DNA from: Bacteriovorax sp.
GTDB lineage: Bacteria; Bdellovibrionota; Bacteriovoracia; Bacteriovoracales; Bacteriovoracaceae
Direction: 5' to 3'
Assembly (NCBI GenBank): GCA_028710485.1
Contig: JAQTTZ010000002.1
Location: 1-64,000, forward strand
DNA length: 64,000 nt
The translations under genes and the position numbers were made by a program. Position 1 is the stretch's first letter, and each line of letters opens with the position of its first letter. This document shows, in pieces, positions 1 through 64,000 of the stretch. A model generated the notes under the pieces. The model saw nothing but the letters and a program-made list of their open reading frames with translations. It ran no database searches and was not told the DNA's origin.

Positions 1-355
1 GCATGGCCTGAAATGGATATGTTTTTGAATGAGTGACATCAGTCACTCTGATGGCAGCACTCTCATTTGCAGGCACGGCCGTTAAAACATCAGCAAGCGT
101 TGGTCCTGGCGTACAAACCAGATCAAGCTTTAAATGAAAAACTCCATTGCTTAAAACAACACCTGTGAAGTTTTGTGTGCAAAGAATACTTGTTGGTGCG
201 TTTGTGTAAGAGAGTTCAATTAATAAATCGACAGGACCTGCAACGGGGGCGCCGTTGGTTTGGACGAGGCGACCTGAATAACTTAGGGAATCTGTAGCGA
301 TTGAATTTGTGATGAGAGAAAAATTGAGAACAAAAAATAGAATTAAAAAAAACAT
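1..355 (-). CDS. N-terminal part of a secreted protein (C-terminus beyond window edge), resembling the N-terminus of tail-fibre/collagen-like secreted proteins of predatory bacteria
   Basis: Not in ORF track because truncated. Reverse complement from ATG at 355 reads MFFLILFFVLNFSLITNSIATDSLSYSGRLVQTNGAPVAGPVDLLIELSYTNAPTSILCTQNF..., open to position 1; clear signal peptide followed by 'YSGRLVQTNGAPVAGPVDL'. Confidence 0.75.
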   Translation of the reverse strand, partial: MFFLILFFVLNFSLITNSIATDSLSYSGRLVQTNGAPVAGPVDLLIELSYTNAPTSILCTQNFTGVVLSNGVFHLKLDLVCTPGPTLADVLTAVPANESAAIRVTDVTHSKTYPFQAM

Positions 356-717
356 TGATGTGCATTTCTTATTATGAATGAAATGTTCCCTGAGCATCTC
401 TATTTTTTCCTAAGTTTTTCTTGCTTCTCTACCTATATCTTATTGTAAATCTATTCCTGAGACGAACAGGCAAGAGGTTCCTAAAATTCCACATTTCTCT
501 CAAGTTCCAGTCACCTTTGCGTAAATAAGGGTTAATAAATTTAAGCAGAGCTAAGGCACATCTTCAGCATTACGCCCATTTTTAGAGGCATATCTAGTAA
601 GAAAACACTTGAATATGCGGCTCAAGCTTTAAAGCTTTCAGGACGATAAAGAAACTGACTATTTTGCTATAGAATAGATCTGAGCCACAAAAAACAAAAA
701 ATAAGGTGAGCCCTTGT

Positions 718-2115
718 ATGTTCAAGTTTAAAATAATTAGTTCCATCGTAGTTGTTGCAATGATGGTTAACTTCGCTGTTAATCTCAAATTAACAAAACC
801 AGAAGAGGAAGAATCGGCTAGCGAGGACACTGATAAAATTGCTGCAAATATTCAACCTCAAAAAATAAAACCTCAATCAAATAGAAGTCCTGCATCTAAA
901 ATAACAAAGCAAAAGGTAGTTGAGGCCAAATCGGAAATAGCACGTTACGAAAATTCTAACTTTGTAGAGGAACCTGTTTCTGCGGCACCAGTAGATTCCA
1001 CTCCTGCTATTTCCGGGGGCTATAAAGGCTATCAAGCATTTACTACAAATGCCCCTGCATCAATCCCATTGATTAGAGAAAATGTGGCCGAAGCTTCTAA
1101 GACGGCAAGTGCTTCAAGTCCAAATTTTCCAGTATTTCCTCCTCCTCCTCCACCTCCCATATGTCCCGGATGTCCACCTCCTCCCCCCGAATGTAAACCT
1201 CCTGAATGCGGTGGTGGCGGCGGTGGTGGTGGCGGCGGTCTAAATACCTGCACAGCTGATATTGCAGGAGGAGCATTCAGTAATCCAATTGGAGTTACTC
1301 TAAGTTGCTCTTCAATATCCACTATTAAATATTGTTTTGCTCTTGATACAGGATCGGGATGTTGCGATCCACTTGTTAGTGGAACGACTTATAGTTCAAA
1401 AGTTATCGTTGGTCCTACAAATGGTAATTACTGCCTTAGCTATTATGGCGTATCAGCTTCCGCAGTTAGTACTGATGTTTATCACCAAAGCTATACCATC
1501 AACTCAACTCTACCTAACTTGGCACCGGTCACTCACTCTCAAATTTATTATCAGTCAACTCAGCTGGCCGGAAGAGTTATTACCAATACTCCTGATTACG
1601 AGAGAAGTTTTATCTCTAGTACGGATTATGGGAAAACGGGATATGGTATTGGGCAAATTAATTTAAAAACTCACGATCCAGGTATTGCTGCTCTCAATCT
1701 TGATTGCGAGCAAATCGTTACAAATTCACTTACAGTTCCTGCTCCGCTTTCTATTTTAGCACTTTTTGATGTAAGTTTAGCGAACCCGGCCCTTCCACTT
1801 GAAATACCACTTCAGCTTAATCAATTGGCCTATGGTGATAACTTTATTACCAGCTATATTGAAAATGCTAATTTTGTAGTTCCAATTTATGCATGCTCTA
1901 CTTCTAAAATCGTCCTCAATGACTTTGAATTCTTTCAGGAAGAATTAGCTTTCGGAGACCCTGGAACCAATTCAGTAAGAGAGTTTACCGGAGGACTTTC
2001 TCCCTTTGGATTTTTTGAAGCTGCCGCTAATGTCTATAGAGGACCTGCGGGAGTGAACACTGTAGATAATTCAGGTCAGAAACTAGAATATGGTATGTTT
2101 GGAATTTTTTATTAA
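718..2115 (+). CDS. Secreted/membrane-anchored hypothetical protein with adjacent poly-Pro and poly-Gly tracts
   Basis: ORF track 706 (GTG); ATG at 718 preceded by AAGGTGAG is the better start. N-terminal hydrophobic segment, then PPPPPPPICPGCPPPPPECKPPECGGGGGGGGGG. Confidence 0.75.
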   Translation: MFKFKIISSIVVVAMMVNFAVNLKLTKPEEEESASEDTDKIAANIQPQKIKPQSNRSPASKITKQKVVEAKSEIARYENSNFVEEPVSAAPVDSTPAISGGYKGYQAFTTNAPASIPLIRENVAEASKTASASSPNFPVFPPPPPPPICPGCPPPPPECKPPECGGGGGGGGGGLNTCTADIAGGAFSNPIGVTLSCSSISTIKYCFALDTGSGCCDPLVSGTTYSSKVIVGPTNGNYCLSYYGVSASAVSTDVYHQSYTINSTLPNLAPVTHSQIYYQSTQLAGRVITNTPDYERSFISSTDYGKTGYGIGQINLKTHDPGIAALNLDCEQIVTNSLTVPAPLSILALFDVSLANPALPLEIPLQLNQLAYGDNFITSYIENANFVVPIYACSTSKIVLNDFEFFQEELAFGDPGTNSVREFTGGLSPFGFFEAAANVYRGPAGVNTVDNSGQKLEYGMFGIFY

Positions 2116-2128
2116 TTAATAGCGAAAG

Positions 2129-2707
2129 CTATAAACTTTCTAAACTTTGATAATCATGCAGAACTTTTGCACGAAGAAGTGGAACTTTCATTCGACGGTC
2201 GTATCCTAAAAGATGAGCGACTGTTCGAAGAAGTTCTAACTGCTCCGAGCGATTTCCAAGAGACTCAAATAAGCTCAAAAGATAAACGGTATTTTTAGCA
2301 AATGTTTCTACATAGCGAAATACGCCCATTTTAAATTCAGACGTAGGATTGTAGAATTCACATCCAATAAAATTCACAAAAATTCTATCGACATTACTCT
2401 GTCCTTCAAACGTTCTGACCATGCGAGCTTTGGTCTTCATTATGGTGCGAGGGAACTCTTCAATATTTAGAACTTTTAACTGTTCTAAGTTAAGTGTTTG
2501 CAGTCTTGGAAAAATCACCAGATCAATGGCGAGAGGAAGTGAATTTATCTCTGGGATATGAGGAAGGTCCGATAAAAGAATTCCTCCTTCCGAGATATTC
2601 AAAACTCGCGCCTTAAACACATGCTCCCCATCAACATACAGACAAACTGATTTGAGAGGAGCACGAAGAAATTTTCTTTGCAGGCGCGGATCGTTCTTTT
2701 TAGTCAT
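2129..2707 (-). CDS. PilZ-domain protein
   Basis: R-x-x-x-R-like start 'RLQRKFLRAPLKSVCLYVDGEHVFKARVLNISEGGILL' (RxxxR ... [D/N]xSxxG PilZ signature). Start moved from 2734 to the ATG at 2707 (MTKKNDPRLQ). Confidence 0.8.
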   Translation of the reverse strand: MTKKNDPRLQRKFLRAPLKSVCLYVDGEHVFKARVLNISEGGILLSDLPHIPEINSLPLAIDLVIFPRLQTLNLEQLKVLNIEEFPRTIMKTKARMVRTFEGQSNVDRIFVNFIGCEFYNPTSEFKMGVFRYVETFAKNTVYLLSLFESLGNRSEQLELLRTVAHLLGYDRRMKVPLLRAKVLHDYQSLESL

Positions 2708-2714
2708 AGAAATC

Positions 2715-4025
2715 TCAGAGTAACTTTGAAGCAACTTCTGAAAGCGGTGATCTCTCCCCGATTCGTAAAGTAGTATGACCGATAATATCTTCGGTCTTCA
2801 ATCTATCCACAACATAAGCTAATCCGTTATTCGTTTCGTCCAAATATGGGCTATCGATCTGTTGACAGTCACCAGTAAGAACAATTTTAGTTCCCTCTCC
2901 AGCGCGTGTAACAATTGTCTTCACTTCATGGGGAGAAAGGTTTTGAGCTTCATCAACAATCAGGTACTGACCTGGAATCGAGCGTCCACGAATATAAGTA
3001 AGAGGCTCAATATGAAGCATTCCTTGATTAATTAATTCTTCGTATGAAGTTCCCGCTTGTTTTCTATTTTGATTGAAGAGGAAGTCCATATTATCAAAAA
3101 TTGGTTGCATCCAAGGAGCTAGTTTTTCGTTAACATCACCTGGTAAAAATCCAAGGTCGCGCCCCATTGGTTGAATTGGACGAGACACAAGTAAACGAGA
3201 GTATTTTCCTTGAGCAATAGTTTTTTCAAGTCCTGCAGCAATGGCTAAAAGTGTTTTACCAGTTCCGGCCTTTCCAACAAGAGACACAAGCGCAATCTCA
3301 TCATTTAATAGAGCATCAAGAGCAAATTGTTGTTCCACATTTTTTGGATAAATTCCCCAAATGCCTTCTCTTAGCGATATAAGCGGAACAATTCCTTTTT
3401 TCCCTTGGTGGTAACGGCCCAAGAGTCTTCTTCTTGGGTTATGAAATTCTTGAAGAATAAAATATTCATTTGGAAAAACGCCGAATTGTTCTTCTTCATT
3501 AAGAGCTAAGAAGCGTCCTGTTTCATATTCTTTTAATCTTTCTCCAGAAATTTCGAAAACTCTCTGACCAGAATAAAGTTCATCTAGAGCGATATCTAAT
3601 GTTCCGTAATCTTCAGCTGGCACACCTAAAATATCTGCTTTCAAACGAAGATTGATATCTTTAGTAATAAGATGAACATCAACGCCTTCCATTTTAAAGG
3701 CAAGAGCTGATGAAAGAATCAAGTTGTCATTTATTGAAACGTCGATAGGAAGATTTTTTGAATCGACACGACGGTCAACTGAAATGATCAGCGTCCCCCC
3801 ACTATCTAGCACAACTCCTTGAGCTAAAGATCCGCGAGAGCGAAGATCGTCTATATAACGAGAAAAATTTCTAGCGCTTCGTCCATTTTCATTTTGATCT
3901 TTTTTGAATCGATCGATCTCTTCGATAACGATCAACGGAATAAAGACGGTATTTTTTCCAAATTTTCTAAAAGCTGTAGGATCAAAAAGAAGAACGTTGG
4001 TGTCTAGTACAAAAATCTTTTTCAA
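2715..4025 (-). CDS. PhoH-like ATPase with N-terminal PIN domain (PhoH2 type)
   Basis: PIN motif 'FVLDTNVLLFDP...VIEEIDRFK', Walker A 'VGKAGTGKTLLA', 'YLIVDEAQNLSPHEVKTIVTRAGEGTKIVLTGD'. TTG start at 4025 is preceded by GGAGG. Confidence 0.9.
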   Translation of the reverse strand: MKKIFVLDTNVLLFDPTAFRKFGKNTVFIPLIVIEEIDRFKKDQNENGRSARNFSRYIDDLRSRGSLAQGVVLDSGGTLIISVDRRVDSKNLPIDVSINDNLILSSALAFKMEGVDVHLITKDINLRLKADILGVPAEDYGTLDIALDELYSGQRVFEISGERLKEYETGRFLALNEEEQFGVFPNEYFILQEFHNPRRRLLGRYHQGKKGIVPLISLREGIWGIYPKNVEQQFALDALLNDEIALVSLVGKAGTGKTLLAIAAGLEKTIAQGKYSRLLVSRPIQPMGRDLGFLPGDVNEKLAPWMQPIFDNMDFLFNQNRKQAGTSYEELINQGMLHIEPLTYIRGRSIPGQYLIVDEAQNLSPHEVKTIVTRAGEGTKIVLTGDCQQIDSPYLDETNNGLAYVVDRLKTEDIIGHTTLRIGERSPLSEVASKLL

Positions 4026-4107
4026 CAAAACCTCCAAAGCATTGCCGACTACATTAGTCGGTTAATTCATACTCAAATATATGATTGCCTATAAAAATTG
4101 TAGAGAA

Positions 4108-5256
4108 CTAGAGATCGATTGAAAAGTCGAAAAGACTTACATACAGGATGAATCTTTTAGCCTGTTGTTCGCGGTAGTGTGCACCGACTTCCACACCATA
4201 GAATCCAGTTGTAATTTTTATGGGCCAAAGTTTTACTGATCCACCATAGGAAAGATAGCCTTCACTCCAACCAGCGTTGAAGGTCAAAAAGGGAATCGAA
4301 AATTCGCTTCCTAGGTGAAACTTGCGGCTAAAGTCCGTGGCCCCATTGAGTGGATGGATATCTGCTGAAAGAGTATAATCAAACAGCCCAAAATCCTGCT
4401 TGTAAGCAACACCTGAATTGATCATCATGTCTTGCTTTGGAACATCTGCGATTCCCTGTGTTTTGTTAAAACGGGTGGAACCAATATCAAGAATCGAAAG
4501 CGCGGAAGTGAAAGTGGAATGTCCCGATGAAATTATATATTCACTACCTATATCATATCCCCAGGCACTTCCTTTGGAATTTCCCAAGGCATCTTTAAGT
4601 GAGGCCATATCAGTTGCACCCGAATTGATTTTATTTAAAAGAGTCGTCCCAAAAAGATCAAATTGATCTTGAAGCCCTTCGCGGTTCATGTGTTTTACGC
4701 CCATCCCAATCGAGAGACGCGATCCAGGAGTGGTTGTGGTCTTTGCGCCTTTTTTCCCCTTGGAAGATAATCCTCCATTTCCAATATTGTAGGCATAACC
4801 AAAAACAAAACCCCGGTCATAACGGTAGTTCACATCAAAAATCGGATTGGTTGCATTTCTTAAAACTAAACTCGCTTTTGAATTGGCAAACAGAGTAAAA
4901 CCAAACCCTCCCATTTTCAGCGTGGGAAAAATTCCGGCCTGAATATAGATGGGAAGATCCAAAATTCTATTGGCAATTAGTGGAGCTGCTCCTGATCCTT
5001 TGGGAAGATTACTAAATCTCCCCAGATCACCTAAAAGATTAGTCATACCCAATTCTGGGTCGAGAAGAGTTAGGCTCACTCCCTTAGTTCTTCCAAGAGC
5101 TGCGGGATTATAGAACAGTGTGAATTCATCATCAGCAATTGCAGTGTAGGCATCTCCCATTAAAAGGGCGCGTGGACTTCTGGCAAGATAGGAGACTTCG
5201 GCGGAGAAGAGATTTGAAGAGATAAGAAATGTTAGAAGTAAAAACATTTTTATCAT
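4108..5256 (-). CDS. Outer-membrane beta-barrel-like protein (PorV/UPF0164-like)
   Basis: Signal peptide; 'SPRALLMGDAYTAIADDEFTLFYNPAALGR' motif typical of this barrel family. Confidence 0.7.
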   Translation of the reverse strand: MIKMFLLLTFLISSNLFSAEVSYLARSPRALLMGDAYTAIADDEFTLFYNPAALGRTKGVSLTLLDPELGMTNLLGDLGRFSNLPKGSGAAPLIANRILDLPIYIQAGIFPTLKMGGFGFTLFANSKASLVLRNATNPIFDVNYRYDRGFVFGYAYNIGNGGLSSKGKKGAKTTTTPGSRLSIGMGVKHMNREGLQDQFDLFGTTLLNKINSGATDMASLKDALGNSKGSAWGYDIGSEYIISSGHSTFTSALSILDIGSTRFNKTQGIADVPKQDMMINSGVAYKQDFGLFDYTLSADIHPLNGATDFSRKFHLGSEFSIPFLTFNAGWSEGYLSYGGSVKLWPIKITTGFYGVEVGAHYREQQAKRFILYVSLFDFSIDL

Positions 5257-6197
5257 AAGAGAATTTTCTCAAATATTCCTGCAAAATAATATTCAATATC
5301 TTCGACAGGTACTTGCAAAATATCTTCACAGGTTGTTTGATTGATAGTGGTTAAAACAACCCCAACGGTCCCGGCCAAAGCTCCTTTGGCTGCATTAATC
5401 GCGGCCGTAGCACCTGTAATAACGGCTAAACTTCCAGAAGCAGAAGCAGCGATGCTCGGAAGAAGATCAAGATACCCATTAAATAAAACTACGCCATGAC
5501 AGAGTCGTGTTTTTCGAGTGGCAGGGGCTACTGTGCCCCCATCCAATTGCGCATGTGATGAAGTACCAATATTGCAAGTGCCAGCAAGAATTCCAGCTGG
5601 TGCAACTCCGTAACTAGTAAAGCAAAGATTTGCTCCTGCCCCTCCGGCCTTTGCTCCCGCTGCATCTACATCCCCGTAAACGTGCATATATTTTCCAAGC
5701 TGAACCATTATCATAAAAAAGAGTTGAGTATTAATATCTGCTGCTTCTGAAGCACTAAAATATTTCGCCCGTTCAGTTGCTGTCGGGTCAGTCGTTGAAG
5801 CAATTCCACCAGCATAAAGTAGAATATTAATGGCCGTTTGAAGATCTTTGAAAGAGGGATCATTTTGCAAAGGGATTTGAACAGCGACCTTTGAAGTTGA
5901 ATAAAGAGTCATTCCTCCCAAAGGTGCTGGAGTCACTGTCAGTGCTACGTCACTCGCAAAAAAAGTTATTGCCGAATAGCCAGCTCGGCAAGCATAAGCT
6001 GATGCCAAAGTTTTCAAGTAAGCTGCATTATCATTAACTCTCCCATTTGTTTCGAGTATATTAATGGCCAACTGACAACTTCCCTTACTTAAAGCGATAT
6101 TAGCACTCAAGATAGCATCGGCCGTTTTTTCGTCAGTAGTTTTTCCGCATGAAAAAAGCAGAATCAAAGAAAGAAAAAAAATGAAATTTTTAGGCAT
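5253..6197 (-). CDS. Predicted lipoprotein, unknown function
   Basis: Lipobox 'LILLFSCGK'; ATGA overlap with the downstream barrel gene. Confidence 0.7.
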   Translation of the reverse strand: MPKNFIFFLSLILLFSCGKTTDEKTADAILSANIALSKGSCQLAINILETNGRVNDNAAYLKTLASAYACRAGYSAITFFASDVALTVTPAPLGGMTLYSTSKVAVQIPLQNDPSFKDLQTAINILLYAGGIASTTDPTATERAKYFSASEAADINTQLFFMIMVQLGKYMHVYGDVDAAGAKAGGAGANLCFTSYGVAPAGILAGTCNIGTSSHAQLDGGTVAPATRKTRLCHGVVLFNGYLDLLPSIAASASGSLAVITGATAAINAAKGALAGTVGVVLTTINQTTCEDILQVPVEDIEYYFAGIFEKILL

Positions 6198-6284
6198 AGG
6201 AAAAATCCTCTTCCCTTTATTATGCCCAAAGAAAATAGCTCGTGGTACCTAGGGAAAAAACACCCTAGTAGACTTATACTGCCC

Positions 6285-7523
6285 TTAGTTTTTAGGCGCG
6301 CCTTCATTGAGAAAGTTGACCAACTTATCCATCGCTTCCGAGAAAGCTTCTTTGTGAAGAACAAGACTCAAGCGTGCAGAATTAGTCATTCCAAAATCAG
6401 TTCCTGGAACAATAACCACACCTAATTCCTGTAAAATGTCTTCACATATTTGAACGGAATAGTCGGTTTTATCTTTTCTACTCTTGGCGTATTTTTCAAA
6501 GACCGGAGTTTGAGAAAAGTCGATCATATAGTAAAAAGCCGACACCGGTTGGTACCAGCATTTCATTAAATGAGCTTCTTTTAGTTTCTCCCGAATGACA
6601 TTAGCGTTGTCGCGCAAATGATTTTTTACGGGAACAAGAAATTGGTGTGAGCTTGAAAAATCATAGCTCATCATCGCTCTTTGAATTAATGAATTTGCAC
6701 TTGAAGTTAACTGCCCTTGAAGATTTTCAATTCCCTTACAAATATTTGCAGGTCCTATCGCATAGCCAATACGAAGCCCTGTGCTGGCAAATGCTTTTGA
6801 AATACCATCGACAATAATGGTGCGCTTTAAAAGTTCAGGATTTTTTTGATAAAAATAAGTTGGTTTTGGATCGTAATAGCAGACCTCAAAATAAATTTCA
6901 TCACTGATTACACTGACGTGGGGATACTCCATTAATAGATCGGCAAATCCCTGCATCCATTCATCAGAATAATGAATTCCCGCTGGATTATTAGGACTAT
7001 TAATAATAATGGCCTTGGTCTTTTCAGAGATAGCTTTTTTAATTTCATGAAGTGATGGAGAAAAAACATCAAAGATTGAAGACGTAACGATGATTGGAAT
7101 TCCTCTGCAAAACTTAATCATTTCAGGGTAAGAAATCCAATAAGGAGCAATGATAATAACTTCATCTCCTGGATCAACGATCGCTCCCAAAATATTTGAA
7201 ATAGAGTGTTTGGCACCATTTGAAACCACACAACCAAAAGGCTCATCCAGGCTCGCAAAATTGACTCCGCGAGTTTCTTCGATATGTTCCATGATTTTTT
7301 TTCTTAAATCTTGAAATCCACCGACGGGACTGTATTGATAAGATTTTAAAAAATCTAATTCCGTTCTAATGGACTCAATGAAGGATTGTGGTGGTCTAAA
7401 AGGAAGTTGTCCGGCCGTTAAATTATAAACTTGTTTGCCGGACTCAGAGAGTTCCATCGCTTTAGTATTAAGCTTCAACGTTACACTCTCTGCCATTCCT
7501 TTGACTCGTGAGCTTAGCTCCAT
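6285..7523 (-). CDS. Pyridoxal-phosphate aspartate/aromatic aminotransferase (class I/II)
   Basis: 'INSPNNPAGIHYSDEW', 'VSVISDEIYFE', 'IVDGISKAFASTGLRIGYAIGP' motifs. Confidence 0.9.
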   Translation of the reverse strand: MELSSRVKGMAESVTLKLNTKAMELSESGKQVYNLTAGQLPFRPPQSFIESIRTELDFLKSYQYSPVGGFQDLRKKIMEHIEETRGVNFASLDEPFGCVVSNGAKHSISNILGAIVDPGDEVIIIAPYWISYPEMIKFCRGIPIIVTSSIFDVFSPSLHEIKKAISEKTKAIIINSPNNPAGIHYSDEWMQGFADLLMEYPHVSVISDEIYFEVCYYDPKPTYFYQKNPELLKRTIIVDGISKAFASTGLRIGYAIGPANICKGIENLQGQLTSSANSLIQRAMMSYDFSSSHQFLVPVKNHLRDNANVIREKLKEAHLMKCWYQPVSAFYYMIDFSQTPVFEKYAKSRKDKTDYSVQICEDILQELGVVIVPGTDFGMTNSARLSLVLHKEAFSEAMDKLVNFLNEGAPKN

Positions 7524-7570
7524 AATCTCTCCGTAGGTATTTTTCCTTCTTAGATATTAATTCATAAATT

Positions 7571-8200
7571 CTAAGATTGGGGAAAAATAGTCACGAAGAT
7601 ATAGTTTTCGCCTTGCTCGAAAAGTTTGGTTGGCTTCAATTTGTAATCACTCCAAGCACTGCTGGGGATTCCCTTCTTAGGATCGGATTCAAGCCAAAGT
7701 TGACCAAAATACCAAGGCTCTGCTTGATTAGCTCCCTCATCACTCCCTACTAACTCTTTAATCACATCAAAATAAATACTTTTTAAGGAGTATGGGGGAT
7801 CGAGAAAAATAATGGTTTGCTTTTTTTGTTTTTCATCAAATTTTTGATATTCGCTTTTGAATTGGCGAATAAATTTTTCAGCAGAAATATTGCTAATTTT
7901 AATCTCGCCAGCTTTTTTATGATGATTTTTGATCAGTAGATTTTCGCGATTATCTTCCAGCGTTTTTAAAACATGCTTGCTGACTTCGTTTAAATAAACA
8001 CGCGCGGCACCTCTTGACCAGGCTTCAAATCCCATGGCCCCAGAGCCAGCGCAGAGATCTAAAAAATAATATTCATCAAGGTCTTGAAAAAAATCATAGA
8101 TTCTCCGTCTTAGCATGACAGAGGTAGGTCTGATTGTATCACTTTTGGGAACTGCAAGAACTTGACCTCGAGCAAATCCACCAAGGATTTTAATACTCAT
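7571..8200 (-). CDS. rsmD: 16S rRNA (guanine(966)-N(2))-methyltransferase RsmD-like
   Basis: 'IKILGGFARGQVLAVP...RPTSVMLRRRIYDFF', 'FLDLCAGSGAMGFEAWSRGA', 'IIFLDPPYS'. Confidence 0.88.
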   Translation of the reverse strand: MSIKILGGFARGQVLAVPKSDTIRPTSVMLRRRIYDFFQDLDEYYFLDLCAGSGAMGFEAWSRGAARVYLNEVSKHVLKTLEDNRENLLIKNHHKKAGEIKISNISAEKFIRQFKSEYQKFDEKQKKQTIIFLDPPYSLKSIYFDVIKELVGSDEGANQAEPWYFGQLWLESDPKKGIPSSAWSDYKLKPTKLFEQGENYIFVTIFPQS

Positions 8201-8239
8201 GGGCCTCTCCTAAAATGAAAGTGTGGCTGGTATCTAGAT

Positions 8240-8818
8240 CTAGGCTGATTTCTTTTTAAGGGCAGACTCAGAAGACGTCAAAGGAATTGTAAACTTCACT
8301 CCGGAATCCATTGTCACCTTGCAACCATCTTCTTGGTTTATACAAAGCTCAACTCCAGACATTGTGACCACTAAACCTTTAACTGGATCAATTGTAAGTC
8401 GGGCACTTTCTTCACCAATTTTAAACCCAAGATTTAAATTCATCTGACCATGGGCCTCAAATGAAATCTCTGAACTCGAATTAATTGCAGATGTAGGAAT
8501 ATATGAACTGGGGGATTTTTTTTCAAAAGATAAAACTTCAGGGGTAGGAGTAGGAATAGGAGCAGGAGCTCTCTCCTCGTCTCTTGCTTTCAAAGACATT
8601 TCTAATTCTTGGTCAATTTCGTTTTGAAGATCTGTTTGCTTAACTTCATGAACTGCATCAGTTTCAAATTCTTTTTCAAGGTTTTCAATTTCGGCCATTA
8701 TGTCTTGAAGTTCTGATTCATTGAAATTCTTTTCGGCGAAATCCGACACTTCGCCCCCAGAAGTATCTGAGTCTACTTCACTTAAAATATCATCAACTTC
8801 ATCAAAAATATCACTCAT
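8240..8818 (-). CDS. Hypothetical protein; acidic N-terminal half and conserved-looking C-terminal domain
   Basis: Complete ORF with ATG start; acidic N-terminus, proline linker, beta-rich C-terminus. Confidence 0.65.
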   Translation of the reverse strand: MSDIFDEVDDILSEVDSDTSGGEVSDFAEKNFNESELQDIMAEIENLEKEFETDAVHEVKQTDLQNEIDQELEMSLKARDEERAPAPIPTPTPEVLSFEKKSPSSYIPTSAINSSSEISFEAHGQMNLNLGFKIGEESARLTIDPVKGLVVTMSGVELCINQEDGCKVTMDSGVKFTIPLTSSESALKKKSA

Positions 8819-9050
8819 AGACGCCCCTAATAAAGCATTGGAAACACCGCAGTTACTATTACCTGCTTGTTAACTCATCGACACCTAGCGCTATTTCTTT
8901 AGAACTTTTATTTATCTTAATAAGATCTATAACTTGCATCAAAAAAAAGCTCAAAAAACTCGCTCTTTTCAAGTGACTTCGCCCACCGCCTACGTCACTA
9001 TTTTACCCTCATTAACTTATAAATTTACTTGGTCTTTTTAAGGATTAAAA

Positions 9051-11870
9051 TTGGATCATTCCAGCAAATCGAACTCAGGGTCTTGGGCCCTGGAGAACGC
9101 TTTCTCAATTTCATCAACAGATGAAATTGATGTAAGCGCTAACGGTTTTGCTCATTCTACTTTTAATCCATCTGAATTTTTTATCCCTGGCTGGAAAGGT
9201 GAAGGACTTATCACCGCTTCTGCCATCGTAATAAAAAATTCGCTGAACAATCTCTCTATAGATGCTTTGGCCTTATTCAAAAATTCTTGTTCCACAAACA
9301 AGTCGATGAAGCTTCAAACTTATAACGAATTTATGCATTTTGCAGACTATGCCAAAATCGACAAAAACCTATTGGGTTTACAGAATGATTTTTGGCTTCA
9401 TATGCAAGATGAGTCTTCACCTCTTAAAAAGCACCTTGATGATTTTGTAAAAATTCATTGCTTTAGAGCTGTAGCGATTTATCTGTTTAGAATTAAATTT
9501 ATTATGGATCTCTCTAAGGAACAAGGGCTTACAGTAACGGAAGATATTCTCTTAAATCCGCTTTCTTTTTTAGGTAAAATATTTAAGAAAGACAGCTCTA
9601 CAGAACTTGTGTGTGAATCTCTTCAAATCAATAAATACAGCTGGTACCGACCTTCACGCGAATACAAAGAATCGTTGTTAAAGCTGAAAGATGCTTTTGA
9701 AAATGTCACCCTTACTGAGCTTATTAAGCTTATTTCGACTCCTAAGGATGATCAGATTTATTCAATTCGAAATTATTCCCATTCTCTTTCTCACCTCTCT
9801 TTTGGGTTGTTGGTGAATGAACTTCTGATTAAATTTCCAAGCTGGTTAAAACCAGAAGCAAAAATAAAATCACTCAATTCTAAAAAAGTTTGTTTATTAC
9901 CAAAAACAATCAATACTCGTTTCATTGGAAACCATGTTTCTTCATTTGCTCTTTCTCATTGGTTGGCACAAGAAACCAATATTAAAATTTCTCAATGGAA
10001 TAATTTAATTTGTCCAGAATTTGAAGGACTAGAATTCATCGATGGCCAATTCTTAAAAATTTGCCAGGAATTGCAATTCTTAAGTTTTCTTACTCGCGTA
10101 GCGGTTGAACATAAGTATGAAATCATACCCTTCATCTGTAAAATTATGCGCGAAAAGTATCAAAACTCTCCGGAGGAAGATGCTGGTCATCATCAAGTTT
10201 CATTTTTAAACCTAGGAAATGTAACCGCACCGGAAACCCTATATAATCGTATTGTTTTAAATTTAACCGAATTACCTAAAACCAATCCGCATCATTTTTT
10301 AGTTCAACAAATCCTGGCCCAAAAAGATGTAATGAAAAAAGACGGAATGATCTTTGTTTTTACAAATCAAAAACTTTTTGTTCCAAGTCATAGTGAAAGA
10401 GTTGAACAACTTTTAAAAGAATTTAAAGTTGAAGCGATTTTCAATTTAGAAGAGTTAAAAGGCAAAGGCGAAATCGCTCACTTTATCTACGTTCTTACCA
10501 AAAGAGCGGCCCCTACAGCGACCAATAAACATTTATTTGAAGTGAATAAAAAAGTAAAAGAAGCCTGCCTTTCATTTGAGTTCAATGGCAATCTCTCGCG
10601 CTTCAATAAATTTAATAAACTGGTCGAAGAGCTTCAGAACTTTATTCGCCATAAGAATCCGATCACCACTCCGCTTTATATTAATGAACTTGAAAAAGAA
10701 ATTAGTTTTGAATTTCATCAAGATGCCATTATTGAAGGAAGATTAGTTTCATCAGTTACAACTAAAGAAAATGGGCATCTTCCACACCCTAGCTTCTTCA
10801 AGAACCTGACCAAGTCGTGTACTTCTCTGGAAACTTTCTTTCATATTGAACTCCTAATTCAAGATGATTATCAAAATTCAAAAAAGAATGTAGCCTCTGA
10901 ATTATTAGGTATAAAAATTGGAACTGAAAAACAATTCCCACTTCTTCTAATAATTAATCAAACTGATCCAATGAACGTGAAAATTGAGTTAACCACAACA
11001 GATAGTTACAGATCGAAAGTTGAACAATATGGAACAGCTTTTTTCTATTATTTCGGTATGGTTCCTAAAAACCAGGTGATTAACCTTAATGTGTTTCGAG
11101 AATTCTTCACTTCAATTTTAGGTAATCAAATAATTCAACTTCAATTAAGCGATGGACCGGCCAAATTAAAGGCCAAGTTAAAATCTTTATTGATCCCAAC
11201 CTTTTTTGCTAAAACCTTAATGATGCCGGCAGAAGTAAAAAACCATTTTGCCCTGCTGGATTTTGATGCTCGTGAACTAAAAACTCAACATCCTGATGAG
11301 CTACAGGCTAATTTCGATAAAATTCATGCATCTTTTTCAAAATACTCCGAACTCTACCCTTGGCATATTTTAGGGCTTCTTTCTCATTTCAAACTGCAAC
11401 TAAATGAAACGTTAGAAGACTTTGAAGCGAATAAACCTAATTCCCTAAACTTTAACAATCCATTGATCACAGAGGCGTTGGTAAAGCTTAAAACTCACGC
11501 TATTTATCCAAACAATCCTGATGTCTATATTGATTATAAGATTAAGACCCACCAAGAATTGCAATTGCCTCTGACTTCAATTCAAATTAAAACTGAAGAT
11601 GAAGAGAGTGTGCTGGTATTTAAATTTCAAGAAAAAGAAATTATTAATCTACATTCCTCAGTCATCATGAACCATTTCATTAAGTTTATTCTTCAGAATG
11701 CTATAGGGGTGAAAGTGGCAGATCTACTTTTAAACTTAAAAATTCCTACGATCAAAGAACTAGAAGCTGTCACAAACAATATTGAACAAATCAAAGCTTC
11801 AAAATCACTTCTCCTGAGAGACACAGAAGATTTAATTTCAAATCTCCTCCGAACTCAAATTTCAAAATAA
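9051..11870 (+). CDS. Large protein with a region resembling degenerate N6-adenine DNA methylase (HsdM-like) and HsdS-like C-terminal coiled coil
   Basis: TTG start after AAGGA. 'HHFLVQQILAQKDVMKKDGMIFVFTNQKLFVPSHSERVEQLLKEFKVEAIFNLEELKGKGEIAHFIYVLTKR' resembles the post-NPPY half of type I methylases. C-terminus 'LLLNLKIPTIKELEAVTNNIEQIKASKSLLLRDTEDLISNLL' resembles HsdS. Confidence 0.6.
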   Translation: MDHSSKSNSGSWALENAFSISSTDEIDVSANGFAHSTFNPSEFFIPGWKGEGLITASAIVIKNSLNNLSIDALALFKNSCSTNKSMKLQTYNEFMHFADYAKIDKNLLGLQNDFWLHMQDESSPLKKHLDDFVKIHCFRAVAIYLFRIKFIMDLSKEQGLTVTEDILLNPLSFLGKIFKKDSSTELVCESLQINKYSWYRPSREYKESLLKLKDAFENVTLTELIKLISTPKDDQIYSIRNYSHSLSHLSFGLLVNELLIKFPSWLKPEAKIKSLNSKKVCLLPKTINTRFIGNHVSSFALSHWLAQETNIKISQWNNLICPEFEGLEFIDGQFLKICQELQFLSFLTRVAVEHKYEIIPFICKIMREKYQNSPEEDAGHHQVSFLNLGNVTAPETLYNRIVLNLTELPKTNPHHFLVQQILAQKDVMKKDGMIFVFTNQKLFVPSHSERVEQLLKEFKVEAIFNLEELKGKGEIAHFIYVLTKRAAPTATNKHLFEVNKKVKEACLSFEFNGNLSRFNKFNKLVEELQNFIRHKNPITTPLYINELEKEISFEFHQDAIIEGRLVSSVTTKENGHLPHPSFFKNLTKSCTSLETFFHIELLIQDDYQNSKKNVASELLGIKIGTEKQFPLLLIINQTDPMNVKIELTTTDSYRSKVEQYGTAFFYYFGMVPKNQVINLNVFREFFTSILGNQIIQLQLSDGPAKLKAKLKSLLIPTFFAKTLMMPAEVKNHFALLDFDARELKTQHPDELQANFDKIHASFSKYSELYPWHILGLLSHFKLQLNETLEDFEANKPNSLNFNNPLITEALVKLKTHAIYPNNPDVYIDYKIKTHQELQLPLTSIQIKTEDEESVLVFKFQEKEIINLHSSVIMNHFIKFILQNAIGVKVADLLLNLKIPTIKELEAVTNNIEQIKASKSLLLRDTEDLISNLLRTQISK

Positions 11871-11871
11871 T

Positions 11872-13311
11872 TTAATTAATGGCAGTTTGATTTAGGATGG
11901 CCTGAATTTCTTTTTTGCTTCCTACTTTTAAATCAACAAGGCGAGCAGTTGCATTGGCTCCAGTTTTAAAAATAATTTTAACTCTACCACCGATGATCTC
12001 ACCGTTTTGATTTAGCTTATTATCCAATTGAAACCGGGCTTCAATTTCTTCAAGTAATGATTGGCAAATTTGTAAATCAACATCTAATGATTTGCCTGAA
12101 CTTGTAATTCCCACTCTATGCTTTAAAATTTCTTCATCAAAACCCACACCTGAGTGAATTAAATCAAAGGCTACGATATCGCCTAAGCGATGAGCGAAAA
12201 TTGAAATATTCTTTTCACCAGCACCCTCGTGAGTTGAGTTGATGGCGTAATTAATAAGATGATAAAGGGTTTGCTCTAACTCTTCAGGGCGTCCTTTAAC
12301 CATAAGATTATCAGGAATTTTTACATCTAATTGAATCCCTCGCGAAAAAAGTTTTTCAGCAAGTAGATCAATTACACTTGAGCTCAGGACTTCCAGATTC
12401 AGATCGTGAAGCATTTTTCCCTCAATATTATCAGCAGTTACTCCAATACTATCATCGTTCCAAATTTTATCAATCTTCTCATTCAATTCAACTGGAGCTT
12501 GAGTTCCAATCGGAGTGATTAATCCTTCTAAAGATAACTTGTTTTTATTCTTTATATTTTTATCGAATGACTGATGTTCATGATAATTGGCAAACAACTT
12601 TGAACAATTGATCAGGTTATTTTGCTCGAGAGCAGATTTTATAATCTCTCCCGCTTTTACACTGGTAGCACCACCATTATCAAGCAACTCTGCCTCTGCT
12701 TCTTTTTCACGAATATTGTTTGAAAGGCGACGTCTTGTATTGCTCATATATTCAGAGAACATTAAAAGAACTAATAAAGTGGCCGAAACATAAAAAAGTG
12801 TTTTCTCCGTATTTAATGAATTAGAAATTTCAGCTTTATATTTCTCACTCGATTCTAAAATTTCATCTTTCGTGGTCTCAATTTTTTCAAACCGCACACC
12901 GATATCGCGCGATTCACCACTATTGGCGATAGTGCGAACAGACCCAGGAGAAAGAATATCTTCATGAAACCAATGTACATTTGAAGCAAGAGTACTTAGT
13001 TTTTTTGCGACTTGAGAAAGTTCTGCCTTAAAACTGTCTTCAACATTTAAGATGCCTTCGGCGAAACATTCTTCGGTAAGATTTTGGAAATTTTGTGTCA
13101 AATAATTAGAAGCACTATCCCCTAGCATCTTCGCAGTATAAGTTTGGTTAACTCTTGAAAAACAAGTTTGCATTCCGCTTTCAAAATTGGTCAGACGTTT
13201 AATTCTTCCTGAATTTTCTTGAATGTTATAGGTGTTGGCAACCAACGCTGCCAATAAAAAAAGCCCCGCGATACTTTTTTTATGTTCTAAAAAACTTGAA
13301 ATCTTCTTCAT
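11872..13311 (-). CDS. Membrane-anchored histidine-kinase-like protein (HATPase_c-like C-terminus, no obvious H-box)
   Basis: Two TM segments flanking a periplasmic loop; 'KGRPEELEQTLYHLINYAINSTHEGAGEKNISIF...FDLIHSGVGFDEEIL' HATPase N/G1-like region. Confidence 0.65.
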   Translation of the reverse strand: MKKISSFLEHKKSIAGLFLLAALVANTYNIQENSGRIKRLTNFESGMQTCFSRVNQTYTAKMLGDSASNYLTQNFQNLTEECFAEGILNVEDSFKAELSQVAKKLSTLASNVHWFHEDILSPGSVRTIANSGESRDIGVRFEKIETTKDEILESSEKYKAEISNSLNTEKTLFYVSATLLVLLMFSEYMSNTRRRLSNNIREKEAEAELLDNGGATSVKAGEIIKSALEQNNLINCSKLFANYHEHQSFDKNIKNKNKLSLEGLITPIGTQAPVELNEKIDKIWNDDSIGVTADNIEGKMLHDLNLEVLSSSVIDLLAEKLFSRGIQLDVKIPDNLMVKGRPEELEQTLYHLINYAINSTHEGAGEKNISIFAHRLGDIVAFDLIHSGVGFDEEILKHRVGITSSGKSLDVDLQICQSLLEEIEARFQLDNKLNQNGEIIGGRVKIIFKTGANATARLVDLKVGSKKEIQAILNQTAIN

Positions 13312-13460
13312 TCGCTTGCAATCCTTGCAAAGTTTTGTGCGCCTATTAAAAATGGTCCCAGAGGGACCGCGCTACTTAAAGTGTACATTTGTAAGCGTCA
13401 GGGTCAACATTAGGTCAAAAATACCTGTGTTTTTTAAAAGCCTTGCCGTATTATACAAAA

Positions 13461-14435
13461 ATGATCAAGAACAAAGGGCCGAAGCTTTCTTTTTCAATCT
13501 CTCTCGTGATCGCCATGCTCTTTCATTTGGTGATTCTTTTCTTTGTCAAAAAAAGCACTTTAGATATTACGACGATAAACCCAAATGCTTTTAAACCACC
13601 TCATCCCTTAAAAATTGATCGCATAGAACTCATCAGCCCAAATGAATTGCAAAGGATGAAAAAAGTCGGAATTAAAAATGGCGCCAAGAAAGATTATCTC
13701 CAGCCAGACATACTAAAAATTGCAAAACCCGCTGCCTCTACTCCTCCTGGACTATCTCTCGGAAGTTTGGCGCCTGATTTGCCAGCTCCTAAAGAATCTA
13801 AAGATTCTAAAGATTCTAAAGAAACCAAAGAATCTAAAAAAGCTAAAAACAAAACGGCTTTCAAAAAAGAACAAATACCTTCTCGCGAGCTAACCGACAC
13901 CATCCCTCGTCCGATGGAAGACGAAGCTGGCCATATTTATTTTAATCCAAAAAAAGAAAAGCAAATCCCCCGCGACCGCGACCAGGACAACTTAAAACAA
14001 GAAGCTTTTAAAAATATCCCTACAAGCACCAGTAATCCAATCGCCCAAAAAATGTCGAATTTTGAAATTAGATACGAGAGACCAGAAGGTGTTTCAGAAG
14101 ATGAATTAAACTCTGACGAAAAAGCTTATTATTCATTTTTTAAGCGCTCTTACGCCAACTACCTAACAAAACTTTATGCTACTTATGAAAAAGTTAGTGT
14201 AGAGAGACCGGGACTAGAAAAAGACTTTGCCAATAAGCACTTGCTAATCGGACGTATTGATTATGATGATAAAGGTAATATAATTCTGGTAAAAATTCTA
14301 AAGTCTTCCGAGAGTGATAATATACATTATTTTTTTGAAGAGACGTTGAAGCAATTAAACTTACCAAATCCCCCCAAAAGCTTTATTAAAAGCAAAAAGC
14401 AATTCACCACTTATTATCAGATCCAAATTAATTAG
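13461..14435 (+). CDS. TonB-like / energy-transducer-like protein
   Basis: Single N-terminal TM, Lys/Pro/Ser-rich linker, C-terminal 'RIDYDDKGNIILVKILKSSESDNIHYFFEETLKQLNLPNPPKSF' resembling a TonB C-terminal domain. ATG at 13461 preferred over TTG at 13443. Confidence 0.6.
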   Translation: MIKNKGPKLSFSISLVIAMLFHLVILFFVKKSTLDITTINPNAFKPPHPLKIDRIELISPNELQRMKKVGIKNGAKKDYLQPDILKIAKPAASTPPGLSLGSLAPDLPAPKESKDSKDSKETKESKKAKNKTAFKKEQIPSRELTDTIPRPMEDEAGHIYFNPKKEKQIPRDRDQDNLKQEAFKNIPTSTSNPIAQKMSNFEIRYERPEGVSEDELNSDEKAYYSFFKRSYANYLTKLYATYEKVSVERPGLEKDFANKHLLIGRIDYDDKGNIILVKILKSSESDNIHYFFEETLKQLNLPNPPKSFIKSKKQFTTYYQIQIN

Positions 14436-14869
14436 AGAAAAAGCCTCAAACAAATAAAGATGACAATCGCTGCGAAATAAGCTTTGAACATTGTCTTTGA
14501 TAATAAATTTTGAATGAACTCGATGCCCATTCTATCCATAAAAAGAAATCCTTTTTTAACATTTCTTTTTAAAATTTCACGGTCATTAAGATTCATAACC
14601 TTAAAGAGTTCAACGACTTCACGTTCAAATGACTGACGCAAATCTCTATCCATTAAAACCTTTGGGATAAACACTTGGGCCGCTGCAGTTTTTAATTGAA
14701 ATTTTTGGAATTCTTTGCTGCAAACAGTACAGTTTTCCAAATGCTTATTCATTCTTTTGTAAGATTCGTCATTTTTAGGCAAATCGAGCAAAGAATAAAT
14801 ATGCTTGGTGTGTATACAATTTGTTGAAAAGGATTTTACGTTATTTAATTCTTGAATAGACCTATCCAC
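14432..14869 (-). CDS. Putative anti-sigma factor with zf-HC2-like zinc-binding motif and C-terminal TM
   Basis: 'NKHLENCTVCSKEFQKF' (HxxxCxxC) and C-terminal 'AYFAAIVIFICLRLFL'; directly downstream of the sigma-like gene. Confidence 0.6.
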   Translation of the reverse strand: MDRSIQELNNVKSFSTNCIHTKHIYSLLDLPKNDESYKRMNKHLENCTVCSKEFQKFQLKTAAAQVFIPKVLMDRDLRQSFEREVVELFKVMNLNDREILKRNVKKGFLFMDRMGIEFIQNLLSKTMFKAYFAAIVIFICLRLFL

Positions 14870-15367
14870 TTAAACAGTTCCTCCGCTCTCAATTTCATCT
14901 TGAAACATATTATTTGGCATGAGCGCTGTCATTTTAATTCTGGCCGAGTATAAATACGACAAAACTTCTGATCTGGATGTTGATGTTATAAATTCAATTT
15001 GATCTAAATCAAGATTAGCTTTTTCTTTTAAATAAAGAATTGCTTTTTCATCAAAATCCAATGAAAAGAATCCACCATTCCCCTCAACATCCGACAAACT
15101 TATTTTGAGCTGCAGGTATCTCTTTCTAGATAGTTCATAAACTATCTTTATAAGATTCAATTTAGTCTCTTCCAATAAATTTTTTTCGATTTTATTTTTT
15201 GTCAGGCCCATTTTCTCTATCAATGTTTTTTTCTGTATCAAAAATGACTGCACACAATCAATCATCAATTGTGACGCCTGCAAATCATCAGGGATTAGCA
15301 CAAAGGCCATGCTATAAAGTTCTGGGCTTAAATTTTGGATATACTTTTGTAGTTCTTCGGTTTTCAT
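14870..15367 (-). CDS. Divergent ECF sigma-70-like protein
   Basis: Region-2-like 'LYSMAFVLIPDDLQASQLMIDCVQSFLIQKK' and region-4-like 'FDEKAILYLKEKANLDLDQIEFITSTSRSEVLSYLYSARIKM'. Confidence 0.5.
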   Translation of the reverse strand: MKTEELQKYIQNLSPELYSMAFVLIPDDLQASQLMIDCVQSFLIQKKTLIEKMGLTKNKIEKNLLEETKLNLIKIVYELSRKRYLQLKISLSDVEGNGGFFSLDFDEKAILYLKEKANLDLDQIEFITSTSRSEVLSYLYSARIKMTALMPNNMFQDEIESGGTV

Positions 15368-15584
15368 TTGGCCTGTTTTAACTAATCAATCCTCGATTTC
15401 GTCTTCTTTATTCTACCTAACACTCAGAGCGAATTCAACTAGGGCTAAAATGTCTTTTCAGTAAGTTAGCTTAAAAAGACCACAAATCTGGCCAAAGATT
15501 GAATTAATTTCAAGAAAATTACTAAAAGAGTCGATTAGTAGCCGAGATGGATATTGGGCCCTTTTCAAAAAAAGGTTTTTGGAT

Positions 15585-16337
15585 ATGAAGAATACTTACA
15601 AAATTTCATTGATCATATTAATACTGAGTGGATTCTCAGCGTGTTCGGTAAAGACGACCGCTTCGAAATCAACTACAGCAACAGGAGTTGCACCTATAGT
15701 TGATCCACTGCTTAACATACCTCTTCCATCTGATTCTGGATCAATTACTGGCTGTGATGGTGTTTATCGCGCCGGAGCGAATCGCTGTTATTATAAAAAT
15801 ATTCCAACAGTCCTAGCTAGTGGTGGTATATATGGACAGACTTGGTGGTCATCTACTACAAATTTCCTTTCCAATTATCCTGCCATTGATCCATCCCAAT
15901 TTTCAACTGATGCGACTTTTAATATCAGAATCATTCCTCGCTATCCAACGGCAAATGCATTTTCCACATTTAATAAACAATGTAGTTCAGCTAGAATGTA
16001 TGCCACCAAACTAAAGGTGCAATTTATTTTACATGAAAGTGGTACTGCCCTCGGAAATGATATTGCAACATTAACCTCTACCATTAATACTCCTTCAAAA
16101 GTTTATCACTTTACTCCACCAAGTTCTTCGGGGCCGCTAGTGCTGGAAGTTGTTAATGTAGAATCAGATTCAAGTTGTTCTCCTTTTTATGGAACCAATT
16201 ACCCTGCCAAATGTGCGACGAGTGACCCATACCTGCCTATTCCTATTAATGCTGGAGGAAAAACAGAGTGTGTTGCATTCGATATTCAATACTCAACTGA
16301 TTCAACTTATGATGTGCCAGGGTCTAGCGCCAATTAA
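15585..16337 (+). CDS. Predicted lipoprotein, unknown function
   Basis: 'ILILSGFSACSVK' lipobox; ATG at 15585 preferred over TTG at 15579. Confidence 0.7.
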   Translation: MKNTYKISLIILILSGFSACSVKTTASKSTTATGVAPIVDPLLNIPLPSDSGSITGCDGVYRAGANRCYYKNIPTVLASGGIYGQTWWSSTTNFLSNYPAIDPSQFSTDATFNIRIIPRYPTANAFSTFNKQCSSARMYATKLKVQFILHESGTALGNDIATLTSTINTPSKVYHFTPPSSSGPLVLEVVNVESDSSCSPFYGTNYPAKCATSDPYLPIPINAGGKTECVAFDIQYSTDSTYDVPGSSAN

Positions 16338-17284
16338 AGGAGTTTCAAAAGTTCAATGGCAAGATTTTTTTTATGAGCAAAACTCACTTCTACTAATAAA
16401 CCAGGACAAGTGATATTTATTTCTGAAACATGCTCACCCATAATATCAAAGGCCACCCAATCCACTCCATCGCACAGAAGATCAGCGCATATGCGATGGC
16501 ATTCATTTTTTACATTTTTAGTGAGCTCGATGGCGTGAAAATCTGCTCCCTGAGCAATATTGGCCAAGAACTCACCATGTTTAGGTATTTTTAAAATGGA
16601 ACCCAACTCCACACCTTTAAAATAAAGTGCTCGAATCTCTCCACTAGTCACTTCTTTGCAAAATGGCTGGGCCACGACTGGACCGTTATTTTCTTTTATT
16701 TTTAACTCAAATTTTTCTTTTAAATCAGCTCGGTTTATTGAAATTTTCTCTACTCCAATTCCCTGAAAAAGATCCAAAGGTTTTAGAATTAATTCCTTAT
16801 GATTTTCTTTTTTCAGTATTTCAGCAAAATTGAGAAATTCACTCACACTACTTCCAACATAACTGGCAAGCGCGGAAGGCTGAGTATAAGCATGGAGCTT
16901 TTCATTAAATTTCAGAATTCCATCCGGTGAGTTCACCACACGAATTCCTTGTTCTTGATAAAAACGCAGCATCCATAAATAGCGCAAATAGCGTGTGTCA
17001 AAAGGTGGGTCTATTCTCATGTGGAGAATATCTTCTCTATTGACTTTTTGAAGACTGCGCTCCCCGAGAACAAAAGATTTTAAATAATAGCCATCATCAT
17101 AAAACTCTCCCATGAAGTCATAAACTTGAAATTCGGGATTCATTTTATTACTGAGGTAAAAATCTTTTTCAAATAGTAGATAAACTTCAACGCCGGCCTT
17201 TTTCATAGTGGCCGCAAGCATAAGCGTGCTGTCTTTTTTGGGAGTGAGGTTTTCGATGGGGTCGATAAAGAGGATATGCTTCAT
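16334..17284 (-). CDS. gshB: Glutathione synthetase-like ATP-grasp enzyme
   Basis: 'MKHILFIDPIENLTPKKDSTLMLAATMKKAG', 'ILHMRIDPPFDTRYLRYLWML', 'LKPLDLFQGIGV', 'EINITCPGLLVEV'. Start moved to ATG at 17284. Confidence 0.85.
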   Translation of the reverse strand: MKHILFIDPIENLTPKKDSTLMLAATMKKAGVEVYLLFEKDFYLSNKMNPEFQVYDFMGEFYDDGYYLKSFVLGERSLQKVNREDILHMRIDPPFDTRYLRYLWMLRFYQEQGIRVVNSPDGILKFNEKLHAYTQPSALASYVGSSVSEFLNFAEILKKENHKELILKPLDLFQGIGVEKISINRADLKEKFELKIKENNGPVVAQPFCKEVTSGEIRALYFKGVELGSILKIPKHGEFLANIAQGADFHAIELTKNVKNECHRICADLLCDGVDWVAFDIMGEHVSEINITCPGLLVEVSFAHKKNLAIELLKLL

Positions 17285-17294
17285 ACAAATATAC

Positions 17295-18359
17295 CTATTG
17301 AAAGAGGTACTTAGAAAACTCAGTGACCTCTGATTGATCTTTAAAGTCATTATACTTCTTTGAGATGAAACTATAATAACCTCTTAAGTCTAGCCCAAGT
17401 TTTTTCTGTAGTCCTTCAAGATCATCAGATTTTTTTTCATAGGTTAAGAACGCTGCAAAACTAGCGTTATTCCATTGCCTTTCAATTGGAAAACAATTTT
17501 TGGGAGGAATATTGATCTCTTGGCATTTTTTTAGAATCGAAGGCCTAAACTTTTTCTCTAAAAACTCATCTAAAATGACTTGCGATTCCTCTTTAGTCTT
17601 AGGCAAAAGTGCCTGATAGTGCTCTTGCAACTCGGTGGTGAGATTTACTACCATTTTGCGCAATGTTTTGTCTTCCAACTCTTCTTTCTGCTGTATCCGC
17701 AAATAGTCGAGTTGATTTGTCTTGGTGAAATACTCTTCCAACATTTCTTTGGCAAAATAATTGGCCAGATTCTCATTGAGTTCAACCTGATTATTAATGA
17801 AGAAAATAGTATGAAAAAGTTCATGAAAAATAAGTTCTGCTAATTCATAATCATTATAATGGAAAAAAGAAGATAAAATAGTATCGGTGAAGTAACCCAG
17901 AGTTGAATAAGCATAAACGGGACGAACCCAGGTTACAAAGTCCTCGGCTTCTTTCTTTTTGGCAAAATCTTTGGCCGAAGACAGGTTGAAAAATCCAAGA
18001 TAAGGAAAACATCCCATCAACGGAAAACAAGTCTCCTCCGCTTTGATTTCTTGAAAAGGTGAAGCAACAACTAAGTAAGTAACGGCCTTATTCTGAAGCA
18101 TGGTGGTCTGAGAATAAATAGCGGTCTCTTTCTTGCCCCAATAGCTATAAAAGTATTTTTTCAGGGTTTGAATTTTTCTAATTTTATCTTTTTGCTCAGC
18201 GGGAATACGAACATTTTTGAGCATTTCTTGATTATCGCGGGCACTAGATTGCAAAGAAATCTGACCGACACTTTGTTCGTAGAGATAATCAAATTTGGCA
18301 CATCCTCCAAAAAGTGATAATAGCAATGAGGATAGAACTGATAATTTTAGAAAACCCAT
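17295..18359 (-). CDS. Predicted lipoprotein aminopeptidase (PF10023-like, HExxH metalloprotease)
   Basis: 'LLSLFGGCAKF' lipobox; 'ELAELIFHELFHTIFFINNQVELNENLANYFAKE'. Confidence 0.8.
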   Translation of the reverse strand: MGFLKLSVLSSLLLSLFGGCAKFDYLYEQSVGQISLQSSARDNQEMLKNVRIPAEQKDKIRKIQTLKKYFYSYWGKKETAIYSQTTMLQNKAVTYLVVASPFQEIKAEETCFPLMGCFPYLGFFNLSSAKDFAKKKEAEDFVTWVRPVYAYSTLGYFTDTILSSFFHYNDYELAELIFHELFHTIFFINNQVELNENLANYFAKEMLEEYFTKTNQLDYLRIQQKEELEDKTLRKMVVNLTTELQEHYQALLPKTKEESQVILDEFLEKKFRPSILKKCQEINIPPKNCFPIERQWNNASFAAFLTYEKKSDDLEGLQKKLGLDLRGYYSFISKKYNDFKDQSEVTEFSKYLFQ

Positions 18360-18967
18360 GCAAATCCAACTAAATATTTTATATTATCGCGAGCTTTATT
18401 AAATTCAAAGGCCGGAAATAATGTTTTAACAGAACCTTTTAGGGAAAATCTCTCTGTTAATTTAATCTGTAATATAAAAGACCCAAAAACAGAATTATAT
18501 CTTTGCTTACTTTCTTTAAGGTTAAATTTGCGTTGAGTTAGGTTGGTCGTATCTTCGACAGTGATATCCCCCGAAGAAGTGACAAATTCTCTGGCATAAC
18601 CAGCGCTGATAATCGGGGTGATTCTCGCCCCTCTGCCGGCGAGCATTTGTTTTAGACCCAGTCCAAAGACATTAGTTTGCACTCTATTTTGTTGAGAAAT
18701 GACATCGGTGCCAGTGGCCACAGTATAGCGATCATTTTGAGAAGTCGTATCTCGAGTGCTGGAAACGTTTAAATCAAGAGCAGTAAGATCAAAAAGATAA
18801 CTTGAGATACCAACTGAATAATTTCTACTCACAACTGAGTTCTGTCTTTGGGCCCCATAGATTTGCTTATCATACCCGAAATCAAAATCGAATTCCAAAA
18901 CAGCAAATGCCTTTAAGGGCAAAATTAACATTATGATAAATAGAAATTTGTACGTTTTCACAGTCAC
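18347..18967 (-). CDS. Small outer-membrane beta-barrel-like protein
   Basis: Signal peptide, alternating amphipathic strands, terminal 'YLVGFAWVF' aromatic C-terminus. Confidence 0.55.
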   Translation of the reverse strand: MTVKTYKFLFIIMLILPLKAFAVLEFDFDFGYDKQIYGAQRQNSVVSRNYSVGISSYLFDLTALDLNVSSTRDTTSQNDRYTVATGTDVISQQNRVQTNVFGLGLKQMLAGRGARITPIISAGYAREFVTSSGDITVEDTTNLTQRKFNLKESKQRYNSVFGSFILQIKLTERFSLKGSVKTLFPAFEFNKARDNIKYLVGFAWVF

Positions 18968-19071
18968 CTCGACTTATAGTCTATTGTAGCAACTGAAAAA
19001 ATTAAAATTTGAGAGGGGGAATAAATTCCCCCCTAAATTGATCTAATGAAGTCTTATAATAAAGATATAAT

Positions 19072-20532
19072 TTACTGAAATAATGAAGGAGCTTGTCGAC
19101 CGAGATCGGTTACCAGCTCTGCTTGGCAGGAAAGCGCAGTTGCCGATAAGATTTTTACATCTACCCAATGCCATTTATAATCTTGGTCCGCAGCTTCAGG
19201 CAAAAAGTGGACAATTCTGTTACAGTTTGTGCGACCTTTCCATTTTTTAACTCCGCCCATATTTCCATCGTTATCAACCAAGACTCGAAAAGTTTTTCCA
19301 ATCATGGCCTGGTGGATTTTATCTTGAATCTTTAACTGATGAGCTTGAATTTCACGAAGGCGCGCCCCTCGAACATCATCACTTAACGAATCTTCAAAAT
19401 TTGCAGCGCGGGTTTTATTTCTTTTTGAGTAAACATAAGAATAAATAAAATCGAACTGGGCCTTATCCAAAAGATCGAGGGTTGCTTGATGCTCCTCATC
19501 CGTTTCGTTTACAAATCCTGCAATAATATCTGTTGAAAGAACTATTTCCGGCTGGGCTGCACGAAGTTTTGCTAACAATCCAAGATAGTGCTCAGGTGTA
19601 TATTCTCTGTGCATTCTTTCTAAAACCGTTGCTGACCCCGATTGAACCGGTAAATGAAGGTGTTTTGATAATTTTTTAGACGATCCATGAACGGCAATCA
19701 ACTCATCGCTCACATCGTATGGATGAGACGTTGTGTATCTTATAATCTCGAGTCCATCAATTTTATCGAGCTCAGTAATTAACATCGCCAAAGACTCGCC
19801 ATTTTCTTTTCCGTAAGAATTTACGTTTTGGCCTAACAGAGTCACCTCTTGGATGCCTTGATACTTCACCAGCTTCGTCACGTCGGCCACTACTTCGTCC
19901 ATTAAACGCGATCTTTCTTTTCCGCGAGTGTAAGGAACAATACAGTAGGTGCAATACTTGTTGCAGCCTTTAATGATGTTTACGAAGGCCTGTGGCGAAT
20001 CGCCGCTGACTTTTGTTTCGATCGAAAAATTTTCACTTCGATCCCATGAATTGATGGTGAATTTTGAGTCGCCGGCATAAACTCGGAAAACCATATCGTT
20101 AATCGTATCGATAACATCAGTTCCAAATGCAAAATCCAGATGCTTGTATTTCGCAACGAGCTCACGGCCTTCTGTTTGGGCCACACATCCACCGATTCCC
20201 ACCACTAGACCGTTCTTTTTTTTCTTTGCGTGCTTTATTTCACCTAATTGTGAATAGAATTTATTATTTGCGAGGTCTCGAACCGCACATGTGTTGAATA
20301 GGACTAGATCTGCCTCTTCAAGTATTTCTGTTTTTTTGAAATTGAGATCTTGAAGATGAGCGGCAATACGATCTGAATCATGATAATTCATCTGACAGCC
20401 AAAAGTTTTCATCCAAACTTTGCGAGGTGGAAATTCAAGATCGCCCATGATGACTAATCTCTCTCCAGTTATCGGATCAATAATAGATTGTTCGCGAGGA
20501 CCATTGCCTCTAGTACCAAGACCTGTTGCCAT
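19072..20532 (-). CDS. miaB: tRNA-2-methylthio-N6-dimethylallyladenosine synthase MiaB
   Basis: 'WMKTFGCQMNYHDSDRI', 'NIIKGCNKYCTYCIVPYTRGKERSR' radical SAM CxxxCxxC, TRAM-like C-terminus. Confidence 0.96.
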   Translation of the reverse strand: MATGLGTRGNGPREQSIIDPITGERLVIMGDLEFPPRKVWMKTFGCQMNYHDSDRIAAHLQDLNFKKTEILEEADLVLFNTCAVRDLANNKFYSQLGEIKHAKKKKNGLVVGIGGCVAQTEGRELVAKYKHLDFAFGTDVIDTINDMVFRVYAGDSKFTINSWDRSENFSIETKVSGDSPQAFVNIIKGCNKYCTYCIVPYTRGKERSRLMDEVVADVTKLVKYQGIQEVTLLGQNVNSYGKENGESLAMLITELDKIDGLEIIRYTTSHPYDVSDELIAVHGSSKKLSKHLHLPVQSGSATVLERMHREYTPEHYLGLLAKLRAAQPEIVLSTDIIAGFVNETDEEHQATLDLLDKAQFDFIYSYVYSKRNKTRAANFEDSLSDDVRGARLREIQAHQLKIQDKIHQAMIGKTFRVLVDNDGNMGGVKKWKGRTNCNRIVHFLPEAADQDYKWHWVDVKILSATALSCQAELVTDLGRQAPSLFQ

Positions 20533-20680
20533 AAGATTACCCTGTTAAAAAAGCCTTAAAGCTGAACGTTTATAATGTTCGGGGAACTTAACAGCTTGTG
20601 TGTAGGAAGTAAATCAAAGAGAAAGCAAGTTGGGATACATTGGTGATATAAAAGGGATTTTTAGCTCGACAGAAATAAAA

Positions 20681-20706
20681 AAGGGACCCGAAGGTCCCTT
20701 TTTTAA
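20681..20706 (-). terminator. Rho-independent terminator of the H1-like gene
   Basis: AAGGGACC-TTCG-GGTCCCTT (minus strand) followed by TTTT; C(UUCG)G tetraloop in the minus-strand transcript. Confidence 0.88.
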
Positions 20707-20724
20707 CTAGTGCACTTAAAAAAA

Positions 20725-20895
20725 TTAAGCTTTAGCAGCAGCTTTAGGAGCAGCTTTTTTAGCTACTTTTTTTGTAGCTTTTTTAGCTACTTTTTTTGTA
20801 GCTTTTTTATCTACTTTTTTCGTAGCTTTTTTAGCTACTTTCTTTGCTACTTTCTTAGTAGCTACTTTCTTCTTTGTTGCTTTCTTAACAGCCAT
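20725..20895 (-). CDS. Histone H1-like Lys/Ala-rich basic protein, 56 aa
   Basis: Below track length cutoff. Minus-strand translation from ATG at 20895: MAVKKATKKKVATKKVAKKVAKKATKKVDKKATKKVAKKATKKVAKKAAPKAAAKA*. Confidence 0.9.
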   Translation of the reverse strand: MAVKKATKKKVATKKVAKKVAKKATKKVDKKATKKVAKKATKKVAKKAAPKAAAKA

Positions 20896-21215
20896 AAAAC
20901 CCTCCAGAAGTTTTTATTCTTTTACTAAGAATAAACATTTTTTTATTTTCGTGCAAACAAAAAGTAACATGTATGTTTTATTTTTCGTATTTTTTTTTTA
21001 TTCCTTTAGTTTTTTTTTTCATTATATCGCGCCCTCAGCACTTTTAAGACCAAGCTCGCACTCTCAATGAATCGATGAAATGCTTTATTCATCGATGTTT
21101 CAGTCGTTTTCCACAAGTCGAAAAATAAAAAAATATTTTTTGTAATGAGAACATGAGGAGCTACTATGAAGCTCCTCATATGACGAAATAATTTATTCTG
21201 GAGGTAAAAAAATGC

Positions 21216-23564
21216 CTAATTTGGGAAATTAAAGACGATTTTTTGGTGAATATCATCAAACGAGACCACAACAACGCCGCCTTTTTCGAGTTTTCCGAAA
21301 AGAATTTCATGCGAAAGTGGCTTCTTGATCTCAGTATCGATGATTCGAGCGAGTGGTCTTGCCCCCATTTGAGGATCAAAGCCAATTTTTGCAAGATGAA
21401 GACGTGCCGATTCATCGATTTTAAGCTCAACATTCTTTTCAGCAAGTTTAGTTTCAAGTTGAATGAGGAATTTATCGACGATTTTTAAGATTTGATCTGA
21501 TCCAAGCTTGTTGAAATGAACAATCGCATCCAATCTATTTCTGAATTCAGGTGAAAAGAACTCTTTGATCCTTTGTTCACGCTTAAATGATTGTGCATTG
21601 GCCTCTTTATTAATTCCAATCGAGCCACCTTCCATTTCTTTAGCACCAGCATTCGATGTCATAATAATGACGACATTTCTAAAATCAGTTGCACGTCCAT
21701 GTGAATCAGTAAGAGTTCCATGATCCATAATCTGCAATAAAATATTAAAGATATCTGGATGGGCCTTCTCGATCTCATCTAATAATAAAACAGCATGGGG
21801 GTACTTCTTCATCACATCTGTTAAAATACCCCCGCTTTCATGACCTACATACCCTGGAGGAGCACCAATCAGCTTGGCAACAGAATGTTTTTCCATGTAC
21901 TCCGACATATCGAAACGCTCGAGATGAACACCCATTTCACGAGCTAATTGACGAGCGAGTTCAGTTTTTCCGACACCGGTGGGACCTGTAAAAAGAAAAG
22001 ACCCGATTGGTTTTTGTTCGTGTCCAAGGCCTGATCTAGAAAGCAAAATAGCATCAGCAACCAAATCGACAGCTTGATCCTGGCCGAAAATCATCAGCCG
22101 TAAATTAGATTTAAGGCTTCTAAGTTTTTCTCTTTCGTCGCCGGCCACCGACATTTTGGGAATCTTGGCCATCGCTGCGACAATCGTTTCAATATCTTTT
22201 TTGCTCACATTTATATGGCGTTTAGATTCGGGCATAATTCGGATCATTGCCCCAACTTCATCCATGACATCAATTGATTTATCGGGATTTTTTCTATCAG
22301 TAATATGTTTATGGGCTAAATCAACGATCAATCTTATAATTGAGTTGGAATATTTAACATTATGATGCTCTTCAAACTTTGGCTTCAGACCTAGGAGAAT
22401 TTTATAAGTGTCATCTATCGACGGTTCGTTGACATCGACTTTTTGCATGCGGCGATTGAAAGCTGAATCCTTCTCAATAAATTTTCGATACTCTTCATAA
22501 GTAGTGCTGCCGATGCAACGAAGACGTCCTGAACTAAGGGCCGGCTTTAAAAGATTAGAGGCATCCATGGATCCTCCGCTGGTTGCTCCTGCTCCCATAA
22601 TGGTATGAATCTCATCTATAAAAAGGATGGCCTCACCCTTCCCTTCATCTTTGAAGGACATAAGTTCGTTCATTACATTTTTTAGTCGTTGTTCGAAATC
22701 TCCACGGTATTTTGTGCCGGCAAGAAGGCTTGCTAAATCCAGACTAAATATTGTTGCGTTTTTTAACAGATCAGGAACTTGACCTTTAACGATGAGGTAG
22801 GCCAGACCTTCAGCAATGGCAGTTTTTCCAACGCCTGCCTCACCTACTAATAGTGGATTATTTTTCCTCCTGCGACTTAAAATCTGAGCGACCCGTTCGA
22901 TTTCTTCCGTTCGTCCGATGATGGGATCGATGCGATTTTTTTCCACTTCAAGATTTAGGTTTAAACAATATTCTTCTAGTGCACTTTGTTTTGCCTGAGG
23001 CCTTTCGCCGCTCAACTCTGCTCGAATTTCATCGTTAATGGAAGCATCACTATTAACGGGTTTATCAATTCCATGGGCGATGAGTTTAACCACATCAAAC
23101 TTTTCTATTCCATGAGCAGCTAAAAGATAGTTCACAAAACTTTCTTGTTCGCTAAAGAGCGCGATTAGAAGATTGACTCCTAAAATATCTTTTTTCCCAG
23201 ATGATTGAACATGAATAGCGGCCCTTTGAATGACTCGCTGAAGTCCTTCAGAAATTTCAGGCTGGTAAGTTATGCCATTAGCGCGAGCGAGTTCTCGCAA
23301 CTCTAGATCTTCGAACTGTTCTTCAGACAGCTCTTTTATTTCTGAAAGCGAAAGTATGCTGAAATTGGATTTATCTTCTAAAAACTTATTTAATTCAACT
23401 TCGAGCTGGACTAAATCTGCCCCACAATGCTCCAGAATACTTCTTACCTCTGGATCAGTTAACATTGCAAAAAAGAGAATTTCTAGAGTGAGATATTCAT
23501 GTTGGAGCTGATTTGCTTTAACGATGGCGGCATTGATGATGAGATCTAAGCGTTTACTTTGCAT
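21216..23564 (-). CDS. clpA: ATP-dependent Clp protease ATP-binding subunit ClpA
   Basis: Clp N domain, 'GEAGVGKTAIAEGLA', 'GTKYRGDFEQRLK', 'GPTGVGKTELARQLA'; adjacent to clpS. Confidence 0.96.
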   Translation of the reverse strand: MQSKRLDLIINAAIVKANQLQHEYLTLEILFFAMLTDPEVRSILEHCGADLVQLEVELNKFLEDKSNFSILSLSEIKELSEEQFEDLELRELARANGITYQPEISEGLQRVIQRAAIHVQSSGKKDILGVNLLIALFSEQESFVNYLLAAHGIEKFDVVKLIAHGIDKPVNSDASINDEIRAELSGERPQAKQSALEEYCLNLNLEVEKNRIDPIIGRTEEIERVAQILSRRRKNNPLLVGEAGVGKTAIAEGLAYLIVKGQVPDLLKNATIFSLDLASLLAGTKYRGDFEQRLKNVMNELMSFKDEGKGEAILFIDEIHTIMGAGATSGGSMDASNLLKPALSSGRLRCIGSTTYEEYRKFIEKDSAFNRRMQKVDVNEPSIDDTYKILLGLKPKFEEHHNVKYSNSIIRLIVDLAHKHITDRKNPDKSIDVMDEVGAMIRIMPESKRHINVSKKDIETIVAAMAKIPKMSVAGDEREKLRSLKSNLRLMIFGQDQAVDLVADAILLSRSGLGHEQKPIGSFLFTGPTGVGKTELARQLAREMGVHLERFDMSEYMEKHSVAKLIGAPPGYVGHESGGILTDVMKKYPHAVLLLDEIEKAHPDIFNILLQIMDHGTLTDSHGRATDFRNVVIIMTSNAGAKEMEGGSIGINKEANAQSFKREQRIKEFFSPEFRNRLDAIVHFNKLGSDQILKIVDKFLIQLETKLAEKNVELKIDESARLHLAKIGFDPQMGARPLARIIDTEIKKPLSHEILFGKLEKGGVVVVSFDDIHQKIVFNFPN

Positions 23565-23593
23565 CTAACTACTCACTGTAATATTAAAATTAT

Positions 23594-23935
23594 TTATTCA
23601 GGTTCAATGGAGCACATCAGGGGATGGGCATGTTCACGGGCGAGTCTTTCAACTTTTTTTGACTTACTTTCAGCGATCTCAAAAGTATAAATTCCACAAA
23701 GGCCAATTCCGGTGCGATGGACTTCCATCATGATCTTTTCGGCTTCTTCGATAGTCTTATGGAAAACGCCTTGAAGGATAAAAATCACGAACTCCATAGT
23801 GGTATAGTCATCATTGTGAAGTAAAACTTTATATTTTTTAGGCAATTCGACTTTGTTTTTAATTACGGTGGAGGTCCCACCTTCTTCTTCATCATCATCA
23901 TTATCAGGCCGATTGTTGTCTTGATTTATCATCAT
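23594..23935 (-). CDS. clpS: ATP-dependent Clp protease adaptor ClpS
   Basis: 'PKKYKVLLHNDDYTTMEFVIFILQGVFHKTIEEAEKIMMEVHRTGIGLCGIYTFEIAESK'. Confidence 0.96.
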   Translation of the reverse strand: MMINQDNNRPDNDDDEEEGGTSTVIKNKVELPKKYKVLLHNDDYTTMEFVIFILQGVFHKTIEEAEKIMMEVHRTGIGLCGIYTFEIAESKSKKVERLAREHAHPLMCSIEPE

Positions 23936-24086
23936 TTAATTATCACTCTTTTTTAATTAAAGAAGCAAGAGTTCTGTGATGGCCGGCGAAGTGGAAACCT
24001 GATATTTGATTCATTGAATTACAATAAATCCAATATTTTATAATAGTATGCTAAGATGTAGGTATAACAATTAGGGAGACTAATTA

Positions 24087-24488
24087 ATGATTCCAGATAA
24101 AAAAAAGCAATTGCGCGGTGACGTTCTTATTATCGACGATGATGCTTCGATATGTGAAATTTTAAAAGGCTATTGTGAAAAAATGGGATGTTTTCGCAAT
24201 ATTTTAATTGCACACGATGGCTCGATGGCCTCAAGTAAATTGCGCAATCAAAAATTTGCTTTAATCCTGCTCGATTTAAAAATGCCGAAAAAAAGTGGAT
24301 TGGATCTATTAAGAGAATTGGATGATAAATCGTTAAATTCAAAAAAAAGCATAGTCGTTATTTCAGGAACATTCGATAAAACAGCAGTGGAAAAAATTAT
24401 CGCGACTGGAATAAAGTCTTTTCTACCAAAGCCATTCACCGAAGCCGATTTTCAAGAAAAAATTCTAAAATTACTTACTATAAAATAA
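24087..24488 (+). CDS. Stand-alone response-regulator receiver domain (CheY-like)
   Basis: 'DVLIIDDDASICEIL', 'FALILLDLKMPKKSGLDLL', 'VVISG', 'FLPKPF'. Confidence 0.92.
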   Translation: MIPDKKKQLRGDVLIIDDDASICEILKGYCEKMGCFRNILIAHDGSMASSKLRNQKFALILLDLKMPKKSGLDLLRELDDKSLNSKKSIVVISGTFDKTAVEKIIATGIKSFLPKPFTEADFQEKILKLLTIK

Positions 24489-24514
24489 AAAGGCCGAAAG
24501 ATTTCAGCCTTTTT
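24487..24514. terminator. Bidirectional intrinsic terminator between convergent receiver and hpf genes
   Basis: AAAAAGGC-CGAAAGATTTCA-GCCTTTTT inverted repeat with GAAA/TTTC inner pairing. Confidence 0.7.
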
Positions 24515-24531
24515 ACAATTATTCTAAAAAA

Positions 24532-24894
24532 TTAAGCGACATCTTCCTCATCATGATCCATCCAGGCATCAGCTGGATCTAAAATGATAATTTCAGATTG
24601 TTCTCTGTGAATTTTATTAAATTTGTCCTTTTTCTTGAAAGCTTGTTTTTCGATTTTATCAACGGCCATATCAATACTATGGTAAAGATTTTCTGACCAT
24701 GCCTTCGCATGATATTCGCAGTTTGGAGCGTGGTAATAAATTTCAGCGAAGTGCTCTCCATTTTTTACATAGCACGACCATTTAATCGTTCCTTTGTCCT
24801 GAAAAAACTTTGACAGTTTTTCTGTCGTTTCTTTAATTTTTTGGTCAAGCGCGGGAGTGTGTTCTAAATGCAAAAAGGAAGTTGTAATTTTCAT
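24532..24894 (-). CDS. hpf: Ribosome hibernation promoting factor (HPF/RaiA family)
   Basis: 'MKITTSFLHLEHTPALDQKIKETTEKLSKFF...SENLYHSIDMAVDKIEKQAFKKKDK'; downstream of rpoN. Confidence 0.88.
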   Translation of the reverse strand: MKITTSFLHLEHTPALDQKIKETTEKLSKFFQDKGTIKWSCYVKNGEHFAEIYYHAPNCEYHAKAWSENLYHSIDMAVDKIEKQAFKKKDKFNKIHREQSEIIILDPADAWMDHDEEDVA

Positions 24895-24919
24895 AAAATG
24901 CCCTTCTGGATATGCGGTC

Positions 24920-26365
24920 CTAGTTTTTTTCTTTTCGTTTCGATGAAGGCATAATACCTAACATTTCACGATACTTTGTAACTGTTCTTCGTGCTACCGT
25001 GAGATTTTCTTTAGCTAAAATCTCAACCACTTTTTGATCTGATAATGGTTTCAGTGGGTTTTCAGCTTCAAAAATAGCTTTGATTTTCATTTTTAAAACT
25101 TCACTGGCAATATCTGCTCCTCCGTCCTTTCCTCCTATACCTGTGTTAAAGAAATATTTTAATTCAAATGTTCCTAATGGAGTATGCATATACTTATTGG
25201 TTGTCACTCTCGAAACTGTCGACTCATGCATTCCAATATCGTTGGCCACATCTTTCAAAACCATTGGCTTTAAAAGTTTTGGACCTTTTTTGAAAAAATC
25301 TTGCTGCTTGGCTACGATTGCTTTAGCAACTTTTTCAATCGTTTTCTGTCTATTTTGTATCGATTTAATTAACCATTCTGCGGATCTTAATTTTTCTTTA
25401 ACAAACTCAGAGGCTTCATCGGTTTTATGACCGGCCCCTCTTTTGATCATTTCCTGATAGAGTTTAGAAATTTTTAAGCGCGGGATCCCCTCGTCATTTA
25501 CCTGCACAACGAACTCTCCACTAACTTCAACCACGAAAATATCTGGCAAGATATAATGTGTCTCAGGCGTGGCAATTAATCGCCCTGGCTTGGGATGAAA
25601 ATTCTGTAATAATAGTGCCGTTTTCTTCACTTGCTCTGAAGTGACACCTAAAGTTTTTGAAATTTTTTCGTAATTTTTACTCTGTAAATCTTCCAGGTGA
25701 TCGCGGATAATTTTTTCTAGAAGAGGAGATCTCTCTTCTGCTATTCGCGCTTGGGCCAATAGGCATTCTTGTAAATTAATCGATCCGCAACCAACGGGAT
25801 CAAGTCTCTGAATCACCTCAAGAATATCAAAAGCATCGGAGCGTTTTAATCCTGATTCGGCAATCAAGTCCTCAAAATTAGCATCGAGGTAACCATCATC
25901 GTTAATATTTCCAATGATCAAATGAGCTAGTTTCCATTCGTCATCACTGAGGACTTCCATTTTTAATTGCCATTCTAAATGCTCGGCAAGAGTCATGGAT
26001 TTAGAAACAATATTTTCGTAACCAGGCATTTCATCTGAATCTGATGCTGGGCTTGCCATATTGGGCGTGGATGAATTTGTACTGAATGAATCGGCGTAAG
26101 AATCCCAATCGAAATCGTCTTTGTCTTTCATCAGCGGAGCTTCAGAAAAATCTTCTGTTGTGGCTTCACGGACGTCATCGCCAGGTGTTTCGCTGTCATT
26201 TTCTCCTCCCACCTCTTCGAGCATAGGATTTTCAACCATTTCTTCAGCGATAACATTAGTCATCTCTAAATGGGTAAGTGTAAGAAGCTTAATCGCTTGT
26301 TGCAATTGTGGAGTCATTGCAAGATTCTGCGTTTGTCTTAAGCCTTGGGACATTTTTACGGCCAT
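24920..26365 (-). CDS. rpoN: RNA polymerase sigma-54 factor RpoN
   Basis: 'MSQGLRQTQNLAMTPQLQQAIKLL' activator-binding region, 'DIGMHESTVSRVTTNKYMHTPLGTFELKYFF', RpoN box region 'VARRTVTKYREMLGI'. Confidence 0.97.
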   Translation of the reverse strand: MAVKMSQGLRQTQNLAMTPQLQQAIKLLTLTHLEMTNVIAEEMVENPMLEEVGGENDSETPGDDVREATTEDFSEAPLMKDKDDFDWDSYADSFSTNSSTPNMASPASDSDEMPGYENIVSKSMTLAEHLEWQLKMEVLSDDEWKLAHLIIGNINDDGYLDANFEDLIAESGLKRSDAFDILEVIQRLDPVGCGSINLQECLLAQARIAEERSPLLEKIIRDHLEDLQSKNYEKISKTLGVTSEQVKKTALLLQNFHPKPGRLIATPETHYILPDIFVVEVSGEFVVQVNDEGIPRLKISKLYQEMIKRGAGHKTDEASEFVKEKLRSAEWLIKSIQNRQKTIEKVAKAIVAKQQDFFKKGPKLLKPMVLKDVANDIGMHESTVSRVTTNKYMHTPLGTFELKYFFNTGIGGKDGGADIASEVLKMKIKAIFEAENPLKPLSDQKVVEILAKENLTVARRTVTKYREMLGIMPSSKRKEKN

Positions 26366-26395
26366 AGTCTTTACCTTGTGCCTTTGCTTTTCGAA

Positions 26396-27124
26396 TTACA
26401 TCCTGAATTCTTCTCCTAAGTAGAACTTCCTTGCTCTCTCGTCGTTAATTAATTCTGCTGGCTTTCCACTCACGAGTAATTCACCGCTGTTCATAATATA
26501 AGCCCGGTCGACAATTCCTAATGTCTCTCGAACATTGTGATCAGTGATGAGCACTCCGATATTTCTAGTCTTCAATCCTTGTATCAATGATTGAATATCT
26601 GCCACCGCTAGTGGATCAACTCCGGCAAACGGTTCATCTAATAAAACAAATTTTGGCTCTAATGCCAGAGCTCTTGCTATCTCTACTCGCCGTCTCTCTC
26701 CACCTGAAAGGGCCGAACCTTTAGAGCGTCTAACATGATCCAATTTAAAATCATGAATCAGAGTCTCCATCAATTCCAATCTTTCACGGCGAGACAAATT
26801 TCTATTTTCCAAAACGGCCATGATATTTTCTTCAATAGTCAGATCGCGAAATACAGAAGCTTCCTGAGGAAGATAACCAATGCCGTTTAAAGCACGCTTG
26901 TGAATTGGCTCTTCTGTTATGTCTTTGCCATTCAAAGTTATTTTTCCCTCGTCGGCCTTTACCAACCCCACCATCATATAAAAGCAGGTCGTTTTCCCAG
27001 CTCCGTTGGGTCCTAGCAGACCTACAATTTCACCTTGGCTGACAGCAATATTTACATCTTTAACAACGGTTCTTCCGCCGTATGTTTTCTTCAAATTAAA
27101 AGCTTCTAGCTTTATGTGTTCCAT
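26396..27124 (-). CDS. lptB: LPS export ABC transporter ATP-binding protein LptB
   Basis: '[20 protein letters not shown]', '[17 protein letters not shown]'; between lptC/A-like gene and rpoN. Confidence 0.96.
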
Positions 27125-27143
27125 TACTTTGACTTCCCTATCC

Positions 27144-28160
27144 TTAGTCTTTGTCTTTCTCTAAAGTGATATTGGTATTGGCATCATCCACCTCTACCGT
27201 CTCAACATTCTCTCTAATTGTAATCCTATTCCCTTTAATTACATCGCGCTCCTGGAAAACTTTGGGAAGCCCTGTCAGAATAATCTTTTTTTCACTAATC
27301 AAACCTTCCAACTTCTCCGCAAAAGCTTTCCTGACCAAAGGCTTTCCGTCGTTTAGGAGCCTCTCCTGTAACCTAACATCGTCATACAGAGCGTAATACT
27401 TGAGTCTTTTATTATAGTTTTCTAAAAAAACTTCACCACGGTTGGCAAAAGCCTCTAGATTATCTTTTTTAAAGGCCACATTGCCCTTCATCTCTACCAG
27501 GCTTTTGGGGGCATTGAGGGTCAGAAGATCAGTTTTAAAACTTATATTTTCTTCATAGACGCGCTTTCTTTTAATCACTCCATTAACACTGCCCTGGTAT
27601 TCAATCGTCTGCAACTTAGGGCGATAAGTGGCCCTATTTGAATTGACCATAATTTCGTCACTGGTCTTTTCTACTGTGCTTAAAGTTTTAACATCGCGAT
27701 TGGCATATAAAATCTCTCCCTCTGAGAGAATTGAAACTTTTTGGGCGCGAAGATTAGTATTGCTCATTTTTATTTCAACTTCATTCTCTAAAAAAATTTC
27801 CTTCTTTTTTATAAGAGCTCGCGAATTTTTTGCTTGAAAGTAAACCGGTTCAAGGGCCTTGTCCGTTTCTTTTTCGTAGCGATAAATAGAACCTATAGGA
27901 TCAAAACCAATTACCACTCCATCGGAGCTGGAAATACTAAGTTCGATAGACTCTAATTCCAGAAATGGCCGGGAGTTTTCAACAGAATAATAGTTTACAT
28001 TTTTAAAAAAACTTTCATCGACCGCATCATGCTCAGGCCCTTTTGGCGGAAGCGCGTGCTCCGAGCCGAACTGATTAAAATGCCCCATATATGATAAAAA
28101 ACCAAGGCCTAAACAAGCACTTAAAAAAATAAAAATGATAGAGTATTGACGAATTTTCAA
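27144..28160 (-). CDS. LptC-like protein with LptA/OstA-like C-terminal domain (LPS transport)
   Basis: N-terminal TM; LptC-like '[33 protein letters not shown]'; LptA-like '[47 protein letters not shown]'. Confidence 0.75.
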
Positions 28161-28356
28161 ACCGGCTTCCCTCAGGGTTCTATTGCGATATCAAGCTTAT
28201 CGTATTATAGCCCCCAAATTCTTATAATTTTAAGCATTTATTTTTTCTTATATTTGCTCATAATGACCAAGTTTCCTTTACTAAGTCCTTGGATTCTTGG
28301 TACTGTTGACCCTATTCATCAAGTATTTTTGGTAAGGATTAACCTAGGATTATTAC

Positions 28357-31008
28357 GTGTCATTAAGAGACCTGCAAAAAATAATCGACTCTGGCGTAAA
28401 GCTCACTCCAATGATGGAGCAGTATTTCCAAATTAAAAAAAATTATCCTGATACGCTCCTTCTTTTTCGCATGGGGGATTTTTATGAAGTCTTTTTTGAA
28501 GATGCTAGGCAGACAGCGCGCATTTTAAATATCACTCTCACTCACCGTGGAAAAATTGGAGACACTCCAATTCCGATGGCCGGAATTCCTCATCACGCAG
28601 CTTCAACTTATATTGATCGCATTACAAACCGCGGATTAAAAGTCGCCATTTGTGAACAAATCGAAGACCCAAAAGATGCAGTGGGAATTGTAAAACGTGG
28701 AGTCACTCAAGTCGTGAGTCCCGGGATGCCGTTTGATTTAGATAAAACTCAAGGTCACGAACACCGTTATATGGTCTCAGCCTTCAAAAAAGGACAAGTG
28801 CATTTTCTAGTAGCTCTCGATTTTACCACTGGTGATTTCAGAGGATTTAAATACCAAAGCTTCGAGGACTTTATTGAGGGGTTGCGCATGATCGCACCTC
28901 GCGAGTTCATCACTTTTATGGGGCAATGGGAAGAGTGTGATATTGAAAGTCTTCTTTCACACTATGGTGTTTTAAAAACTCATTTAAGCGTGGAGTACTT
29001 CACTCCAAAATTTTCTGAAATTTATATTGAAAAACTTATTCCTGGTTTTAAACGCGATAAAATTTTAAAACTTGATGAAGATATACTTTCTGCCATTGGG
29101 GCCCTCGCTTTTTATGTTTGCTCGACGCAATTATTAGAAAGCTTCATGCATATTCGCCCTTTTAAAATGATTTCAAATACTGGAACCATGAAAGTAACTT
29201 TGCCTACTCTCACCGGCCTTGAAGTATTGCCTAGATCTCGCGAAACTTATAAAGAATCTCTACTTGGTTTTTTTGATAAAACAGAAACGGCCATGGGAGC
29301 CCGTCTTTTAAAGACATTATTTTCGACTCCTCTTTATGACCTCAAAGAAATTAACGAACGATTGGATATTATCCAGTCACTGATAGCTAACGATTCGCTC
29401 ATTAAAGAGCAACGAGCTGAACTTTCAAAAATCCGCGATATCGAGCGAATCCTGGCGAAAGTATCGATGAATAAGGGCTCTGCTTCAGACCTTATTAATT
29501 TATCAGTAGCGACTAAGGCCTACGCCGAACTTATGGACTTGAGTAAATCTCTACCCTATAGAGTTGAACTTTCAGTGAGTGAATTAAAAAAATTAACTGC
29601 ATTAGCAGAAACTATTACTAAAACACTCAATGATGAAATCGGCGCAAGCCTTGAAAAAGGAAACTTAATCCGTACCGGTATTCATAAAGAACGCGATCGA
29701 CTAGCGAAGCTTCATCTCAATGTAGGGGATGAACTTTTAAAAATGGAAACTCGTCTGCGCGCTGAAAGTGGCATTCAAAAACTTCGTATTAAGTCTAATA
29801 ATGTTACTGGATTTTTCATCGAAGTCTCAAAAGGAAGTACAGATAAAGTTCCAGATAATTTTGACCGCCGTCAGACCTTGGTCAATGCGGAGAGATACAC
29901 CACTCCTGAGCTTACTCAATTAGAAAAAGAAACAATTACCGCTCAATCTAAGTTAGAAAAACTTGAGCGCGAAATTTTTAAAGAATTAATTACGACTGTT
30001 CATGAATTAAGTCTTTCTATCATGACCATGTCGGGACAAATCGCTTTAATCGATAGCTTTCAAAGTTTAGCTTCTATCGCCCTCCAAGAAGGATTTACTC
30101 GCCCCAATATTCAAGCCAAAAAACAAATTCTCCATATTGAGAGCGGCTTTCACCCTTTAATTAAATCTCTTATTAAAGACCAGTTTGTTTGCCATGATCT
30201 TCACCTTGATGAAAAAGTTTATTTTGGTTTAATCACTGGTCCCAATATGGCCGGTAAAACTACTGTTATGAGAGAAGTGGCCATCATTCAGCTTCTCGCT
30301 CAAATGGGGTCTTTTGTTCCGGCAAAAGTAGCACGTCTTGGGCTGTGTGATTTTCTCTTTAGTCGCTTGGGCGCAAGTGATGACATCTTAAAAGGCCAGT
30401 CAACATTCATGGTAGAGATGGCCGAGACTGCGGAAATTCTTCGTCATGCTACCGGCAAATCTCTTATTATTTTAGATGAAGTTGGAAGAGGGACATCTAC
30501 TTATGACGGTCTTTCTATTGCTTGGGGACTCGTCGAGCATTTTATCGATACGACTCGCGCGCTTACTCTATTTGCCACTCACTATCATGAGCTAATTGAT
30601 ATCGCAGACAAAAATCCTGCAGCAAAAAATCTTACCGTCGAAACGATAAGCCATAAAGGTAATGTTCAATTTTTATACCGTCTGATCGAACAAGCGGCTT
30701 CTCAGAGTTTTGGGATTTACGTGGCCAGTCTCGCGGGTCTTCCGCAAAGTGTACTGAAGCGCTCACAAGAAATACTTCATCAGCTAGAGACAAGTCATCA
30801 CACTCCGATATTAGATCAAAAAGCCTATGAAAAAAGTCAGGCCAATAGTTCTCAACTGTGTTTTCTTCCCGATCTGAAAGCAGAAGTTGTTCCAGCTTAT
30901 TTAAAAGAATTGGAACAAGAATTAACAAAGATAGATGTGATGAAATTGACCCCGATTGATGCTCTGATAAAGCTAAATCAGCTCAAGACTCAATTAGAAT
31001 TACATTGA
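28357..31008 (+). CDS. mutS: DNA mismatch repair protein MutS
   Basis: GTG start. 'TPMMEQYFQIKKNYPDTLLLFRMGDFYEVFFEDA', 'TGPNMAGKTTVMREVA', 'DEVGRGTSTYDGLSIAWGLVEH'. Confidence 0.98.
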   Translation: MSLRDLQKIIDSGVKLTPMMEQYFQIKKNYPDTLLLFRMGDFYEVFFEDARQTARILNITLTHRGKIGDTPIPMAGIPHHAASTYIDRITNRGLKVAICEQIEDPKDAVGIVKRGVTQVVSPGMPFDLDKTQGHEHRYMVSAFKKGQVHFLVALDFTTGDFRGFKYQSFEDFIEGLRMIAPREFITFMGQWEECDIESLLSHYGVLKTHLSVEYFTPKFSEIYIEKLIPGFKRDKILKLDEDILSAIGALAFYVCSTQLLESFMHIRPFKMISNTGTMKVTLPTLTGLEVLPRSRETYKESLLGFFDKTETAMGARLLKTLFSTPLYDLKEINERLDIIQSLIANDSLIKEQRAELSKIRDIERILAKVSMNKGSASDLINLSVATKAYAELMDLSKSLPYRVELSVSELKKLTALAETITKTLNDEIGASLEKGNLIRTGIHKERDRLAKLHLNVGDELLKMETRLRAESGIQKLRIKSNNVTGFFIEVSKGSTDKVPDNFDRRQTLVNAERYTTPELTQLEKETITAQSKLEKLEREIFKELITTVHELSLSIMTMSGQIALIDSFQSLASIALQEGFTRPNIQAKKQILHIESGFHPLIKSLIKDQFVCHDLHLDEKVYFGLITGPNMAGKTTVMREVAIIQLLAQMGSFVPAKVARLGLCDFLFSRLGASDDILKGQSTFMVEMAETAEILRHATGKSLIILDEVGRGTSTYDGLSIAWGLVEHFIDTTRALTLFATHYHELIDIADKNPAAKNLTVETISHKGNVQFLYRLIEQAASQSFGIYVASLAGLPQSVLKRSQEILHQLETSHHTPILDQKAYEKSQANSSQLCFLPDLKAEVVPAYLKELEQELTKIDVMKLTPIDALIKLNQLKTQLELH

Positions 31009-31688
31009 TGACTACTCTGTGCAAAGAAGCATGTGAGGAGTTTAGAATCTTGGGATACAAGAAAGATATTCATCCTCGTACATTGAAAGAAAGTTATAAT
31101 ATTTCGAAACAAGCAGATGGAAAATGGTTCAAGGCCACAAAGCTAGGGCTTCATGCTCACTCAACAACTAGCTACATAGATTTTGATAAAATGCCTATTT
31201 TATTAAAATTAACCAATTCCATCGATGAGCTAGACCCAGAATTCCAAAAAAAGGGTGGAAGAATCTTTATCACTGAGAGCCTGGTCTACAAAATCAAAAA
31301 AGGAACAGAGTACCCCCTACTTCTCAATGACTCTCCAGTTGAAAAAAATGAAAGTTGCACTAACCGTTACCAAAATGTATGCGAAGAATTTTTAAATCAC
31401 GGGCATGTTAAAGACAGGCATCGAGTTGAGGAGACCTATATTATCTCCAAAACTCCCAATGGAGAATGGTCAATCAGCTCCAATCATATAAATCATAGTG
31501 GTAAGAAAAAAACCTTTAATTTAGCCCAAATGCCTCATCTCAAAAGACTTGCAAATAAAATTAATAAATCTGATCCTGTTTTTGAATCAAACGGTGGAAG
31601 GGTTTTTATAACCCCGACCAGAGTATATAGAATCAAAAACAAAATAGAGATCGACTTCATTCTTAAAACTCACGAAAAAAGCCACTAA
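31008..31688 (+). CDS. Hypothetical protein consisting of two tandem copies of a ~100-aa domain
   Basis: ATG overlaps mutS TGA (TGATG). Repeats: CEEFRILGYKKDIH...GGRIFITESLVYKIK and CEEFLNHGHVKDRH...GGRVFITPTRVYRIK. Confidence 0.75.
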   Translation: MTTLCKEACEEFRILGYKKDIHPRTLKESYNISKQADGKWFKATKLGLHAHSTTSYIDFDKMPILLKLTNSIDELDPEFQKKGGRIFITESLVYKIKKGTEYPLLLNDSPVEKNESCTNRYQNVCEEFLNHGHVKDRHRVEETYIISKTPNGEWSISSNHINHSGKKKTFNLAQMPHLKRLANKINKSDPVFESNGGRVFITPTRVYRIKNKIEIDFILKTHEKSH

Positions 31689-31777
31689 AATTCAATTAAA
31701 ATTAAATTAGTCAGCTCCTTTTACTAATCTTTTCCTCGAAGCTTTCGATAAGTAACTAGATAAGCCTTGGAGGATAT

Positions 31778-32338
31778 ATGTTTCAAACCAGCGATATTCT
31801 AAAAAAACGAATTTACGCTCTCACTACAGATTTTTTTATCGTGGTTGTGACTAATTATTTTCTCATGGCCTCATTCACCAATTTTTTAAAAACTGTTTTT
31901 TTCCATTTCCCAATTCATGCCCAATTATTTTTGGTTCATAAATTGGCCATGATGACTTCCGTTTCACTTGTATCATTAACCTTTGCCTATTTTTCCATTT
32001 TTTACTTTGTGACCAATGGTCGCACAATGGGAAAAACCTTCTTCGGCCTAAAGGTTGTTTCAGCAGATGGAGAATTGACTCTTAAGCAATCAATGCAACG
32101 GGCATTTGCCTATTTGTCCTGCGCTATGTTTGGTTCATTTTTGTTTGCACTTTCCTTTATTAGAAAGGACGATAAAAGTTTAGCCGATATCCTCTCAGGA
32201 ACAAGTGTTGCTTACGATATTACAGATGAAAATACTGCCGGGATTACCGGGACGGAGTTCCAATTGTCTTTGGTTGAAGCGATCAATGAATCACAACCAG
32301 AAGAAACCGAATATTTTGAACAAAATAAGGCCGCATAA
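31778..32338 (+). CDS. RDD-family membrane protein
   Basis: 'LKKRIYALTTDFFIV', 'NGRTMGKTFFGLKVVSADGELTLKQSMQRAFAYLSC', 'DDKSLADILSGTSV'. Confidence 0.85.
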   Translation: MFQTSDILKKRIYALTTDFFIVVVTNYFLMASFTNFLKTVFFHFPIHAQLFLVHKLAMMTSVSLVSLTFAYFSIFYFVTNGRTMGKTFFGLKVVSADGELTLKQSMQRAFAYLSCAMFGSFLFALSFIRKDDKSLADILSGTSVAYDITDENTAGITGTEFQLSLVEAINESQPEETEYFEQNKAA

Positions 32339-32355
32339 AAATTGCGACCTTATTT
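32323..32355. terminator. Bidirectional terminator between RDD gene and dps
   Basis: AAATAAGG-C-CGCA-TAAAAA-TTGCG-A-CCTTATTT inverted repeat, T-rich flank; its left arm overlaps the end of the RDD CDS. Confidence 0.6.
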
Positions 32356-32370
32356 ATTTTAATAATTTTT

Positions 32371-32847
32371 TTAAGATTCCAACATACTTCTTAACATCCA
32401 TGCTGTTTTTTCATGAACTTTAAGTCTTTGAATTAAAATATCTGCTGTTGGCTCATCGTGAGCTTCAGTAACCATTGAGAAAAGTCCACGTGCTGTTTTA
32501 ATAACTGTTTCGTGCCCATGAACCAATTCTGCAACCATTTGCATGGCACTTAATTCATTTATGTTTTCTTTAACCGTTGTGAGTTTCATGAACTCTTGAT
32601 AACTTGCCGGAGCTTTAACCCCGAGGGCACGAATCCTTTCAGCGATTTCATCCACCGCCAGAGCAAGCTCCTGGTATTGACCTTCAAACATTGTATGCAA
32701 TGTTTGGAACATTGGTCCGGTTACGTTCCAATGAAAATTATGAGTCTTTAAATAAAGGGTATAGCTATCAGCTAAAAAATGCGAAAGACCTTTCGAGATT
32801 TCTTCACGGTGTTTTTCGTTAATTCCGATATCAATTTTTGCTTTCAT
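32371..32847 (-). CDS. dps: Dps/ferritin-like DNA-protection protein
   Basis: 'LSHFLADSYTLYLKTHNFHWNVTGPMFQTLHTMFEGQYQELALAVDEIAERIRALG'. Start at ATG 32847 overlapping upstream stop (ATGA). Confidence 0.92.
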   Translation of the reverse strand: MKAKIDIGINEKHREEISKGLSHFLADSYTLYLKTHNFHWNVTGPMFQTLHTMFEGQYQELALAVDEIAERIRALGVKAPASYQEFMKLTTVKENINELSAMQMVAELVHGHETVIKTARGLFSMVTEAHDEPTADILIQRLKVHEKTAWMLRSMLES

Positions 32848-33599
32848 AATAACTCCTTCCAAACAATAAATATTAACATGACCACAATAGCACTCCCAAA
32901 TTTTGGGCTTAACAATATTCTTCTAGATTCTTTTTTAACAAGGCTTCCGGCCTCTTGCATGATTGCACTCATTAGAGCACCACCCGCAAAGGCCATTATC
33001 AGTGGCAGAATATTCAAACTTTCAAGGCTTAGGAAACTTCCAAATAAGCTTGCAACTATTGTTACAACTGAAACGAGCACTGCTCCCATAATGGCAATTA
33101 GCGAATCAAAACCTAGAGATAAAAAACAAAGAACTAACGCTGTTCCATCAAATAAATTATGAAAAACTAGTGCAGCTAGCAATGAATTTCCCACGCCTGA
33201 GTGGCTTAAATTCATCGCTGCTCCGGCCGCTAATCCGACTGGAATATTTTTCAACATCACCACGAGGATAAACAAGATGGCCCTTTGCTCTTCAATATTA
33301 TTAATAACTATCGCTGCTAAAACATTCTTCAAGATACTTTTTGAGAGGATTAAAAATAAAACTCCCAAAATAAAGGCAGCAATACCAAGATTAATATTTC
33401 TTTCAAATGTCGCTGGGTAAAGACTGGCAGCTGTCGTTGTCAGCAAGAGACCTACGAAAAAATCTAACCTTAGTTTTGAAAGCGAATCTTTATTGAATTT
33501 AAAATTGAAATTATCATTGAAGAATATTAGGAAAGCGCCAAAGACTGTAGCAATACTAGCTACCGCTCCTCCAATTAAACCTAAAAATAATCCATCCAT
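32844..33599 (-). CDS. ZIP-like metal transporter (divergent)
   Basis: Seven or more TM helices; 'KNIPVGLAAGAAMN' and 'FHNLFDGTALVL' align by eye to ZIP HNxPEG / H-x3-DG motifs. Confidence 0.6.
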   Translation of the reverse strand: MDGLFLGLIGGAVASIATVFGAFLIFFNDNFNFKFNKDSLSKLRLDFFVGLLLTTTAASLYPATFERNINLGIAAFILGVLFLILSKSILKNVLAAIVINNIEEQRAILFILVVMLKNIPVGLAAGAAMNLSHSGVGNSLLAALVFHNLFDGTALVLCFLSLGFDSLIAIMGAVLVSVVTIVASLFGSFLSLESLNILPLIMAFAGGALMSAIMQEAGSLVKKESRRILLSPKFGSAIVVMLIFIVWKELL

Positions 33600-33727
33600 A
33601 CTTCGACCTCCTACATGAGAATTTTCGAATATTTAAAAGGATAAGAATAATTGATAAAAACTAAATACTCATTGGTAAAAATTATGAATAGGCCTTATTG
33701 CTAAAGCCTATGTTTATTAAGAATGAT

Positions 33728-35524
33728 TTAAGACTTAGTCCAATTGAAATGCAGTTCTTTTAACTGGGCTTCGCTTGGACGCGAAGGAGCTTGCGACATT
33801 AAATCACTGGCAGAAGAAGTTTTTGGAAAAGCAATTACATCACGTATCGAGTCTGTTCCAGTTAGGATCATAATTAAGCGATCCAATCCGAAGGCCAGAC
33901 CACCGTGTGGTGGAACGCCATATTTCAAGGCTTCAATAAAAAAGCCAAATTGGCCCTTGGTTTCTTCAGGTGTAAATCCTAAAACTTTAAACATTCTATC
34001 CTGGACACTTTGGTCATAAATTCGAATCGATCCACCGCCAATTTCATAACCATTGCAAACGACATCGTAAGCCTCGGCCGTAAGTTTACCAAGAGGTCCA
34101 TTTGGATCTTTGTGATCAGCATTCATGAAGACATCAAGTTTATCTCTTGAAGGCATAGTAAAAGGATGGTGGCATGCCGTAAAACGCCCGGCCTCTTCAC
34201 TCCATTCAAGAAGAGGAAAATCATAAACCCATAAGAAAGCTTTCCCTGCGCCAATAAGATTTAACTTATGGCCCAGGTTCCTTCTAAGGGCATCAGCACT
34301 TGCGTGAGCAACGGAGTGAGTATTATCAGCGAAGAACAACCAGGTCCCGTCGCCTTGCACTTCTGAAAGTGTAAATAATTTTTTTTCTATTTCATCAGTA
34401 ATAAATTTTGAAATACCTGTACTGCGCTCACCTTTGGCCAGTTTGTAAAAAGCAACCCCCTTTCCACCGTGAGGTTTTACAACTTCAACAAATGAATCAG
34501 TGTCTTTGCGAGAAAATTGTCCCATTGATTCTGGAATGAACATTGCTTTAATTAAACCATTGGCATTGGCCACAGTGGCAAAGGTAGCAAAGTCTGAATC
34601 TTTAAAAATATCCGTAGCGATAATTTGCTTAAGAGCAAAGCGCACATCTGGCTTATCACATCCATAAATATTCATGGCATCTTTATAAGTCATCATTGGC
34701 AATGTAAAATTGCTTTCAAGATCAAAAATTTTCTTCAGCATCTTCTCAACTAAATTTTTCATGTACTCTTGAGTAGCAAAAGAAATTTCCATATCCACTT
34801 GAGAAAATTCTGGCTGGCGGTCAGCTCGCAAATCTTCATCGCGAAAACAACGACAAATTTGAAAATATTTATCTGTTCCACCGATCATCAACAACTGTTT
34901 TAGGGTTTGTGGTGATTGTGGAAGAGCGTAAACCTGTCCAGGATGAACGCGCGAAGGAACAATATAATCGCGGGCCCCTTCAGGAGTTGATTTATAAAGA
35001 ATCGGCGTTTCAACTTCAACAAAATTTTCATCAGTTAAAAGGCTTCTGATTTTGTTCATTGTGCGGGAACGAAGCAAAAGTATGTCCTGTAATTTTTTAG
35101 TCCGTAGGTCGAGATAGCGATACTTCAAACGAAGATCTTCAGTGGCTTCGACCGAACCAAATGGAAGAAAAGGAATGGTGTCGATATCTGATTTTGAAAG
35201 AATAGAAAGTTCTGTGACTTGAACTTCTATTGCTCCTGTTTCCATATTGGCATTCTGAGCTTCAGGAGGACGAGCAACAATAACTCCGGTGATCTGAATA
35301 ACTGATTCGAGTGAGCATTTTTTAAGTTCGTCTATATTTCCTTTGAAATTAACAAATCCCAATTGAGTCACGCCGTATTTATCGCGTAAATCAATAAAAT
35401 GAAGACTTCCCAAGTTTCTATACTTGTTTACCCATCCACAAAGAGTCACCGTAGATCCAATATCAGAAGCTTTAAGTTCCCCACAATGATGAGTTCTCAT
35501 TAATCCTTTGATTGCATTGGCCAT
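33728..35524 (-). CDS. aspS: Aspartyl-tRNA synthetase
   Basis: '[43 protein letters not shown]', '[23 protein letters not shown]', '[15 protein letters not shown]'. Start moved to ATG at 35524. Confidence 0.97.
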
Positions 35525-35590
35525 TGATTTCTCCTCTATAATTGACGACAATTACCCATCTTCTCTTAATTAGTACTTCAGGGAATTATC

Positions 35591-36106
35591 ATGACAACTA
35601 TAACTCAATCCACCTTAAAGCTCATTAAAAATCTTATTTTTACCTTTGCCCTTACTGGTCAGACAGCTTGGGGAAAGGAGCTTTTTAAAATGCAAAATCC
35701 AAGCGGTGTTGCAGTAGAGTTGGATCTTGCTTTGACCCGCAATCAACACACTCAAGGCTTAAGTGGATTGAAATCTAACGATTTTAAAGATTCGAGAGGA
35801 ATGTTGTTTGTTAATCCGGAAGTAGGACTGCGTCGCTTTTGGATGCCAGATACATATTTTAATTTAGATATTATTTTCTTAGATCCCAATTTAAAAATTG
35901 TAGGCATTGAAAAAAATGTGCCAGCTCATCCTGGAAATTCAGAACCGCCGGCCATTTACAAAACTGATACCTATTCCGCCCAATTTGTTTTAGAAACCAA
36001 GGCCGGAGCAGCTTTTGGAAAAAAGCTTAAAAAAAATGATCAGCTTAAATTTACTGGACCGACTTCTCTTTCGGAAATAGTACTAAAAACTCGTCAGCAG
36101 CAATAA
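35591..36106 (+). CDS. DUF192-family secreted protein
   Basis: 'VELDLALTRNQHTQGLSGLKSNDFKDSRGMLFVNPEVGLRRFWMPDTYFNLDIIFLDPNLKIVGIEKNVPA'. Confidence 0.85.
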   Translation: MTTITQSTLKLIKNLIFTFALTGQTAWGKELFKMQNPSGVAVELDLALTRNQHTQGLSGLKSNDFKDSRGMLFVNPEVGLRRFWMPDTYFNLDIIFLDPNLKIVGIEKNVPAHPGNSEPPAIYKTDTYSAQFVLETKAGAAFGKKLKKNDQLKFTGPTSLSEIVLKTRQQQ

Positions 36107-36869
36107 ATCCAAGATTGTCCCGTACTAATTTTTTTTGAAAAGCGGTATCTGTTTGCATGCGTTCAATTTCGTGAACAAGCTGCATATTTTCTTTTTTAAT
36201 ACGTTCTAGTTCTGTTAAACGGTCAGAGTGAAGAGAGCGTTGAGAATAAAAATCAGTCACTCCTCCCTGAGCAAAAATCAAACGAAGAATCATCACTGCA
36301 CAAAAGATCCAACATCCTTTAACCAGGTACCCAACTAATGCGGGATCCATAGGCTTAGCTTTTTTTCGGCTTGAAGTTGTATAACTTATTTGGCTTGCAA
36401 CTTTTCGTGGAGTTCTTTTAACGGGAATAAAATCTGCTTCATCAGGTCTTGCAACACTTCTTCTAGTGACTACTGCCGCTGTTTTTGATGTTGAGGCATG
36501 AGCTCTTTCTTGGGCGCGAGGTCTTGGTGGTGGATCCTGGGCAGCTGACTTATCACTTGACGGTGATTCCTGCTGTTGCTTATCAAAAAAGGAAGCTTGT
36601 TCAGTGTATTGCTGTTGTTGCTGTTGAGCTTCTGCCTGAGCAGCTTGAGGATGGGTGCGGTTGCGCTCTGCTTGTCGAGCTCTGTTTTTTTCAATCGCTT
36701 TTCTTAATCTTTCATTGGTAATAGTCGTTGTACCAATTTCATCATTACTAGGTGCTGATTGAGCTTGTTGGATTGGTTGTGGTGGGGTCTCTTGCTTTGC
36801 TGGCCCTGTAGGTTGAGAGCCACTACGCAAGTGCGATGAATCGTTTGAACGGTCAAATGAAAATTCCAA
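36051..36869 (-). CDS. FtsB/DivIC-like septum-formation protein with long Gln/Pro-rich N-terminal region
   Basis: C-terminal TM plus coiled coil 'RLTELERIKKENMQLVHEIERMQTDTAFQKKLVRDNLGFIAADEFLVLFP'. Confidence 0.75.
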   Translation of the reverse strand: MEFSFDRSNDSSHLRSGSQPTGPAKQETPPQPIQQAQSAPSNDEIGTTTITNERLRKAIEKNRARQAERNRTHPQAAQAEAQQQQQQYTEQASFFDKQQQESPSSDKSAAQDPPPRPRAQERAHASTSKTAAVVTRRSVARPDEADFIPVKRTPRKVASQISYTTSSRKKAKPMDPALVGYLVKGCWIFCAVMILRLIFAQGGVTDFYSQRSLHSDRLTELERIKKENMQLVHEIERMQTDTAFQKKLVRDNLGFIAADEFLVLFPKEKSVQ

Positions 36870-36916
36870 GCAAACATCCTGTCGTTGAGATCTAAAACAT
36901 CCTGTTTTATTCTATT

Positions 36917-37843
36917 TTAACTGAGCTTTGTTTTGACTTCAATCCAAAACTTTCTAACTATGGCGAGTTCATGAAAGTAATAATACAAAGTCCGTCCTAC
37001 GCCGTTATCTGGAAAATTCTCGAGTTCGGTATGGTTCACACCCTCGAGAAAGATATTCTTAAAAGAGATAAAACTTAAATGATCAGGTTTTGAAGAGGCT
37101 ACTGTAAAACTCTTATCATCACAAGAAAATTCACTAATTGGAAATGAACTGCGAAGTAAGGTACGAGCTTGATTCATGCGAAGGGCGGCCACTGAACCAT
37201 CCCCGATAGGACCAAGTTGAATATATTTATCTGCGCGGTTTATACCATGAGAGCGAAAAAAAATTTCAAAACGATCACTGGCCGACTCCTCGATATTCAT
37301 CCACCAGCTAAATCCTGGGTCACTTAAATTGCAAAGAGCATCTTCTTGATGAGGAAAACGACGATTAATGGTTTGTTCTCGTACTGCTTCGGCCAATTCC
37401 AAGCTTTTGGTTTCAAAAAATTCAACAGCATCTAGTGCCGTTGATTCGCCAAGTTTCAGAATAATTCTTTTAGCAGATTGAGTATTGGCCAATTCTTTAA
37501 AGGCCTCTCGAATATTAGAAGCAGAATAACCACGAATACAGAAAGTACTGCAGGAGTTGTCAATTTTATAGATCACACCGGGAGTTTCGGGTAAAAATCT
37601 TGCTTGAGTGAAAAGCTCTGGTTCTACTTCTACAGCGGATGTCGTTTGGGGGGCTTCACTGATATCAGAAACCAAGCTCTCGGCCAGATCAAAGAGATAA
37701 TCGTCATCATTTTCAGAATGATCAAAAAATGATTGTTGGATTTTTTCGGAATGAATCATTGGAGAATTAGCGACACGCAGATACTCTGTCATTGCCAAAG
37801 TCTCTTGCAAAAGTAAATCTAAACTCAATTCAGTTTGGTCCAT
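36917..37843 (-). CDS. Hypothetical protein
   Basis: Complete 308-aa ORF with ATG start; no recognised motif. Confidence 0.65.
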   Translation of the reverse strand: MDQTELSLDLLLQETLAMTEYLRVANSPMIHSEKIQQSFFDHSENDDDYLFDLAESLVSDISEAPQTTSAVEVEPELFTQARFLPETPGVIYKIDNSCSTFCIRGYSASNIREAFKELANTQSAKRIILKLGESTALDAVEFFETKSLELAEAVREQTINRRFPHQEDALCNLSDPGFSWWMNIEESASDRFEIFFRSHGINRADKYIQLGPIGDGSVAALRMNQARTLLRSSFPISEFSCDDKSFTVASSKPDHLSFISFKNIFLEGVNHTELENFPDNGVGRTLYYYFHELAIVRKFWIEVKTKLS

Positions 37844-37952
37844 CTAATTCCTATCAAATCCTATGAAGGGAGCTTGCGTTTTAATCTCAGTAATTATTGT
37901 AAAATTAAAATTACTTTCCTGACAAGTTTTTCTGCAGAAAAAATTATTTAAA

Positions 37953-38180
37953 TTACCAGAGGAACATTAAGAGATTAATAATCAAAATAACAATGATCGG
38001 AGAAAAATCAAAAGGTAAATTGGGAGGGAGGACTTTTCGAATAGGATTACAGCTATAATCACAAATTCGTTTTAATTGGCGTCTCCAATTATGCCTCATT
38101 AGATCGGGAAAAAAACTTAAAATAGCATCGAAAATAAGAGCATAAATATAGATCTGCAATAGTGTTCGAATAACATTCAT
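37953..38180 (-). CDS. YggT-family membrane protein
   Basis: 'IRTLLQIYIYALIFDAILSFFPDL...ICDYSCNPIRKVLPPNLPFDFSPIIVILIINLL'; start reassigned to ATG at 38180. Confidence 0.8.
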   Translation of the reverse strand: MNVIRTLLQIYIYALIFDAILSFFPDLMRHNWRRQLKRICDYSCNPIRKVLPPNLPFDFSPIIVILIINLLMFLW

Positions 38181-39100
38181 TTTCCTACCCCTAATTCCCT
38201 TCTCTCTTTGTAAATATGACAAACGCAGGCGCCGTAAAAGAAAAAACACATCAGATAAAAGAGCCAAATCACTCCCATTACAGTGGTATAGAGATCACCA
38301 TAATTTCTCATCAAGCTAGTTCGTACGTAATAAATATAAATCCAAAAAATAGACTTTCCCAAAAAGACTGAAAGTGAGAAGGCCATGGCCGCGACAAAAG
38401 CTTCATGCAATTGAATTTTCCACAAAAAAAGCCAGCGATAGAGCGCCGTAAAATAAACAATAAGGATAGTGATATGGAGGATATTGGAATTCAGCCAATA
38501 GGATTTTTTTAAATTGACCTTCAAGAAAAAATTCATCACTGGTCTTAAAAATTCAAAATTAGCGTAGAAAAAATGCGTTAGTGCATTGGATTGTAAAAAT
38601 TTGATAATATAAATAATAACTGGAGGAAGAATAAAAATTAATCCAAACATTAAGAGGGTCATTCCAATGATCACAAACCCCTTGAGAATTCTCCAAAGAG
38701 AGAGAATGCTCTTATCATCGGTAATGAAAAAAATTCCCATCCATATTGAATTTAAAAATGTGATTGTTGAAACGGCTAAAAACAAAAAGTTTAAAACGGT
38801 AAAATTAGTTCCTGCAAATAAGGGACCTTTGATTAAAGCTTGCAAACGCATCATAAGTTGAGGGGCAATATCGGGGAAAAACTGAGAACCAATCAGGAAT
38901 ATATATTTCTGGGTCTTATCAAGGTTTCCTAAAAAATACCCAATCCCTCTCACCATCAAAAGAGCAAAGGGAACGATTGTAATCAAGGCATAAAAGCTGG
39001 CAGACGAAGCGAGAGTTGTCCCTTTTTTATTATAAAAAAGAATCGCCCCTCTATATAGGTTCATGACACTTTCTTTGAAAAATTTGGGGATTGAATCCAT
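38177..39100 (-). CDS. YihY/BrkB-family inner-membrane protein
   Basis: 'GTTLASSASFYALITIVPFALLMV' and 'YGDLYTTVMGVIWLFYLMCFFFYGACV' motifs. Confidence 0.88.
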   Translation of the reverse strand: MDSIPKFFKESVMNLYRGAILFYNKKGTTLASSASFYALITIVPFALLMVRGIGYFLGNLDKTQKYIFLIGSQFFPDIAPQLMMRLQALIKGPLFAGTNFTVLNFLFLAVSTITFLNSIWMGIFFITDDKSILSLWRILKGFVIIGMTLLMFGLIFILPPVIIYIIKFLQSNALTHFFYANFEFLRPVMNFFLKVNLKKSYWLNSNILHITILIVYFTALYRWLFLWKIQLHEAFVAAMAFSLSVFLGKSIFWIYIYYVRTSLMRNYGDLYTTVMGVIWLFYLMCFFFYGACVCHIYKERRELGVGK

Positions 39101-39137
39101 AGCACTATGCTAACGGAAAGTTTGGAATTAATAAAAC

Positions 39138-41447
39138 TTAAAATTCAAAAAATGAGAGCTGAGGACTTCGAAAGCTTTCAAAGCTTTGTCCAAACAAGGA
39201 AAGGATACTATCGGCAATAGGGGCCAGCTGACGATCGATATAATAGTCGTAATCTATATCGTCATGTGGAAGCTCGATAGGAATGGCCCCTCTTAAAGTC
39301 ATCACATATTGAGGACGTTTTTTTAAAATACCTTTCTTCTCAAATAATATTTTAGCTGCTTTTGCATGAGGTGGAATATTCTTAATATACTCTTCAATTG
39401 GTTTAGTCAGGCGCTTACTTAGAACAAGAGACTGATCAAGTTTTGAATCGATAAGATCTTTCAATGTTTGATTAATGAAAGATTCGAGATTTTCTCCGTA
39501 AAAAACCCTTCGAATCAATTCAAATTGAAAATTTCTGGCCAAAGCACTCCAGTCAGACCTTACATACTCCATTCCGGTCAGAACCATTTCTTCTTTAATG
39601 CCATCGGAAGTTTCCAAAAGTTTCAACCCTGCATATCTTTTTTTAGCGCCTTCTCCTACACCTCTAGTGGATGTGAGAATTAATTTTTTAAAAAATTTAT
39701 CATATTGTATTTCTAATTTAGAGACGACAACAAAATCCTTTTGTAGTTTTTCAAACAAAAAATGATTAACTTTTTTAACCAAGGCAGGTCCTTCCTCGGC
39801 GTAACCTTCAAACGTTTTCAATTGGACAAAGATTGAGTCTGTGTCTCCATAAAGAACTTGAAAACCTAAATCTTCCAGAAAGCTGATAACTGTTTTCAAA
39901 AGCCATTGTCCTGTTCCAGTAATGGCAGCAGGTAAGTCCTCTTGATAAAAACGACATCCACTTGACCCCATCACACCATAAAAACTGTTCATTAATATTT
40001 TAATGGCCTGTGAGAGGTTCGTATTTTTTTCTGCTTTAGCCTTAGCTCTTCGTCCTAATAATTCTGAAATTTTCCCTGGAAGAATATGGTGGTCGCGTGA
40101 AAAAGTAAAATCTTCAGGCGTTTTAAGAGGATTTACTTCACGCTCGGCCCGAGAAAGAGGATCAATTAAAAAGGTTTCAATCAGTGTTGGGTATAGACTT
40201 TTAAAATCCATTACCAAAACATTTTCATGAATTCCAACTTTTGGATTTAAAACAAATCCTCCTTTAGCCTGTCTCAGGTATGAAACATCGGCAACATTGG
40301 GAGCGACATAGCCATATTCATGCAATGGTGGCAAAAAGAAATGATCAAAAGAAGCCGTTGATCCACCTACTCTTTCAAGCAGTAAGCCTGAGATAAGTGA
40401 ACGGCTCAAAAGAAGATCAATCAGTTTTGTTTTTTCAAAAATATCTAAAACCAATTGGGCATCTTTCACATTGTATCGGGCCAGTGCATATTTATCTTCG
40501 CGGAAGCGGCGTTCAATTTCATCCCATTTATCATGCACTTCATCTTCATCAATATCTTTTCCAACGCCCAGAACATCTTTAGCGACATCATTTAATTTAA
40601 AACTTTCATAAGTAAAAAAATTAGTCTTCAAGGCCCATGGCCCATCGATAATCACTCGACCTTCAAGATTCATGGTCCATTCACCTCGGGCATTTTGATA
40701 CATATCCAAAGGTCTATTGCCTCTTCCTAAATAAAGAGGAGATTTAAATTGTTTGGATTTTTTTTCTAAAAAATGAAAATCAAAACCAATGACGTTCCAC
40801 CCAGTAAAAATATCTGGATCGAGACGCTTGGTTGCCTCTTGAAAAGACTCCAGGATTTTTTTTTCTGTGGAGCAAAAAATAACTTCTGCTGTACTGCTTT
40901 CAGGACCTAGCATAAAGACTTTATCTTCGATAAAGTTAGTGGAGCGGAAGGAATAGGCCAGCGAATAAAGTCTTCCATCCTTTCCAGTTTCAATATCAAA
41001 AGACATAATTTTATACTCTGGATAATAATAACCTTTCTCAATCTTGGGATTGTAAAAAGTTAAGATTCCATCAACCATTTGGGACGTGCCTTCTATGTTA
41101 ATTTGTGCATAAAAGCCTTGATCCATCAGGTAGCGCTCAAGTGGTCTAATATCAGCTTCGAAAGTTCGTAGCCCCTGATCTTCAAATTTCTTTTTTAAGG
41201 CCTTTAAGTCCGCTTGATTGCGGCACAATACTTTTTCAACCCAAATTCCATCCAAGCTTTTCATCGAAATTGACTGTTTGCTTTCGACAAAAAAATAATT
41301 TTGAAATTGATTGATAATGACGAGAAAAGAGCCTGCATCTGATTGCCCATAGAGTTTTAAAATCAGACGATCATCGAAATCAAAACTAAGTCCAGATAAA
41401 ATAAATCCTTCGATTTGTTTATGCATATGAGGTAGGATAGCATGCAC
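39138..41447 (-). CDS. polB: DNA polymerase II / family B DNA polymerase
   Basis: 'MSFDIETGKDG' exonuclease I, 'VMDFKSLYPTLIETFLIDP' motif A, 'KILMNSFYGVMG', 'YGDTDSIFV' motif C. Confidence 0.93.
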   Translation of the reverse strand: MHAILPHMHKQIEGFILSGLSFDFDDRLILKLYGQSDAGSFLVIINQFQNYFFVESKQSISMKSLDGIWVEKVLCRNQADLKALKKKFEDQGLRTFEADIRPLERYLMDQGFYAQINIEGTSQMVDGILTFYNPKIEKGYYYPEYKIMSFDIETGKDGRLYSLAYSFRSTNFIEDKVFMLGPESSTAEVIFCSTEKKILESFQEATKRLDPDIFTGWNVIGFDFHFLEKKSKQFKSPLYLGRGNRPLDMYQNARGEWTMNLEGRVIIDGPWALKTNFFTYESFKLNDVAKDVLGVGKDIDEDEVHDKWDEIERRFREDKYALARYNVKDAQLVLDIFEKTKLIDLLLSRSLISGLLLERVGGSTASFDHFFLPPLHEYGYVAPNVADVSYLRQAKGGFVLNPKVGIHENVLVMDFKSLYPTLIETFLIDPLSRAEREVNPLKTPEDFTFSRDHHILPGKISELLGRRAKAKAEKNTNLSQAIKILMNSFYGVMGSSGCRFYQEDLPAAITGTGQWLLKTVISFLEDLGFQVLYGDTDSIFVQLKTFEGYAEEGPALVKKVNHFLFEKLQKDFVVVSKLEIQYDKFFKKLILTSTRGVGEGAKKRYAGLKLLETSDGIKEEMVLTGMEYVRSDWSALARNFQFELIRRVFYGENLESFINQTLKDLIDSKLDQSLVLSKRLTKPIEEYIKNIPPHAKAAKILFEKKGILKKRPQYVMTLRGAIPIELPHDDIDYDYYIDRQLAPIADSILSLFGQSFESFRSPQLSFFEF

Positions 41448-41486
41448 TAATTTCTAATCCAATACCAAAGTCCCAAGGAATGTTGT

Positions 41487-42425
41487 ATGAAAGAAATGTA
41501 TCCTGAAATTGAGCCTTACAGCACTGGCTTTCTCAAAGTCTCTGATCTCCATACCCTATACTTTGAAGAAGTAGGAAACCCAAAAGGAAAACCAGTTGTT
41601 TTTTTACATGGTGGTCCTGGTGGTGGAATTATTCCCAATTACCGCCGTTATTTTAATCCAGAAAAATGGCGAGTCATTCTAATGGATCAAAGAGGTTGTG
41701 GAAAAAGCACTCCTTTTGCTGAATTAAAAGAAAACACGACTTGGGATTTGGTGGCTGACATTGAAGCTCTTCGCGATTACTTATCAATTAATAGATGGGC
41801 AGTCTTTGGCGGCTCGTGGGGATCAACTCTTGCTTTGGCTTATGCAATCAAGCACCCACTTCAATGCACTGAACTTTTCTTGCGTGGAATCTTTTTGTTA
41901 AGAAAAAAAGAAATTGATTGGTTTTATCAGGAAGGGTGTTCAAAAATTTATCCTGACGCCTGGGAAGGATATGTAGCCCCTATTCCGAAAGAAGAGCGCC
42001 ATAATTTTGTTGAGGCCTATCACAAACGTTTAACTTCTGATGATATCAAGACCAGAAAAAAAGCAGCAAAAGCTTGGTCTGTTTGGGAAGGCTCAACTTC
42101 AAAACTTATACCTGACACTGATATCGTTGCTCGTTTTGGTGAAGATGAATTTGCCGATGCATTTGCCCGTATTGAATGTCATTATTTTGTAAATAAAGGA
42201 TTTTTTACTGAAGATAATTTTCTCTTAAATAACGTCGATAAAATCCGCCAGATTCCGACTGTGATTGTTCAAGGCCGTTACGATGTCGTTTGTCCGGCAG
42301 AAAGCGCATGGGATCTTCACCGTGCCTTTCCAGAAGCAGAATTTCACTTAATTGCTGATGCTGGACACTCTCTTTCTGAAAAAGGAATTACTGATGCTTT
42401 GATTAAAGCAACAGACCGTTATTAA
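41487..42425 (+). CDS. pip: Proline iminopeptidase (alpha/beta hydrolase, S33)
   Basis: 'VVFLHGGPGGGIIPNYRRYFNPEKWRVILMDQRGCGKSTP', 'FGGSWGSTLALAYA'. Confidence 0.94.
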   Translation: MKEMYPEIEPYSTGFLKVSDLHTLYFEEVGNPKGKPVVFLHGGPGGGIIPNYRRYFNPEKWRVILMDQRGCGKSTPFAELKENTTWDLVADIEALRDYLSINRWAVFGGSWGSTLALAYAIKHPLQCTELFLRGIFLLRKKEIDWFYQEGCSKIYPDAWEGYVAPIPKEERHNFVEAYHKRLTSDDIKTRKKAAKAWSVWEGSTSKLIPDTDIVARFGEDEFADAFARIECHYFVNKGFFTEDNFLLNNVDKIRQIPTVIVQGRYDVVCPAESAWDLHRAFPEAEFHLIADAGHSLSEKGITDALIKATDRY

Positions 42426-42428
42426 CAT

Positions 42429-42460
42429 TTAAAGGTTCTTTAAAGGTTCTTAAAGGTTCC
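42429..42460 (+). repeat. Three tandem ~10–11-bp direct repeats (TTAAAGGTTC)
   Basis: TTAAAGGTTC T TTAAAGGTTC TTAAAGGTTCC in the intergenic region after pip. Confidence 0.85.
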
Positions 42461-42503
42461 AGGAGACTTTTAGTGCCGAATTTCCAAATAAACGGAGTTG
42501 AAT

Positions 42504-42863
42504 ATGTTTAAAAAATTATCTCATCCAATGATGTATGTGACGAACCTCGATCGGGCCGTAAAATTTTATACCGATAAATTAAATTTCAAAGTTCGTTTTC
42601 ATCATCCTGAAGCGTTTGCTTCTTTGTACAATGAAGAAATGAATTGTCGTCTTGATCTGCATCCAACTGAAGCTGATTCAAAAGATATAGGTTTCGGTCC
42701 AATCATTTATTTTACAACTGAAAATTTAGACCGCGATCTCTCTTTACTTAAAAGCATTGGAGTTAAAACGGGAGAAGCAAAAAGTGAAGGCGGAAGCGCT
42801 CGTTTTGCCACTTTTTGGGATTCAGAAGGAAATGCTCTAGGACTGGAGGAAGAAAGAAAATAA
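42504..42863 (+). CDS. VOC/glyoxalase–bleomycin resistance-like protein
   Basis: 'HPMMYVTNLDRAVKFYTDKLNFKVRFHHPEAFASL...FATFWDSEGNALGLEE'; ATG at 42504 preferred. Confidence 0.88.
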   Translation: MFKKLSHPMMYVTNLDRAVKFYTDKLNFKVRFHHPEAFASLYNEEMNCRLDLHPTEADSKDIGFGPIIYFTTENLDRDLSLLKSIGVKTGEAKSEGGSARFATFWDSEGNALGLEEERK

Positions 42864-42864
42864 T

Positions 42865-43584
42865 TTATTGTCCTAAAAAACGTGTTGGAATTTTTTCTTC
42901 AAGAATATTTCCGCCACTTGCTTTGACAAAAAAAGCATTGGCGGTTGAAACAGAACTTACCGCTTCGACAAATTTTTCATTTTCAAAGTAAACTGCGGCA
43001 CTATCGTCGCATGCATACCCTGGTTTTAAACCTTCAAGGATTAATTTTTGGTAACCAGGTCTTCGATCTTCTTCACCATCGTAATGAGGACAAAAAGATC
43101 CAGAGATTAAATTCATACAAGATAATTTTGTTAGTGATCCCGGAATCGAATCCGTAACTCCTTCTTCAAACCAGCAAAGTCCACCAGCACTTAGTCCACC
43201 AAGCACTACGCCGCTGTTATAAGCTTCAATGATAATTTTATCCAGCCCCCACTCCTTCCATAAAACCATTAGGTTTCTGGTATTACCGCCACCTACATAT
43301 AAAACGTCTTTTGAGAGTATATAATCGCGAAGCGAGCCTACTGGAGCTTTGAATAAAGATAGATGAGTTGGAGTTACTTCATGGTCTTTCATATAATCAT
43401 AAAAACGTTCAATATAGCCTTGGGCATCCCCACTCGCAGTTCCAATGAAACAAACTTCAGGTCTTTTCTTTTTTGCTAGCGAGAAAAAGAAATTATCCAG
43501 CAAAAGATTTCCGGGCTCCATGGAAAAGCCACCGCCTCCCATGGCCAATATTTTTCTAGCAATGCTAGTTGTCATTGAACTCAT
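42865..43584 (-). CDS. Peptidase E-like (S51) protein
   Basis: 'AMGGGGFSMEP', 'YVGGGNTRNLMVLWKEW', 'GLSAGGLCWFEEG' (Ser nucleophile GxSAG). Confidence 0.88.
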   Translation of the reverse strand: MSSMTTSIARKILAMGGGGFSMEPGNLLLDNFFFSLAKKKRPEVCFIGTASGDAQGYIERFYDYMKDHEVTPTHLSLFKAPVGSLRDYILSKDVLYVGGGNTRNLMVLWKEWGLDKIIIEAYNSGVVLGGLSAGGLCWFEEGVTDSIPGSLTKLSCMNLISGSFCPHYDGEEDRRPGYQKLILEGLKPGYACDDSAAVYFENEKFVEAVSSVSTANAFFVKASGGNILEEKIPTRFLGQ

Positions 43585-44438
43585 TATTGAATCTCGTCGA
43601 GTTTAGCCTTACACCACGATTGATCATCTGCACTCAAATTTGAATAAGCTATTTTTATTTTCAGGAGAGCATCGTTATAGTCTGCCTCATTTTTTAGTGC
43701 TTTTGAAGCCTTGGCTAAAGCTTCATAGCCAAAGAAAATTTCAAGAGGTTCATTATTATTCTGAGAATTAATATCGAGGCAATTTTTAGCGTGGAGTAAT
43801 GATTTATTTAAGAGACCTGCTTGCAAATAGGTTTGAGACAAACGGTACTCGGCCCTTTCAACTTCTTTCCAGGTTCCGGCAATTTCCCAATACTTTCTAG
43901 CAGTAGTAGCAGCTAATATCATTAATTCGACTTCCCCCTCATTTCGCTCTTTTTTGTCTTCCTGTGTGCAAGCAATATTATTACCTGCCGTGGCGAGTGC
44001 CTCGTTTGCCGGATCTTCGTTCGTCAATTGGGTACTGATAATTTCAGAGGCCAGCTTTAAGAATTTCTCTGCATTTTTTAATCCACCAAGATTAGCAAGA
44101 GCAGAAGCTGTGCTTGCATAAATTCTAGCTTGATCTGAAGGAGAAAAATTATCGATAGTTGTATTTGGATTATTTCCAAGATTTAAAATGGCCATATAAC
44201 GATTCATTTCTTTTGGATCTTTAATAGTTGCATTGTTTTTTAATTTTCGAAGCAACTCGATCCCCTTCATCCATTCACCCAAATGTTCTCCACAAACATG
44301 AACGATCAAACGAGTTATGGCCGTGACATCATCTTCTGATTCCATCAGATTAAAGTTTTGCTTAAACTCATCGGCTACTTTTCTTGGGTTTGTTGCATGA
44401 ATAGACCAAGCGTCAGCTAAATATTCTTTAAAATTCAT
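43584..44438 (-). CDS. Helical-repeat (TPR-like) hypothetical protein
   Basis: Repeated A/L-rich helices ('ARIYASTASALANLGGLKNAEKFLKLASEI', 'AEYRLSQTYLQAGLLNKSLLHAKNCLDI'). Confidence 0.6.
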   Translation of the reverse strand: MNFKEYLADAWSIHATNPRKVADEFKQNFNLMESEDDVTAITRLIVHVCGEHLGEWMKGIELLRKLKNNATIKDPKEMNRYMAILNLGNNPNTTIDNFSPSDQARIYASTASALANLGGLKNAEKFLKLASEIISTQLTNEDPANEALATAGNNIACTQEDKKERNEGEVELMILAATTARKYWEIAGTWKEVERAEYRLSQTYLQAGLLNKSLLHAKNCLDINSQNNNEPLEIFFGYEALAKASKALKNEADYNDALLKIKIAYSNLSADDQSWCKAKLDEIQ

Positions 44439-44899
44439 TTTAATTCCTTTTCCATAACTAAGTTCGTTGTTTGATAATTAAGAGATTGATAAAGTCCAAT
44501 CGCACGTTGATTGTGACCAAATACATGTAGACCAATATGCTTTAAACCCATGGCCTTCACTTTTTCTTCCAATAATAGCATAGACTTCTTTCCATAGCCC
44601 AATCCGCGCTTTGGCTCTTCAATGATAATGTCCAAAACATAAGCCTTCCGATTATCGGCAGACCCCCTTTCACAGAACCATAAAAAACCTACAAGCTCAT
44701 CACTATCTTTCATTGTGTAAATATATTGATCAATAGATTTCATTCCATCTGGAAGATATCGATTAAAGTCAGCTGTGGCCTTCTCATCTGCTTCTTTTTC
44801 TGTAAGTCCATTTGCTCGCATATTTTCGAGCTTGTACTCACGTACACTTCTTTCTTTCCAAAATTCATACTCCGCTTGTGAGAGTGGATATAATTTCAT
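44435..44899 (-). CDS. GNAT-family acetyltransferase
   Basis: 'AYVLDIIIEEPKRGLGYGKKSMLLLEEKVKAMGLKHIGLHVFGHNQRAIGLYQSLNYQ'. Confidence 0.9.
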   Translation of the reverse strand: MKLYPLSQAEYEFWKERSVREYKLENMRANGLTEKEADEKATADFNRYLPDGMKSIDQYIYTMKDSDELVGFLWFCERGSADNRKAYVLDIIIEEPKRGLGYGKKSMLLLEEKVKAMGLKHIGLHVFGHNQRAIGLYQSLNYQTTNLVMEKELK

Positions 44900-44911
44900 A
44901 CGATTTTTCCT

Positions 44912-45637
44912 TTATTCTTTTTCGACAATTACGCACATAAAAGAAGCCAGCTTTGAAAACTTACCAAAGCTAAAGGGATCCAACGTTCTAAGAGCATCAA
45001 TTGGTTTTAGGTCTTCAACTTTTAAAATTTTAAATCCTGCAGCGATTAAAGGATTAATAACTTCTTCAAACGATCGGTAATAATCAGGCATAATAACCGG
45101 TTCTTCATTAAATCCCTTCCATGATGATTCTACGTACTGAACTCCAAAAGCACATGTTGGTTTATACCAATTCCAAGATCCTAGCGGATGTTGAATCGTA
45201 AAAATAAATCTTCCTTTCGGTTTTAATAGACGATGAACTTCTGACAACGGAGTTGCCCAGTCTTTTATATAATCGATTGCCAGCGAAGAAACAACCAGAT
45301 CGAATTGACTGTTTTGTTCTTCACCAAGCGGCAACGGGAGAGCTCCATCAGCAACAAAAAAAGTCGCATTTTTTGGATTCCTATTTTTTGCAAGCTCGAT
45401 CATTTTTGGACTGACATCAAATCCCACAACTTTGGCGCCTTCATCAATTAAATATTCTGCTAAAATACCTGGGCCACAGCCAACTTCAAATATTTTTAAT
45501 CCGCGAACAACACCAACTGCTTTTCTCATCGCAGGTTGTTCGATATAGGCATTCTGAACTTTGCTTGGTGCTAATCTAGCAAAAGACTCCGCCAATAATT
45601 CATAGGCCTCTAGTGCGATTGGCTTCTTATCACTCAT
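44912..45637 (-). CDS. Class I SAM-dependent methyltransferase (Methyltransf_11-like)
   Basis: 'LKIFEVGCGPGILAEYLIDEGAKVVGFDVSPKMIELAKNR', 'LVVSSLAIDYIKDW'. Confidence 0.9.
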   Translation of the reverse strand: MSDKKPIALEAYELLAESFARLAPSKVQNAYIEQPAMRKAVGVVRGLKIFEVGCGPGILAEYLIDEGAKVVGFDVSPKMIELAKNRNPKNATFFVADGALPLPLGEEQNSQFDLVVSSLAIDYIKDWATPLSEVHRLLKPKGRFIFTIQHPLGSWNWYKPTCAFGVQYVESSWKGFNEEPVIMPDYYRSFEEVINPLIAAGFKILKVEDLKPIDALRTLDPFSFGKFSKLASFMCVIVEKE

Positions 45638-45712
45638 ATAAATCCTTAATAATTTCCATGTGCCCTTATAGCATATTTCACCAATAATCCAAGCTATGCC
45701 AATCGGGAGATC

Positions 45713-46567
45713 TTAACTGATGAACTTAATAATTTCTGCCATATAATTAGGCATTTGGGGGCGTGGATACCACGCTAAACACAAATCTTTCAGGTCTAAA
45801 TACTTTCCAGGCATGAGGTTGGAAAGTTCCTTCTTTTCTATAAGAGGAACAGCTATATCTTCGGCCACCACACTAAAACCGGCGCCGAGACTAATAATTG
45901 ATGCTAAACCATCAGTGTTGTTTACAAAATGCCGCGTTTTCTGGGCCAGTTCATACAGGTTATGCATTTTTAAAAAATCAAAGGTAAACTGATCGTTTTT
46001 ATCAAAATCAATTATCACTTCATTTTTTACGATATCTTTAATTCTCCTCTTCCCCCATTCATAAGGGCCTACTAAAATATATCTCTCTGTTTTAATGATT
46101 TTAGAATCCATTTCGAGCGCTACATTTTCATGGGAAACAATGACAAATTGGGATTCTCCACTTTTCAATTTATGAATCGCGGATTGCAAATCAAGCAAAT
46201 CAAATTGCATTCGTAAAAAAGGATACTTTTTTAGAACGGGAATTAAACTGGGAATTATCCGAGAACGCATTAGGCTCGAAGGTCCACTAATTTGTAAAGC
46301 AACTTCCTGCTCAGAAGATTCAAATCCCAATCTCCCCTCGAGCTCCACAACACTCTGGCAATAGCGCAAAAGTGACTCTCCTTCTGGAGTTAACTGCATT
46401 CCCTTTCGCGAGCGGATAAAAAGAGTTTTATTAAGTTCTCTTTCAAGTGAGCGAATTCTCTGGGTCACACCCGTTTGGGTGAGTCCGATTTTTTTCGCAG
46501 CATCCTGAACCGTTTTGCGGTCTACGACTGCCATAAAAGCTATTAAATTGGGGTGTACTAAACTCAT
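45713..46567 (-). CDS. LysR-family transcriptional regulator
   Basis: N-terminal HTH 'LIAFMAVVDRKTVQDAAKKIGLTQTGVTQRIRSLERELNKTLFIRSRKGMQLTPEGESLL'. Confidence 0.93.
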   Translation of the reverse strand: MSLVHPNLIAFMAVVDRKTVQDAAKKIGLTQTGVTQRIRSLERELNKTLFIRSRKGMQLTPEGESLLRYCQSVVELEGRLGFESSEQEVALQISGPSSLMRSRIIPSLIPVLKKYPFLRMQFDLLDLQSAIHKLKSGESQFVIVSHENVALEMDSKIIKTERYILVGPYEWGKRRIKDIVKNEVIIDFDKNDQFTFDFLKMHNLYELAQKTRHFVNNTDGLASIISLGAGFSVVAEDIAVPLIEKKELSNLMPGKYLDLKDLCLAWYPRPQMPNYMAEIIKFIS

Positions 46568-46568
46568 T

Positions 46569-46601
46569 ATAATTCATATATAAATCATTATTATGAATTA
46601 T
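46569..46601. promoter_or_regulatory. Inverted repeat between divergent lysR and 46652 gene; candidate LysR operator
   Basis: ATAATTCAT-N15-ATGAATTAT, perfect 9-bp arms, immediately upstream of the lysR start codon; contains T-rich/A-rich half-sites expected of a LysR box. Confidence 0.55.
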
Positions 46602-46651
46602 ACAAATACAACCTTTCAGCTTAATTTCACCCTACTTTCAAAGGAGGTTAT

Positions 46652-47341
46652 ATGAAAGTTATTTTTACGTTTTTGGTTCTCGCTTTTACTAGTTTTCAAA
46701 TTATGGCAATTGATGCCACTCATGGAATGGTTATTTTTGGTAAAGATACGCTGTACGCTTATCACTTGCCCATGTTCCATAAAATTCACAACAAACAAAT
46801 GATTTTTGCTTTTGATGTCCCACTGGATATCAAAGCACAAATATCAAAATTTCAAGATACTCAGTACCTAACTTTTGTTCCTGCCCCTTTTGACCTAGAT
46901 AAATTTATCGCTCAGCCATTTGAATTAAAGGGAAATCTTTATAGTGGTCATTTTGAAAAAAATGGAGTGATTGTTTTGGAAGGAATCACCCTTGCTAATC
47001 CAAAAATTATTTACTTAAATCAGATTTCAAAAGGTGTTGATAATAACGAAGAATATAAACTTTTTGGATCAAAGACCGATGCTTACGCCCTGCACCTGAT
47101 AAATGGTAGCACGGCGATTGATCAAATTTTTAAATTAGTTCCGACAGTAGGAAGTGATGCCAGTATTGATTATGTAATTAATTCTAAATCTCTCTTTAAC
47201 TTCAGTCTTTTGGAATTAAATTTTGAATACACAATCTTCTCAATAGCTGAACATTGTCCAAGTCGTTTATGTGGCGGACCTCGCCAGAAGCTCGCAACTT
47301 TTAAAACCGAGTCTCTCTATTTTGAAGATCAAGTCATGTAA
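46652..47341 (+). CDS. Secreted hypothetical protein, divergent from lysR
   Basis: Signal peptide; AAAGGAGG SD upstream of ATG; followed by a clear terminator. Confidence 0.8.
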   Translation: MKVIFTFLVLAFTSFQIMAIDATHGMVIFGKDTLYAYHLPMFHKIHNKQMIFAFDVPLDIKAQISKFQDTQYLTFVPAPFDLDKFIAQPFELKGNLYSGHFEKNGVIVLEGITLANPKIIYLNQISKGVDNNEEYKLFGSKTDAYALHLINGSTAIDQIFKLVPTVGSDASIDYVINSKSLFNFSLLELNFEYTIFSIAEHCPSRLCGGPRQKLATFKTESLYFEDQVM

Positions 47342-47344
47342 TAA

Positions 47345-47374
47345 AAAAGCCACTTTTAAAAGTGGCTTTTTTTT
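47345..47374 (+). terminator. Rho-independent terminator
   Basis: AAAAAGCCACTTTTAAAAGTGGCTTTTTTTT. Confidence 0.9.
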
Positions 47375-47392
47375 GTTTTAAAATTATTTTTC

Positions 47393-48052
47393 CTAAATCT
47401 TCTTAGTTACTAGAAACATTCCATCTCTAATCGGAAGAAGAGTTCCATAAAGAGTCGGCTCACTCGCAATATAATCATTCACCAGGCGAATAAATTCAGT
47501 ATTGCGATCGTGAAGATCACTTCCTGATAATTCGGTTCCTGGAACCACTCTCCCACTCCAGAGAGCATTATCAATCACGATTATTCCGCGAGGAGAAAGC
47601 ATAGGAACCGTCAGCTTCAAATAATCAATATAATTTCTTTTATCTGCATCAATAAATACAAAATCAAAGGGTGCTTTAAGAGTAGGAATAATATCTAAAC
47701 CATTTCCGAGCAGACTTTTGATTTTATGGCCGTGCTGAGACTTGCTCCAAAATTCCTTTGCCAATGCAACAGTGCTTTCATTGATATCTACGGTAAAAAT
47801 CTCTCCATCTTCTGGAATATTTTCTGCCATAGTAAGGGCCGAGTAACCAGTGAATGTCCCTAGCTCCAAAACTCTCTTGGCCGAAATAGAACGAAGAAGA
47901 AAGCCTATAAATGAAGCTTCCATTTTCCCTATCAGCATTTGCGAACCATGGACGTTTGCACGCGTATAGTCTTCTATGCGATCACAGTCGGCCGAGGGTA
48001 AATTACTTTTAGCGATACAATATTCTTCAATTTTTTTGTCTACCATTTGCAT
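47393..48052 (-). CDS. O-methyltransferase (caffeoyl-CoA/COMT-like family 3)
   Basis: 'KRVLELGTFTGYSALTMAENIPEDGEIFTVDINE', 'FDFVFIDADKRNYIDYLKLTVPMLSPRGIIVIDNALWSGRV'. Confidence 0.93.
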   Translation of the reverse strand: MQMVDKKIEEYCIAKSNLPSADCDRIEDYTRANVHGSQMLIGKMEASFIGFLLRSISAKRVLELGTFTGYSALTMAENIPEDGEIFTVDINESTVALAKEFWSKSQHGHKIKSLLGNGLDIIPTLKAPFDFVFIDADKRNYIDYLKLTVPMLSPRGIIVIDNALWSGRVVPGTELSGSDLHDRNTEFIRLVNDYIASEPTLYGTLLPIRDGMFLVTKKI

Positions 48053-48134
48053 ATAAATTTCCTAGGTTAGCAGTGTTTTTCTATCCTCTCAAAGGCCGCT
48101 TAACAATAGCGTAAAAAGAGAGTAAGGTATAGCC

Positions 48135-49229
48135 ATGAAAATAGACTCAATCAGCTCTTGGCTTCCAAACTTTAACAGCAATAGTGAACCACTTGTGATC
48201 GCTGGGCCTTGCTCAGCAGAATCCCTTGATCAAATGCTTACCACTGCCAATGCTTTAAAAAATATTCCTGCAGTAAAAATTTTCCGTGCAGGCATTTGGA
48301 AACCCCGAACTCGTCCCAACAACTTTGAAGGTGTAGGTGAAATCGCTCTACCTTGGTTGACCGAAGTTAAAAAACAATCAGGACTTCTCACGACGACTGA
48401 AGTGGCAACCGCTAAACATGTTGAGCTCTGCCTAAAACATGGCGTTGATATTTTATGGATTGGAGCACGCACTACTGCGAACCCGTTTTCAGTACAAGAA
48501 ATTGCTGATGCACTAAAAGGCGTTAATATCCCCGTAATGATTAAAAATCCGATCAATGCTGATCTTCAACTATGGATTGGCGCGATTGAGCGACTCAATA
48601 ACGCCGGTATTAATAAAATTATCGCCATCCACAGAGGTTTTTCTGTTGCCGATAAATTAGAATTTAGAAACGATCCTCTTTGGCGAATTCCGATGGAATT
48701 AAAAGTTAAATTTCCAGAGCTGCCATTGATCTGTGATCCTTCACATATCACTGGAGATCGCGAACTAATTCAAAAAGTTTGTCAAAAGGCCATGGATCTC
48801 AATATGAACGGACTGATTATTGAAACTCATCCGACACCTGAATCGGCCTGGTCAGATGCTGCTCAACAAGTAACTCCCGAGAGATTAAAAACAATTCTTT
48901 CTCAACTCTCTATTAAAACTGAGCACTCAAACAACGCCAACTTTGAGGCCCAACTAAATAATCTACGCCATCAAATTGATCGATTGGACAACGAGCTTCT
49001 TCACACGCTTAAGCATAGAAAAGATGTTGTCGAAAAAATTGCCAATGCAAAAATCGAGCAAAAGATTACTGCCCTTCAACGAAATCGCTTTGATCAATTG
49101 ATGAAAGAGAGAATAGATGCAGGAAAAAGCTTGGGGCTCGAAGAATTATTTATTAAAGAAATTTTCGATGCCATTCACGATCAATCAGTTAAATTACAAA
49201 CTGATTTATTCGAACGCTCTAAAAAATGA
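48135..49229 (+). CDS. Bifunctional 3-deoxy-7-phosphoheptulonate synthase / chorismate mutase
   Basis: N-terminal 'VIAGPCSAES...FRAGIWKPRTRPNNFEGVG...ICDPSHITGDRE'; C-terminal CM 'LRHQIDRLDNELLHTLKHRKDVVEKIANAK'. Confidence 0.9.
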   Translation: MKIDSISSWLPNFNSNSEPLVIAGPCSAESLDQMLTTANALKNIPAVKIFRAGIWKPRTRPNNFEGVGEIALPWLTEVKKQSGLLTTTEVATAKHVELCLKHGVDILWIGARTTANPFSVQEIADALKGVNIPVMIKNPINADLQLWIGAIERLNNAGINKIIAIHRGFSVADKLEFRNDPLWRIPMELKVKFPELPLICDPSHITGDRELIQKVCQKAMDLNMNGLIIETHPTPESAWSDAAQQVTPERLKTILSQLSIKTEHSNNANFEAQLNNLRHQIDRLDNELLHTLKHRKDVVEKIANAKIEQKITALQRNRFDQLMKERIDAGKSLGLEELFIKEIFDAIHDQSVKLQTDLFERSKK

Positions 49230-49233
49230 GCCT

Positions 49234-50184
49234 TTATGAAGCCTTCTTCAATCCAGAATTTTCTTTTTTAATTTCACAGTAATGTGAGAAATCCTTTCTT
49301 ACGTGTCCTGGGTCAAGCACCTCTGCTCTATCTTTCATGTTGTAAAGCCACTGAAAAAGATCGTCACACACTTCAATAGTTGCCGCCCATATCATTTCTC
49401 CCTCTGTATTTGAGGTAACAAATGGATTTCCTAAAAAATGATGACTGGGAAGCAGATCGGCTTCGTATTGGCTATAGATTTTTAAAATCAATCTCTCTTC
49501 TTTGCCGTTGATTAATCTCAAATGACAAATAAATTCATTTACTTCAATCTGACTAAGGTTCGGTTCATACTCATGATTGAAATCCATAACATCTTTAATA
49601 TCTTCGACACCAAAAAACACAAGTGATTTATCGTGGACACTCTCACCGATAACACACAAAATTCCATCTAGAAAAACAAGGCGATGAGGAAATACCACAC
49701 ACTCTTTATTATTTAAAAATTCGATCGTGATCGATTTTTTATAACAAATAACATAATCAATTTTCTTTTTTAAATTTTCAATCTCACTCAATTTCACAGA
49801 GACATCGGCAGGTTTTCTATATAAATTAAACTGCTCGAAAGCTTTTTGGGCAACCATCAATTTATTTTTTACGATTCTTTGATAATAATGTTTAAAATTA
49901 TTCTGATTACCTTCTTTATGAAAACTCGCCTGTAAGGCCAGCCACTCCGAAAGCGAGAACTCCATCTTGATTCTACACTTATCTTTTAAAGGATAAATAA
50001 AAGCATCATCACTCTCGAATATAACATCAAAGCGATTCAAGAATTGTTGAAACTGAGCAAGAGTTCCCTCATCCATATTTAGGGAAGCGCAAAAAAGAGT
50101 TTTATCTTTCTTTTCTTTAAGCTCTTCTAGAGAGACCAAGAATTTCCAAAAAGTATCATTCAAAATCAATTGCATCTCAGACAT
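49234..50184 (-). CDS. WYL-domain protein (putative regulator)
   Basis: C-terminal 'MIWAATIEVCDDLFQWLYNMKDRAEVLDPGHVRKDF' matches WCX region; central 'VVFPHRLVFLDGILCVIGE' WYL-like. Confidence 0.65.
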   Translation of the reverse strand: MSEMQLILNDTFWKFLVSLEELKEKKDKTLFCASLNMDEGTLAQFQQFLNRFDVIFESDDAFIYPLKDKCRIKMEFSLSEWLALQASFHKEGNQNNFKHYYQRIVKNKLMVAQKAFEQFNLYRKPADVSVKLSEIENLKKKIDYVICYKKSITIEFLNNKECVVFPHRLVFLDGILCVIGESVHDKSLVFFGVEDIKDVMDFNHEYEPNLSQIEVNEFICHLRLINGKEERLILKIYSQYEADLLPSHHFLGNPFVTSNTEGEMIWAATIEVCDDLFQWLYNMKDRAEVLDPGHVRKDFSHYCEIKKENSGLKKAS

Positions 50185-50278
50185 CGACTATCCTAATGTA
50201 GAGTTATAAAGACTACTAAACCTGTCGGCTATTATTTGTCGAATCTTGAATTTTTTTATTAAAAAAGAGGAAAACTAG

Positions 50279-51205
50279 CTATAAGCCATTAAAATCTTTG
50301 GGCTCAATTTCAAAAGAGTAATTCTGGTTTTGGTATTCTAATTGGTAATTAAAGGCATGTAGATAAAGCCGACGGCCTGCTTTTCCGCCATAAAAGAGAT
50401 CCCCCCTTAGAGGAAACCCCATGTGTGCCAGCTGGGCCCTGATTTGGTGCCGGAGTCCAGACTTAAGATCAACTTCCATCAATGTGGTTGAGGTTCTCGA
50501 ATCATAATGTAGGGGCCTTAGAGACAACTCTCCTCTTTCTCCCTTTGATTCATTATCAGAAACAATTACACGTTTTCCTTTGATCTCTTTTGAAGAAAAA
50601 TAATGAGTGAAATTTCCGTTCAAACGACACTCACCTTCTACGACGCAAAGATAAGTTTTTTTCTTGGCGATTGTTTTGAAATGTTCTCGCAAGTATTGAT
50701 AGGCTTCTTCATTTTTAACATAAACCAAAACCCCTGAGGTTTCAAAATCCAAGCGATACAAAAGCCCGCGGTCGTAATTTTTTGTATTCACGGCCAGGCA
50801 TGCTGCTTTATTAACTCGCAAAAAACTAAGGCAATTATTTTTTTCATCGTAAACTAAAGGGTGGACGAAAAGATTAGCAGGTTTATTCATAACTAAAAAA
50901 TTTTCGTCATCAAAGATGATATCGATTTGGGGCCCAATATATTCTGGATTAATTTCACCATCATTAACAAAATTTAAAGGCAGAGAGAGCGTTGCATGCT
51001 TAGTAAAGGATCGATTTAGAAAAGACTTATCGAAATATTTTTTTAATTTAGATCCTGAGGCCTTGAAATTTGATTTTAAAAATTCTTCAACTGAAGAAAT
51101 GGGTTCGAGCAAAGAATAGTCGATGGTATTTATGGGATCCGTAATCACGACCTGTCGGGAGGGAGTAAAAGAAAGCCTAGCATAAGCTAGGCTTTTTAGT
51201 AACAA
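50279..51205 (-). CDS. RluA-family pseudouridine synthase
   Basis: 'DENFLVMNKPANLFVHPL', 'LLYRLDFETSGVLVYVKN', 'LKSGLRHQIRAQLAHMGFPLRGDLFYGG'. Track start (TTG 51205) overlaps a hairpin; GTG at 51148 is an alternative. Confidence 0.9.
   Translation of the reverse strand: MLLKSLAYARLSFTPSRQVVITDPINTIDYSLLEPISSVEEFLKSNFKASGSKLKKYFDKSFLNRSFTKHATLSLPLNFVNDGEINPEYIGPQIDIIFDDENFLVMNKPANLFVHPLVYDEKNNCLSFLRVNKAACLAVNTKNYDRGLLYRLDFETSGVLVYVKNEEAYQYLREHFKTIAKKKTYLCVVEGECRLNGNFTHYFSSKEIKGKRVIVSDNESKGERGELSLRPLHYDSRTSTTLMEVDLKSGLRHQIRAQLAHMGFPLRGDLFYGGKAGRRLYLHAFNYQLEYQNQNYSFEIEPKDFNGL
51172..51197. terminator. Intrinsic-terminator-like hairpin
   Basis: AAAGCCTAGC-ATAA-GCTAGGCTTTTT, perfect 10-bp stem. 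Confidence 0.65.
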
Positions 51206-51251
51206 AAACCAGAAGTCCTACTGACAAAAGGTTTTGTAATACAAATTTTAA

Positions 51252-51449
51252 TTAGAAGTTTGAATCAAGATAAGCTAAAACTTTCTTTCTTAATTCTTCA
51301 ATCCCCATGTCTTCTTCGACTTCGCCATCCAGCAGAAGTTCTCTTTTAATGTAATCAACTGGAAAACCAGTTAATTCTGCAAGGGTCCCTAAAGAAACTA
51401 CTGTTTCTGAAGTTGGTTTAGATACATCTTGTAAACCTAAAGCTCCCAT
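51252..51449 (-). CDS. Small acidic conserved-looking hypothetical protein (65 aa)
   Basis: ATG preceded by AAGGAGTG; followed by hairpin terminator; non-low-complexity sequence. Confidence 0.7.
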   Translation of the reverse strand: MGALGLQDVSKPTSETVVSLGTLAELTGFPVDYIKRELLLDGEVEEDMGIEELRKKVLAYLDSNF

Positions 51450-51648
51450 TCAACACTCCTTTGTCTTCTTAAAACTTAGCCGATCCCGAAATTTCGTCGA
51501 TCCTTCAACGAAAAGTTCCAAGATGTTTTCCTGGCTAAATAGTCAATTACTATGACGCATAAAAATCATATCTATTGATAGAATTGCATGTCAAACATTG
51601 TTATTAGTTATGATCTGAATGTAAGTTTTTATTAGAATACAAGTAATT

Positions 51649-52818
51649 TTATAGAGTTAGGGTATGAGTAAAACTGTCTCGCTTGTAAGTCATCTCTTTA
51701 TACTCATCTTCGACCTCACTCAGCAAAGTGATGCCACCACCAGCTTGATAGAGCATAGTATAGTTCTCGAAGTCCACGACACTTGATCTTATATTGATAG
51801 ACGCACTCTTCATTTCTTTATACAAAATTAATGTTGAGCCACAATAAAATCCACGCTCACGTTTTTCTAATTCCTGAATTAATCTCATTGATCTTTTTTT
51901 TGGTGCTCCCGTAATACTTCCTCCCGGAAATAGTTTTTCAATCACTTTCCACAAATTTACAGAGGCACTTAATTCAACATCAATTTGCGAGTATTGATGA
52001 AGTAAACCTGGAACTAATTTAGGAAATTTCTTTTTTACTATTTGTGCGCGAGGAAACTCTATACGAGAAAGATCATTGCGAAGAAGATCACTGATCATAT
52101 AAAGCTCAGCTTGGCTTTTTTTATCATTCACCAAAGTCTTCCATAACGGCTTCCAATCTTCAGAATCAATTCTTTTAAGCGTTCCTTTTATCGGCATTGC
52201 AGAAAGAGTTTTTTCTCTGTGTTGAAATAAACACTCTGGAGAATTACTTAGAAATAATTTTTTAAAAAAAGGTATATAGGTAGCAGATCCATAGGCCCCC
52301 CTAGAAGCTTTATCTCTCCATAGAGAAAACAGGAAATCCTCAGGCCTTAAATATTCTTTAAAAGAATATAGATAAGGATAAGTGAGATTGAATTGATAAC
52401 AATTTCCCTTTAATAATTCCTCATAACCCGTTTCAAATGATTTTTTATAATCTTCGAGACTCGGACAGCTTAGAGGCCTCAATTCAATTTTGTTGAAGAC
52501 TGAAGGCTCAATCACTTGAAAAGAATTAAAATGAATATCAATAACCAGCATGGTCTCAACACTCAAAAGTTGAAATTCATTTTCGATTAAAAAACCTAAC
52601 TCATAAAATAAATGAATGACTCTGGGAAGATCGAAGCTGGAACTGAGGAGGATTTTCTGATTCTCTTCAATCCAATTATTAAAATCATATGAAAAACTAT
52701 GACCCGTTAGCAGATCTATAGCGTGATAGCGGTAATAGGCAATTGCCTTATTCGCTCCGGCCAATTTTAGCAATTGGTATTTATAAGGAATTATTGAAAA
52801 AAGATTATTGTCCGTCAC
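51649..52818 (-). CDS. pabB: Aminodeoxychorismate synthase component I / anthranilate synthase-like chorismate-binding enzyme
   Basis: 'FPGGSITGAPKKRSMRLIQELEKRERGFYCGS', 'YQAGGGITLLSEVEDEYKE'. Confidence 0.88.
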   Translation of the reverse strand: MTDNNLFSIIPYKYQLLKLAGANKAIAYYRYHAIDLLTGHSFSYDFNNWIEENQKILLSSSFDLPRVIHLFYELGFLIENEFQLLSVETMLVIDIHFNSFQVIEPSVFNKIELRPLSCPSLEDYKKSFETGYEELLKGNCYQFNLTYPYLYSFKEYLRPEDFLFSLWRDKASRGAYGSATYIPFFKKLFLSNSPECLFQHREKTLSAMPIKGTLKRIDSEDWKPLWKTLVNDKKSQAELYMISDLLRNDLSRIEFPRAQIVKKKFPKLVPGLLHQYSQIDVELSASVNLWKVIEKLFPGGSITGAPKKRSMRLIQELEKRERGFYCGSTLILYKEMKSASINIRSSVVDFENYTMLYQAGGGITLLSEVEDEYKEMTYKRDSFTHTLTL

Positions 52819-54160
52819 GGTGAGCAGCTAGATTTTCAAAGCTAGTATAAGCACCAACCCAAGCGAGCTTCGCAGTACCAATTTCTCCTGCACGGTTCTT
52901 TCCAACGATAATTTCTGCAATCCCCGGCTCTTTTGTGTCAGGGTAATAAACTTCGTCTCGATAAACGAACATGACGATATCCGCATCCTGCTCAATCGCT
53001 CCAGACTCTCGAAGATCGGCAGTAGAAGGGCGCTTGTTTGGACGAGACTCAACACCGCGGTTAAGCTGTGAAAGGGCAATGACCGGACAACCGAGTTCCT
53101 TCGCCATTGTTTTGAGCCCACGAGAAATTTCCGCAATCTGTTGCTCACGTTGAATATTTTTACTGGTTGACCCCATCAACTGCAAGTAGTCGATGACGAT
53201 TAAACCAAGACCTTGATCGGCCTTAATTTTACGACTCTGACTTTGAATATCTAGAATGGTTGTGTTCCCTGAATCATTGATATAAATCGGCAACGATGAG
53301 AGCTCCTGAGTCGCTTTAGCGATACTTCTTAAATCGGTATCTAAGAAAGCTTTCTTACGAACTCTTTTTGAATCGACTTTCGCCCGTCCTGTAAGAAGTC
53401 TCATCGATAATTCCGTCGCTAACATCTCTAGAGAAAAAATTACACAAGGAAGACCTGATTGAATACATGCACTCACTGCCACATTCAGTGCCAGAGAGGT
53501 TTTTCCCATAGCAGGACGAGCTGCAAGAACGATAAGCTGTCCTGGTTGCATTCCCAATAAAAGTTCGTCTAATCGAGGATAACCCGTCGAGAGACCTGAA
53601 ATCTCTCCCATCAATCTAGATGTATCTTCTAATTCTTTTAAGTTTTGTTTTAAAGTGGCATTAAGCTTTACCATCGAGCCGGTTTTAGCGTCGTTGGTAA
53701 GTTTAAAGAAACTTGATTCTACTTCTTGAATAAAATCATCTGCGTCTCCAGAGTACGACATCCCCATCTGCACCACTCTCATGGCCGTGCGGATAATTTC
53801 TCGCATTGAAGATTTGTCTTTTACAATTTTGGCGTAGTCATACACATTGGCCGATGAAGCTTGGTCTTCAACAAGACTCAAGACAAAAGATTGACCGCCT
53901 ACTTCTTCAAGTTTTCCCTTCTCTTGAAGTTTAGAACAAACAGTAACGTAATCGATCGCGCGGTTAGCGAGAGAAAGATCGGCAATGACGTCGAAAATAA
54001 TCCCGTAGCGGGGATCATAAAAATGATCCTGAGTAATTTTTAGATTCGAGATTTCATCAAATACAGAGCCATCGATAATTAAACAACCAACCATTGCTTT
54101 CTCGGCTAATAGATCATGAGGAAGTTCATTAACTTGATTATTATTATCATTTCTGGCCAT
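52805..54160 (-). CDS. dnaB: Replicative DNA helicase DnaB
   Basis: 'LVLAARPAMGKTSLALNVA', 'IVIDYLQLM', 'ALSQLNRGVESRPNKRPSTADLRESGAIEQDADIVMFVYRDE'. Start at ATG 54160 rather than 54223. Confidence 0.97.
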   Translation of the reverse strand: MARNDNNNQVNELPHDLLAEKAMVGCLIIDGSVFDEISNLKITQDHFYDPRYGIIFDVIADLSLANRAIDYVTVCSKLQEKGKLEEVGGQSFVLSLVEDQASSANVYDYAKIVKDKSSMREIIRTAMRVVQMGMSYSGDADDFIQEVESSFFKLTNDAKTGSMVKLNATLKQNLKELEDTSRLMGEISGLSTGYPRLDELLLGMQPGQLIVLAARPAMGKTSLALNVAVSACIQSGLPCVIFSLEMLATELSMRLLTGRAKVDSKRVRKKAFLDTDLRSIAKATQELSSLPIYINDSGNTTILDIQSQSRKIKADQGLGLIVIDYLQLMGSTSKNIQREQQIAEISRGLKTMAKELGCPVIALSQLNRGVESRPNKRPSTADLRESGAIEQDADIVMFVYRDEVYYPDTKEPGIAEIIVGKNRAGEIGTAKLAWVGAYTSFENLAAHRDGQ

Positions 54161-54223
54161 ATTTGTCCCTTGTTTGCTTCGGCTCCTGCCTCTCGCGTAT
54201 ATCCCATACTGGGAATAAAACAA

Positions 54224-54249
54224 AGAGGACCTCTTAATAGAGGTCCTCT
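54224..54249 (-). terminator. Hairpin between rplI and dnaB, likely terminator of ribosomal block
   Basis: AGAGGACCTCT-TAAT-AGAGGTCCTCT, followed on minus strand by TTGTTTTATT. Confidence 0.7.
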
Positions 54250-54314
54250 TATAGATTCTTGAATTAAATTCTTGAATTAACTTCTTAAAATATTACTTCA
54301 AATGACCGTAAAAA

Positions 54315-54929
54315 TTAAGATCTTAAAAGCTTGTCTACTTCAGCTTTTAATCTTTGCTCTTCAGTCAATTCAACAGCAACTGCTTCAGTCGCTCCTGATG
54401 CTTTTAACTCTGCTGCAGCTTTTTTACGAGCTTCAGCATTTTTTAGAGCTTCTTCTTGATTTCTTTTTAGCTCTTCAGCTTGCTTAGGATCAATAGAAAC
54501 TTTAATTTTGAAAGTCGCTTCTACATCTTGGAAAATTTTCGCTTTTGCGTTAAAAATTCCAAGACCTTTAATAGGCGCTTCAAGGTGAATTAATCTTCTT
54601 TCAACTTCAACTCCGCGGCTTTCAAGTTCTTTAGAAAGTTCAGCGTTTGTTACAGTTCCGAAAAGTTTTCCTGACGCTCCAACTTTTTTAATAAGTTCGA
54701 TAGTCATACCTTCGATTTTTACTTTTAATTCATTAGCCGCATCTTTTTGAGCTTGGATTTTTTTTGCAAGACTTTTTTGTTGAGCTGCCAATAGGTTTTT
54801 GTTTGAATCGTCAGCAACCATTGCAAAGCCATTTGGCACTAGATAGTTTCTAGCGTGACCTGCTGATACGTTAACGATTTCACCGATATTTCCAAGAGCT
54901 GGAACTTTTTCAGTTAAAATAACTTTCAT
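54315..54929 (-). CDS. rplI: 50S ribosomal protein bL9 with extended C-terminus
   Basis: 'MKVILTEKVPALGNIGEIVNVSAGHARNYLVPNGFAMVAD', 204 aa. Confidence 0.96.
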   Translation of the reverse strand: MKVILTEKVPALGNIGEIVNVSAGHARNYLVPNGFAMVADDSNKNLLAAQQKSLAKKIQAQKDAANELKVKIEGMTIELIKKVGASGKLFGTVTNAELSKELESRGVEVERRLIHLEAPIKGLGIFNAKAKIFQDVEATFKIKVSIDPKQAEELKRNQEEALKNAEARKKAAAELKASGATEAVAVELTEEQRLKAEVDKLLRS

Positions 54930-55939
54930 AATATATCTCCTTCGTCCTTTTTTTTGTTCGTTAAAAATTTTCTAAAATCAAACCATAAATCAAACATTCC
55001 GAGTATCGCTAAAAATTTGTAGGCCATCACTAAAGTGAAAACTACAAACATTGTCTTCAAAAATCCGCCAATCTTTAAATACTTTAAAAAAGCATTGTAG
55101 ACGCCGAAGCCTTGAAATAAGTAAAACACACCCAAACTGTAAAGAAGATTAGTACCGATAACTTCAGCAACCTTAGGAAGACCGTAATCTGCACCCACGA
55201 CGCAAACCAAAGATAAAATCAAAGGCCATACGAAGAAATCGGGAGCTCTGAAATTAATCAGATCTTTTAAGCTGAACGAATAAGGATGTTTGAATCGCCA
55301 ACTGGCTGAATTACGAAGAGTCATATAGAGACTGATCCACAACCCAAAAAAGGCAAATACAAAAATAGCCGCCGGCAAGACACCATAAATTTCATTGGCA
55401 AGCTCTTCTGGCCTTGAAATGAAATCTTGAAAGGCGCGAGCTTCTTCTCCGTTTGAAGTGAGGGCTTCATTATTCTTATTCTGTTCTTTCACCATCGCCA
55501 TCAGCTTAACAACCGAAGCCTTAAGCTCCGCTTTCACTGAAGTCTTGCTGAACTGATTGTAAGCAATCAGCGATCCACCAACCAAGGTTACTAAAATAAT
55601 TCCGGCGTAAATTAATCCTTTAACAGGATTAATATTTCGAAGAATCACTTCCGCAATCAAGAGGGCATACAAAAATGCAGTTAAATACATTCCTGCGATC
55701 ACAAGCGGGATAGCAAATTTTACTGAAACAAACCAAAGAGCGCTGGTGCAAATTCCGCCGATGAACAATGTGGTTAATCGTCCATAAAGAAGAAAGGCCA
55801 GAATCAATGGAACCGGTGCAAATACAGAAAGTGGCCCAAAAGAACAAAGAGCAACAGAAATGACAGCAAGGAACATCAGCTTCCCGAAGGACGCTCGCTG
55901 ATCAAAAACTTTGTTGGTTTGAACTTCAGGTGTTGTCAT
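54926..55939 (-). CDS. DUF2232 (YybS-like) multi-pass membrane protein
   Basis: Hydrophobic multi-TM protein in the rpsF–rplI block; 'VLPAAIFVFAFFGLWISLYMTLR', 'VWPLILSLVCVVGADYGLPKVAEVIGTNLLYSLGVFYLFQGFGV'. Confidence 0.75.
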   Translation of the reverse strand: MTTPEVQTNKVFDQRASFGKLMFLAVISVALCSFGPLSVFAPVPLILAFLLYGRLTTLFIGGICTSALWFVSVKFAIPLVIAGMYLTAFLYALLIAEVILRNINPVKGLIYAGIILVTLVGGSLIAYNQFSKTSVKAELKASVVKLMAMVKEQNKNNEALTSNGEEARAFQDFISRPEELANEIYGVLPAAIFVFAFFGLWISLYMTLRNSASWRFKHPYSFSLKDLINFRAPDFFVWPLILSLVCVVGADYGLPKVAEVIGTNLLYSLGVFYLFQGFGVYNAFLKYLKIGGFLKTMFVVFTLVMAYKFLAILGMFDLWFDFRKFLTNKKKDEGDIL

Positions 55940-55947
55940 ACTCTAAC

Positions 55948-56589
55948 TTAAGCTCTACCAGCTGTTTGGTTAGAAAGGTAACTTGAAATTCCAAGATTTC
56001 TAGCATGCTTAATAGCTGAGTTAGAAAATCTTTGGTGCTTCATTGAAATCCCAGAAACTCTAGCTGGTGAAATTTTTCCAAATTCACTCACTAACCAGTT
56101 CCAAGTTTGAGGATCTTTCCAATCAGCTTTGATTTTCTTAGCTGTAAACCAGCAAGATTTTCTCTTAGCAAATTTTCTTCTATCGTCTTCCATATCTTCG
56201 AAACCTTCTTCGTCGTCTTCTCTCTTGTTATCAAGAACAGATCCGTTACGAGTTTTTGAAAATGGAGATTTGAAGTTTTTAGCAAGTTCTTCTTTTTCAG
56301 CGTCTACACCGATAACAAAAACCATTGAACGCATAACGCCTTCATTGATACCAAATCTTCTAGTCAACTCAGTGTTAGCTTGAGTGTTTGACTTGAACAT
56401 AAAGTAATGGAAATGACCGTGTTTTGCACCATTAGCATATGGTTGTGCTAAGTGAAGTTTTCCCCAATCGTCAGCAATTAAAAGTTCTCCTTCGAATCCT
56501 TTTAACGTGTCTTTAACAATCTCTGCGATCTGTGCGTGAGCTTCTGCTCCGAGCTCTGGCTTTGTCACTACGGACAACTCATAAATCAT
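55948..56589 (-). CDS. Fused ribosomal proteins bS6 (N-terminal) and bS18 (C-terminal) in one ORF
   Basis: N-terminal S6 'MIYELSVVTKPELGAEAHAQIAEIVKDTLKGFEGELLIADDWGKLHLAQPYANGAKHGHFHYFMFK'; C-terminal S18 'RRKFAKRKSCWFTAKKIKADWKDPQTWNWLVSEFGKISPARVSGISMKHQRFSNSAIKHARNLGISSYLS'; no stop between. Confidence 0.9.
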   Translation of the reverse strand: MIYELSVVTKPELGAEAHAQIAEIVKDTLKGFEGELLIADDWGKLHLAQPYANGAKHGHFHYFMFKSNTQANTELTRRFGINEGVMRSMVFVIGVDAEKEELAKNFKSPFSKTRNGSVLDNKREDDEEGFEDMEDDRRKFAKRKSCWFTAKKIKADWKDPQTWNWLVSEFGKISPARVSGISMKHQRFSNSAIKHARNLGISSYLSNQTAGRA

Positions 56590-56676
56590 AATATCCCCCT
56601 GGACTAATAAAAATTAGGCCCTGTTCCACAATGGAACAGGACGAGTAATTCAAGTTTTCATCAGCGCAAGATAACA

Positions 56677-59544
56677 TCAATGCTCGAGCATTGGAAGAAA
56701 TTTCAGAGACGTTTGCTTGTTTTGATCTACGCACAAAAAGGCGTAATTATAACTGGATTTCTCTTCGAGAGACTCTGGATTTAACGGTACGCATCCTTGA
56801 GGGATTCCAATGCTTAAACTTAAGGGTCTAATCAGGCCCTCATCAGTCCCTATCATGCTGTAAAGACGTTCTCCATAGATCAAAGTTGAATTGATAAACA
56901 CGCCTGGTCGCCCCTCTGCAAGAATAGGCATCAGCGTTTCGGAAAAGTTTTGTCCTGGAAAACTCGAATCTCTGTAAACCGGAAGGTCGGAGCGAACTCC
57001 CTCAGTTGTAAGAAAACTGATTGTCGATCGATTTTCCACTAGGTAATTCTTCTTGTTCAATACGTCAAAACCACCAATCAATCCGATAATTGGGTTTTCC
57101 CAATCCTGTCTCAAAACCAATGGTGCCAAAACACTTGAATCATTTTTCACCAAGAACTCAGCTCCCGCACGGTTGAGAAGCGAAGTTAGGATAGATTCGC
57201 TGGTCACTTTTCCATCCAGTGAATTCACCACTGGATAAATCAAAGCACTTTCCAATCCCATTACACTTGACAGAGGTCTGCTCTGGATATCATTGGCACT
57301 TAAAATTAATTCGAGATAAGATTTTTGGTCTCCATTATCCAAACTCGCCAGAGAATGAATTTCCCCCTTGCGAGACTGCTCATCAGTTTGAGGAAATGGT
57401 CTAAGTAGTGCAATGGTTTGATCAGAATACAAATGAAAATCAGTTCTCATTTTTTTCATAGCTCCGACACTGTCGAGAACTCTCAATTCTATTCTCATTG
57501 AATCATCAGCAGCTTGAACTATGGGATTTAAGTAATACTGGTGATTATCAGCCGTCGTTACTCTATCTAAAATATTTTTTGAGTTATCAGCTTCAGGCAT
57601 TGCATAGGTCTTATAAATAGAAGGAACCAGAATTCCTCCCAATTGTGGATGGTTTAATTTCAACCACTCAAACTTTTCAGCTCCCCCATTGATTGGGAGT
57701 CCTTCAAAAGTTGAAAGAGTCATCGACCATTTTGAATATTTTCCAAAAAGTGGATTTAAATTTTTATCTAAGTTGAAAAAAAGTAATTCATCTTTTTTTG
57801 CTGAAAGAGCATAAATAAATGTATCAACGACACCATCAAGATTGATATCCTGGCGGTGAATGGAAAGCACGCGATTAACTAATGGCAAAGTGATATTTTT
57901 AACAATATAACTTCCATTTTCACGGGTCAAAAGTGACACGATGGTTGACGAAGATGACTGTTTTGCTTTTTCCAAATAAAAATATTCCGGATAATTTAAG
58001 CGATGAAACTTATCAACCAGCCTTGTCATTTTAGATATTTTTCGGTCTCCGCTAATAAGTCCCATATCATCAAAATTTCCACCAGAAATCGCTGCGGTTT
58101 TTAATTCCTGGTCACCATTCAAATCGCGGCTAAAAACCAAACTTGTTTGAAAAAGATTTTGATCTACTTGCACAGTGAACTTGATATGGGAATCTTTAAA
58201 TAGATCAATCAAGTTTCCATTAATTGAAAGTGTGGAGGTTGCATGGGCCAAGAGATCCTTCACTTCAAAACAATTTTGCTCAAGAGTAATGGCTTCCGAA
58301 GGACTATTTACACAAACAATTCCATTATAATCCAAACCTGAAAGATTTTTTAATGGCAGGTTAAAGCTAAAACGTCTGTCAGCTAAACGATATTTAATTT
58401 CAGTAATAGCTTTTATTTGAGGATTTATAAATGCTTTATCTTCTGAAGTACCGGCCATACTTAAAAGATTTTTCATATCGAGTGCGCCAAATTTAACGAA
58501 ACGATTATTATGGGCCATTACCAGAGGTCTCGCACTTTTAAAAAGCAGAGATCTTACTTTATCATTGGTCAATCCTGGGTTTAAAAGTTTTAGAGTGGCA
58601 ACTGCAGCAGTCACGTAAGGAGCTGCTTGGCTCGATCCACGTTTTACTTCATAATTTGAAATACGAAGCACTCGCGATTCTAAATTGCGTGGAATCGTGC
58701 TTATGATATATTCGCCAGGTGCAACTAAATCTACTTTTGATCCGTGATTAGAAAAATCTGTCAGCTCGCCTCTATTATCAATGGCCCCAACACAGACAAC
58801 ATTTTCATAGGCACATGGAAAAGTAGGAAGGTCTTTATTGTTATTTCCGGAAGCTGCAATAACTATTACGTTTTGGTCTTCTGCCATTTGAAAGGCCTGG
58901 CGAATTTTAGCAGTATCAATTAATTTCGGCCACCCAAGGCTCAAGTTAATAACCTCTGCTCCATTTTTTATAGCAAAGACCATTGCGTCTGCGATGACAT
59001 CAGTGATGAGTTTTCCGTTATAAACAAATCCATTGACCTGTGAGTTTAATACTTTTATTGGCATTATTTTTATTCGAGAATCTGCCGCTCCAGCGATCCC
59101 TATCGTATTTCGATTGGCAGCAATAACGCCTGCAACGTGAGTCCCATGTCCGACATCATCAGCGACATTATTATTGCCATCTAAAAAATTAAATCCGTTA
59201 CAAGCAAGAATTTTAGCATTGGGTGCGTTCGTACATAATTTCTCATTAAACCAAACACGCCCTTTTAAATCGGGATGATCAATATCCATCCCGCTATCGA
59301 GAACCGCGACAATCAACTCTTTTTTAGAGGTGGCCACTCCCGAGGTGTCAACCCAGTTAATATCGCTGCCTGAAATTCCCTCTACTCGAACTCTTTCCAG
59401 GTCGGAAATGTTTTTCAAAATTGCCTGGCCATTATTTTTTAATGCCCATTGCTTATTATATAAAGGATCACTTACAGCTAAGTTTTCTGCTCCCAAAGCG
59501 ATAGTCGATAATGAAAATAGACTCAGTAAAAATGCTAATTTCAT
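56677..59544 (-). CDS. Secreted S8 (subtilisin-like) serine protease with large C-terminal region
   Basis: 'IVAVLDSGMDIDHPDLKG' (Asp), 'DDVGHGTHVAGVIA' (His), 'RGSSQAAPYVTAAVATLK' (Ser); signal peptide. Confidence 0.93.
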   Translation of the reverse strand: MKLAFLLSLFSLSTIALGAENLAVSDPLYNKQWALKNNGQAILKNISDLERVRVEGISGSDINWVDTSGVATSKKELIVAVLDSGMDIDHPDLKGRVWFNEKLCTNAPNAKILACNGFNFLDGNNNVADDVGHGTHVAGVIAANRNTIGIAGAADSRIKIMPIKVLNSQVNGFVYNGKLITDVIADAMVFAIKNGAEVINLSLGWPKLIDTAKIRQAFQMAEDQNVIVIAASGNNNKDLPTFPCAYENVVCVGAIDNRGELTDFSNHGSKVDLVAPGEYIISTIPRNLESRVLRISNYEVKRGSSQAAPYVTAAVATLKLLNPGLTNDKVRSLLFKSARPLVMAHNNRFVKFGALDMKNLLSMAGTSEDKAFINPQIKAITEIKYRLADRRFSFNLPLKNLSGLDYNGIVCVNSPSEAITLEQNCFEVKDLLAHATSTLSINGNLIDLFKDSHIKFTVQVDQNLFQTSLVFSRDLNGDQELKTAAISGGNFDDMGLISGDRKISKMTRLVDKFHRLNYPEYFYLEKAKQSSSSTIVSLLTRENGSYIVKNITLPLVNRVLSIHRQDINLDGVVDTFIYALSAKKDELLFFNLDKNLNPLFGKYSKWSMTLSTFEGLPINGGAEKFEWLKLNHPQLGGILVPSIYKTYAMPEADNSKNILDRVTTADNHQYYLNPIVQAADDSMRIELRVLDSVGAMKKMRTDFHLYSDQTIALLRPFPQTDEQSRKGEIHSLASLDNGDQKSYLELILSANDIQSRPLSSVMGLESALIYPVVNSLDGKVTSESILTSLLNRAGAEFLVKNDSSVLAPLVLRQDWENPIIGLIGGFDVLNKKNYLVENRSTISFLTTEGVRSDLPVYRDSSFPGQNFSETLMPILAEGRPGVFINSTLIYGERLYSMIGTDEGLIRPLSLSIGIPQGCVPLNPESLEEKSSYNYAFLCVDQNKQTSLKFLPMLEH

Positions 59545-62500
59545 ATAGACTCCCTTAACCAGCTACCGGAGAACTCGCCACCTGAAAGACCTAGTAATTC
59601 CCGGACGATATCGAGTGGACCATTCCACTCTTTGCTTCCAATTTTACCAACTGTATTAGAAAAAATAGTATCGTTTAAAATTTCTGAATGCTGCCTAAAT
59701 CCATCCATCGTTCCGTAAACATAAAGATTGTTTTCACCGATGATTTGTTTGAAATCATTAAACTCCAAAGAATAAAGCATTTCATCAATAAGTTCTAAAT
59801 TACATGCTGCTCTATCCTCTTCACCTTTATTTTTTAGGCATTTTTTTATTCCACCTTTAATTATGCGAAGATCGCCACAGATTGGAGTATAGTAGGCTTC
59901 ATTTTGGCTATCACATCCTCTCTCTTTCTTATAGCGCGCTTCAATTGCATTAAGCTCCTCAATCTTGATTGAGTTGAGTCGCTCAATACCTCGGTCATAA
60001 AGATTGACGTGATATCCAACTCTAAAAAGTCTAAATTTTCCAAAATCAATTTGATTAACATCGAATAATGTTGATTGAAATTTATTATTTATCTTCTCCA
60101 TCATTTTCTTTAAATGTTTTGAAGACACTGACCAACCTTGTTTTGTATCTGAGACAGATATGAATTTTCTCTCAAATTTTTTATCGGCATTCACAGAGGC
60201 TTCAAAGCGAATTTTTTGAGTATGGGAGCGTCCAAAAAAGCTATCGCCAGGATTAAGATTATCACTATCAACAGTTAAAGTGATGTCGCCATCAAGCTGC
60301 TTTGACAGATAATAATTCGCCATTTGCTTTGAGAATGTTTCCGCATTAAATCCATTTGAGAAATCCTTATTAAGACTAAAGTAAGTGCCATTTACTCCGT
60401 CCTTGGCCTCGATATCATAATAGGTTTTTCCTTTAATCGCTCTCATCTTCCAAAGTAAAAGAGAAAATCCAAGGCTTCTATCTTTAAATTGGGCGTCCAT
60501 TTTCACTGGGGTCACGGTACTGCTAAGAATTTCAAAGTCTCTATTTTTTAAAACGTTATACACCCCAAGTGCATTGGCATATAAATTTGGGTTCTCATCT
60601 AGATCACCTGAAATGTTAACCATATATGATTTAATTTTATATTTTCCGCTATCAAATTTACCAGAGATCTTCAACACTGGAATGTAGGCGTTCACTTGGA
60701 AACTTAAGTTAACATCCTCAACAAAACCATTATCATCATAGATTTGAAGAACTTTTGGACTCTTCTTATAGAAATGAACGCGCTTAATGATAGCAATTGA
60801 ACCACCAACACCAACTCCAGCTCCCACTATTCCGTTCGAAAAATTAATTTTAACTTCCGCAGAAGGCATAAGCCGATCTGTTATAATAAGAGATTCTCCC
60901 GTATCTAAATTCTGATCAATTTCTTTTAAGATGCCCTGAATCTTTTTAGCCTTTTCATCATTGGCCATTGTCGAATTTTTTAATTCAGACAAAGAAAGAT
61001 ACTCCTCTTTAAGAGAATGTTTTAATAAAGGGATAAACATATTTTTATAAGGTTCTTTTAGACTTTGCTTCAAGCTCTTCACTGGTTTTACGTGAGCGTA
61101 AGTTCTAACCAATGCCAAGTCCGCTTTAGCGCTTCCAGCAATATTATTTCCCAGGCCTTCAACTCCTAAATAATAACCAAGATTAACACTCGCTCCGATA
61201 GTATCTGCCAATTGAACCAGGTTATCTGTTCCAAGATAATTTCCTAATACAATATCGCGAGAGAAAATCAAATGCCCATTAACAAGAGGAGTAGACCAAG
61301 TGCTGATTCCAATTGGCTTAATCACTCCGGTTTGAAGAAAATTATTTAGTCCATCTTGAAATTGTTTTTGAAAAAAAGTGCTTCGAACCTTATTAATATC
61401 GAAAGCTTGAATATATGAATTAGCTTTGGCCATGAGATCATCAAGGATATTTCCTTGAATTTTAGAAAAAAGATAATATTGGAGTTGGCTAAAAGGTGAT
61501 TCTGCATCTCCATAGGCAAAGCGTGAGGCGTATCCAGGAAAATCTTTTTGTAATACTTTTCCCTCTTTTAGACTTTCTCCAATGGAAATTTTTTGATTGA
61601 AATCCATCTCTTTCACTTTCTCGGAGAAAAGCCGACTAACAGAATTTCTTCTAGAAATAATTTTTTCAACTAGGACAGATGAAATTTCACTGGGAAAAAA
61701 AGCTTGATCTACAACTTCCTTTATTTCAATGCGAGAAAGCTTGTTAATTCTTCTAATCATCCACTGAGCATCTTCAAGTGTCGTCGCAAAATCGTTCCCC
61801 GTAAAGTGAGGCAAAACAACAGAGCGGTTATCAACTTTTCCATCAATCCAGTTATATTTATTTACGCTTTCAAAGAGATCCAGCAATGAATAAGGAAGAA
61901 GAAGTGACCTTAGTGTTCTACTGTTAATCGTTTGAGTAGGAACCCCCATGGCTACGTTATAAAAATCGGTTTCAGATGGCTCGGTCACTGCGACATCCTG
62001 AAGTTCAAGAGTCAGTTCGTTCACATTTTTTACCCAGCGATCAGCTGCTCCTAAGGTATTTTCTGGAACATCCTTCTTTAAGAATTGCTCGCGTTCTTCA
62101 ACTGAGTTGAACTGAATAAAGACTTTCTTTAAGTACTTGATGGCCGGAATTTTATAACCTAATTTTCTAAGTAGGTTTTTTCTTAGAAGAAGTGTATGTA
62201 GAGTTTTATCTAAATGAATCGTGTAAATATTGGAACTATTTTCTGGAATAGCATTAAAGCGGTAGAGACCCGTATTTGAAGTCAACGAACCTTCAAAAGT
62301 GAGGACTTCACCATCTTGAACGGCAATGGCTTCCTGGTCATTCAGCACTGATTTTTCTGGAGACCAAATCTCATTGGATTTAGGCTGTAACAGAGACAGA
62401 TCAATATTTTTAAAATTACTCAGGTCCTGAGCCTCTCTAGATGATAAAACATTATCACCATACAAAAGGTCATCACTGGCCATCCTCACACCTTTTTGCA

Positions 62501-62576
62501 AAGGCACGAAAGATTCTCCAGCATGAGCAAGGATACTAATAGAGAACAATAAAATTGTTGTAAATAATGTCTTCAT
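59541..62576 (-). CDS. Large secreted hypothetical protein (1011 aa)
   Basis: Signal peptide 'MKTLFTTILLFSISILAHAGES'; ATGA overlap with the S8 protease gene. Confidence 0.8.
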   Translation of the reverse strand: MKTLFTTILLFSISILAHAGESFVPLQKGVRMASDDLLYGDNVLSSREAQDLSNFKNIDLSLLQPKSNEIWSPEKSVLNDQEAIAVQDGEVLTFEGSLTSNTGLYRFNAIPENSSNIYTIHLDKTLHTLLLRKNLLRKLGYKIPAIKYLKKVFIQFNSVEEREQFLKKDVPENTLGAADRWVKNVNELTLELQDVAVTEPSETDFYNVAMGVPTQTINSRTLRSLLLPYSLLDLFESVNKYNWIDGKVDNRSVVLPHFTGNDFATTLEDAQWMIRRINKLSRIEIKEVVDQAFFPSEISSVLVEKIISRRNSVSRLFSEKVKEMDFNQKISIGESLKEGKVLQKDFPGYASRFAYGDAESPFSQLQYYLFSKIQGNILDDLMAKANSYIQAFDINKVRSTFFQKQFQDGLNNFLQTGVIKPIGISTWSTPLVNGHLIFSRDIVLGNYLGTDNLVQLADTIGASVNLGYYLGVEGLGNNIAGSAKADLALVRTYAHVKPVKSLKQSLKEPYKNMFIPLLKHSLKEEYLSLSELKNSTMANDEKAKKIQGILKEIDQNLDTGESLIITDRLMPSAEVKINFSNGIVGAGVGVGGSIAIIKRVHFYKKSPKVLQIYDDNGFVEDVNLSFQVNAYIPVLKISGKFDSGKYKIKSYMVNISGDLDENPNLYANALGVYNVLKNRDFEILSSTVTPVKMDAQFKDRSLGFSLLLWKMRAIKGKTYYDIEAKDGVNGTYFSLNKDFSNGFNAETFSKQMANYYLSKQLDGDITLTVDSDNLNPGDSFFGRSHTQKIRFEASVNADKKFERKFISVSDTKQGWSVSSKHLKKMMEKINNKFQSTLFDVNQIDFGKFRLFRVGYHVNLYDRGIERLNSIKIEELNAIEARYKKERGCDSQNEAYYTPICGDLRIIKGGIKKCLKNKGEEDRAACNLELIDEMLYSLEFNDFKQIIGENNLYVYGTMDGFRQHSEILNDTIFSNTVGKIGSKEWNGPLDIVRELLGLSGGEFSGSWLRESI

Positions 62577-62663
62577 GGTGCCTTTAATAGCAATAATCGC
62601 TCCAAGTGCTCAAAGCTAAAGACTTCCATGAAAATCGAAGAGTGCGCTGATAAATGACCAAGG

Positions 62664-62690
62664 AGCAACTGTCTAAAAAATAGACAGCTG
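62664..62690. repeat. Intergenic inverted repeat (hairpin)
   Basis: GCAACTGTCTA-AAAAA-TAGACAGCTGC, 10/11 bp arms. Confidence 0.8.
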
Positions 62691-62774
62691 CTTAATGATT
62701 GTTCATTTTTAATTTTAATTTTAATTTTAATTTTTAAATTCAGCTTTTCTTTTCATTTACAATTTCTCAGCTTC

Positions 62775-63968
62775 TTAGTTATTTAAATTATTAAAGCCTT
62801 CTAAATAAGCCTTATACTCTCTTACCAAAGTCGTTGACTTACCTTCGAAGTTATTAATTAACTGGCATGTCCCCGGCCTATAAATCCCTGTCAGCAAAAC
62901 TTTTTGGCATTTAATTTCAACAGAACATGATTGGAAATTACATTCAATTTGCTTGCGAGAAAATGGGTTGTAAGTTAAATCTCCAGTCACAAGAGCATTT
63001 TCTAAATTCTGTTCACATTCACGTCTTAAGTCGCGCTTAGCACTTACCGGGCACAAAAAATCAAAAAGTAATTTTTTATATTCTACGAGAGTTGCACCCG
63101 CTTTAAGATTTGTATTCCCCACGAAACCTAAAAGTGATTTTGCCATGACTCTCTTACAGGCATCTGGAGAATTCTTAATACAGAAGAATTTATAGAAAGA
63201 AAGACCTCCATCTCCGTACTCTCCCCAAAATCCGGTATATGGATTATTATCTGGTTTTAATCTCAAGCACATTCCAGCATTACATTTTACAGATTCATTA
63301 AAAGTTTTATCATTTGTTTGTGCCCAATCAGTATTTGGGAAAAAACCTTCTTCTGTTAAATAAAAGTTTCCATCACTGTGAAGTTTTTGAAAATTGGTTG
63401 AAGTCATGGCACCTGCGACCGGGATCTCCCACGCATTTGACAAAAAAGGTGCTAAGTTAAATCCGCCATTACAACCATGTAGGAAGGCGTAAGCATCTTT
63501 AGTAAAATGTCCTTTTAGTCTTTCAACGTTTTTTGTATTTAAAGTTAAACGGTGAGCTTTACCATCCAGATGAATTCCGTATTGTGCTGAACTGTGGCTG
63601 AAAATATCAATTGAAGCTATTTGTTTAAATTTTTTTGCTTCGTCTAAAAAAGTATCACCGTTAAAAGTCGATTTATTTTCGCGCTGAAAATTGAATCCCC
63701 AATTTTGCAGAGCAATCTTGTCATCAATATCAGGTTCATCTGCAGCGATTAAAACAATTTGCTCATTAGGATATTGCTGGCTGTATTTAAGAGCTTTGCC
63801 GCGAGCGACTTGTTGGAATTGAGTTCCGAGATCATCTCCTGCTCCGGCCACTAAAATCCGAGTAGGAAGATTGTAATTTAACTTGTCACTACTATAAGTT
63901 GTTACCAAAAAAGCATTTGATTCTGAAGCGAGTAGACACATCATTAAAAACGCAGCGAATTTTAGCAT
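62775..63968 (-). CDS. Secreted protein with caspase/DUF4347-like His and Cys motifs
   Basis: Signal peptide; 'IASIDIFSHSSAQYGIHLDGKAHRLTLNTKNVERLKGHFTKDAYAFLHGCNGGFNLA' resembles DUF4347-type SHG...GC signatures. Confidence 0.65.
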   Translation of the reverse strand: MLKFAAFLMMCLLASESNAFLVTTYSSDKLNYNLPTRILVAGAGDDLGTQFQQVARGKALKYSQQYPNEQIVLIAADEPDIDDKIALQNWGFNFQRENKSTFNGDTFLDEAKKFKQIASIDIFSHSSAQYGIHLDGKAHRLTLNTKNVERLKGHFTKDAYAFLHGCNGGFNLAPFLSNAWEIPVAGAMTSTNFQKLHSDGNFYLTEEGFFPNTDWAQTNDKTFNESVKCNAGMCLRLKPDNNPYTGFWGEYGDGGLSFYKFFCIKNSPDACKRVMAKSLLGFVGNTNLKAGATLVEYKKLLFDFLCPVSAKRDLRRECEQNLENALVTGDLTYNPFSRKQIECNFQSCSVEIKCQKVLLTGIYRPGTCQLINNFEGKSTTLVREYKAYLEGFNNLNN

Positions 63969-64000
63969 AATATTTCCCCAATAAATTCTTTGGCTGGAAC

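Follow-up and report, generated by a model that had tools for sequence, protein, structure and literature searches.

A fused rpsF-rpsR gene encoding an S6-S18 chain in Bacteriovorax and its relatives

The fused gene and its surroundings

The window analysed here is a stretch of 64,000 nucleotides from an assembly of Bacteriovorax sp. On its minus strand, at positions 55948-56589, lies an open reading frame (ORF) of 213 amino acids that begins with an ATG at 56589, ends with a TAA at 55948 and contains no internal stop in its translation. An earlier note, made from the sequence of this stretch, had described the frame as starting as bS6 and ending as bS18, and both the translation and the Pfam domains bore this out. 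The bS6 domain was located at residues 3-91 (56317-56583, minus strand) by Pfam PF01250 (Ribosomal_S6; E 2e-16, 60 bits, exceeding the gathering score) and by a search of the genome. The bS18 domain, at residues 140-205 (55975-56172, minus strand), was assigned with NCBIfam TIGR00165, whose curated cut-off was exceeded, and with the pattern of its cysteines; Pfam Ribosomal_S18 (PF01084) matched residues 151-201 (E 1e-12, likewise exceeding the gathering score). The NCBIfam model for S6, TIGR00166, gave 40.6 bits against a cut-off of 42.9, about 2 bits short, which suggests that the S6 half has diverged. The two domains are joined by residues 92-138 (56176-56316, minus strand), which comparison with the unfused loci L073-L077 divided into an S6 tail (KNFKSPFSK...) and a variable acidic stretch ending in EDMEDDRR. 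We annotated the whole as a fused rpsF-rpsR gene from the reading frame, the profile matches and the occurrence of the same fusion across the class.

Separate rpsF and rpsR genes elsewhere, which the earlier note had named as grounds for refutation, were not found: in the whole 4.3-Mb assembly there was one place matching S6 and one matching S18, both in this ORF. Among the structure matches listed, no solved chain spanned both S6 and S18, and an AlphaFold model of the fusion, calculated with ten close sequences as input, had a pLDDT of 37, too low for the model to be used.

The genes that follow on the same strand were assigned by profile matches. A DUF2232 membrane protein gene (54926-55939) comes next in the operon after a gap of 8 nt and is overlapped by 4 nt by rplI, encoding ribosomal protein bL9 (54315-54929), and dnaB, encoding the replicative helicase (52805-54223), lies beyond it. 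Apart from the fusion, the locus is thus an ordinary rpsF-rpsR-rplI-dnaB neighbourhood. In E. coli, priB sits between rpsF and rpsR. A gene resembling that of a single-strand DNA-binding protein, judged by sequence and position, was observed between rpsF and rpsR in an outgroup of the same phylum (L008, 688-1674), where it is placed like priB of E. coli. In the class of Bacteriovorax, rpsF and rpsR are directly adjacent, which is a precondition for fusion.

Distribution and history of the fusion

Our class sample consisted of 129 genomes, all of one family, and 119 of them matched the fused protein when it was used as the query. By our count, one uninterrupted ORF covered both domains in 110 of the 119, among them genomes assembled into one contig (G133) and two contigs (G015); the junction that the earlier note had proposed to look for in related genomes was therefore recovered in nearly the whole class. 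Separate, adjacent S6 and S18 genes were found in five genomes (G014, G031, G091, G092 and G095), contig ends cut the locus in three (G013, G021 and G137), and the remaining one, G101, had an in-frame TAA at the S6-S18 junction. This last locus (L082; G101:C61, with the junction at about 11.8 kb) carries a gene of the fused type with that single TAA in the linker and with no ATG, GTG or TTG from there to the S18 cysteine; the TAA may be due to sequencing error or be read through, or S18 may start in an unusual way. The nearest named records were metagenome-assembled genomes labelled Bacteriovorax sp. or Bacteriovoracaceae. Outside the class, no fused S18 was present among the phylum matches listed, in which all S18 frames were unfused and at most 155 amino acids long. 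No publication on an S6-S18 fusion was found in the open-access literature, which misses most subscription journals, and the domain architecture may already be present in databases. As a separate observation, one genome (L081, G103:C102) contains a second, unrelated S6 with a long K/R/G-rich tail, which is probably contamination of G103.

The fused and unfused members of the class differed in a second respect. The CX2C...CX2H motif of S18 binds zinc in other bacteria (PMC11791143). This ribbon was present in all five unfused S18 proteins of the class versus none of the 70 fused ones; the S18 of the window has kept the first cysteine and lost the ribbon (SCWFT...SMKHQ), no CX2C was seen in the S18 part of L106 and L118, and the S18 of G101, split only by the TAA, was also of the fused type without a ribbon. 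Only 4 of 20 sampled outgroup loci had the ribbon, indicating that it is lost without fusion elsewhere in the phylum. Hence, the association between fusion and ribbon loss in the class may go back to a single event in its history and does not prove causation.

We then compared the junctions. In most unfused members, S6 stops soon after a YKSPF-like motif and S18 starts 11-65 nt further on; the N-terminal extension of this S18 is acidic and of low complexity and closes with (D)xDKDRRMFSRKKSCWF. In the fused members, an S6-like tail (YKTPFSKKYNGS) precedes an acidic segment that is shorter and closes with DxEKDKKRFxRRKSCWF. These linkers vary in length and sequence and are rich in D, E and G, the K/R-rich start of S18 being their most conserved part; the S18 cysteine lay at residues 133-148 in all 70 sampled fused loci, and the linker was in frame throughout. 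From the comparison with the unfused relatives, the acidic linker most likely descends from the N-terminal extension of S18 itself, and we infer that the S6 stop was lost and the gap and the S18 extension were shortened in the fused lineage. These changes would have been accompanied by the loss of the zinc ribbon.

A single event in the class, starting from neighbouring rpsF and rpsR genes, probably produced the fusion, a history that the sequence comparisons favour and do not settle. In a tree of S6 and S18, calculated from both domains with the linker left out, a branch (SH-aLRT 86) separated all fused rows and G101 from the unfused members, which lay outside. In a tree of DnaB and L9, three unfused genomes branched first, but unfused L076 (G095, a genome of 1.6 Mb) was placed among fused lineages with fair support (96/84), so that two or three changes are the fewest that the DnaB and L9 trees would need. 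Unless the DnaB and L9 tree is misled, this placement is at odds with one origin and argues for a fusion that arose repeatedly or was split again in some lineages, an account that concerns the history only and that we regard as unlikely but not negligible. Against multiple events stand the S6 and S18 tree, which unites all fused rows, and an AU test on a larger, 58-row set, in which a single fused clade was not rejected (p 0.10-0.12). Re-splitting would furthermore imply that the zinc ribbon was regained, since all five unfused members keep it.

The leader RNA upstream of rpsF

Immediately upstream of the fused gene, a leader RNA conserved in the class was recognised at 56590-56670 on the minus strand by alignment and by a covariance model (56587-56670, 56.5 bits), and the copy in the window was the only match of the model in its genome. 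Across the class, the leader consists of (A)CUCGCUC-stem-GGGCC, an A/U-rich spacer and AGUCCAGGAGG, immediately upstream of the ATG. In the window, the covarying hairpin H2 occupies 56618-56642 (minus strand; z -3.1 in a single-sequence fold), and a near-invariant CC followed by the Shine-Dalgarno sequence (CCAGGGGG) was identified from the leader alignment at 56595-56602 (minus strand), so that the Shine-Dalgarno sequence just upstream of rpsF lies inside the leader element. In 49 sequences, seven of the eight pairs of H2 showed compensatory changes on both sides, and 94.6% of the cells could pair overall, with three H1 pairs counted in. The covariation was 0.600 compared with 0.199 for shuffled alignments and collapsed on a shift of one column. 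The CUC on the 5' side of the hairpin can also pair with the Shine-Dalgarno sequence in 97% of cells; this pairing is weakly supported because the variation is one-sided.

The covariance model also matched upstream of unfused rpsF genes, both in L076, which was a training sequence, and in the outgroup L008 (E 0.02), which lay outside the training set. L073-L075 gave no match to the model, and their CCG and hairpin were recognised by eye only. An Rfam search of the leader returned no match, and we present it as a candidate for a new or divergent rpsF leader model.

In E. coli, the S6:S18 complex binds the rpsF leader and represses expression about fourfold, and K60 and R63 of S18, which bind rRNA and the leader cytosines, matter for this repression (PMC4647458). 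The class leader resembles the E. coli rpsF leader in its site and in the order hairpin, CC (UCCG in E. coli), Shine-Dalgarno sequence, the equivalence of its CC to the E. coli cytosine pair being assigned by position only; it differs from the known leader in having no Rfam match and in that a single chain, not a dimer, would be the effector. Both K60 and R63 (E. coli numbering) were invariant in 69 of 69 fused proteins. By analogy, the leader is most likely an S6:S18-binding regulatory site, and its order and position together with the invariant K60 and R63 make it likely that the fused chain represses its own mRNA.

The product of the locus and its relation to known systems

S6 and S18 are a textbook pair, which normally dimerises before binding the S15-bound 16S rRNA and regulates its own mRNA as a dimer. 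With good though incomplete confidence, we propose that the fused gene yields one chain, a tethered S6 and S18 at 1:1, which enters the 30S subunit, that this fusion had a single origin and that the chain probably represses itself through the leader. In this scheme, bS6 and bS18 would be made as one polypeptide with the linker of about 45 residues, and the chain would fold as an intramolecular S6:S18 pair. The dimer would then be pre-made at an exact 1:1 ratio and would enter the 30S platform as a unit, and the same chain, as a single-molecule effector, would repress its own translation at the leader. A bolder version, in which the tethered S6-S18 is never cleaved anywhere in the class, the fusion replaced a zinc site that had stabilised S18 and the chain is a self-repressor acting through the leader, is tentative and somewhat more doubtful than not.

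The strongest competitor concerning the product is that the fused chain is a precursor, with a protease cutting the acidic linker, either once the chain is made or when it is already on the ribosome, to release separate S6 and S18, as happens in kind to eukaryotic ubiquitin-ribosomal protein fusions, which are processed. A long, acidic linker that is variable and rich in D, E and G is what would be expected of an exposed flexible stretch, and nothing in its sequence forbids cleavage. However, no class-wide cleavage motif was evident in the linker, and a fusion that was always cut would give no obvious reason for its near class-wide retention; we accordingly judge processing to be rather improbable.

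The earlier note had also proposed that a separate S18 might start at an in-frame ATG at 56193 (56191-56193, minus strand; residue 133). The ATG is indeed there, would yield a protein of 81 amino acids and is preceded in the window by AGGT at a distance of 9 nt; what did not hold up is its conservation as a start, which we judged from the start codons of the fused genes and from comparisons within the genus. Start codons were counted in 69 fused genes over the interval from 28 to 6 codons before the S18 cysteine, and these counts are approximate, three of the 69 (L112, L133 and L145) having been registered on a cysteine of the S6 tail. On this approximate count, 31 genes had no ATG, GTG or TTG in the linker region, and 33 had some ATG, which in many cases was the -7 codon shared by one group of genera. 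A Shine-Dalgarno match of at least 4 nt accompanied a start of any kind in 11 genes, while the ATG of S6 itself had one in 63 of the 69. The S18 genes of unfused relatives have their start well upstream of the position equivalent to 56193 and encode a longer N-terminal extension ahead of the cysteine. We rejected the general use of an internal S18 start, as no start is conserved outside the genus and the Shine-Dalgarno sequence is not kept.

Within this genus, the 56193 ATG, which is kept in 10 of 10 aligned members, might still yield a free S18 alongside the fusion. The Shine-Dalgarno-like bases, however, vary at synonymous sites (GAAGAAGGTTTCGAAGATATG in the window versus GAAGCTGGATTTGAAGACATG in L067), the synonymous divergence at residues 125-141 is 0.36-0.39 and is not reduced, and the conservation of M133 is explicable by the amino-acid motif GFEDMEDD. 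Together with the lack of conservation beyond the genus, this makes a dual output here very unlikely. Synonymous divergence in the genus also dips at residues 142-165, but we discarded this as evidence for a start close by, since the codons there, for W, K, D and F, leave little room for synonymous change. In many members the fusion is thus the one product in evidence, and here it is likely the main one. Finally, a join of two adjacent genes by assembly or sequencing error, conceivable in a fragmented assembly of 234 contigs with 8% contamination, is ruled out, as is chance, by the same full-length fusion in 110 of 119 genomes, which represent many genera and include near-complete assemblies, and in named records that were assembled independently.

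The tethered chain corresponds to the bS6:bS18 heterodimer of the 30S platform in having both domains, K60 and R63, and rplI and dnaB nearby; it differs in being one linked chain with no free S6 C-terminus or S18 N-terminus. The description in the earlier note of the fusion as a covalent version of this known heterodimer is well supported by the single copies, the class-wide conservation and the retained K60 and R63. At the interface, all sampled class members carry W for S18 Y23 and Q for S6 Y49 (E. coli numbering from Met), unlike the known heterodimer. Because these residues are common to fused and unfused members, the interface changed before the fusion. The ubiquitin fusions UBA52/RPL40 and RPS27A likewise contain a ribosomal protein within a longer chain, but they are processed and their partner is non-ribosomal, whereas both halves of S6-S18 are ribosomal and touch on the ribosome. 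In the human mitoribosome, bS6m and bS18m are bridged by a [2Fe-2S] cluster (PMC11791143). That case is similar in coupling the two proteins beyond a plain interface through the same cysteine region of S18; it employs a metal cluster where the fusion has a peptide chain, and the fused S18 is without metal ligands.

A natural fusion of this kind would fix the S6:S18 ratio and the order of assembly, and offers a natural test of the effect of tethering two parts of the ribosome. With it, one can examine whether a free dimer step, a free S6 tail and a free S18 N-terminus are required, and its association with the loss of the zinc ribbon points to a concrete way in which a metal site could become dispensable in evolution. 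In practice, annotation or stoichiometry pipelines that expect separate rpsF and rpsR genes will miscount this class.

In E. coli, RimK targets the free tail of S6 and RimI the free N-terminus of S18. A RimK-family protein was observed in the genome of the window (G000:C185:38003-38854, 282 bits) even though S6 has no free C-terminus in the fusion; the RimK model also matches other ATP-grasp ligases. Genes of the RimK and RimI families were set aside as markers of the fusion, as they were matched in fused and unfused genomes, paralogues included. The protein bS21 adjoins S6 and S18 on the 30S platform. Its score was 35-58 bits in this class (G000:C98:18966-19124 and relatives) compared with 69-88 bits in other classes of the phylum, and S18 likewise scored lower in this class than in the others; these two platform proteins may have diverged together.
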